This document shows positions 1-32,013 of a stretch of 32,013 bases of DNA, piece by piece. The stretch is taken from NCBI GenBank assembly GCA_014377015.1, contig JACMQL010000015.1:1-32013 (forward strand). Direction: 5' to 3'. The notes beneath the pieces were generated by a model. It did no database searches. It was not told the DNA's origin and was given only the letters and a program-made list of their open reading frames with translations. How positions within the stretch are numbered: the stretch's first letter is position 1; every line of letters begins with the position of its first letter. The stretch is from Actinomycetota bacterium. Its GTDB lineage: Bacteria > Actinomycetota > Actinomycetes > Nanopelagicales > Nanopelagicaceae. The translations under genes were made by a program, and so were the position numbers.

Positions 1-198
1 ACTCCTACTCCTACTCCTACGGTGACCCCAACCCCAAAACCAACAAAGAGTCCGGTTAAAACGGAGACGGGAGGAGTTCTACCTGACACAAGTACTCCGT
101 GGAATAACCTGATTGGAGTAGGAGCACTTCTGGCCGTGGCCGGCGTCGTCCTTTGGAGACGCCCTGGAGTGCACCAATCCAAACGTCGCATAAAGTAG
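1..198 (+). CDS. C-terminal end of a sortase-anchored surface protein (5' end outside window)
   Basis: Frame 1 is open from the first base to a TAG at 196-198, giving 65 residues of a protein whose start lies outside the window. It opens with a Thr-Pro repeat stalk (TPTPTPTVTPTP), continues through a basic linker to an LPDTS-type sorting motif followed by PWNN, then a hydrophobic segment of about 18 residues and a basic tail (WRRPGVHQSKRRIK). This is the standard layout of a cell-wall sorting signal. The ice-binding protein at 10656-11630 ends the same way (LPDTG, then SPWNN), so the two are probably substrates of the same sortase, encoded at 11639-12271. The motif has Ser where sortases usually need Gly. 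The function of the missing N-terminal part is unknown; another ice-binding domain is possible but unsupported here. Confidence 0.8.
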   Translation, partial: TPTPTPTVTPTPKPTKSPVKTETGGVLPDTSTPWNNLIGVGALLAVAGVVLWRRPGVHQSKRRIK

Positions 199-221
199 AT
201 AGCAAGAAGATATTAAGGAAA

Positions 222-260
222 GAAGAAGCCCCTTGTCACTTAGTGACAAGGGGCTTCTTC
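222..260. terminator. Perfect 19-bp inverted repeat, bidirectional terminator
   Basis: Bases 222-240 and 242-260 are exact reverse complements around a single base, with a GC-rich core (GCCCC/GGGGC). The element lies between the stop of the plus-strand surface protein (198) and the stop of the minus-strand oxidoreductase (277), where two transcripts converge. No long T run follows on either side, so Rho-independent strength is uncertain, but position and symmetry fit a shared terminator. Confidence 0.75.
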
Positions 261-276
261 CTGCACTTAAATAAGA

Positions 277-1566
277 TTATGCGTAGGTCAGTCCAAGATT
301 ATCTTGCATGCGACGGAGTTGAACGATCAAGCTTGACTCATTTAACTGCACCTGATCGTAAGTGATTAGGTCACCTACCTTGATTGCCTTTTGTACTACT
401 GCGCCTTGGATCAAGCCGATTGGCACAAGATTGTCACGGCGAGCATCGGAAGCAATATCCGAATAACCGCGCACGGTGTATCCACCGATTCCGTCAATCA
501 CATCTCCCGGATTCATATCTTTTTTCGCCATTGTGCAAACCTCAGCTTGCAAGTGCGGGGCAAAAAGTGATGATTCACGGTCAAGAACTGCACGAGCTAT
601 CGAAAGCGGCGCTTCGACTGAGGCCAAGTGGTACGGACGATAAAGAGCGAAGTACGGCCCCTTGCCCATTCCGAGGTAAGACAATTCGTGATTAATGTAA
701 GGAGCATCGGTACGTACGATTACAAAGACGCCGGGTGCAACATCACCCATGCAATAGTCGACCACGCCTGGACGATCAAGAACTCCACCATCTTTCTGAA
801 GCGAAAAGACATCTTGCAGAGTCTTCACAGTTGCTTGCGGACCGTACATACCGCGCTTTGAGAGTTCAAGCCCAGTGGTGTTGGCGAGGGCAGCCATTTC
901 AATCATGGTCTTTGATCCATCAGTAAATGAGCAAAGCATCTTCGGATTCATCTGCTTGGCAATCGCGCGGTCTTTAACTGTATCTGGATTGCTAAGCGGT
1001 TCAAATGGGTTGTTCTTGCCCTTGCCTGCAGCAACGATTTCGAATTGAAGATCACGAGCAAAGTCAACAAGAACTTTTGCCTCAACGGGCTCATCACCGT
1101 GACAAACCGTATATACGGCGCCCCCTAGTTGAGCTGTCTTGTGAAGCAGAGGTCCAATGGTTACATCCATCTCTACATTGAGAACTGCTACATCCTTCTT
1201 GGCCAACAAGCATGAGTATGTAACACGGGCGCCAATATCTGGCACGCCAGTGGCTTCCACGACGACATCAAAGGGAAGTTCAGCTATGAATTCGGTGGTT
1301 GTCGTACCAACAGCTTTGCCTGCATTTAACGCATCGGTAATTACCTTTGGATCTGTACTGATTACAACATCCTTAACGCCAATGTCGTTGTAGAGGCTGC
1401 GAATGCGATCTGCATCGATGTCAATTACAAGTACCAATGAAAGACCGGGCATGCGAGCTACTTGGCCACCAAAACCGCGACCCATTTGCCCTGCACCTAC
1501 GATTGCTACGCGGACATCTCGTCCGAGAGTTTTTGCATGATCTAAAAGTCTTTGTGAGTATGCCAT
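277..1566 (-). CDS. NAD(P)-dependent oxidoreductase with C-terminal SAF domain (DXR-like/DRL family)
   Basis: This 429-residue protein has an N-terminal Rossmann fold with a GAGQMG dinucleotide motif at residues 24-29, resembling homoserine dehydrogenase. A middle catalytic region follows, then a C-terminal SAF domain at about 345-410 (PGDVIDGIGGYTVRGYSD). The architecture and length match the DRL family, whose Brucella member was shown to interconvert 1-deoxyxylulose 5-phosphate and 2-C-methylerythritol 4-phosphate; other members have unknown substrates. It is the last gene of a glucitol-type PTS operon, 22 bases after the IIA gene. The natural inference is that it oxidises the phosphorylated polyol delivered by that PTS. 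The substrate cannot be read from sequence. The start is an ATG at 1564-1566 with a weak ribosome site. Family assignment is fairly sure and the reaction is inferred. Confidence 0.85.
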   Translation of the reverse strand: MAYSQRLLDHAKTLGRDVRVAIVGAGQMGRGFGGQVARMPGLSLVLVIDIDADRIRSLYNDIGVKDVVISTDPKVITDALNAGKAVGTTTTEFIAELPFDVVVEATGVPDIGARVTYSCLLAKKDVAVLNVEMDVTIGPLLHKTAQLGGAVYTVCHGDEPVEAKVLVDFARDLQFEIVAAGKGKNNPFEPLSNPDTVKDRAIAKQMNPKMLCSFTDGSKTMIEMAALANTTGLELSKRGMYGPQATVKTLQDVFSLQKDGGVLDRPGVVDYCMGDVAPGVFVIVRTDAPYINHELSYLGMGKGPYFALYRPYHLASVEAPLSIARAVLDRESSLFAPHLQAEVCTMAKKDMNPGDVIDGIGGYTVRGYSDIASDARRDNLVPIGLIQGAVVQKAIKVGDLITYDQVQLNESSLIVQLRRMQDNLGLTYA

Positions 1567-1588
1567 GTTGCCAACACTCGATTCATTT

Positions 1589-1960
1589 TTAGTTTTTCAC
1601 GATTACCCTAAGTCTATCCCCGACATAAATCATCGGCAATTCGCGCAACTCCACATTTACATCTCCAGGGAGTTCCGCTTCAGTCAAACCGTTTGCCTTA
1701 AGATCTAAGTGACCAAGGTTCAACAAATTTTCACTTGCAACTGAACCAACTGCAAGCACAGTGAACTCATCATCATTAATTGCAATGATGTCACCAACAA
1801 TCGGCGCACGATTGTGATTATCAACTCTGTGCAGAATAGAAAACTCATGTAACTCTTCTGGCGCATTTTCTCCGAAGAAAACGAGAATCCCCTGTTCCCT
1901 GAAATCAGGAACAAGGGCTCCTACGGCTGTTACCGTTGATGAATAAACAACTTCGTTCAA
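1589..1960 (-). CDS. srlB: PTS glucitol/sorbitol-type EIIA component
   Basis: The product has 123 residues, the usual size of stand-alone EIIA-Gut. It aligns throughout with that family by eye: an AP.EL..F.ILH block near residues 33-45 containing the candidate phospho-accepting histidine, then AVGSVASENLLNLGH at about 70-84, and AELPGDVNVE at about 94-103. It receives phosphate from HPr and passes it to the IIB protein encoded just upstream. The start is a TTG at 1958-1960; no in-frame ATG gives a complete N-terminus. Only a few bases separate it from the IIB gene, so the two are co-transcribed. The substrate of this permease need not be glucitol, because close homologues serve several polyols. 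Confidence 0.9.
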   Translation of the reverse strand: MNEVVYSSTVTAVGALVPDFREQGILVFFGENAPEELHEFSILHRVDNHNRAPIVGDIIAINDDEFTVLAVGSVASENLLNLGHLDLKANGLTEAELPGDVNVELRELPMIYVGDRLRVIVKN

Positions 1961-1966
1961 GATAGA

Positions 1967-2338
1967 TCAAACTTCAGTGATCTGCTCGGCTTTTACACCG
2001 GAAACGAACAGTTCTTTAGTAATGAACATTGCAAGTGGGCCAGCTGGGCTAGTGCCATGAATGTCCACGGTGAGAACCTTCTTCATTGGATAGACACCAA
2101 CGCGCGCGGTTCCGCCGCAGTCAATTACTGCAACAGCTATCTTGTCGAATGGCACACTACTTTTAAATCCATCGAAGGGAGTTCCGCCAGTTAAATCCGC
2201 AATTCTCTGCGCGATGGGATGAATTCCGCCGCCCGTGACAGAATAAATGTATGGCTTGTCGTCAGTCGGGGTAACAGTAAGCGGACCACCCCAGCCACCT
2301 CTACCAGCAACGATTTGTACGCTCTTGTAATTTCCCAT
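1967..2338 (-). CDS. srlE: PTS glucitol/sorbitol-type EIIB domain as a separate protein
   Basis: This 123-residue cytoplasmic protein corresponds to the IIB half of enterobacterial GutE/SrlE. Diagnostic blocks are GRGGWGGPLTVTP near the N-terminus, VTGGGIHPIAQRIADLTGG, and VIDCGGTARVGVYP. The Cys in DCGGTAR is the candidate phosphocysteine; a second Cys common further along this block is Val here. The protein ends with SGVKAEQITEV, where the fused form continues into the membrane domain. The ATG at 2336-2338 is preferred over an upstream TTG because an AAGGAG ribosome site lies nine bases before it. In enterobacteria IIB and IIC2 are one polypeptide; here the IIC2 gene is separate and lies 125 bases upstream, with a strong hairpin in the gap. 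Confidence 0.9.
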   Translation of the reverse strand: MGNYKSVQIVAGRGGWGGPLTVTPTDDKPYIYSVTGGGIHPIAQRIADLTGGTPFDGFKSSVPFDKIAVAVIDCGGTARVGVYPMKKVLTVDIHGTSPAGPLAMFITKELFVSGVKAEQITEV

Positions 2339-2410
2339 TGCAATCAACTCCTTGTTCGTGGCGAACTTCGCCTGATTTTGTTAACCATTACAGCACTCTT
2401 TGGTGCTTTT

Positions 2411-2450
2411 ACACACGAGCGCGGGGATGTGACTCCCCGCACTCATGTGT
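2411..2450 (-). other. Intercistronic RNA hairpin inside the PTS operon
   Basis: Arms at 2411-2427 and 2434-2450 form a 17-bp stem with a 6-base loop. In minus-strand RNA the two imperfect positions are G-U wobbles. In plus-strand RNA the same positions are A-C mismatches, so the structure favours the operon transcript. It lies between the IIC2 stop (2464) and the IIB start (2338). No T run follows in the direction of transcription, so a processing or stability element, or a partial terminator, is more likely than a full terminator. Confidence 0.6.
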
Positions 2451-2463
2451 AATTTTTCTAGAT

Positions 2464-3012
2464 TTACTTGCTTGCGCTGTACAGACCGAAGGATGCAAAG
2501 TACGCGATCACTACAGAAAGTGGGCCCGTGATGACACGTGAGAAGAGAACGGCAGGTACGCCAATTTCTACTGTCTCTGGCTCAGCTTCTCCAAGTGCAA
2601 GACCTACTGGAATGAAGTCGCAACCAACCTGTGGGTTAATAGCGAAGAGAGCAGGCAATGAATACTGGGCGGGAATATTTCCCTTTCCAATTTCAACACC
2701 TATAAGAGTTCCGACAATCTGAGCGATTACTGCACCAGGTCCAAGTAGGGGGGAGAGAATTGGAATCGCACATACGATCGAGATAAGAAGAAGACCAGGC
2801 AAAGACGAAGCTGAGCCCTTTAGTGCTTTTGCAATCACATCACCAATACCAGTTGTCAGAATCAAACCGATGATGAATGAGATAAACGCCATAAATGGAA
2901 TGACGTTACGGATTACGGTATCTACAGAGTCGCGACCTGCTTGGTACAAAGTACCAACTACGCCACCTACTGCACGGCCAATTTTTACTACTAATGCTGT
3001 TAAACCGTCCAT
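2464..3012 (-). CDS. srlE: PTS glucitol/sorbitol-type EIIC2 membrane subunit (split from IIB)
   Basis: This 182-residue hydrophobic protein matches the C-terminal membrane half of GutE/SrlE. It begins with a short amphipathic stretch and has several membrane segments (near residues 38-60, 72-110 and 155-180). A conserved loop carries FAINPQVGCDFIPVGLALGEAEPETVEIGVPAVLFSR at about 123-160, a hallmark of the Gut IIC2 domain. Its ATG (3010-3012) is only three bases after the stop of the IIC gene, so the two membrane subunits are translationally adjacent and probably assemble together. The IIB domain normally fused in front is encoded separately downstream. It has the same gene symbol as the IIB entry because the two correspond to halves of one enterobacterial protein. 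Confidence 0.88.
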   Translation of the reverse strand: MDGLTALVVKIGRAVGGVVGTLYQAGRDSVDTVIRNVIPFMAFISFIIGLILTTGIGDVIAKALKGSASSLPGLLLISIVCAIPILSPLLGPGAVIAQIVGTLIGVEIGKGNIPAQYSLPALFAINPQVGCDFIPVGLALGEAEPETVEIGVPAVLFSRVITGPLSVVIAYFASFGLYSASK

Positions 3013-3015
3013 GAA

Positions 3016-3618
3016 TTAGGCCGCCTTCGCTGCTCGGGACATCATTTTGGCTGTTATTGCCTCTGTCACAATTCCGCGAATAAAGATCACTACCAAGCCG
3101 ACTAGCAAATAACGCACTGCTAAGTCGCCTAGGCCGTATCCCAATTGCTGAATTCCAGCTGCAATTCCCAAGTAAACGAAAAGTTCTCCCGGATTTGCAT
3201 GCGGGAAGATTCCGAGAATTGGATGCACAAATGACACCGCTGAGTCATAGAACGCAGGCTTTAAGCGCTCAGGAAGGAAACGACCCATTGTGTATGCCAT
3301 TGGATTTGTAAGCATGAATACTGAAACGAAAGGAAGCAACATGTAGCGAACTGGATAGTAACGAATCCCAGGTCGCGCAGCGATGGTTCCTAAATTTTCA
3401 ATTTTTTCTGCTCCAATTAAACGCACGAGAGCGTTTACTGCCGTTAATAGGACGATCAAAGTTGGAAGGATTCCTCCCATAAGGGAAAGAAGAACCGATC
3501 CACCTTTATTGAAGACTGCAATAAAGTCTTCAGCGGCTGTAGCCAACGCGCCAATAAAGCCCGTTGGTTTATCAACCGTGACAGCGGCTGCGTACGCAAC
3601 CATTCCACTTAATGCCAC
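3016..3618 (-). CDS. srlA: PTS glucitol/sorbitol-type EIIC membrane subunit
   Basis: The product is 200 residues long and similar in size to GutA/SrlA. Recognisable blocks are AEDFIAVFNKGG near residue 28, GGILPTLIVLLTAVNALVRLIGAEKIENLG at about 48-77, RYMLLPFVSVFMLTNPMAYTMGRFLPE, and HPILGIFPHANPGELFVYLGIAAG at about 132-155. These are family hallmarks of the glucitol IIC channel. The start is a GTG at 3616-3618 with a strong GAGGAGG ribosome site about seven bases away. It lies downstream of gutM with a 57-base gap and is followed after three bases by the IIC2 gene. With IIC2 it forms the membrane pathway through which the polyol is phosphorylated during uptake. Confidence 0.9.
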   Translation of the reverse strand: MALSGMVAYAAAVTVDKPTGFIGALATAAEDFIAVFNKGGSVLLSLMGGILPTLIVLLTAVNALVRLIGAEKIENLGTIAARPGIRYYPVRYMLLPFVSVFMLTNPMAYTMGRFLPERLKPAFYDSAVSFVHPILGIFPHANPGELFVYLGIAAGIQQLGYGLGDLAVRYLLVGLVVIFIRGIVTEAITAKMMSRAAKAA

Positions 3619-3675
3619 TTCACCCTCCTCAAGGATAAAGGCCGCAAGAGCGGCGATTGAAAAGGTCCGGTTGTT

Positions 3676-4095
3676 TTAATCTTCCCGGCCTGATTTTTCT
3701 CCTTGTTCCGACCGAGATAAATAATCCTTGATGTGTTGCGCTGACATAACTGCTGCTTCACGCACTTTATTAGGTTCATTCACCCCCACTCGATCACTCG
3801 AGATAATGTCGTCCAAGGAGAAACCTTTGTATCCATGCAGTGTCTTGGATTTCGCGAAAACGGTAAATCCGCGCAGCACGAGCCCATCCAGAATTACCTG
3901 ATTCTCATCAACAGTGAGAGCGACGAATGCTCGACCACCGCGATATCTACGACCACCCATTCCTACCGCAACCGTGCCTTGCTTGCGCAGTCCACGAAGA
4001 TCAGATTGAAATCTCTTCGCTTGCAAATATGCCAGCGCCAATTGGGCTGCCCACATTGCAGCGATGACAAGCAGGATGCGCGTCAGGTTTGTCAT
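3676..4095 (-). CDS. gutM: GutM-family glucitol operon activator-like protein
   Basis: The 139-residue protein has one N-terminal membrane segment (about residues 5-25, RILLVIAAMWAAQLALAYLQ) followed by a short basic cytoplasmic domain. That domain contains GGRRYRGGRAFVALTVDENQ and DGLVLRGFTVFAKSKTLHGYKG, which match the GutM/SrlM family. In enterobacteria GutM is an accessory activator of the glucitol operon; its membrane anchor suggests it may couple regulation to the permease. Its start overlaps the stop of the SorC-type regulator gene by four bases (ATGA), so the two regulators are translationally coupled. The charged C-terminus (SEQGEKSGRED) is probably disordered. Confidence 0.85.
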   Translation of the reverse strand: MTNLTRILLVIAAMWAAQLALAYLQAKRFQSDLRGLRKQGTVAVGMGGRRYRGGRAFVALTVDENQVILDGLVLRGFTVFAKSKTLHGYKGFSLDDIISSDRVGVNEPNKVREAAVMSAQHIKDYLSRSEQGEKSGRED

Positions 4096-5069
4096 GCGCT
4101 CTGTGCCGCCTTTGACGAAGTTAAAAGTTGCAAAACTTCAGTCGCACACGCCACATCGGTCACCAAAGTATCGATGAGACGTGCACGTGCAGCTCCCAAC
4201 ACACCTTGAGCTTTTTCCGCACCAGCAGCAACGCCAATCACTTGCGGGATTTTAGAAATCTCTTCAAGGGTAAGTCCGACTACTCGATTATCCATTTCGC
4301 TACTTACAGATTTACCGTGCGCGTCATAGAAGCGAGCTGAAATATCGCCTGCGTAAACTTTCGAGACATGTTCTGATTGCGCCTTAGTGAGGTGGAATTG
4401 TTTGAGGACCTCTTCACTCGATGTAGATCCGTGCGAGCCAATACCTACCAGCGCGACGGATGCAGTCCGAGAAACCTCCAACACGCGCGAAATGGATTCC
4501 TCATTCAGGAGAGTGTTGCGGGTTCGCGGATTGCTCACAACAGCCGGTGCAAGAAGAGGAACAAATTGCGCATGAAGATTCTGCGCAAGAGTGCGACCTA
4601 ACTCTTCAGCGGTTACCGAGGCAGCAACTGAAGAAAGGCCCCCCATGAGTTGCGTTACCTTCAAGCCAGTCAGCGATTCGCTTTCAACTTCAACTATGGC
4701 GGCCTCTACGCCCCGGCCCCAAGAAATTGCAATAGTCGTATCGGGCTTGAGAGCGCGCGTCAGCGCCACGGCCGCAGCGCGGCCTACTGAAGTCAACGTG
4801 GTTTCTGACCGGTCACTTCCGATTACTTGCACGTCGGCAATTCCCAGAACCTTTCTCAATTGATTTGAGAGCAGGTCGTGACGTGTAATTGGCGCGACAA
4901 TTTTTATCTGAACAAATCCCAGCCGCTTAGCGTCCGAAAGCATGCGTGAAACGTTCGACCGAGAGGTTCCGAGAGCTTTGGCTATCTGATCTTGTGACTT
5001 GCCCTTTTCATAATACAGACGCGCGGCACGAAGTATGAATTCCGTGTCGCGAGGCTTCACTATCGTCAC
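4092..5069 (-). CDS. SorC/DeoR-type sugar-binding transcriptional regulator
   Basis: This 325-residue protein has an N-terminal helix-turn-helix at about residues 12-55 (AARLYYEKGKSQDQIAKALG, then SRSNVSRMLSDAKRLGFVQI). The effector domain follows, with SorC-family blocks TTIAISWGRGVEAAI, QLMGGLSS, VGIGSHG and GVAAGAEKAQGVLGAARARLID. Such proteins bind phosphorylated sugars and control nearby uptake operons. It is the first gene of the permease half of the cluster, 132 bases after Enzyme I, and overlaps gutM by four bases. The start is a GTG at 5067-5069; a second GTG nine bases inside is possible. A palindrome just upstream (5074-5088) could be its autoregulatory site. The likely inducer is the phosphorylated product of the local PTS. 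Confidence 0.9.
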   Translation of the reverse strand: MTIVKPRDTEFILRAARLYYEKGKSQDQIAKALGTSRSNVSRMLSDAKRLGFVQIKIVAPITRHDLLSNQLRKVLGIADVQVIGSDRSETTLTSVGRAAAVALTRALKPDTTIAISWGRGVEAAIVEVESESLTGLKVTQLMGGLSSVAASVTAEELGRTLAQNLHAQFVPLLAPAVVSNPRTRNTLLNEESISRVLEVSRTASVALVGIGSHGSTSSEEVLKQFHLTKAQSEHVSKVYAGDISARFYDAHGKSVSSEMDNRVVGLTLEEISKIPQVIGVAAGAEKAQGVLGAARARLIDTLVTDVACATEVLQLLTSSKAAQSA

Positions 5070-5073
5070 ATCC

Positions 5074-5088
5074 GTTCACTAGTTGAAC
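5074..5088. promoter_or_regulatory. Candidate operator palindrome upstream of the SorC-type regulator
   Basis: GTTCA and TGAAC arms flank a five-base centre (CTAGT) a few bases before the regulator's GTG start, in the 132-base gap after Enzyme I. Position suggests an autoregulatory operator for the permease half of the cluster. With only 5-bp arms, chance occurrence is possible. Confidence 0.35.
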
Positions 5089-5201
5089 AATAGGGTCAGT
5101 GTGCTACCCGTCACAGCAAATTGCAAGCATTTGCCCGCAGTTTGGAGAAAAACTTTTCAATTACTTATACGGCGCTTCGCGTGCCTTGTGCGCCCAAAAA
5201 A

Positions 5202-6896
5202 CTAGAAACCAAGTTTTATTAACGCCGAAAGATGCGCACGAGCTGAAGTACGTGCTGCCCGTGCAGATGGCGCGGCCAGCGCTGCTTTCGCCGCAGATTG
5301 CATCTCCAGATGCGTAATAGAGGTCATGGCTAAAGCGACATCTTGAATGGCGCTGACGTTGCACGACAGACTGGTAACTCCGAGTCCAATCAAAACTGCG
5401 GCGAGCGCGGGATCAGATGCCGCTTCGCCGCATACCCCCACCGGACATTCCTGCGCAATGCCTGCGGCGGCCACTTGGCGAACCGCTCGAAGTAGCGCGG
5501 GCTGCCACGGATCGTTGAACGCAGCAAGTTGCGCTGATTCACGATCTGCGGCATGAAGGTATTGCCCAAGATCATTAGTACCGATTGAAACGAAATCACT
5601 AACTTGTGTGATTTCTTGTGCAAAAAAGACAGCGGATGGAACTTCAACCATTACTCCGGCGCTCTTCAATCCATAACTATGAACTAGGGAGGCAAACTCT
5701 TCTGCTTCAGAAGGAAGTGAAATCATAGGAGCCATCACCCATACATCTGCGCCGGATGCAAGGCTCGCATCTCGAATTGCCTCTAACTGAGTGAGAAGTA
5801 GATCCTTGTTAATCGCGATAGTTCGGTATCCGCGAATACCAAGTGCTGGATTGGGTTCATGCGAGAAGTTGATAAATGCCATCGGCTTATCGGCTCCGGC
5901 ATCGAGCGTGCGGATCACTACGCGTTTTCCCCTAAATGGAGAAAGCATCTTTGTATAAGTTTCGCGCTGGTCCGCAAGCGAAGGAGCACTCTGGCGCCCG
6001 AGGTAAAGGAGTTCGGTACGCAATAATCCGATCCCGTCGGCTCCGCTTTCAATTGCGACTGCCACATCTTCTACTCGACCTACATTTGCATAAATCGGAA
6101 CCTTAAATCCGTCACGGGTGAGATAACCCTCCGGAGACCGATTTGGTTCTACTGAACGCCGCAGGGCGAGCGCTGCCGAAACATCGCGCAATGCATCTTC
6201 GACTTCTACCGTCGGATTGAAAGTAACCGCACCCGTGCGAGCATCCAGGCCCACGCGGGCCGACATCAATGAGGTGGCCGCTGTGACTACCCCTTTACAG
6301 GCAACCACCGCCGGAATGCCAAGTGTGCGGGCAATAATCGCGGTGTGGCTAGTCGGGCCGCCCTGTTCGGTGATGATTCCGAGAACTTGACCTGGCTGGA
6401 GATCGGTGGTGTCGGCTGGAGACAAATCATGTGCAATTAAAATGACAGGAGTATCAAGTTGCGGAATCTCTGGATAGTTCACTCCCGAGAGAATGCATGC
6501 AATGCGGTCCCTAATATTTCCCACATCACTCGCTCGTTCGGCTAGATACCCGCCGGCTTCGGTCAGCAATTGAGAGAAAACTTCACTCGCCTCCCAAATG
6601 GCGGAAACCGCAGAGTTTCCCTTGCGAATGAGTGATTCAGCAGTGGAAAGAAGCGCAGTATCAACGGCTATCTCACTCGATGCATACAAAATTGCCTGCG
6701 CTTCCCCAGTGACTCGCTCAGCCCTTTCGGCCAACAGGTCAGATATTTGGTTTGCGGCGGCATTCAATTTTTCAATTTCGGTATCGGGCTCGTCGCTTGA
6801 TAAAGATTCAGTCGGCTTAGAAATAGGCAAAGGCATCAAATAGAAAGAGCCCAGTGCGGCGCCAGTGCTGGCTGAAATGCCCTGCAGTTCGATCAT
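5202..6896 (-). CDS. ptsI: PTS Enzyme I (phosphoenolpyruvate-protein phosphotransferase)
   Basis: The chosen form has 564 residues, close to the usual ~570. It takes phosphate from phosphoenolpyruvate and passes it to HPr. Seen in order: N-terminal HPr-binding helices; phospho-His184 in GGPTSHTAIIAR; the PEP-binding barrel with GIGLLRTELLYLGR at 288-301, VVIRTLDAGADKP and NPALGIRGYR; SIGTNDLGQY at about 437-446; and active-site Cys489 in GVCGEAASDP. The reading frame extends 20 codons upstream, but the ATG at 6894-6896 has an excellent AAAGGAGG ribosome site and begins the family-like IELQGISAS. It sits 62 bases after the E2 gene. Having ptsI beside a specific permease and with ptsH close by suggests that this may be the only PTS of the cell. 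Confidence 0.95.
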   Translation of the reverse strand: MIELQGISASTGAALGSFYLMPLPISKPTESLSSDEPDTEIEKLNAAANQISDLLAERAERVTGEAQAILYASSEIAVDTALLSTAESLIRKGNSAVSAIWEASEVFSQLLTEAGGYLAERASDVGNIRDRIACILSGVNYPEIPQLDTPVILIAHDLSPADTTDLQPGQVLGIITEQGGPTSHTAIIARTLGIPAVVACKGVVTAATSLMSARVGLDARTGAVTFNPTVEVEDALRDVSAALALRRSVEPNRSPEGYLTRDGFKVPIYANVGRVEDVAVAIESGADGIGLLRTELLYLGRQSAPSLADQRETYTKMLSPFRGKRVVIRTLDAGADKPMAFINFSHEPNPALGIRGYRTIAINKDLLLTQLEAIRDASLASGADVWVMAPMISLPSEAEEFASLVHSYGLKSAGVMVEVPSAVFFAQEITQVSDFVSIGTNDLGQYLHAADRESAQLAAFNDPWQPALLRAVRQVAAAGIAQECPVGVCGEAASDPALAAVLIGLGVTSLSCNVSAIQDVALAMTSITHLEMQSAAKAALAAPSARAARTSARAHLSALIKLGF

Positions 6897-6958
6897 CTTT
6901 GCCTCCTTTGCGGGATAGATTTTGAGCGTTCGTTCATCAATTTGATTTTGCGACAAGA

Positions 6959-8038
6959 CTAAAGTGACGAGACAAGCTGATCAAGTAAGTCTGCAGCCTC
7001 TAAAGAATCACAATAGCGAAGGTCAACCGTGAGGCTGAGTTCGACTGCATCGCGCGCACCGTTCTTGCCACCCACTGTCAGCGCCGTAGTGTGCGATGGC
7101 ATAAGCAACGGATGCGCGGATGTAATACTCGTTCGCGATAAATCGAATATCGAGGCAGTCGCACCGTTTAGCATGTCAATTGGAACTTTTCCGTCGCGCG
7201 CATGAATTTGCGTTTCCGCGATTAAACTCGTCAAATCGTCATGCGTCATCTGATCTGGATTCTTGAAGACTGGCAGAGCCAATCCGTATTTGGATTCCAT
7301 CACTAATGCAATACCAACGTTTGCATTTGGCGCTTCGGTGAGTGCGGAGATATTGACGTGGGTATTTTTGCGTAAGACCTTGGCCCACGCTGATGAAAGA
7401 GTAGCAAGATCGCTCTCTTGACCATGTGAGGAAAATCCAACAAAACGGGAAAGAGTCAACTGCGGAATTCCACGGGTCGTTTCGAATGCCTTGGCGACCA
7501 TCTTGCGATTAGCAACTCGCCGCGGATTACTTTGCTGGCTACGTTGAAAATTCACGACATCCTCGTGGGTGATCATCCCTGATGGCCCGCTTGAAAACAC
7601 GCTTAGCAAGTCAATGCCATTTTCAGCAGCAAGCACGCGTGCCTTGGGAATTGCGGAAAGAGCAACTCGTTCGATCGCCACTACTACTGGCTCGGGCAGA
7701 CTTGGAGAATCCTGCACAGGTGGTGAAGCTTCAATCACCTCCGGTGTAGGTGTAGGTGTAGGTGTATTGAAGTCGAAACTCATCACTTGAGTTTCGGTCA
7801 TAAGTTTCAGGACAGGTGCACCGACGGGCATAGTCGAACCAATTACACCGATAATCTCTGCGACTACTCCGTCGGCAGGCGATTCGACTTCCATATCGAT
7901 CTTGTCCGTGGCAACGTCAAAAAGAACGTCGCCTGATTTGACTGCATCACCCGCTTTTACGCGAACTTCAAGTAGATCGCCTTCCTCCATAGTCATGCTC
8001 ATTTTCGGCATGATCACGATGTATTCGAATTTGCTCAT
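6959..8038 (-). CDS. Dihydrolipoamide acyltransferase-like E2 subunit lacking the catalytic histidine
   Basis: This 359-residue protein has E2 domain order: a lipoyl domain at 1-80 with Lys46 in ATDKIDMEV, a TPTPTPTP linker at 92-99, a peripheral-subunit-binding domain at about 128-162, and an acyltransferase-like domain from about 172. The normal catalytic DHRxxDG motif reads D-L-R-Y-C-D-S at 339-345, so the catalytic His is Leu340 and the Gly is Ser. The domain is also shorter (about 190 residues) than the usual ~230. Either acyl transfer uses other residues, or the protein mainly carries the lipoyl group and scaffolds E1. The ATG at 8036-8038 overlaps the E1-beta stop (ATGA); an upstream TTG is less likely. 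No E3 gene is in the window. Confidence 0.85.
   Translation of the reverse strand: MSKFEYIVIMPKMSMTMEEGDLLEVRVKAGDAVKSGDVLFDVATDKIDMEVESPADGVVAEIIGVIGSTMPVGAPVLKLMTETQVMSFDFNTPTPTPTPEVIEASPPVQDSPSLPEPVVVAIERVALSAIPKARVLAAENGIDLLSVFSSGPSGMITHEDVVNFQRSQQSNPRRVANRKMVAKAFETTRGIPQLTLSRFVGFSSHGQESDLATLSSAWAKVLRKNTHVNISALTEAPNANVGIALVMESKYGLALPVFKNPDQMTHDDLTSLIAETQIHARDGKVPIDMLNGATASIFDLSRTSITSAHPLLMPSHTTALTVGGKNGARDAVELSLTVDLRYCDSLEAADLLDQLVSSL
7743..7766. repeat. Hexanucleotide tandem repeat encoding the E2 Thr-Pro linker
   Basis: Four exact copies of GGTGTA (plus strand) encode alternating Thr-Pro in the E2 linker between the lipoyl and binding domains. Because the unit is six bases, slippage would change linker length without breaking the frame. 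Confidence 0.8.
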
Positions 8039-9033
8039 CGCCAATCCGCCACAACTGATCGAGCCGCAGCGACAATATTGTTCACTTGCGGAACTGCCGC
8101 TTTCTCCAATTGAGGTGCATACGGAATTGGCACATTCATACCTGCCAACCTGACAACGGGTGCTATCAAATGTCCGAGTGCTGGCCCGGTGGCAACGAGC
8201 GCGATGACTTCATTCAGGAACCCACCGTGCTCTGGTGCTTCTTGGACAACCATGAGTCGTCCCGTGTTCTCTAACGATGCGTATACAGGATCCATATCCA
8301 GCGGAGAAATCGTGCGCGGATCGATAACAGTCACCTCAACACCTTCAACCGCCAATTCATCAGCCGCTGCCATCGCACGGGAGACCATGATTCCGGTGGC
8401 GACGATTGTCAGATCTTTTCCCTCACGCAGAACGCGAGAGACTCCGAGTGGAATTCGGTATGCGCCTTCTGGAACTTCTTCACGTCCAGGAATCTTGTAT
8501 AGGAGTTTATGTTCCAGAAAGATCACCGGGTTCGGATCATCAATTGCAGAAAGCAAGAGCCCCTTTGCCTCATAAGGAGAGGAAGGCATCACGACCTTCA
8601 ATCCTGGCACGTTGGCGAACCAACCTTCGAGACTCTGCGAATGCTGACCCGCCGCTCCAGTACCAGATCCCGAAGCGGCACGGAGAACCAAGGGAACATG
8701 CAATTCACCGCCAACCATGAAGTGAATCTTGGCCGCCTGGTTTACAATTTGATCCATCGCCTGAGCCGTGAAGTCAGAGAATTGAATTTCAACTATGGGG
8801 CGCATACCAGATAAAGCTGCTCCAACGGCGGCACCTACAATTCCTAATTCTGAAATTGGAGTATCACGAACTCGTTCTGACCCGAAGCGGTGATAGAGGT
8901 CGCCTGTAACGCCGAAGGCTCCTCCATATATACCGATATCTTCGCCGAGAATAAATACTTCTGGTCGTTCTTCCATCGCGATCGCCATTGCTTCGCGAAG
9001 AGCCTCCGACATAGTCAACATACGATCGCTCAT
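8035..9033 (-). CDS. Thiamine-diphosphate dehydrogenase E1 component, beta subunit
   Basis: The product has 332 residues, typical for E1-beta of pyruvate, branched-chain or acetoin dehydrogenases. Blocks seen are LGEDIGIYGGAFGVTGDLYHRFG near the N-terminus, DTPISELGIVGAAVGAALSGMRPIVEIQF, the AAGQHSQSLEGWFANVPGLKVVMPSSPYEAKGLL region at about 127-160, and a C-terminal transketolase-like domain (IVATGIMVSRA, VIDPRTISPLD, VVQEAPEHGGF). It pairs with the alpha subunit encoded immediately upstream, with a 4-base overlap, and its stop overlaps the E2 start. The style is nearer to acetoin dehydrogenase AcoB than to classical actinobacterial pyruvate dehydrogenase, which normally has a homodimeric AceE; the precise substrate is open. 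Confidence 0.9.
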   Translation of the reverse strand: MSDRMLTMSEALREAMAIAMEERPEVFILGEDIGIYGGAFGVTGDLYHRFGSERVRDTPISELGIVGAAVGAALSGMRPIVEIQFSDFTAQAMDQIVNQAAKIHFMVGGELHVPLVLRAASGSGTGAAGQHSQSLEGWFANVPGLKVVMPSSPYEAKGLLLSAIDDPNPVIFLEHKLLYKIPGREEVPEGAYRIPLGVSRVLREGKDLTIVATGIMVSRAMAAADELAVEGVEVTVIDPRTISPLDMDPVYASLENTGRLMVVQEAPEHGGFLNEVIALVATGPALGHLIAPVVRLAGMNVPIPYAPQLEKAAVPQVNNIVAAARSVVADWR

Positions 9034-10031
9034 GCTGATACCTTCTTAAATACTGCATCGAGTAAGTTTGCGGGATCCGCAGGGACCCCCTTCATCGCTT
9101 CATTCACGGCAGCTATAACTTGCGAGGTCGCCTCCGCATGCACTTGTGCGATTTCTTCATCAGTGATCATTCCTTTATCTTTCAAAAGATGCTCAAAAAA
9201 TAGAATTGGATCCTTTGTTTTCCACTCATCAATTTCTTCCTTCGTGCGATACAGATTCTTATCCGAACGCGAGTGGCCCTTCCATCGATATGTGACAAGT
9301 TCTAGCAATGTCGGTCCTTCGCCATTACGCGCGCGCTGCACAGCAGCTTGCGTGGCTTCATACACTGCCGAGACATCATTGCCATCGATGGTGTATCCGG
9401 GAATGCCGTAACCGAGACCACGCTCTGCCAATGTGTCGATAGCGAATGCAAGTTCGGTTGATGAACTCATTCCGTATCCGTTGTTTTCGCACACAAATAC
9501 AACGGGCAATTTCCATATCGCAGCTAAATTTGCAGCTTCATGAAAGGCACCTTCATTCATTGCACCATCACCAAAGAATGAAACTGCAACAGTTCCGCGA
9601 TTCATCAATTTAGAGGCGAGGCCAGCTCCGACTGCAATAGGAATTCCACCACCGACGATTCCGTTAGCGCCTAGGTTGCCTGTCGCTACATCAGCGATGT
9701 GCATTGATCCGCCGCGTCCACCGCAATAACCATTTTCTTTGCCGAGCAATTCAGCGATCATGCGTGTGAGGTCTGCGCCTTTTGCGACGCAGTGGCCATG
9801 GCCACGATGCGTTGATGTGATCTGGTCATCGATGTTGAGAGCCATGCAGACACCCGTTGCTGATGCTTCTTGTCCGATAGAAAGATGCATGGTCCCGTGC
9901 ATCATTCCGCGACCGAAAAGATCTTCCACCGCTTCTTCTAATTTGCGAATGCGTGACATTGTGAGCAATGCGTATCTCGCATGAACATTAGACTCGAGCG
10001 GGTTTCCGGTCAGAAGCGGGATGGTCGTCAT
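9030..10031 (-). CDS. Thiamine-diphosphate dehydrogenase E1 component, alpha subunit
   Basis: The 333-residue protein carries the thiamine-diphosphate signature, from GDG at residues 154-156 to NN at 183-184. Other E1-alpha hallmarks are HLSIGQEA near 49, STHRGHGHCVAKGAD at about 73-87, GGRGGSMH at 104-111, and the phosphorylation-loop-like TYRWKGHSRSD. Together with the beta subunit it would decarboxylate a 2-oxoacid, or cleave an acyloin as acetoin dehydrogenase does, and load an acyl group on the E2 lipoyl domain. It is the first gene of the minus-strand cluster, divergent from HPr across a 110-base promoter region. The location in a PTS polyol cluster argues for a dedicated catabolic enzyme rather than housekeeping pyruvate dehydrogenase. 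Confidence 0.92.
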   Translation of the reverse strand: MTTIPLLTGNPLESNVHARYALLTMSRIRKLEEAVEDLFGRGMMHGTMHLSIGQEASATGVCMALNIDDQITSTHRGHGHCVAKGADLTRMIAELLGKENGYCGGRGGSMHIADVATGNLGANGIVGGGIPIAVGAGLASKLMNRGTVAVSFFGDGAMNEGAFHEAANLAAIWKLPVVFVCENNGYGMSSSTELAFAIDTLAERGLGYGIPGYTIDGNDVSAVYEATQAAVQRARNGEGPTLLELVTYRWKGHSRSDKNLYRTKEEIDEWKTKDPILFFEHLLKDKGMITDEEIAQVHAEATSQVIAAVNEAMKGVPADPANLLDAVFKKVSA

Positions 10032-10042
10032 ATTCCAACTTT

Positions 10043-10052
10043 CACATATGTG
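10043..10052. promoter_or_regulatory. CACATATGTG palindrome in the divergent promoter region
   Basis: This perfect 10-bp palindrome lies in the 110-base region between the divergent E1-alpha and ptsH genes, 12-21 bases upstream of the E1-alpha start. The same region holds a TAATAT box at 10095-10100 with a partial -35 (TGTACA, 10071-10076, 18-base spacer) pointing toward ptsH. A shared operator is plausible but unproven. Confidence 0.35.
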
Positions 10053-10141
10053 CAGGTGCTTGAATAGATGTGTACATTAAACACCATTTGTGGGTAATAT
10101 GCTCTACATCACAAGCCAAGAATTAGTGGGGTTTAACCTAT

Positions 10142-10417
10142 ATGAAGGAATTCCGAACTGTTGTGGCCTCTGAAGTCGGCCTCCACGCTCGGCCCGCCTC
10201 GCTGTTTTCTCGTAGCGCCAAGGAATCAGGCTGCATTGTCCGCCTGGCCAAGGTCACCGATGGTGCAATCTCTGAATTCATCGATGGCACCAGCATCCTG
10301 CGCGTGATGACACTCGGCGTGAAGTTCGGAGATGAAATTGTGGTTCAAGTCGAAGGTGAAACCGAAGAGGTAACCGCAGCCGCCCTGCAAATTCTGGCTG
10401 AAATAGCCGATCACTAA
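10142..10417 (+). CDS. ptsH: PTS phosphocarrier protein HPr
   Basis: The product has 91 residues, about the usual HPr length. The phospho-accepting His15 lies in GLHARPASLF. The regulatory-serine region is represented by DGTSILRVMTLGVKFGDE, where Ser51 aligns with the Ser46 site of low-GC Gram-positive HPr; whether it is phosphorylated here is unknown. HPr shuttles phosphate from Enzyme I (5202-6896) to the EIIA protein of this cluster. It is divergent from the dehydrogenase and ptsI genes rather than being in a ptsHI operon. The ATG at 10142 is preceded by a weak purine-rich stretch (GTGGGG). Confidence 0.95.
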   Translation: MKEFRTVVASEVGLHARPASLFSRSAKESGCIVRLAKVTDGAISEFIDGTSILRVMTLGVKFGDEIVVQVEGETEEVTAAALQILAEIADH

Positions 10418-10470
10418 GCGTTCAACACGGGGGTTAGCCTTTTAAGTTATACGGCAAACTCACAGCAAGT

Positions 10471-10508
10471 GGGTCTATCGTGACGGTTATCGGACCTTCC
10501 GATGACCC
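10471..10508 (+). other. Nested RNA hairpin in the leader of the ice-binding protein gene
   Basis: Outer arms GGGTC (10471-10475) and GACCC (10504-10508) enclose a perfect inner hairpin ATCGGA-CCT-TCCGAT (10489-10503). It lies in the roughly 240-base stretch between HPr and the ice-binding gene, over the start of the candidate small ORF at 10480. It may be a cis-acting regulatory RNA; it matches no riboswitch class that I recognise. Confidence 0.35.
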
Positions 10509-10659
10509 TATTTACGACTATCTCCCTCAATCGAATGACTCATCATACTTTGAGCAACTTTCGGTCAAATCGAGGGTAGGAACATCAACGAGATCTCAAC
10601 TCGCGAACGAAGCCATCATGGCGAACCGTGGAAAGACAACAGAATCGAAACAAAAATGA
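10480..10659 (+). CDS. Possible 59-residue small ORF coupled to the ice-binding gene
   Basis: A GTG at 10480 opens a 59-codon frame that ends in a TGA overlapping the downstream ATG (ATGA at 10656-10659), the arrangement typical of translational coupling. The encoded peptide begins MTVIGPSDDPIYDYLPQS and ends with a basic, polar segment (NRGKTTESKQK); it has no membrane segment and resembles no family I know. In favour: it fills an otherwise empty 238-base gap, and the next gene has no good ribosome site of its own. Against: the GTG has only a weak purine stretch upstream and sits inside an RNA hairpin. It may be a real small protein, a leader peptide or chance. Confidence 0.3.
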   Translation: MTVIGPSDDPIYDYLPQSNDSSYFEQLSVKSRVGTSTRSQLANEAIMANRGKTTESKQK

Positions 10660-11630
10660 AAGACAAGTTAAATCCCAATCGGATGGGGCTAATTTCGGCT
10701 GCCATCGTAACTCTATTATTTACATTCGTCCTCGCGCCGTCAATCAGTTCGGCCGCCGGTCCCACAATTACAACGGGCAGCACCTCGACTTACGCCGTCT
10801 TGGGCAGTTCAACCATCACAAATATTGGCGCCACTATTATCAGTGGCACCGCAGGCGGAAATATCGGTCTATCTCCTGGAACTTCATTCACGGGACGTAC
10901 AACCGTTACCACTACTGGTGTCCTTCATATAACTGACACCGCAGCATCCGTCGCGCAAACCGATCTCGTCACAGCCTTCAACAGCGCAGCGGCACCGGTT
11001 CCAACCACACTTTCCTCCCCTGACCTTGCCGGCAAGACTTTGGTTGCTGGAACTTATTCAGCGGCAGACGGAACCCTTGCAAACTCAGGCGCGTTCACAC
11101 TTGATGCTAAAGGAGATCCCACCGCGGTATTCATTTTCCAGACCGCATCAACGCTGAAAACAGCTTCAGGAAGTTCCATGACTTTAATTAACGGCGCACA
11201 GGCTTGTAATGTGTTCTGGAAAGTTGGAAGTTCCGCGACACTTGGTACCAACTCGACATTCGTGGGACACATTTTCGCGCAAATATCTATAACTGCCACA
11301 ACAGGTGCGAGCATCAAGGGTTCACTTCTGGCTCGCACAGGGGCCGTGACACTTGATACAAATACAATTGTCAACGACTCATGCGCACCGCTGCCATCAC
11401 CATCTGCGACACCTACGCCAACACCTACGCCAACGGCGACACCTACGCCAACACCATCAGTGACCCCAACTCCAACGGTGACCCCAACTCCGGTCGTAAC
11501 TCCAGTTGTCACAACAACAGGCGGAAAACTTCCTGATACAGGCTCTCCTTGGAACAACTTTCTTGCCCTCGGCGCAGGGTTGATTCTGCTCGGCGCTGTC
11601 GGATTCACATCTGGGAAAATTCGTAACTGA
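10656..11630 (+). CDS. DUF3494 ice-binding-like protein with LPXTG anchor
   Basis: This 324-residue surface protein has a signal peptide (residues 1-33, ending around SISSAAG), a DUF3494 domain at about 38-245, a Thr-Pro/Val-Thr-Pro stalk at about 250-285, and a C-terminal sorting signal: LPDTG, hydrophobic segment, then SGKIRN. DUF3494 blocks visible are YAVLGSSTITNIG, LSPGTSFTG, SPDLAGKTLVAGTYS, AVFIFQTASTLKT, ACNVFWKVGSSATLGTNSTFVG and GSLLARTGAVTLDTNTI. Members of this family adopt a beta-solenoid and bind ice or inhibit its recrystallisation; some may serve adhesion instead. The sortase gene follows after eight bases. The start ATG lacks a clear ribosome site but overlaps the stop of a possible small ORF. 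A cell-surface role in cold or ice-covered water is inferred. Confidence 0.92.
   Translation: MKDKLNPNRMGLISAAIVTLLFTFVLAPSISSAAGPTITTGSTSTYAVLGSSTITNIGATIISGTAGGNIGLSPGTSFTGRTTVTTTGVLHITDTAASVAQTDLVTAFNSAAAPVPTTLSSPDLAGKTLVAGTYSAADGTLANSGAFTLDAKGDPTAVFIFQTASTLKTASGSSMTLINGAQACNVFWKVGSSATLGTNSTFVGHIFAQISITATTGASIKGSLLARTGAVTLDTNTIVNDSCAPLPSPSATPTPTPTPTATPTPTPSVTPTPTVTPTPVVTPVVTTTGGKLPDTGSPWNNFLALGAGLILLGAVGFTSGKIRN
11394..11510 (+). repeat. Thr-Pro stalk repeat region
   Basis: Degenerate repeats of ACACCTACGCCAACG-like units encode the Thr-Pro stalk of the ice-binding protein. The same codon style appears at 1-36 in the other anchored protein, pointing to repeat expansion or recombination between the two genes. 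Confidence 0.7.
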
Positions 11631-11638
11631 ATTCCCTG

Positions 11639-12271
11639 ATGAGAAAATACCCGATTCTTCCGATCATTTCGGCGATGCTCGTCATCGCTGGAGTAGTTCT
11701 TGTCGGCGTTTCGGTCGCACAAAAGGTTGAGATGAATGCCAACTCTGGGAGTTACGTTCTTCCAGAGTTGGCGTTTCATGGCAAGCCTGCCGAAAAATCT
11801 ACGCAGATTGCCATCAGACCGATTAAGCGCGGTGATTACCTTGGGACGCTATTTATCGCTGGCATTAAAAAGACAATTCCGATCTACGAGGGCACCGAGT
11901 CTGAACAACTTAAAAAAGGTATCGGGCACTATGAAGGAAGCGTGCAACCGGGAGTCAAAGACAATTCGATTTTAGCTGGTCATAGGGATTCGGTATTTTC
12001 ACAACTTGGAAAATTGAAAGTCGGAGAGTTGCTTGTAATTCATTCCGCAAGTGGAATTTACACTTACAAAATAAGTCACTTTCGGATAGTAAAGAGCGAC
12101 GATCGCACCGTGATAGTTCCTACAAAGAACGCGGTTTTAACGTTGAGTACCTGCTATCCCTTCTACTTCATTGGTCCAGCGCCCAAACGTTTCATTGTCA
12201 GCGCAAACTTAATATCGACTCGAAATGCTGGCGCAACAAGTGATTCGAAAGCGTTGAGCAAGAAAGCATAA
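11639..12271 (+). CDS. Sortase, class D-like
   Basis: The 210-residue protein has an N-terminal membrane anchor (about 7-27) and an extracytoplasmic sortase domain. The catalytic triad is visible: His115 in LAGHRDSVF, Cys172 in LSTCYPF, and Arg184 in APKRFIV. The LSTCYPFYFIGPAPKRF region and GKLKVGELLVI favour class D over the class E enzymes common in high-GC actinobacteria. It would cleave the LPDTG motif of the adjacent ice-binding protein and probably the LPDTS motif of the protein ending at 198, joining them to peptidoglycan. It follows the ice-binding gene after eight bases with no separate promoter evident, so substrate and enzyme are co-expressed. Confidence 0.92.
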   Translation: MRKYPILPIISAMLVIAGVVLVGVSVAQKVEMNANSGSYVLPELAFHGKPAEKSTQIAIRPIKRGDYLGTLFIAGIKKTIPIYEGTESEQLKKGIGHYEGSVQPGVKDNSILAGHRDSVFSQLGKLKVGELLVIHSASGIYTYKISHFRIVKSDDRTVIVPTKNAVLTLSTCYPFYFIGPAPKRFIVSANLISTRNAGATSDSKALSKKA

Positions 12272-12345
12272 TTATTATTTATGATCGATGTTTCACCCCG
12301 TTATCACGTAATTCTCTTCGGAAAAACTATGAGAAACTCCTCCTT

Positions 12346-13944
12346 ATGATTTCTACCCAAAGCCTTGAGTTGCGTGCTGGCGCTCGGCTCTTGGTTGGCG
12401 GTGTCACCGTTCGGATCAATCACGGTGATCGAATCGGTTTTGTCGGTAGGAACGGCGCCGGGAAGAGTACTTTGGCAAAGGTGCTCGCCGGCGAAACCAT
12501 GCCGGCCGGCGGACAGGTATTACGTAGCGGTGCAATCGGGTACCTCCCCCAGGATCCTCGCACGGGGGATGAAGCAGGAACGGTCGTGGAGCGAATCCTT
12601 TCAGTTCGCGGACTTGATCAAATTGTTGACAGGATGCGCCAGGCCGAGCACGCGATGGCAACTGCCGAAGGCGCAGATCTGGAAAATGTGATGAATCGGT
12701 ACAGCCGAGCCGAAAGCGAATTCAGCGTTGCGGGCGGATATAGCGCGACTTCTGAAGCAGAGGCAATTGCCACAAGCCTGGGTATTCCTGAAAGATTATT
12801 CGAAGAACCGCTGGACTCATTAAGCGGCGGTCAAAGGCGACGAATTGAACTTGCCAGAATTCTTTTCAGTGGTGCTGAGACTTTGCTTTTGGACGAGCCA
12901 ACAAATCACCTTGACGCAGACGCCGTTACCTGGTTGCGCGATTATCTATCAAAGTATTCGGGCGGGTTGGTAGTGATCAGCCACGATGTAAACCTAATTG
13001 AAACGATCGTAAATCGAGTCTTCTACCTGGATGCCAACCGAAACGTCATCGATGTCTACAACATGGGTTGGAAGAAATACCTTCTGCAACGCGAACAAGA
13101 TGAACACCGTCGCAAAATCGACCGCGCTAACGCTGAGAAGAAGGCGGCAATTCTTGAGAAACAAGCGGAAAAGATGCGCGCGAAGGCATCCAAAGCGAAA
13201 GCTGCCCAAGGGATGTTTCGCAGAGCAGAGAAGTTATTGGCCGATCTGGACGATGTAAGAAAATCGGACAAAGTTGCAAAATTGCGCTTCCCTACCCCTT
13301 CGCCATGTGGCAAGACTCCCCTGTCTGCAACGGCCCTTAGCAAGTCTTACGGATCCCTTGAAGTATTCACCGATATTGACTTGGCTATAGATAAGGGTTC
13401 ACGTGTCGTCATTCTCGGCCTTAACGGCGCCGGTAAGACAACCTTGCTGCGTATGTTGGCTGGAGAGTTGGAGCCCGACACTGGCGAAGTAATCGCCGGT
13501 CATGGACTTCGCATTGGCTACTACGCTCAGGAGCACGAGTCTCTCGATTACGAACGTACCGTTTTAGAAAATATGCAGAGTTCTGCGCCAGATATACGTG
13601 AACCTGAAGCAAGAAATGTTCTCGGATCTTTCCTCTTTTCCGGTGACGATGTGCACAAGCCCGTGAAAGTTCTCAGCGGCGGTGAACGAACTCGCCTCGC
13701 CCTTGCCGTATTGGTCGTGAGTGCGGCAAATGTGCTACTGCTGGATGAGCCGACAAATAACTTGGATCCTGCATCGCGTCACGAAATCCTCGGGGCGTTG
13801 GGCGAATATCAAGGCTCGGTAATCTTGGTTTCGCACGACGAAGGCGCAGTAAGAGCGCTGAAACCTGACAGAGTGTTGTTACTTCCAGATGGAGATGAAG
13901 ATCTGTGGAATGAGAACTATCTCGATCTAGTCGAGATTGACTAA
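12346..13944 (+). CDS. ABC-F family ATPase
   Basis: This 532-residue soluble protein has two ABC cassettes and no membrane segment. Cassette 1 has Walker A GRNGAGKST (34-42), signature LSGGQRRR (159-166) and Walker B LLLDEPTNHLD (180-190). A charged coiled-coil linker at about 240-310 is rich in Lys, Arg, Ala and Glu. Cassette 2 has GLNGAGKTT (358-366), LSGGERTR and LLLDEPTNNLD. The linker is the ABC-F feature that reaches the ribosomal P/E-site region. Family members regulate translation or rescue ribosomes, and some protect against antibiotics. Its length resembles actinobacterial Rv1473-type proteins. No Shine-Dalgarno sequence is visible before the ATG, and translation may be weakly initiated or leaderless. 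The stop directly abuts the convergent MFS stop. Confidence 0.93.
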   Translation: MISTQSLELRAGARLLVGGVTVRINHGDRIGFVGRNGAGKSTLAKVLAGETMPAGGQVLRSGAIGYLPQDPRTGDEAGTVVERILSVRGLDQIVDRMRQAEHAMATAEGADLENVMNRYSRAESEFSVAGGYSATSEAEAIATSLGIPERLFEEPLDSLSGGQRRRIELARILFSGAETLLLDEPTNHLDADAVTWLRDYLSKYSGGLVVISHDVNLIETIVNRVFYLDANRNVIDVYNMGWKKYLLQREQDEHRRKIDRANAEKKAAILEKQAEKMRAKASKAKAAQGMFRRAEKLLADLDDVRKSDKVAKLRFPTPSPCGKTPLSATALSKSYGSLEVFTDIDLAIDKGSRVVILGLNGAGKTTLLRMLAGELEPDTGEVIAGHGLRIGYYAQEHESLDYERTVLENMQSSAPDIREPEARNVLGSFLFSGDDVHKPVKVLSGGERTRLALAVLVVSAANVLLLDEPTNNLDPASRHEILGALGEYQGSVILVSHDEGAVRALKPDRVLLLPDGDEDLWNENYLDLVEID

Positions 13945-15183
13945 CTATTCACTTTCAGCTTTGGCAGGCATAACTCGCGCGGGAAGTTTCAAGCGCAGCG
14001 CCGCTACGACAACTAGGCATAATCCCAAAACTAAGAAGACAAGCCAAGGTACCCAAAGACCGGCACCAAGAAATGCCCCCGCGCTTGCCGGTCCCATAAT
14101 CATGCCAATCTGCCAGGCATTCGAAGTCGCCGAGTTGTATCTGCCTCGCAAATGATCTGGCGCAAGTTGATTTGCAATTGCCGGCATCACCGGCGACCAC
14201 ACCATTTCACCGAAGGCGAAGATAAGTTGACACAGAATTATGGCTGGCACCGCCAAACTTTGGGCCAAGCCTGCAACAGAGAGAAAAATCCAAGCAATCG
14301 CCCACAAAGTTGCCGCTATTGCGATACCTCTGGCGCGCGGCATCTTCTCCAACCGCTTAATCACCGCCAGTTGGAAAGCAGCGATCACCGCCGTATTAAC
14401 TGCGTAAGCCCAAGCTAATTTGGAAGGGTTGACTCCTCCGACTGTCGTCGCAAAGGAAGTAAATCCAACTTCCATCTGACTGTAACTAAGGAAAAGGGCA
14501 CACAGACATACCAGCCAGAACTTAACAAAGGTCTTATCGCGGAGTACGTCTGCCCAACTACCTTCTAATTTCGCATTGTGCTCTCTTTGAGCTTTCGAAC
14601 GCGTGCCCACCTTTCCAAGGCTAAGAACTACTCCCAGATAGATGAGGTAGGAAATTCCATCCCCTACGTACAACTTCTCAAATGTTGAAGGATCATCAAG
14701 TCGCACAATCAGCGACGAAAACATTCCTCCCAACCCAAGGCCAAGGTTTAGAAGTGCAAATTGAGCACCGTAAATTCGCTCGCGAAGATGATCTGGTGTC
14801 AACTCGGTACTAATCGCACTTTGACTTGGCCACATGCCCGACTGCCCTATCGAGCAGATCGTTATAACGAAGAATGCATGTGGCGCTGTCTTGATGAGGG
14901 ACAGAGAGGAATAACCGATCGAAGAAATTATCAAAGAGACAATCAATATAGGTCGTGGGCCCCACTTATCAATCAGGGAACCCGCCAGCGGAGCAACTAC
15001 TAGAGCTGTCAGCGCTCCATAACTAAATATCAAGCCAGCCATGGATGTGGATATATTCCGAATGGAATGCAAATAAACGAAAGCAAAGGGAAGGACTAAA
15101 CCATTACCCAGCGCGCTAAGGGTTAAGCCCAGCATCATTCTGCGAACGAGCGGAGGCAACTTTGTCGCAGATCCGTGAGGCAT
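13945..15183 (-). CDS. Major facilitator superfamily transporter
   Basis: This 412-residue protein has about twelve hydrophobic segments split by a central loop near residues 195-215 (LGKVGTRSKAQREHNAKLEG). The MFS motif after segment 2 appears as GSLIDKWGPRPILIVS at about 63-78. Further features are SIGQSGMWPSQSAISTELTPDHLRERIYG in the first half and the duplicate-like FAFGEMVWSPVMPAIANQLAPDHLRGRYN in the second, which places it near drug-efflux MFS proteins such as the MDR/YfmO types. Substrate is not predictable. It converges on the ABC-F gene with stops touching, so the two transcripts must share or lack a terminator. Confidence 0.9.
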   Translation of the reverse strand: MPHGSATKLPPLVRRMMLGLTLSALGNGLVLPFAFVYLHSIRNISTSMAGLIFSYGALTALVVAPLAGSLIDKWGPRPILIVSLIISSIGYSSLSLIKTAPHAFFVITICSIGQSGMWPSQSAISTELTPDHLRERIYGAQFALLNLGLGLGGMFSSLIVRLDDPSTFEKLYVGDGISYLIYLGVVLSLGKVGTRSKAQREHNAKLEGSWADVLRDKTFVKFWLVCLCALFLSYSQMEVGFTSFATTVGGVNPSKLAWAYAVNTAVIAAFQLAVIKRLEKMPRARGIAIAATLWAIAWIFLSVAGLAQSLAVPAIILCQLIFAFGEMVWSPVMPAIANQLAPDHLRGRYNSATSNAWQIGMIMGPASAGAFLGAGLWVPWLVFLVLGLCLVVVAALRLKLPARVMPAKAESE

Positions 15184-15226
15184 TTAGCAATCCTAGGCAC
15201 TACCAGCCATTACGGGAGGGAATAAT

Positions 15227-16924
15227 TCAATTGACCCAAATGATTTTCATTTCTTCCGCGACTTTCCCGTTGATGACCCACCGATAATGAATAATGCCAG
15301 GCGAATCGACGGAGAGTTGGATAGACGGTGCGAAAAATCCGGTGCCTTTACATTTCCAATCAACGCGCTCGCCCCAAGGTTGGATCAATGGTCTACCGAT
15401 GCCAACGGAAATCCAAGCGCCATTTACCAATTGCTCTAACGAAACAGATTCCACATTCGTCCAGCAGTAAGAAGCTGGACCTATCATCTGGACACCAGTC
15501 GGGCAATACGAAAATTTGAAACCATCAGCGTTCACGCTATTGGTCGGAGTCACGTAGCAATCCGCGATCAGTTCCTTGTTGCCTGTAAAACCTTTCCAGA
15601 TTCTAAGTTTTGAAACATCCACCCCAGAGACTGAGGCGCCTATATACATACTTCGATTCGCGTCAATCGTGTGCAATTGTTCGGGCCGACAAGTTGACCC
15701 ATCCGTTTCTTGTCCACTTGTCATAAGGTCGCATGCATCTGCGACATGACCTACACCGAAGTTATGAAAAATTTCATGGATCCAGGTCTGACTTGCATGA
15801 TTGCTGAAAAAATTAGTTTGCTTTCCGCACTGCGACATTCCAATTGCGACAACCGCAACCATTCCAGGTCGGGGAGCCTCTCCGCAATAACTAGAACCTG
15901 TAACCGTGTCGGTATCGACGAAAAATACGTAATTCTTTCTATTCGTTCCTGGAGTCTCCAGAACCTTGGACTCACGTAACAGGTCTGCATAGGAACCAGG
16001 CGTGTTGAGAAAATACGAACTAGGTTTGCCTGACCGCAGGAATCCGATGTCATACCCGGTGGATGTTGAATCAATCTGAACCTCTTGCCCCAACTGATCT
16101 CGCAGATATGCCAGGCCATCATCAAGGACCTTAGTGATTTCGCCATTGATGTCGTAACGATGATCGGTTCCATCGGCAGGTACGACATAAATCGCTTTGA
16201 CTTGAAAGCCTATAAGCGTGTCAGGCAAATCAGCTCTCACTCGATCCGTTGAAATCTCAACGGATTTCTTCTTCTCTGCAGCAGGGAAGAATTCATCCGC
16301 TGCTTGAGTTGCCGAGACCGTGCAATCACCTATCGAGATAAGACGCAAAGTTCTCCCTGTGACGGTACAAATTTTCGGAGATTCTGACGTGAAAGTAATC
16401 AGAGCACTCGCAGCCCCAGACGCAACAAGTTCGTAAAAGTTCTGATTCAGGAGCAAGGCTCCTGGAAGTTGAAAATCTAAATTGTTAATACCTAAAATCC
16501 TGATCTTAAAAGTAACAGAGGTGGCGGCAAGATAGACGGCGTTCCCCGCTTGAGTGAGACGGACTATGCACTTACCGGGCAATCCGATCAAATTCAAGAC
16601 TTGGATCTTCACCTTGCAGATTTCAGGTGTCAAACTTTTTGCAGATACGAATAATTTGGAACTAGATTGCGAGTTGAAAGAGAGGGACTTTGCCTCAATG
16701 CTTGCCTGGGTTGGTACCGAATAGGTGATCCGTTGGACTTGTTTTTTGAATTTCCATATCAACTTTCCATTTATTTGAGCGCACCCAACGGTTTGGTACT
16801 TCATTCCGATCTTCGTGCACGCAACCCCAACTTTTGGAGAATCGGCATACGCAGGAAAGGCAACTACCATTAATGCGACCGTCGCAATAAGAGCTAGACG
16901 AATGAAGAATCGATGCCTTCGCAT
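15227..16924 (-). CDS. Secreted metzincin-like zinc protease with immunoglobulin-like modules
   Basis: This 565-residue protein has a Sec signal peptide (residues 1-27, ending at PAYA). Two related modules follow, at about 65-140 and 148-222, each with a paired-Cys pattern: PEICKVKIQVLNLIGLPGKCIVRLTQAG and PKICTVTGRTLRLISIGDCTVSATQAA. They resemble Ig-like repeats frequent in actinobacterial surface proteins. The protease domain has HEIFHNFGVGH at 383-393, an exact HExxHxxGxxH zinc motif (His383, Glu384, His387, His393), and a nearby CDLM at 398-401 that may be the Met-turn. A Cys-rich C-terminal domain of about 140 residues ends the protein. It is probably exported and free or surface-bound; no sorting signal is present. 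The substrate is unknown. Confidence 0.85.
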   Translation of the reverse strand: MRRHRFFIRLALIATVALMVVAFPAYADSPKVGVACTKIGMKYQTVGCAQINGKLIWKFKKQVQRITYSVPTQASIEAKSLSFNSQSSSKLFVSAKSLTPEICKVKIQVLNLIGLPGKCIVRLTQAGNAVYLAATSVTFKIRILGINNLDFQLPGALLLNQNFYELVASGAASALITFTSESPKICTVTGRTLRLISIGDCTVSATQAADEFFPAAEKKKSVEISTDRVRADLPDTLIGFQVKAIYVVPADGTDHRYDINGEITKVLDDGLAYLRDQLGQEVQIDSTSTGYDIGFLRSGKPSSYFLNTPGSYADLLRESKVLETPGTNRKNYVFFVDTDTVTGSSYCGEAPRPGMVAVVAIGMSQCGKQTNFFSNHASQTWIHEIFHNFGVGHVADACDLMTSGQETDGSTCRPEQLHTIDANRSMYIGASVSGVDVSKLRIWKGFTGNKELIADCYVTPTNSVNADGFKFSYCPTGVQMIGPASYCWTNVESVSLEQLVNGAWISVGIGRPLIQPWGERVDWKCKGTGFFAPSIQLSVDSPGIIHYRWVINGKVAEEMKIIWVN

Positions 16925-17004
16925 GCCAACATTCTAAACCGAGACCGTAAAGTCAAAAAAGTCGAAATATTTGCAATGGGACCCACTTAGGCAAAGATAG
17001 AGAC

Positions 17005-18444
17005 ATGACCGACGACGGAATTCGATCACACGCACCTCTGCTGGACTCCTACCTGACATACCTCGAATCTGCCCGTCATCCGTTCACAATTCCTGGTCAT
17101 AAGCAGCGCGCGACCCATCTCGATCCAGATCTTGGGCGCGTGGTAGATGTCGATGTCCCTTTGTTCGGTGGACTTGACGAAATCAAACTCACCCACGGAA
17201 CTCTCCTCAAAGCTGAGAATCTGGCTGCACAATGCTGGGGCGGCGAGTGGGCGCGTTTCTCGACGGGGGGCTCCACGCACGCGAATCAGGCGGTGATCTT
17301 CGCTCTCGGAAAACCCGGGGACAAAGTCGCGATAAGTCGCACTGCGCACCGCTCGGTGTTAACGGCCCTTGTTTTGGCCGGGCTCGAACCGCTCTGGCTC
17401 TCTCCAGAGATAGATTCAAAAACCGGAGTTCCCATGGGGATTCCGATTCATGAATTTGAAAGGGTGGTGGGCCAACATCCGATTGCGTTGCTACTTACAG
17501 AACCAGGTTATCTCGGAACCGTCTCGGATTTACCTCCATTAATCGCATTGGCACATGCGCACAGGCTCCCTGTCGTTGTCGACGCCGCTTGGGGTGGGCA
17601 CTTTGGTTTCCATCCTGCATTCCCCCAGCACCCATTGCAAGCCGGCGCGGATGTTTTTATTACAAGTATCCACAAGGCGCTACCTGGTTACACCGCTTCT
17701 GCACTCGTGGTTGCACGACTAGAACTTCTAAATCGGGCTCGCCTCGAGCAAGGCTTTGAATCAACTCACACAACATCTCCTGCAGGTGCGCCGCTTGCAT
17801 CAATTGACGGTGTAAGAGCTCTGCTCGAATTGAGGGGATTGGAATTACTCGATCAACTTCTGGTGAGCGTAATCCAATTCCGAAGGAAACTTACCGATGA
17901 ATTTGGGACGTCCATATTTCTCTCCACGGCGGATTTTCCACCTCATCGATTCGATCCGACCAAGTTAGTCTTGCGCACCAATGTTTTCGGCGGCGATGGA
18001 GTGCGCATTGAAAAGCAACTAATTGACCAAGGAGTTCGCGTTGAAATGGCCGATCGCGATACCGTCGTATTTTTGGTAACGATCTCTGACGACGCGCAAA
18101 CCTTAGAAAGTCTCTTTGAAATCCTCGCTCCTATTCTTCGAGAAAACATCGGCGCGCCGAGAAAGAGTGGGACGGCGCTCAGTTGGTCCGTCAAGCCACT
18201 CGTCGGAATTTCTCTTCGTGAAGCCTATTTTGCTGACAGCGAAATGGTGAGCGCGGAATCTGCGGTCGGACGCTTGAGCGCCGACCTCGTCGCGCCGTAT
18301 CCGCCCGGAGTAGCGGTCTTAGCACCTGGTGAAGTCATCACTTCTGAAATTGTAAATGGCTTGCGAGATACGAAAGCGAATGGAGTGCGCATCGCCTATG
18401 CGAGTGACCCCACCCTTGCTACTTATCGCGTTTGCAAAATCTGA
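17005..18444 (+). CDS. PLP-dependent Orn/Lys/Arg decarboxylase-family protein
   Basis: This 479-residue protein has fold-type I PLP enzyme features: FTIPGHKQ near residue 27, TGGSTHANQA at 87-96, the PLP-phosphate region, VVVDAAWGGHFGFHP at about 190-204, and SIHKALPGYT with PLP-binding Lys224. This is the Orn/Lys/Arg decarboxylase group (SpeA/YaaO-like), which makes agmatine, cadaverine or putrescine by decarboxylating basic amino acids. The C-terminal part (PYPPGVAVLAPGEVIT) matches the family's closing domain. It lacks the N-terminal wing domain of the inducible enterobacterial enzymes and is closer to the short biosynthetic type. Substrate cannot be fixed from sequence. It is divergent from the protease gene across an 80-base gap. 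Confidence 0.88.
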   Translation: MTDDGIRSHAPLLDSYLTYLESARHPFTIPGHKQRATHLDPDLGRVVDVDVPLFGGLDEIKLTHGTLLKAENLAAQCWGGEWARFSTGGSTHANQAVIFALGKPGDKVAISRTAHRSVLTALVLAGLEPLWLSPEIDSKTGVPMGIPIHEFERVVGQHPIALLLTEPGYLGTVSDLPPLIALAHAHRLPVVVDAAWGGHFGFHPAFPQHPLQAGADVFITSIHKALPGYTASALVVARLELLNRARLEQGFESTHTTSPAGAPLASIDGVRALLELRGLELLDQLLVSVIQFRRKLTDEFGTSIFLSTADFPPHRFDPTKLVLRTNVFGGDGVRIEKQLIDQGVRVEMADRDTVVFLVTISDDAQTLESLFEILAPILRENIGAPRKSGTALSWSVKPLVGISLREAYFADSEMVSAESAVGRLSADLVAPYPPGVAVLAPGEVITSEIVNGLRDTKANGVRIAYASDPTLATYRVCKI

Positions 18445-18451
18445 ACGATAG

Positions 18452-20914
18452 TTACTTGGCGATCGCGATCCAATCAAGATTTCGCTTGCACAAGGTAGAT
18501 GATCTAGTGGGGTTGATTTGTTCAATTTTGGTATCAGCTGCGCTCTGAAGTGAGACATAAATTGGACCCATCTGGTAATTAACGGCACTACCAGGCATGT
18601 ACCAGGGAGTGTCATAAATTAACGTCAAGATATGTCGCCCCGATGAAAGTCGCATTTTGGTCAAAGGGTTTGTTAACGACGGATTACCTTCGAAGATAGA
18701 GTTTCCTTTGAAAACGTCTACGCCATCAATTTGAATTCTTATCCGACCGGGGTAAGCACCAGCCATCCAGAAGTTGTAATCACCCGCGCCGTCCACGGAA
18801 AACTCACGCGAAAATGCACCTGGGCCTGTGCGCTGCACTCCGCCATTCGGCGCCGTGATCGGAAGCCACTTGGGAGGTAGATCCCCTACAGAAAAATCAA
18901 TCATCAGATTCGGCGCACGCTCCACGGTGAAGATTTTTTCGCCGGGCTTTCTGGTACTCAAATACTTGGCGACCAGGTCGCAACTTGGTGTAACGCCAGC
19001 GGTGAAATTATTGCCAAGCGGGAAAGTCGAAATAATCGCTAACTTGGTGTCATTCTTTTTCCATACTTCATAAGTCTTGCCAGTCCACGCTAATGAGTAA
19101 TTTAACGGTGGGCGACTCGCATTGCCCGACTTCCTAAGCACAAGAAGATTGAAGTAATCCACAGAATTACTTGGGAAAAGATCGATATCGGCCGCAGCGC
19201 CTTTCGGGAGTTGAGCTCCGTCCCGCATTTCGATGGTGTGAACTCGAACTTCGCTAGCGCCTTCTGTTTGCAAATCTCGCAAAAAGTACCTCGCGCCGTA
19301 GGGCGAGTACTCCGTCATAAGCGTTGGACCTTGACCAGCGAATTTCTTGCCGATTTCCTCTAACTCCCTTATTTGTGGGTAAGGAGATAGCCACGTGTTG
19401 CGATAAATCATCGAATCAGAAAGGAGGACTCCAAAGATGACCACTACCGCTAGAGATGAGTACACCAATGGAATTCTTTGCAGCCCTTGCATCTCGCTGC
19501 GGCGACGATAGGCACGATTCCACAATTCGTATGCCCCAATAGAAGCGGTCAGTAGGAATATCGGCGACGCAACAGCAAGCGCTTTGCCTGTTAGCCACAC
19601 CCCCGCCCATATATTGGAATAGATCACGACGGCACCGCACGAAAAGAAAAGTGAGGGGATCGCCCACTGCCTGCGTCGAATGGAGGAGTAGAGCCCAAAG
19701 AGAGCAAATGCCATAGAAATGAAAATCGCAGCATATGTAAGCGGGAGTACGCTTGGGATCAGGCGAAAATCTTTGGCCGGCCATATTCCCCACGCTTGCA
19801 AAAGGTTGAGTGGGCCGTAGAGATTTCCGTTGTCGCGAATTTCAGGTACCAACAATTTCTCAAGAGAATTGCCAGTTCGCAGATATAAGGCAATTCCTGC
19901 CACAACAACTACACCAGAGGCGATCAGATACTTAAACCATCGGCGATTAATTGCCCAAACTTTCAACAATATTGCTACGACAATAATCGGACCAATCAGG
20001 CCCACACTCGCTTTGCCTCCGATGTAGACAAATCCCAGAACTGCGATGGCTGAATATATGTACAGGTCTTTTCGTGAACCCGGATCTATGGCACGAATTA
20101 AAGTTAACGCGAGAAGGGCGAGGGGAACCAAGATGACAATTTCTTTGATTCCGCCCCACATAACGTAGGAATACATAAGAGATGCCATGACTGAGAATGA
20201 TGAAATGCCTACCAGAAAATAATTGTTGCTTACTCGATTGCGCAAAATAACTACAAAGAGTCCCGCCGCCATAGCGGCGCAAAGCGAGAGTAAGGGCTGA
20301 AATAGCCATGCCACATTAATCCCAGATATCTTGGACATCACGCCCAACGGGACATAAGCACCTAGCGGATAACTGTACAAACCATTTTCGACACCGCCGT
20401 AGTTAAAGCCATTTCCGCTCATGTAAATCTCTATAACCCGATCGTAAGTCGTCAGAATTGGGCTAGGAACATTGTGCCCTACGTTCACCAATCGATCGGC
20501 AATTGCATACCAAGAAGAGTTATCATCGAGTTGCACCCAACCGCCCCAACCAGGTTTGCCATAGGCAACAACAGGAAGACTGAAAGCCACATAAGTGATG
20601 AGTCCGGCAATACCCGCCTGACGATCTAGTTTGATAAGAGGACGGCGAGTTAGTGCAGTGAGGATCAACGAGCCAATACCGAGTAATCCAACTACCCAAG
20701 GAGCGAAATGGGCTGACGAATCACTGCCCGCCATGACGCTTCCGATAATGACAATCATCAAGAAACCGGCCGAGACCAGAACGGCAGAATTCATAAGCCT
20801 TTGCGTGATAAGGGAAATGGAGAGTCCGAGTCCGTAACAAATCAATATAAACGCCAGCGGGGCGACGAGCCAGATAAGCAACATTTCAACCATAACGGCT
20901 AAAGGATAATTCAT
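18452..20914 (-). CDS. Large polytopic membrane protein, GT-C glycosyltransferase-like
   Basis: This protein of about 820 residues has a hydrophobic N-terminal half with roughly a dozen membrane segments (to about residue 510), then a soluble C-terminal region of about 310 residues. A conserved-looking first extracytoplasmic loop contains QLDDNSSWYAIADRLVNVGH; acidic residues there are typical of lipid-sugar-dependent GT-C glycosyltransferases and DUF6541-like actinobacterial proteins. The C-terminus has a beta-rich stretch (GAGDYNFWMAGAYPGRIRIQ, then LSSGRHILTLIYDTPWYMPG), like a carbohydrate-binding or jelly-roll module. It probably modifies envelope polysaccharide or glycoprotein. The frame also allows a TTG at 20935, only 17 bases from the divergent gene, and an ATG at 20893; none has a strong ribosome site. 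Confidence 0.7.
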   Translation of the reverse strand: MNYPLAVMVEMLLIWLVAPLAFILICYGLGLSISLITQRLMNSAVLVSAGFLMIVIIGSVMAGSDSSAHFAPWVVGLLGIGSLILTALTRRPLIKLDRQAGIAGLITYVAFSLPVVAYGKPGWGGWVQLDDNSSWYAIADRLVNVGHNVPSPILTTYDRVIEIYMSGNGFNYGGVENGLYSYPLGAYVPLGVMSKISGINVAWLFQPLLSLCAAMAAGLFVVILRNRVSNNYFLVGISSFSVMASLMYSYVMWGGIKEIVILVPLALLALTLIRAIDPGSRKDLYIYSAIAVLGFVYIGGKASVGLIGPIIVVAILLKVWAINRRWFKYLIASGVVVVAGIALYLRTGNSLEKLLVPEIRDNGNLYGPLNLLQAWGIWPAKDFRLIPSVLPLTYAAIFISMAFALFGLYSSIRRRQWAIPSLFFSCGAVVIYSNIWAGVWLTGKALAVASPIFLLTASIGAYELWNRAYRRRSEMQGLQRIPLVYSSLAVVVIFGVLLSDSMIYRNTWLSPYPQIRELEEIGKKFAGQGPTLMTEYSPYGARYFLRDLQTEGASEVRVHTIEMRDGAQLPKGAAADIDLFPSNSVDYFNLLVLRKSGNASRPPLNYSLAWTGKTYEVWKKNDTKLAIISTFPLGNNFTAGVTPSCDLVAKYLSTRKPGEKIFTVERAPNLMIDFSVGDLPPKWLPITAPNGGVQRTGPGAFSREFSVDGAGDYNFWMAGAYPGRIRIQIDGVDVFKGNSIFEGNPSLTNPLTKMRLSSGRHILTLIYDTPWYMPGSAVNYQMGPIYVSLQSAADTKIEQINPTRSSTLCKRNLDWIAIAK

Positions 20915-20952
20915 GAATGGGTAATTCTCGGCCAAAAGGGTAAGTTAGCGTT

Positions 20953-21924
20953 ATGAAATTTAGAAACCTCGGTCGCTCTGGACTATCGGTAAGTCGAATC
21001 TGCCTCGGAACTATGAACTTCGGGCCGGAAACGAATGAAGCCACTTCTCATTTGATCATGGACTCGGCTCTCGAAAAGGAGATCAATTTTTTCGATACTG
21101 CCAATAGGTATGGCGGGATCGGGCATTGGGGCCGCACCGAAGAGATCGTTGGTCGCTGGTTTGCAAAAGGAGGTGGACGTCGCGAAAAGGTGGTGCTAGC
21201 CACCAAACTCTACGGTGAGACCGACACGTGGGCGAACAACCGCGGCGTCTCCGCTCTGAATATCCGACGTGCCTGTGATGCGAGTCTGAAGCGCCTCCAA
21301 ACTGATTACATAGATCTTTACCAAATGCACCATATAGACCGAGGGACTCCATGGGAAGAAATTTGGCAGGCCATGGAAGTGCTTGTTGCGCAAGGAAAAA
21401 TCCTTTACGTCGGAAGTAGTAACTTTGGTGGCTGGCACTTGGCGCAGGCGCAGGCAGTTGCTGCAACACGTAATTTCACCGGACTTATTTCAGAACAATC
21501 AATCTACAACTTAGTTGTTCGAGACATTGAGCGTGAAGTCATCCCGGCCGCCGAAAACTATGGCATTGGAATATTGCCCTGGTCCCCGCTCAACGGCGGT
21601 CTTCTTGGTGGCGTCTTGAAAAAGGAGCGCGATGGAAAGCGTCGACTTGAAGGTCGAGCCAAGGATGGCCTCGACGCAGTGCGGCCACAAGTTGAGGCTT
21701 ATGAGAATTACTGCGAAGAGATTGGACAAGAACCGGGCGAGGTCGCACTCGCATGGCTGCTCGCCCAGCCTGCAGTGACTGCGCCAATCGTTGGCCCTCG
21801 CACGCAAGATCAATTAGATTCGGCGCTACGTGCCGTGGAAATAACACTTACTGACGAAAATCTCGCCCGGCTCGATGACATTTTCCCCGGTTATAAGACG
21901 TCACCTGAGGATTACGCCTGGTAG
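20953..21924 (+). CDS. Aldo/keto reductase
   Basis: This 323-residue NADPH-dependent oxidoreductase has the complete catalytic tetrad: Asp48 (FFDTANRYG), Tyr53, Lys85 (VLATKLYG) and His126 (QMHHIDRG). The N-terminus MKFRNLGRSGLSVSRICLGTMNFG and the cofactor region (APIVGPRTQDQLDSAL at about 274-289) place it with the AKR12/YghZ-like group that acts on small aldehydes or sugars. The physiological substrate is unknown. It is divergent from the GT-C-like gene and followed by a 63-base gap without a convincing terminator. Confidence 0.93.
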   Translation: MKFRNLGRSGLSVSRICLGTMNFGPETNEATSHLIMDSALEKEINFFDTANRYGGIGHWGRTEEIVGRWFAKGGGRREKVVLATKLYGETDTWANNRGVSALNIRRACDASLKRLQTDYIDLYQMHHIDRGTPWEEIWQAMEVLVAQGKILYVGSSNFGGWHLAQAQAVAATRNFTGLISEQSIYNLVVRDIEREVIPAAENYGIGILPWSPLNGGLLGGVLKKERDGKRRLEGRAKDGLDAVRPQVEAYENYCEEIGQEPGEVALAWLLAQPAVTAPIVGPRTQDQLDSALRAVEITLTDENLARLDDIFPGYKTSPEDYAW

Positions 21925-21987
21925 TTGATGACGCATAACTTCTAGGTTTGGCGCGTCCGGAATGGCTATGCGGCAATTGCAAAAAAA

Positions 21988-22470
21988 TTAATCTGATTCT
22001 GCCAAGGTCTTAAGTCTTACTAAGGTCTTAGCCGCTGCAATTTGTACCCACGGATAAGCCTTCCGCAATTTTAGCCAGGTTTGGGAAATTGAGGTCGTTC
22101 CATCAAAGGTTTCAGTTACTTCTGTCTGGCTAGGCGATAGCGGTTTGAGTTCATAACGCCAACGCCAACGTCCAAGATGACGCCATGCGATAAGTCTATT
22201 TTCTTCAAACTCCATCACTGTGTTTGTCACATGGTAATTAATGCCGAGGCGCATTTTCATGCCAAATTTGGATCCCAATGCGAGACGATCTGGACCGCTA
22301 ATAGTCCCTTGTATCGTCTTCGTTCCATCAATTTCGCCGTGTCGTTTTGGATCGGCAAGAATAGAAAAAATTTTCTCAGCAGGTGCGTTAATAACTATTC
22401 GAGCGCTTTTGATTTTGGAGTTGCCAGTGTCAAAAATTTCAGCGCGAAAGCTCGCGGATTTGTCATTCAT
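21988..22470 (-). CDS. SRPBCC-superfamily (polyketide cyclase/START-like) protein
   Basis: The 160-residue protein has the helix-grip signature: IKSARIVINAPAEKIFSILADPKRHGEIDGTKTIQG at about 18-54, then FGMKMRLGINYHVTNTVMEFEENRLIAWRHLG and a TEVTETFDGT strand. SRPBCC proteins form a deep hydrophobic pocket for lipids or small molecules, and actinobacteria have many of unknown role. It lies in tandem with the acetyltransferase gene at 22501, 30 bases away. The start is an ATG at 22468-22470. Confidence 0.85.
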   Translation of the reverse strand: MNDKSASFRAEIFDTGNSKIKSARIVINAPAEKIFSILADPKRHGEIDGTKTIQGTISGPDRLALGSKFGMKMRLGINYHVTNTVMEFEENRLIAWRHLGRWRWRYELKPLSPSQTEVTETFDGTTSISQTWLKLRKAYPWVQIAAAKTLVRLKTLAESD

Positions 22471-22500
22471 GAGTACAACTGTAGTGACGAAAATGAGAAA

Positions 22501-23061
22501 TTACGCAGTCTCCAACAAAATCCGATACCTGAAAGCCTGGCCACCCCCTGACAAAACTGGCTTTGTGAATTCCTCAACTAGGCTCCCGCCATTTCGAAGA
22601 ATCACTTTTTGGGATGTCAAGTTCTCAACATCAGCCACAACTTCCACAAAATCCATGCCTAAGTCCCGTGCCGATGGCAATAGAAGTGCGAGCGCCGTAC
22701 TTGCGTAACCTCTCTGGCGTTTCCAAGGAAAGACCGCGTAACTAATATGGCCCAAACAGTAAGGCGGCAAATCCGTAGTTCCAGGCAACCAACGCAATTG
22801 TGTTGAGCCGCAAACGTCGCCGTCCCACATCCAGCGGGTGATGGACGGAAGGCGCGGAATAATTGAGCCATTGGGCAATTCGATCGGCGGGCGCTTGGCT
22901 TCTAAATCATCCATCGATGCCAGAAAAGATGCGGAATCTTGGGCAATCTCGGCCAGTTCTCGTTCGTACATTTTGAAGAACGGATCGTCTTTAGTTGAGA
23001 TTCGCTGGAGGGCGGATAGATAACTCGCAAGGTGTTGCGCCGTCGGTCGAACCAAGTCCAT
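22501..23061 (-). CDS. GNAT-family N-acetyltransferase
   Basis: The chosen form has 186 residues. The acetyl-CoA site is seen in the middle (HISYAVFPWKRQRGYASTALALLLPSAR), where RQRGYA is the GNAT motif-A loop, followed by the motif-B region VVADVENLTSQKVILRNGG and the terminal FRYRILL. This fits the RimJ/YjaB-like group with an extra N-terminal helical part (DLVRPTAQHLASYLSAL). The reading frame extends 30 codons further upstream, but that part would overlap the divergent trhO start, so the ATG at 23059-23061 is preferred. Acceptor unknown. Confidence 0.85.
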   Translation of the reverse strand: MDLVRPTAQHLASYLSALQRISTKDDPFFKMYERELAEIAQDSASFLASMDDLEAKRPPIELPNGSIIPRLPSITRWMWDGDVCGSTQLRWLPGTTDLPPYCLGHISYAVFPWKRQRGYASTALALLLPSARDLGMDFVEVVADVENLTSQKVILRNGGSLVEEFTKPVLSGGGQAFRYRILLETA

Positions 23062-23139
23062 ACCTGCATCGAAGCACAAATATCGTTGCGCAAGAAGCCT
23101 GATTCGCGGTAATTTCCAACGGTTCGTTAGAATCTCCGC

Positions 23140-24048
23140 ATGGAACTGCAAAAGGTCATCCTCTATTACGGCTTCACGCCGATCTCAGACCCTGAGGCAA
23201 TCCGACTCTGGCAGCAAACACTCTGTGAAAACCTGAACCTCAAAGGACGCATCATTATTTCTCCTCATGGGATAAACGGGACACTCGGTGGAGATATGTC
23301 AGACCTCAAGAAATATGTACGAGCGACGAGAAGCTATGCGGGATTCAAGAAAATAGATTTCAAATGGTCAGAGGGTACGGGCAAAGAATTTCCACGACTG
23401 AAAATTCGAATTCGCAATGAACTTGTCGCTTTCGGAAATCCGGCAGAACTCCAAGTCAATGAGTCTGGTGTCGTAGGAGGTGGAGTGCACCTGCGGCCCG
23501 AGCAAGTAGATGAACTTGTAGCAGCGCGCGGAAATGATGTGGTTTTCTTCGACGGGCGGAATGCATTTGAAGCCAAAATCGGAAAATTCCGCAACGCCAT
23601 CGTTCCGAGTGTCCGTACGACGCGCGATTTTGTCGACGAAATAGAAAGCGGCAAATACGATCACCTCAAAAACAAGCCAATAGTTACCTACTGCACGGGA
23701 GGAATTCGTTGCGAGGTCCTCTCCTCTGTCATGAAAAAGAGAGGATTCGAGGAGGTCTATCAGATCAAAGGCGGAATCGTTCGATATGGCAAAGAGCGTG
23801 GAGATGCGGGACTTTGGGAAGGCTCTCTTTACACCTTTGACGCACGAATGGCACTTGACTTCACCACTCAGGCAAAAGTAGTCGGTGAGTGCGAAAAATG
23901 TTTAGTTCGCACAAAGCAGTTCTATAACTGCGCAACCGTCACGTGTCACGAACTTGTGCTTTTGTGTGATTCGTGCGCTCAAGACGAAATTAATAAACTT
24001 TGTACCCACGACTTTTCAACTTTGCACGATGCAGAATTGATTGGGTAA
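23140..24048 (+). CDS. trhO: tRNA uridine(34) hydroxylase TrhO (YceA family)
   Basis: The product has 302 residues. An N-terminal ferredoxin-like domain ([11 protein letters not shown], then [16 protein letters not shown]) is followed by a rhodanese domain with the TrhO hallmarks [17 protein letters not shown] and active-site Cys185 in [10 protein letters not shown], and [18 protein letters not shown]. The C-terminus has several Cys and His residues ([23 protein letters not shown]) that could hold a metal. Family members hydroxylate U34 of certain tRNAs, the first step to 5-methoxy- or carboxymethoxy-uridine. It converges on the response-regulator gene with only three bases between stops. Confidence 0.93.
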
Positions 24049-24051
24049 GAA

Positions 24052-24753
24052 TTATCCTTCGAGCGACTCTGGAGTCATGAGTCGAAAGCCAACTCCACGT
24101 ACCGCCTGCGGCACGCTTGGTCCGCCCGCATCGCGAATCTTGATTCTTATGCGTGAGGCGTGAGTGTCGAGAAGTTTGTCACTTGAAAATTCAAAAGAAC
24201 TTCCGATCGCCTCAACTATCTGTTCCTTTGTGAAAACTCGCTTCGGCTGTTCCATGAGAAGACGAAGAAAATCAAATTCCGTACGTGTGAGTGCCACAAT
24301 CTTCTTAACAACCACCAACTCTCTTCCTTCAAGATTAAGCGTCAAGGAGCCCGCAGAAAGTACTTTCGGCGCCAATTTTCTAGATCGACTTGCGTGACGA
24401 ACCTGAGTTGCTACCCGCAATTTAAGGATTCGAGCAGTAACCGGCTTAGTAATGAAATCATCTGCCCCTACTGCCAGGCACATAGCCTCGTCGGATTCCT
24501 CGCCGCGATTCGTGAGCATGATTATGGGCACGTTGGAAATCTTACGGATCTCCCTGCAGACTTCGAGACCATCAGGTTGGCCCATAGAGACATCTAGAAT
24601 CAAAAGGTATGGACTAGCTGATGCGAACTTTTCAAGGGCCGTCTTCCCATCCGCTGCCTCAATTACTTCATAGCCGTCCTCCTGAAGCGCGGCGCTGACA
24701 AACTCACGAATATCTTGGTTGTCGTCCGCAATCAGGATGAGTTCGTTGGCCAT
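24052..24753 (-). CDS. Response regulator, OmpR/PhoB-type
   Basis: The 233-residue protein has a receiver domain (1-120) with acidic pocket residues in IADDNQD, phospho-accepting Asp54 in LILDVSMG, Thr/Ser in IIMLTNRG and Lys in FITKP. A winged-helix DNA-binding domain lies at about 135-230 (ALTRTEFDFLRLLMEQPKRVFTKEQIVEAIG and RIRIKIRDAGG, then VRGVGFRL). It is the last gene of a four-gene signalling operon, with its ATG directly after the kinase stop. It probably controls transcription in response to the kinase upstream; target genes are not identifiable, though the SipW locus starts nearby. Confidence 0.95.
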   Translation of the reverse strand: MANELILIADDNQDIREFVSAALQEDGYEVIEAADGKTALEKFASASPYLLILDVSMGQPDGLEVCREIRKISNVPIIMLTNRGEESDEAMCLAVGADDFITKPVTARILKLRVATQVRHASRSRKLAPKVLSAGSLTLNLEGRELVVVKKIVALTRTEFDFLRLLMEQPKRVFTKEQIVEAIGSSFEFSSDKLLDTHASRIRIKIRDAGGPSVPQAVRGVGFRLMTPESLEG

Positions 24754-26466
24754 TTACTTCTCCGCCTCCTCGGCAATTCGATCGAGGGAATCATGCAAAG
24801 TCTTCAGCAGATAATCCCTTCTAGAAAGAATAGGCCCTTCCTCGAGTTCTGGGTTCAATTTGAGCCAACGTGAGAAATCCAGTACTTCCTTTCCCTCATC
24901 AATAAAAGTATAGAAACCAATGGCACCGCCAACCTCATGTGTAACTGCCAACAACTTTTCAAGGGGGGACTTTTCGATAGCTTCGATTGCTCTCCTTAGG
25001 ACTCCTTCTCGTTTGGCTAGTACCAACTTTTCAACTGCAGAGAGGGCCACAGGTAGTTCTACGCTAAAAGTCGTCCCGCTGCCCACGGTTGAATCGACAG
25101 AAATCACTCCGCGATGCAGCGCCACGATCCGATTCACGATAGCTAGACCCAATCCGGATCCGGGAATCTGGGACTCGGTTGCATTACTTGCCCTGAAGAA
25201 CCGTGAAAATAACCGCCCGATTTCCGAGGCTGGGATTCCGATACCTTGATCTTTTACTTGAATCCGCACCCAGGTTAGCCCTGTCGCATCGGTAAATCTC
25301 TCCAGTCCCACCGTTACTTTTGAATTTCGCGGGCTGAACTTGATTGCATTGGAAATCAGATTTGTAAATACCTGCGAAAGTTGAGCCCTACTTCCTTCAA
25401 CCAGGTATTCATCTCTCTCACTGTAATTTAAATCGACAGCAATATGTGAAGAGTCAATTCGAAGTTGTAACAGTGCAACAGCATCTTGGCAGATGTCTAC
25501 GACGTTACATTGAACCAACTGAAGTGCATCATCAGACTCTAGAGCTGAAAGAACCAAGATGCTTTCAATAAGTTCCAAAAGCACTTCAGAATTTCTACTC
25601 AGCACATCTAAGTGCGCATGAAATTCTTTGTTGTTCTCCGAAGTCGAAAAATCCCTTAATAGTTCTACGTAGCCGATTATCGATGTCAAAGGCGTGCGAA
25701 GTTCATGATTGATGGTGGAAACAATTTCGCTTCTCGACTCATTCAAGTGAGTTAAAGCTCGCAAAGTTTCTTGGGCTTCGCCAAGCTCCTGACGTACTTC
25801 ATGAAGTCTCTCTTCTTCAACCTTGCTGGCGAGACGATCACGTTTGTAGCGGGCCCGAAGGGAATACGCAATCCAAGAAATTAACACCGTCATAACGAGA
25901 ACTAGAAAAAGTAAAAGATATAAATTGCGCGCTGAAGCGGACTTCACGGAATTGGCAAAACCCTTAATTTGCAGGCTCACCGTCCGCGAATAATCATCTA
26001 TCATCAAGTGGCCTTCGGCGACTATGGACCGAATGATTGGACCCGCTTTTCTCTCCATCTCTTTCTGCATTGAATCAGGAAGAATTCCAGGCGTGCCCGA
26101 CGCAATTAATTCGTCTGCCTCTTGCAGGGTAAGTAAATATGAGGGACGTGCCCGACTCCCGATCGAGACACCAGTTGAGGTAATTACCTGCAGGCGCTGG
26201 GCGAGCAGGGCGCGATTAATTTGCAACTCACGCCGAGTGATTCCGCCATGCACCCATTGCGAAAGATTGACCGCAAAAACTAGCGTCTCACGTTGGGTGA
26301 TAATGATCGCGGTTGATTGAGTTGAGGCTGAGTTTGCTTGGGTTGCCAAACTAAGTGCACGACTTGACGAAGTGAAGGAAGAAACGCTGAGTATGGCCAA
26401 AAGCGTGGTGGCAATTACTACCAAAACAACTTGACCGAAATTCAAACCCAGACGAGTTTTGTCCAT
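24754..26466 (-). CDS. Membrane histidine kinase with C-terminal Hpt-like tail
   Basis: This 570-residue protein has a membrane segment at about 11-33, an extracytoplasmic sensor region at 34-180, a second membrane segment at about 181-202, a charged coiled coil at 205-245, a HisKA dimerisation domain with His254 (STINHELRTPL), and a HATPase domain ending near 472 (GIGIP, GSGLGLAIVNRIV, VGSGTTFSVEL). An extra ~97-residue C-terminal region contains THEVGGAIGFYTF with His510, which resembles the HxxxG motif of Hpt phosphotransfer domains. That would allow a phosphorelay with the lone receiver encoded at 27053-27454. It lies 17 bases after the secreted SUOX-like gene. Confidence 0.9.
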   Translation of the reverse strand: MDKTRLGLNFGQVVLVVIATTLLAILSVSSFTSSSRALSLATQANSASTQSTAIIITQRETLVFAVNLSQWVHGGITRRELQINRALLAQRLQVITSTGVSIGSRARPSYLLTLQEADELIASGTPGILPDSMQKEMERKAGPIIRSIVAEGHLMIDDYSRTVSLQIKGFANSVKSASARNLYLLLFLVLVMTVLISWIAYSLRARYKRDRLASKVEEERLHEVRQELGEAQETLRALTHLNESRSEIVSTINHELRTPLTSIIGYVELLRDFSTSENNKEFHAHLDVLSRNSEVLLELIESILVLSALESDDALQLVQCNVVDICQDAVALLQLRIDSSHIAVDLNYSERDEYLVEGSRAQLSQVFTNLISNAIKFSPRNSKVTVGLERFTDATGLTWVRIQVKDQGIGIPASEIGRLFSRFFRASNATESQIPGSGLGLAIVNRIVALHRGVISVDSTVGSGTTFSVELPVALSAVEKLVLAKREGVLRRAIEAIEKSPLEKLLAVTHEVGGAIGFYTFIDEGKEVLDFSRWLKLNPELEEGPILSRRDYLLKTLHDSLDRIAEEAEK

Positions 26467-26483
26467 TTCCTGTTTCGTGATTT

Positions 26484-27056
26484 CTACTTGTATTTACGAA
26501 CAGAGATAGATGCCAAAGACCAATTCCAAGGATCCAGAGACTTGCTCCACTTGCTTGAATCGGGATAAACCAGTCTGATCGGGCCTCCCTGGTCGTAAGG
26601 GATGTCCAAGCCATTTCGCTTGATCGCAAGGTACCCGTTCGCCGCCATGAATTCTAAAGCGGTGTTCACGTACTCATAGTTATTGAGCGCCTTTGTTACA
26701 ACTTTCTCCCCGGACTTAATTTCCATCGTCTTGAAAAGATATGAAAGACGGATGACACTGAACTGCTGACGCTTTTTGACAAAAGGTTCGAAAAGGGAAA
26801 TTTTGATCGGCTTTAGAGCCAACAAATCCTTCATGGTGAATTTCTGACTCTTTGAAGAACCCGTAACGACGAGAATTGGATCATTCGGCCCCGCTGGATC
26901 AATTGCCCCAGCACCATATGGGTTACTCACCGAGGGCTTCGGTGAGGAAGTTTTTTCAGTCCCAGCAGCCCCAGAAGTACTCAAAAACGAAATCGTGGCG
27001 ATAACTATCACGCCCACAATACTTAACTTTCGTTTCAAAAAGTGATGCATCTTCAT
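26484..27056 (-). CDS. Secreted molybdopterin-oxidoreductase-like (SUOX fold) protein
   Basis: The 190-residue protein has an N-terminal signal segment (about 8-31, SIVGVIVIATISFLSTSGAAG). The rest has features of the sulfite-oxidase-like fold: FTMKDLLALKPIKIS near 73, and NGLDIPYDQGGPIRLVYPDSSKWSKSLDPWNWSLASISV at about 145-186, which mirrors the closing region of the molybdopterin-dependent oxidoreductase fold. It is too short for a full cofactor-binding domain and lacks an obvious cofactor Cys, so it may be a ligand-binding relative. Being between a receiver and a kinase gene, overlapping the former by four bases, it could be a periplasm-side partner of the kinase sensor. Confidence 0.7.
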   Translation of the reverse strand: MKMHHFLKRKLSIVGVIVIATISFLSTSGAAGTEKTSSPKPSVSNPYGAGAIDPAGPNDPILVVTGSSKSQKFTMKDLLALKPIKISLFEPFVKKRQQFSVIRLSYLFKTMEIKSGEKVVTKALNNYEYVNTALEFMAANGYLAIKRNGLDIPYDQGGPIRLVYPDSSKWSKSLDPWNWSLASISVRKYK

Positions 27057-27454
27057 ACTCCTTGGTGTTGTCCCAGTGCGAGAAGTTCATTCACTTTCTC
27101 TACAAGTTTTGTTGGGCGAAATGGTTTAACGATGTAGGAAGTTGCCCCTAACTCCAAAGCGCGATCCACATCCTCTATCGAAGATTTAGCAGTGATCATG
27201 AGAACTGGAAGCACACGAACTTTAGAATCCTTGTCATTTCTAATCGCGTCTAATACGTCGAAGCCCGAGAACTCTGGCATCATCACGTCCAGAAGAACAA
27301 TGTCTGGCCGCCGTTCCTTAATTTGGGATAAGCCATCCACGCCATTTGCGCTTGTTGAAACCTCAAAGCCTTCCTTCTCAAGAACGAATCTCAAAAGATC
27401 TCTAATATCTGCGTTGTCATCAATCGCCAATATTCTGATCGTTTCGTTGGTCAC
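27053..27454 (-). CDS. Single-domain response regulator (CheY-like receiver)
   Basis: The 133-residue protein is a receiver only. Acidic residues lie in AIDDNAD (11-15), phospho-accepting Asp56 in LLDVMMPE, Thr in MITAKSS and Lys in YIVKPF. There is no output domain. As the first gene of the signalling operon it is suited to be an intermediate of a phosphorelay with the Hpt-like tail of the kinase encoded two genes later, or a phosphate sink. It overlaps the next gene by four bases. Upstream is a 173-base region shared with the divergent SipW-type gene. Confidence 0.93.
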   Translation of the reverse strand: MTNETIRILAIDDNADIRDLLRFVLEKEGFEVSTSANGVDGLSQIKERRPDIVLLDVMMPEFSGFDVLDAIRNDKDSKVRVLPVLMITAKSSIEDVDRALELGATSYIVKPFRPTKLVEKVNELLALGQHQGV

Positions 27455-27485
27455 GCCTGATCCTCTCTATCGATTTTACAACCCT

Positions 27486-27502
27486 GACAATATTGAATTG
27501 TC
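27486..27502. promoter_or_regulatory. GACAAT-N5-ATTGTC inverted repeat between divergent operons
   Basis: Perfect 6-bp arms (27486-27491 and 27497-27502) flank a 5-base centre, 32 bases upstream of the receiver start, in the 173-base region dividing the signalling and SipW operons. It has the size and symmetry of a transcription-factor operator, perhaps for the wHTH regulator of the signalling operon. Confidence 0.45.
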
Positions 27503-27627
27503 CTAATCATCAGAGCCTAAGGCTGTTTTCTCGAATATTTCACCAGAGTCGGCAATATCGTTGATTTGTATACCTTTCGCTACCGTTTCGTCAGGATTCT
27601 GTGAGGGAGACTGGCTAATTTACGGAC

Positions 27628-28359
27628 ATGGCAAAAGCGCAAAAACTCGCAGGAAAGAATTCCACAACTCTAAAAAAGGTGCTTTTAAAGGCATTTATTT
27701 GGGGATTTGCGGGACTTCTCATTGCGGGTCCATCGATTTTGCACAGTCAGGCCGGAATCGGCATCTCGCCAATTCTGACCGGAAGCATGCGGCCGTATGG
27801 CAATCCAGGTGATGTGTTTATTACTAAGCAGACAAAGGCAACGAACTTAAAAGTCGGTGACATCATTTCGGTTAATAGCCAAATGACCGGAGTCTTCTAC
27901 GCACACCGAATTGTAAAAATAACGGACTTTGCGGGGCGCCTAAGGGTGGTCACAAAGGGCGATGCAAACGTCGCCCCCGAACTTGACCCGTTCATGGTTG
28001 CTCCAAAAGGTCTAGTTTCCAAAGAAATTCTCCGCGTGAAGTGGATGGGTAGACCTCTCCTCTACCTAACTTCTACACAGGGACGTCAAGCCGCTTTGGC
28101 ACTGATGGTCTTTGCGAACGTCGTAGGTCTCTTCATGTTCCTCTTTCGGAAACAGGTCAAAGACCACAATCCGTTTTACATTCAGATCTACAAAGATCTT
28201 TATGCCGAAGCACATGCAGCACAGGTCATGAAGACGAGAGAACTCAAAGTTTTCAAGGATCTTTTCGAAGCAAGTTTAGAGGACAAAAAACTCCTCGAAA
28301 CTGAATTGCAAATAACCAAACATGACATAAATCAATACCAACTAACTAAGGGGAAATAA
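27628..28359 (+). CDS. sipW: SipW/ER-type signal peptidase I
   Basis: This 243-residue membrane protein has an N-terminal membrane segment (about 20-38), a catalytic Ser53 in LTGSMRP, His93 in FYAHRIV, and a downstream acidic residue region (TKGDAN, Asp112). This Ser-His pattern is the ER/archaeal-type signal peptidase, represented in Bacillus by SipW. A second membrane segment lies at about 155-176. A C-terminal tail of about 65 residues is charged and probably coiled-coil (MKTRELKVFKDLFEASLEDKKLL); that tail is unusual for SipW. The next gene starts right after its stop and encodes a protein with a SipW-type leader, so it is probably a dedicated peptidase. Confidence 0.9.
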   Translation: MAKAQKLAGKNSTTLKKVLLKAFIWGFAGLLIAGPSILHSQAGIGISPILTGSMRPYGNPGDVFITKQTKATNLKVGDIISVNSQMTGVFYAHRIVKITDFAGRLRVVTKGDANVAPELDPFMVAPKGLVSKEILRVKWMGRPLLYLTSTQGRQAALALMVFANVVGLFMFLFRKQVKDHNPFYIQIYKDLYAEAHAAQVMKTRELKVFKDLFEASLEDKKLLETELQITKHDINQYQLTKGK

Positions 28360-29013
28360 ATGAAAGGCTTAACAGCAATCGGAACAATGACCGCCAAGGT
28401 CGCAATCGTTGCAGCAGCGGCACTCGGTGGAACGGCACTCGTTTCTTCTGGGGTGTTCGCAGCTTTGACCGCGACCGCTTCAAATACGTCTGGTGGATCA
28501 GTTGAGACTGGCACACTGAAGTTGACCCAAGTCGCATCATCAGTTGCTGGCATTACTGGTGGATTCACGACCGCAATCCCAAACATGGCTCCCGGAGACA
28601 CTGTAAACCGTTACATCAACGTAACCAACTCAGGAACTCTCGATGCCGCAACAATGACATTGGCAATCGCCGCATCACCATCAACAACCCTTACCACCGA
28701 TGGAACCAATGGTCTGCAAGTAACTGTTAGACAGTGCTCAGTTGCGTGGACAAACGCCGGTGTTTGCTCAGGTACAACTTCTGCTGCACTAGCTTCGACT
28801 TCAGGTTTGGCACTTGGAACTGCTAAAACCTTAACAATTTCATCACTCGCGGCCGCAGCCGTAAGTTACCTGCAGATTTCGTTGAACCTCCCATCAGGCA
28901 ATGAAGTTACAAACAACGGAACCCTTCCTGTCGGAACCGTCCAAGGAGTGACCTCCGCGATCACTTGGACATTCACCGAGACTCTTCGTACCAATACGAC
29001 TGTAAACAGCTAA
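28360..29013 (+). CDS. TasA/camelysin-like secreted protein with SipW-dependent leader
   Basis: The 217-residue protein has a leader at about 1-35 ending in SSGVFAALTATASNTSGGSV, the form recognised by SipW-type peptidases. It then follows the pattern of TasA/CotN-type beta-sandwich proteins: TGTLKL near the start, NMAPGDTVNRYINVTNSGTLDAATMTLAI at about 74-102, and a terminal TWTFTETLRTN strand. TasA-type proteins form extracellular fibres. The product is Ala/Thr/Ser-rich and low in charge. Two internal Cys residues (RQCSVAWTNAGVCSG) could form a disulfide. The ATG directly follows the peptidase stop, with the ribosome site (GGGGAA) inside the peptidase's last codons. Confidence 0.88.
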   Translation: MKGLTAIGTMTAKVAIVAAAALGGTALVSSGVFAALTATASNTSGGSVETGTLKLTQVASSVAGITGGFTTAIPNMAPGDTVNRYINVTNSGTLDAATMTLAIAASPSTTLTTDGTNGLQVTVRQCSVAWTNAGVCSGTTSAALASTSGLALGTAKTLTISSLAAAAVSYLQISLNLPSGNEVTNNGTLPVGTVQGVTSAITWTFTETLRTNTTVNS

Positions 29014-29057
29014 TCAGTCTGAGCTTCTAGGTTCGAGTAGTACCCAAACAAAGTAGA

Positions 29058-29105
29058 GAAAGGAAGGTGGTTTCTAGTGAGATTTGCTAGAGCTACCTTC
29101 CTTTC
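29058..29105 (+). promoter_or_regulatory. RBS-sequestering hairpin or attenuator at the start of the third matrix gene
   Basis: An 11-bp perfect stem (29058-29068 with 29095-29105) encloses a second 5-bp stem (29073-29077 with 29087-29091). The 5' arm contains the AGGAAGG ribosome site of the gene starting at 29077, and the 3' arm lies in its first codons and is followed by CCTTTTTAATAG. It could mask translation or act as a partial intrinsic terminator, lowering expression relative to the TasA-like gene. Confidence 0.7.
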
Positions 29106-29613
29106 CTTTTTAATAGCAGCGTTCACTTTCTTTCCGATGGAATTGATTCCTGCAGATGCCGAGTCAACTGCAATAGCAACCAATGCCTCCGGCGCAACTA
29201 CTCTTAGCACAGCAACTTTTGTCGTGTATGCAACCAGCACCTCAACCGGAGCTAACCCGGGCGGTACTGCTTTGGTCCTGAACAATTCTGCAAACGCCCA
29301 ATATTTCTATATTCGCAATACCGGGACAGTGTCGGTCGCGGCAGTATCAATCACACTTTCTTACTCAATTGCCCCCATAAGAACGGATTTCTCACGTTGC
29401 GACCTTGGCGTGGCTTTTGCATCACTTAACACCTGCGCAACAGGGACCAGAACGGTAATTTCAGCAGTGACGGGCGTCAATACGGTAACCCTCTCATTGC
29501 CTCCTAACTCCTTCTTTGCCTTTGAACTCGATCCAAAGAAACTCACTACTCCAACAGTTAGCGTGTCCGTATCTTCTTCACAAATTCGCCCAGTAACTAC
29601 CACCAACTCCTAA
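29077..29613 (+). CDS. Small secreted protein of the SipW/TasA-like locus
   Basis: The 178-residue protein begins with a Sec-type leader (MRFARATFLSFLIAAFTFF, then ADAES). The mature part is Ser/Thr/Val-rich with beta-strand patterns (NAQYFYIRNTGTVSVAAVSITLSYSIAP at about 68-95) resembling the TasA-like protein's YINVTNSGTLDAATMTLAI segment. There are two Cys residues (SRCDLGVAFASLNTCATG) in a similar place, and both proteins end with T-T-x-N-S. It is probably a divergent paralogue and minor component of the same structure. The GTG start at 29077 has AGGAAGGTGG six bases upstream, but this site sits in a hairpin. No named family is recognised. Confidence 0.82.
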   Translation: MRFARATFLSFLIAAFTFFPMELIPADAESTAIATNASGATTLSTATFVVYATSTSTGANPGGTALVLNNSANAQYFYIRNTGTVSVAAVSITLSYSIAPIRTDFSRCDLGVAFASLNTCATGTRTVISAVTGVNTVTLSLPPNSFFAFELDPKKLTTPTVSVSVSSSQIRPVTTTNS

Positions 29614-29728
29614 CTCAGACATTCTTGCCCGCGTGCACGGCGCTATTACGATGATGGACTCCGCCTATGGTGAAACAAGTACCTCAACACTTTCGGAATG
29701 CACACTCACCTAATTATTCATTTTTGGC

Positions 29729-29980
29729 CTATTTTTTCTTGGGCTTTGCTTTGAAGAGGCCAACCAAAAATATAATGAAGCCGATAATTCCTAAAATAAA
29801 GCCCAGTGGGAGAGATATATACATCAGCCAAAGCCAAGCACCGCTACCCGTCGCTTCATTCATAACATCTTTGCCCCCGAAGATCCCGACCACAAGAGCA
29901 ACGACAAGAGGAGTAAACCCCAAAATCGTGCAGCCAATCATCGACCACAACCCGAACTTCATGAGTTTGTTGAATACCAT
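29729..29980 (-). CDS. Small membrane protein with two transmembrane segments
   Basis: The chosen form has 83 residues with two hydrophobic segments (about 9-35, GLWSMIGCTILGFTPLVVALVVG, and about 48-76, WLWLMYISLPLGFILGIIGFII), then a lysine-rich end (KAKPKKK). The ATG at 29978-29980 has purine-rich GGAGAAGATAGGG just upstream and is preferred over a GTG at 30013. The product is not similar to any family I can name; small two-helix membrane proteins of this kind are common in actinobacteria. Confidence 0.65.
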   Translation of the reverse strand: MVFNKLMKFGLWSMIGCTILGFTPLVVALVVGIFGGKDVMNEATGSGAWLWLMYISLPLGFILGIIGFIIFLVGLFKAKPKKK

Positions 29981-30097
29981 TGCCCTATCTTCTCCGTCCT
30001 CTGCAAGGGTCACTACCGCCGCGTTACTTTATCCCAGTGAAGCTCCAACCTTGTTCTCCCGCTTTGTTCTGCTTGGGAAAGTCGCTAGTTTTGCGTC

Positions 30098-30625
30098 ATG
30101 TCCACGGATACGGGTACTAGTTCTCTCGTCGTGATGGGTGTGTCGGGATCTGGAAAGAGCACCATTGGAAAGTTGTTGTCCGAACAATTGGGATATGCAT
30201 TCATCGATGCCGATGACCTCCACCCTGAATCAAATAAGAGACTTATGGCTTCCGGAATTCCCCTGACAGATGTTGAACGATCACCATGGCTCGATAACAT
30301 AGGCTCAAAATTGGCTGAATATTCTTCATCGAATACGCCACTAATTGTTGCGTGCTCCGCTCTCAAGCACTCATACCGAGACAAACTTCGAAGATACTCC
30401 CCTACTGTAAATTTTCTATTCTTAGATGGCACCAGATCGCAGATTCAATCTCAAATATCCACCAGAGATCATGAATTTATGCCAAGCTCACTACTTGATT
30501 CGCAGTTTGCCGATCTAGAGGTACTGCAAGCGGATGAAAGAGGATTACGCATAGAACTGGGCGGTTCGCCATTGACTACATGCACCGCAATTATTAAGGC
30601 GTTAGCCCTTAAAAATAGGAACTAA
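30098..30625 (+). CDS. gntK: Gluconokinase
   Basis: The 175-residue protein is the normal size for GntK-type gluconokinase, which phosphorylates gluconate to 6-phosphogluconate. Walker A is GVSGSGKST at 14-22. Family blocks follow: FIDADDLHPESNKRLMASGIPLTDVERSPWLDNI at about 35-68, VACSALKHSYRDKLR at about 84-98, and FLDGT near 107. It lies alone on the plus strand between minus-strand neighbours, and its last four bases overlap the stop of the TerC gene. No gluconate transporter or other pentose-phosphate gene is adjacent. Confidence 0.93.
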   Translation: MSTDTGTSSLVVMGVSGSGKSTIGKLLSEQLGYAFIDADDLHPESNKRLMASGIPLTDVERSPWLDNIGSKLAEYSSSNTPLIVACSALKHSYRDKLRRYSPTVNFLFLDGTRSQIQSQISTRDHEFMPSSLLDSQFADLEVLQADERGLRIELGGSPLTTCTAIIKALALKNRN

Positions 30626-31614
30626 TCCTCGTCGTGCGGTTTGGGGTTCGTAACCCGACCCGCATGGGCAGTAGCGCTTGGATCGCGACGAGACTTAATC
30701 AGGCTGGCGACGGTCGTAATCACCAAAATGGATCCGATGACCACCAAGCTCAAGGAAGTTGAAATCTTAGGAACGTCATTACTCACTTCATGAACATAAG
30801 TGAGGATCAGTTTCACTCCGATAAACATCAAGATGATGGACAACCCGAGTGATAGATAGATCAACTTGCTTAACAAACCTTTGAGCAGGAAGTAGAGCGC
30901 CCGCAACCCGAGGAGGGCGAACGCGTTTGCCGAAAAGACCAGAAATGGCTCCTCCGTCACGCCGAAAGTTGCGGGAATTGAATCCAAGGCAAAGAGAAGA
31001 TCTGTCGAGGCGATGGCAATCATCACTAAGAACATCGGAGTGGCAAACTTCTTACCGTCCAATTTGACGAACATCTTTGTGCCATGAAATTCATCGGTGA
31101 GCGGCGTAACCTTGCGAATTCTTCGGATCATAAAATTCTCATCGGGATCGGGATCTTCATTCCAGTGACGGAAGAGTCCCACGCCGGTCCAAATCAAAAT
31201 TCCGCCGAATACGACAAAAGTGAAACTAAAAGATGCCAGGGCCGCGGCGCCCAAAGCGATAAAGGCGGCTCGGAATACCAACGCAAGCATTACTCCAATA
31301 AGAAGAATTCTCTGATGGTAAATACTTGGGACTGAGAATTGCGCAAGAATGATCACGAATACGAAGAGGTTATCTACGGAAAGAGATTTCTCAACCAAAT
31401 ACGCGGCAAAATACTCTGTTCCATACGTCGACCCGTAAGCGGCGCGAACCCAGAGTCCAAAAACAACCGCTATCGAAATATAAAAGATAGACCAAAGCGC
31501 AGCTTCTCTAAATTTCACATCGTGCGGCTTTCGGCTTGCTGTCGCCAAATCGGCTACCACCAAAATCAGAATTGCGCCCACGGTTATTGCCCAAACTGCA
31601 AAAGTGATATTCAC
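30622..31614 (-). CDS. TerC/Alx-family integral membrane protein
   Basis: The 330-residue protein has about nine membrane segments and the paired TerC signatures: VEKSLSVDNLFVFVIIL at about 74-90 and ASTDLLFALDSIPATFGVTEEPFLVF at about 202-227, each with conserved acidic residues inside the membrane. Alx/TerC proteins are linked to manganese export, often of use when metals are loaded onto exported proteins. The start is a GTG at 31612-31614. It follows the rhodanese-like lipoprotein gene by 18 bases, in the same transcript direction. The C-terminal tail (SRRDPSATAHAGRVTNPKPHDED) is charged and probably disordered. Confidence 0.92.
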   Translation of the reverse strand: MNITFAVWAITVGAILILVVADLATASRKPHDVKFREAALWSIFYISIAVVFGLWVRAAYGSTYGTEYFAAYLVEKSLSVDNLFVFVIILAQFSVPSIYHQRILLIGVMLALVFRAAFIALGAAALASFSFTFVVFGGILIWTGVGLFRHWNEDPDPDENFMIRRIRKVTPLTDEFHGTKMFVKLDGKKFATPMFLVMIAIASTDLLFALDSIPATFGVTEEPFLVFSANAFALLGLRALYFLLKGLLSKLIYLSLGLSIILMFIGVKLILTYVHEVSNDVPKISTSLSLVVIGSILVITTVASLIKSRRDPSATAHAGRVTNPKPHDED

Positions 31615-31632
31615 AGAAGGAAATATAGCCGA

Positions 31633-32013
31633 CTAACTGCCCACTCTTGGCAGACCGGCAGTCACCCAAGCATTCATCCCACCGTCCAAGTTATAGAGAT
31701 TTAGGAATCCGGCTGACTTCATCTTTGTGTAGGCGAGCGCGGATCGCCGACCACTCTGGCAATACAAGGCATAGGTCCCCTTTTTGTCTAGCTCAGCAAT
31801 CGCAGAATCGAAATCTGGCGATTCAACATTAAAGTTGCGCGCATCGATAATGTGGCTCTGATTGAACTCATCCGAGGTTCTGACATCAAGGACAACCACT
31901 CCGCGCTGAATAATTTTCGATTGGAAAGTTGCCGCGTCTAGGCTCGGGACCGAAACGGCTGAAGTCTCGCTCTCTGTTGAGACTGCCGAGTTAGTCTTTG
32001 AAGCGCACCCAGT
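31633..32013 (-). CDS. Rhodanese-domain lipoprotein (5' end outside window)
   Basis: The frame stays open to the window edge, giving 126 visible residues. It begins TGCASKTNSAVSTESE: T-G-C followed by a Ser/Thr-rich linker fits the end of a lipobox, so the protein is probably an exported lipoprotein whose signal peptide lies beyond the window. A rhodanese domain follows: VVVLDVRTSDEFNQSHIIDARNFNV, then the active-site loop YCQSGRRSALAYTKMKSAGF and NLDGGMNAWVTAGLP. The Cys-X-Ser-Gly-Arg loop has the sulfurtransferase form. It precedes the TerC gene by 18 bases and is probably co-transcribed. The internal GTG at 31899 is not a start. Confidence 0.85.
   Translation of the reverse strand, partial: TGCASKTNSAVSTESETSAVSVPSLDAATFQSKIIQRGVVVLDVRTSDEFNQSHIIDARNFNVESPDFDSAIAELDKKGTYALYCQSGRRSALAYTKMKSAGFLNLYNLDGGMNAWVTAGLPRVGS

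Follow-up and report, generated by a model that had tools for sequence, protein, structure and literature searches.

A probable operon for methylerythritol uptake and use in Actinomycetota

The gene cluster at positions 277-10417 of the 32,013-nucleotide window (the whole stretch of actinomycetotal DNA analysed here) is a probable methylerythritol uptake and use operon; methylerythritol is a sugar alcohol that serves as a building block of isoprenoids. We hold with moderate confidence, from the gene content, that the PTS imports methylerythritol, that DRL makes DXP and that E1/E2 cleave DXP, the set having a dual use, catabolic or in the MEP pathway, according to lineage. The glucitol-type PTS would bring in 2-C-methyl-D-erythritol as its 4-phosphate (MEP), and DRL would convert MEP to DXP, a known chemistry of its family that is supported here by gene displacement. 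E1alpha/E1beta would then split the acyloin DXP, releasing glyceraldehyde 3-phosphate together with a two-carbon (acetyl) unit for E2/E3 to pass to CoA. Dxr is called reversible in the accessible part of PMC13001223. The pathway would be catabolic where E2 looks intact, namely in large actinobacteria, rhizobia and Priestia; in the source lineage DRL and a linked IspD appear to have taken over from DXR-I and the ordinary IspD, with the result that the same genes would feed the MEP pathway, and many PTS-bearing relatives that lack DXS could live on scavenged methylerythritol for their isoprenoids.

Gene content and layout

A preliminary description of this region had named EI, HPr, a full glucitol-type permease, regulators, DRL and E1/E2, and profile searches recovered every one of these genes with strong family matches (Table 1). 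Eleven genes, DRL through E1alpha, lie on the minus strand, with overlaps of 4-10 bp in three adjoining pairs, and HPr is divergent. No E3 gene was matched within the cluster. The contig ends 276 bases beyond DRL, and the ispD of the same genome is on another contig, 216 bases from its end. The presence of Gut-family IIA, IIB and IIC together with GutM marks the transporter as a glucitol-type PTS; IIB is split over two genes, and IIA and the split IIB score below the glucitol cut-offs, though IIC scores above. The gut/srl operon likewise has IIA, IIB, IIC, GutM and a sugar-responsive regulator, but the cluster differs from it in having DRL in place of sorbitol-6-phosphate dehydrogenase, a split IIB and its own EI and HPr. 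Pure sorbitol catabolism was rejected, since the 16 ORFs scanned between 277 and 15183 include no sorbitol-6-phosphate dehydrogenase.

Table 1. Features of the cluster, with positions in the window and profile matches
Feature	Position	Strand	Evidence
DRL / DXR-II oxidoreductase (MEP <-> DXP proposed)	277..1566	-	DRL_cat PF21135 5e-63; SAF PF08666 2.8e-7
PTS glucitol-type IIA	1589..1960	-	PTSIIA_gutA 5e-31; below NCBIfam gutA cut-off
PTS glucitol-type IIB, N-terminal part as separate gene	1967..2347	-	EIIBC-GUT_N 1.9e-49, profile 1-117/184
PTS glucitol-type IIB/C, C-terminal membrane part	2464..3012	-	EIIBC-GUT_C 4e-48; end of EIIBC-GUT_N
PTS glucitol-type IIC (EII-GUT)	3016..3618	-	EII-GUT 2e-71; NF049923 222 bits, above cut-off 150
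GutM-like activator	3676..4095	-	GutM 2.5e-22
SorC/DeoR-type sugar-binding regulator	4092..5069	-	Sugar-bind 6.9e-59; NF053881 203 bits, below cut-off
PTS enzyme I	5202..6956	-	Three PEP-utilizer domains: 8e-75, 1e-21, 1e-16
E2-like protein	6959..8044	-	Pfam lipoyl and E3-binding domains; shortened 2-oxoacid_dh, catalytic His absent
E1 beta subunit, ThDP-dependent	8035..9033	-	Transket_pyr 3e-43; Transketolase_C 2e-35; PRK09212 350 bits, above cut-off 321
E1 alpha subunit, ThDP-dependent, DRL-linked type	9030..10031	-	E1_dh 1.8e-87; tree and signature residues
Conserved promoter/operator-like element before E1alpha	10038..10084	-	GTGTTTAAT...ACAT..ATTCA...GCACATATGTGAA
HPr, divergent	10142..10417	+	PTS-HPr 1.6e-18; TIGR01003 65 bits, above cut-off 48

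Recurrence of the cluster

DRL, the Gut-PTS and E1/E2 stay together as a unit across genomes, as a check proposed in the preliminary description has borne out: E1alpha/E1beta accompany DRL in 40 of the 44 loci with full flanks, and the PTS is there too in 38. Among the best 40 DRL plasmid records, 32 carry E1alpha, in 31 cases 57-191 bp from DRL. The gene set recurs in Actinomycetota, Alphaproteobacteria and Bacillota, in the same or a rearranged order. All nine alphaproteobacterial E1-bearing regions inspected have DRL-E1alpha-E1beta-E2, with LpdA in four and LipA in two. Such recurrence is far beyond chance. Each family also occurs separately, and 19 of 80 DRL loci are without E1 or PTS, as could be the case if a biosynthetic DXR had come to lie by chance between a sorbitol PTS and a pyruvate dehydrogenase; co-localization in Actinomycetota, Alphaproteobacteria and Bacillota, with rearranged order, nonetheless refutes that reading, to which we give almost no credence. 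A consistent lack of E1/E2 from homologous clusters, which had been named as evidence against catabolism, is not the general picture, although in Listeria innocua and Phyllobacterium the DRL loci examined have no E1/E2 within the flanks covered.

DRL and the isoprenoid genes around it

The cluster DRL matches the Brucella DRL structures 3UPY/3UPL (phmmer E 1e-96 over residues 11-426); for the N-terminal NAD(P)-binding domain its 3HCDH_N score of 20.1 bits is below the cut-off of 22, and the phmmer match to 3UPY spans the N-domain. The DXR-II substrate residues compared were K191, K193, T229 (changed in DLO1/DLO2) and R320, which are K182, K184, T220 and R310 here. All four are retained in 40 of 41 aligned DRLs, the exception (L061) having A at both K193 and T229. 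The H250 equivalent is Y241 here and H in 17 of the 41 aligned rows; in the accessible text of PMC3847144 His250 is usual rather than defining, being found in all but four DXR-IIs. The likeness to the DXR-II/DRL family (Brucella DRL) comprises homology, DRL_cat and SAF domains, the four residues and an apparent role as sole DXR in some genomes; the family is treated as biosynthetic in the same text, whereas the cluster DRL has in addition a PTS and E1/E2 linked to it.

In the genus of the source genome DXR-I occurs in none of 21 genomes and DRL in 19, and in family f1 (37 genomes) DXR-I occurs in 14 and DRL in 21, never together. The source genome itself has DXS (a short-loop variant, above the dxs cut-off), IspD and IspG, and a search for DXR-I found none. 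This gene content fits DRL as the supplier of MEP. The preliminary description had reasoned that a second DXR would leave DRL free for catabolism and had named the lack of one as evidence against its reading; as the genome shows no DXR besides DRL, a biosynthetic role must probably be added to whatever else the enzyme does there. IspD is linked in 60 of 80 DRL loci and unlinked in 20. In f1-like loci it adjoins DRL, whereas in Pseudonocardiaceae and Nonomuraea it follows E2; all nine of these that were checked have a further IspD. The linkage of IspD, a user of MEP, and the 19 genomes of the genus in which no DXR but DRL was found make MEP the likely intermediate of the cluster pathway.

Elsewhere the cluster accompanies other isoprenoid equipment. 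Large actinobacteria that carry it also have DXS and DXR-I, and G067 has DXR-I in addition to it. Two genomes, G104 and G107, combine the cluster with HMG-CoA reductase and lack DXS, DXR-I, IspG and true IspD, the four MEP-pathway genes tested; for these reasons the cluster should be catabolic there. A purely biosynthetic DRL was rejected, since the cluster also occurs in genomes with HMG-CoA reductase. Methylerythritol catabolism, as originally suggested, therefore stands in part: the conserved unit, the four DXR-II residues, the IspD linkage and the HMG-CoA reductase genomes speak for it, and the probable additional biosynthetic role of DRL and the loss of the E2 His against it.

DXS loss and salvage

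Among DXR-I-negative genomes DXS is absent from 17 of 22 that have the PTS versus 0 of 17 that do not, which suggests methylerythritol salvage. Corrected for phylogeny, the association is not significant (6 independent pairs with branch support, of which about 3 were concordant and 0 opposite; median p 0.25). The tree for this test included DRL, the IspG-only tree being poorly resolved. Left out of the table were G077 (permease status unclear), G017 (no IspG match; PTS and canonical DXS present), G066 (no IspG; no DXS), G001 and G012 (no DRL), G108 (partial IspG) and the DXR-I-bearing genomes. G068 was scored as PTS-positive from its IIA and IIB genes, no IIC being found (contig edge), and G013 as PTS-negative because its genome showed no EII-GUT; its contig breaks off within DRL, towards the PTS.

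That the missing DXS is an assembly artefact is unlikely, since all 17 tree genomes that lack both DXS and DXR-I possess IspD and IspG. A full-length DXS query gave at best E 8e-26, with 23-35% identity, in 24 of the 25 DXS-less genomes (family f1 plus the wider set; G095 was left out), and E 3e-163 or better in 4 controls. Completeness figures cover G000-G059 only. Because the source genome has its own DXS, salvage is not needed there.

E1 and E2

The preliminary description had called the dehydrogenase acetoin-type, an assignment that we do not retain. In the E1alpha tree, a quick one with long branches, 8 of 10 non-linked rows, the Acinetobacter one with them, form a group without the window E1alpha (SH-aLRT 89), and the E1alpha signature residues differ from those of E1alpha next to acetoin genes; an ordinary acetoin dehydrogenase was rejected on these two grounds. 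AcoABC and the cluster have in common a two-subunit E1, a lipoyl-domain E2, the logic of acyloin cleavage and, in E1alpha, THRGHGH; they differ in E1alpha position and residues, and the cluster is without acetoin or butanediol genes.

An active E2 motif is also lacking. The catalytic domain is shortened and reads DLRYCDS at the place where E2s from distant clusters mostly show DHRxxDG; the HRxxDG type is the E2 active-site motif. It is kept in 26 of 28 large-actinobacterial E2s, and the canonical His is absent from the E2 here and from 16 of 16 f1-like E2s compared. Because the genus lacks this His, acetyl-CoA release by this E2 looks doubtful; in the source genus a different E2 may carry the flow to acetyl-CoA, or there may be less catabolism.

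Other substrates and pathways

Could the imported compound be another polyol, with DRL a related oxidoreductase acting on its phosphate and E1/E2 cleaving the resulting ketol? Between distant clusters DRL identity is no more than about 40-60% and H250 varies, and the low glucitol scores of IIA and the split IIB, though not of IIC, would fit. Against this stand the place of DRL as the only DXR found in nearly all genomes of an MEP-pathway genus, an IspD within the cluster and the retained T229, K191, K193 and R320, and we consider such a polyol rather unlikely. Alternatively, 1-deoxy-D-xylulose might be imported, alone or with methylerythritol, giving DXP directly for E1/E2 to cleave and for DRL to turn into MEP for isoprenoids. 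E. coli XylB phosphorylates deoxyxylulose, and FGGY kinases adjoin DRL in Aerophobetes (xylulokinase the best match, below cut-off) and in Priestia (pentulose-type). Glucitol-type PTSs, however, take polyols, and the linkage of DRL to E1/E2 persists where DXR-I or HMG-CoA reductase is present, which would leave DRL jobless; we regard deoxyxylulose import as very unlikely.

A different direction of flow is conceivable as well: E1alpha/E1beta could be a DXP synthase (from pyruvate and glyceraldehyde 3-phosphate) that opens an alternative isoprenoid entry with DRL as DXR and the linked IspD, E2 being a relic and the PTS incidental. Many genomes with the cluster have no DXS, among them G097, which nevertheless has IspD and IspG; IspD is linked; E2 is degenerate in f1-like genomes; and in Aerophobetes neither E2 nor the PTS lies close to DRL-E1alpha-E1beta. 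Mutants of PDH E1 are able to form DXP, as aceE mutants of E. coli do in the accessible part of PMC3424233; the likeness is an E1 active site that handles DXP, but those are suppressor mutants and work in the synthetic direction. Yet G104 and G107 retain the cluster with none of the four tested MEP genes, large actinobacteria own DXS and DXR-I besides it and mostly keep the E2 motif, LpdA/LipA are linked to it in some rhizobia, and G005 (one genome), which has E1 and no permease, keeps DXS. On balance a synthase role is unlikely, and cleavage of DXP derived from methylerythritol remains our preferred reading.

Implications

How DXR-II could arise in strains that have a DXR-I is a question raised in PMC3847144, which puts forward gene dosage and tolerance to fosmidomycin as explanations and places DXR-II also in organisms with the mevalonate pathway alone or with neither pathway; a search of its main text for 'catabol' gave 0 matches. 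A catabolic role, if true, would answer that question, and the cluster could account for the retention, in many bacteria, of an isoprenoid enzyme that looks superfluous. No catabolic or salvage route for methylerythritol was found in the literature searched, most subscription papers being outside the search. Enterobacteria are able to import methylerythritol and use it for isoprenoids, and external methylerythritol was reportedly used in a Salmonella study; uptake for isoprenoids is alike there, but we know of no dedicated operon or catabolism in that case.

More broadly, and only tentatively, a reversed upper MEP pathway, completed by a dedicated DXP-cleaving dehydrogenase complex, may constitute a widespread catabolism of environmental methylerythritol (and perhaps of 1-deoxyxylulose), with DXR-II kept or spread as its catabolic enzyme; several streamlined freshwater and marine actinobacterial lineages may have lost DXS and become obligate methylerythritol scavengers for all their isoprenoids. 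If so, freshwater bacteria would have an extra carbon source and a means of isoprenoid salvage (auxotrophy for an MEP intermediate). The cluster might also be a biological sink for 2-methyltetrols, which are isoprene oxidation products too.

The element upstream of E1alpha

A sigma-70 promoter scan gave 5 matches, fewer than in shuffled sequence (10.7). The 17-base core of the element before E1alpha has 2 matches (both strands of one palindrome) versus 0.10 expected, and its composite pattern occurs in 15 of 222 loci, representing 10 different genomes.

Cluster organization

Profile searches of window ORFs confirmed every gene that the preliminary description had listed for the cluster at 277-10417, with strong family matches throughout: 11 minus-strand genes, transcribed in the order E1alpha, E1beta, E2, EI, SorC-type regulator, GutM, IIC, split IIB/C, IIA and DRL (a DXR-II-type oxidoreductase), and a divergent HPr gene. 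It resembles a polyol PTS operon and an acyloin dehydrogenase combined and, from its gene content, would work like the one joined to the other. The 17-base core of the element preceding E1alpha (at most 3 mismatches) matches the window only within that element, on both palindrome strands (0.10 expected), and the composite pattern occurs in 15 of 222 fetched loci, representing 10 different genomes. A nearby ice-binding-like protein gene and a sortase gene would give this actinobacterium a surface-anchored ice-binding protein; a similar-looking pair, judged by eye, adjoins DRL in locus L046.

Coordinates of features in the window, its genome (G000) and related loci
Feature	Location	Strand	Remarks
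Element GTGTTTAAT...ACAT..ATTCA...GCACATATGTGAA	window 10038-10084		Directly before E1alpha
PTS IIB/C	window 1967-3012		Two ORFs in the window's lineage; single gene in Priestia, Listeria and Nitratireductor
Ice-binding-like protein	window 10656-12271	+	LPXTG-type anchor; sortase gene immediately after
DXS variant	L053:8144-9877 (G000); also L054-L058		~577-600 aa; seven genus genomes, one partial
Second, divergent IspD-like gene	L046:4234-4869	-	Convergent with IspD in DRL genomes
Second, divergent IspD-like gene	G000, contig C38:17077-17517	+	Convergent with IspD in DRL genomes
Second E1beta-E1alpha pair	L062:6540-8557 (G000, contig C29)		16 kb stretch shows no E2 motif
Aerophobetes locus	L123:4380-15825		SorC-type regulator, alcohol dehydrogenases, xylulokinase-like FGGY kinase, DRL, E1alpha, E1beta; no E2

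Conservation of the DRL-E1/E2-PTS unit

The association of DRL with glucitol-type PTS (Gut-PTS) and E1/E2 recurs in other genomes. Among the best 80 loci that a DRL scan of species genomes retained from 151 relatives, E1alpha and E1beta are present in 55, PTS membrane genes in 58, both in 52 and an IspD homologue in 60; 19 lack both E1alpha/beta and PTS, a number of these lying on short contigs. For the 44 full-flank loci the corresponding counts are 40, 38, 38 and 34, those without E1 being L076, L077, L092 and L113. Gene order varies from group to group. On plasmids, comparison of the best 40 of 111 DRL records with the best 40 E1alpha rows placed E1alpha in 32 of those 40 records, 57-191 bp from DRL in 31 and 8.4 kb away in one (Priestia). 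The Priestia locus has Gut-PTS, GutM, HPr, E1alpha/beta, E2, LpdA, two SorC-type regulators, DRL and an FGGY kinase. DRL-E1alpha-E1beta-E2 was seen in nine opened annotated regions (Sinorhizobium, two from Rhizobium, Agrobacterium, Shinella, Nitratireductor, Pseudoroseomonas, Aminobacter and Terrarubrum), with LpdA added in four and LipA also in two of these. An ABC transporter and sugar kinase lie beside three regions and Gut-PTS with ptsP beside four; the Shinella and Aminobacter regions have neither set adjacent. E1/E2 were not found within 10 kb of the Listeria innocua locus (regulator, DRL and Gut-PTS), nor within 11 kb of a Phyllobacterium DRL that adjoins an ABC transporter.

DRL as the probable DXR

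DISPLACEMENT. In family f1 (37 genomes, the window's genus included), canonical DXR (DXR-I) occurs in 14 genomes, DRL in 21 and the two together in none; neither was found in two genus mates, G001 (74% complete) and G012 (94%). This pattern is gene-content evidence that DRL would carry out MEP/DXP chemistry. In the DXR-I-bearing f1 genomes checked, the IspD frame is of IspDF-fusion size (379-390 aa) in six of eight and shorter in two; in the DRL genomes IspD is free-standing and adjoins DRL. Eight genomes have DRL with neither PTS nor E1 in the stretch and canonical DXS in every case, and on this gene content their DRL could be understood only as the DXR.

The preliminary description had proposed that canonical dxr and dxs elsewhere in the genome would leave DRL free for catabolism. 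In the G000 assembly (1.72 Mb, 90.5% complete) the dxs part stands, as a short-loop DXS scoring above the dxs cut-off, and the dxr part does not: neither of two models detected DXR-I, so that DRL is the only DXR found there. IspD and IspG are both present. The window contig stops 276 bases past DRL, and on contig C38 only 216 bases separate IspD from the contig end; since IspD directly follows DRL in relatives (it is in the flank of 33 of 34 f1-like loci), an assembly break probably separates the two. The DXS variant lacks the long loop after residue ~185 and scores above the cut-off in both members scanned.

In alignments, 38 cluster DRLs, the window's included, and those of Listeria and Phyllobacterium retain the counterparts of K191, K193, T229 and R320; the more distant DRL of L061 has Ala at both K193 and T229. 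PMC3847144 describes T229 as absolutely conserved in DXR-II and altered in DLO1/DLO2. In its DRL catalytic and SAF domains and in these four residues, the window DRL passes the sequence tests made for DXR-II, save that His250, usual but not universal, is Tyr.

IspD, an enzyme that consumes MEP, immediately follows E2 in Pseudonocardiaceae and Nonomuraea clusters, and each of the nine such genomes checked carries one or more additional IspD genes. Salinibacterium and Cryobacterium loci are flanked by an IspDF gene; IspD is unlinked in 20 of the best 80 DRL loci, including seven of the Aquiluna-like ones. The IspD linkage and the kept DRL residues argue that MEP would be the cluster intermediate.

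Absence of DXS and possible salvage

At E 1e-20, 21 of 49 locus genomes gave no DXS match; four f1 relatives gave only weak matches, and a strong one was likewise missing from three class relatives of lower completeness, G050, G051 and G059. A full-length query, with four positive controls, confirmed absence in 24 of the 25 DXS-negative genomes. Among 39 DXR-I-negative tree genomes, DXS is absent from 17 of 22 with the PTS versus 0 of 17 without it (Fisher p 5e-7); because just six independent pairs on supported branches were available (about three concordant, none opposite), the phylogeny-corrected test is not significant. All 17 DXS-less tree genomes keep IspD and IspG (the G063 IspG match has one internal stop), and a search for HMG-CoA reductase gave no match in any of the 17. 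G079 is without DXS and DXR-I, both of which its close relatives retain. G105 (locus L136; Micrococcales bacterium 31B, 3.9 Mb) has DXR-I and IspG; neither DXS nor HMG-CoA reductase was found in it.

Proposed catabolic role and the E1/E2 complex

DXP is an acyloin, which E1 would cleave to glyceraldehyde 3-phosphate and an acetyl unit. The cluster and HMG-CoA reductase, the one mevalonate gene searched for, occur together in two genomes, G104 (Sediminivirga luteola) and G107 (Terrimesophilobacter mesophilus); DXS, DXR-I and IspG were not found in them, and their IspD-family match is weak and in a long frame. Large actinobacteria carry the cluster alongside both DXS and DXR-I. Both gene contents favour a catabolic role. 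E. coli E1 mutants produce DXP (PMC3424233), and Dxr is described as reversible (PMC13001223).

The E2 motif DHRxxDG is kept in 26 of 28 cluster E2 matches in L109-L142 (His is Gln in L109; L142 is a fragment) and in four of five plasmid loci checked, L156 giving no pattern match. The E2s of the window's genus and its sister group have a shortened catalytic domain; the catalytic His is Leu in 10 of 10 of one E2 set and in 13 of 16 f1-like E2s, and in the other three the motif has decayed further. With so short and His-less an E2, acetyl transfer may go via another E2, or the complex may have a different role, possibly including DXP synthesis. Other observations also sit poorly with the route: in Aerophobetes, DRL, E1alpha and E1beta are joined by a xylulokinase-like kinase but by no E2, and G067 has DXR-I (at contig base 756) despite its cluster. 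We consider it moderately probable that methylerythritol catabolism through MEP and DXP, as first proposed, best accounts for the conserved cluster, with a biosynthetic/salvage IspD branch added and the E2 step doubtful in the window's genus. We infer all substrate assignments in this route, of which no published description was found in the literature searched.

The reading of E1/E2 as an acetoin dehydrogenase did not survive the tests made. A quick tree of 48 E1alpha sequences, several of its branches long, groups eight of the ten non-DRL-linked rows with an acetoin-gene neighbour, apart from all DRL-linked rows (SH-aLRT 89). Of the remaining two, one comes from a C. difficile plasmid and is placed with Priestia and Aerophobetes; L063 is very long and unplaced. 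All 38 DRL-linked rows share eight invariant E1alpha residues, among them His45 (6 of 10 non-linked rows have Pro) and Thr47 (5 of 10 have Phe). By the tree and residue tests, E1/E2 does not belong to the acetoin dehydrogenase family.

The C. difficile plasmid locus L216 has a SorC-type regulator, E1alpha, E1beta, E2, LpdA and a different PTS in a stretch without DRL; its E1alpha clusters among the DRL-linked E1alphas.
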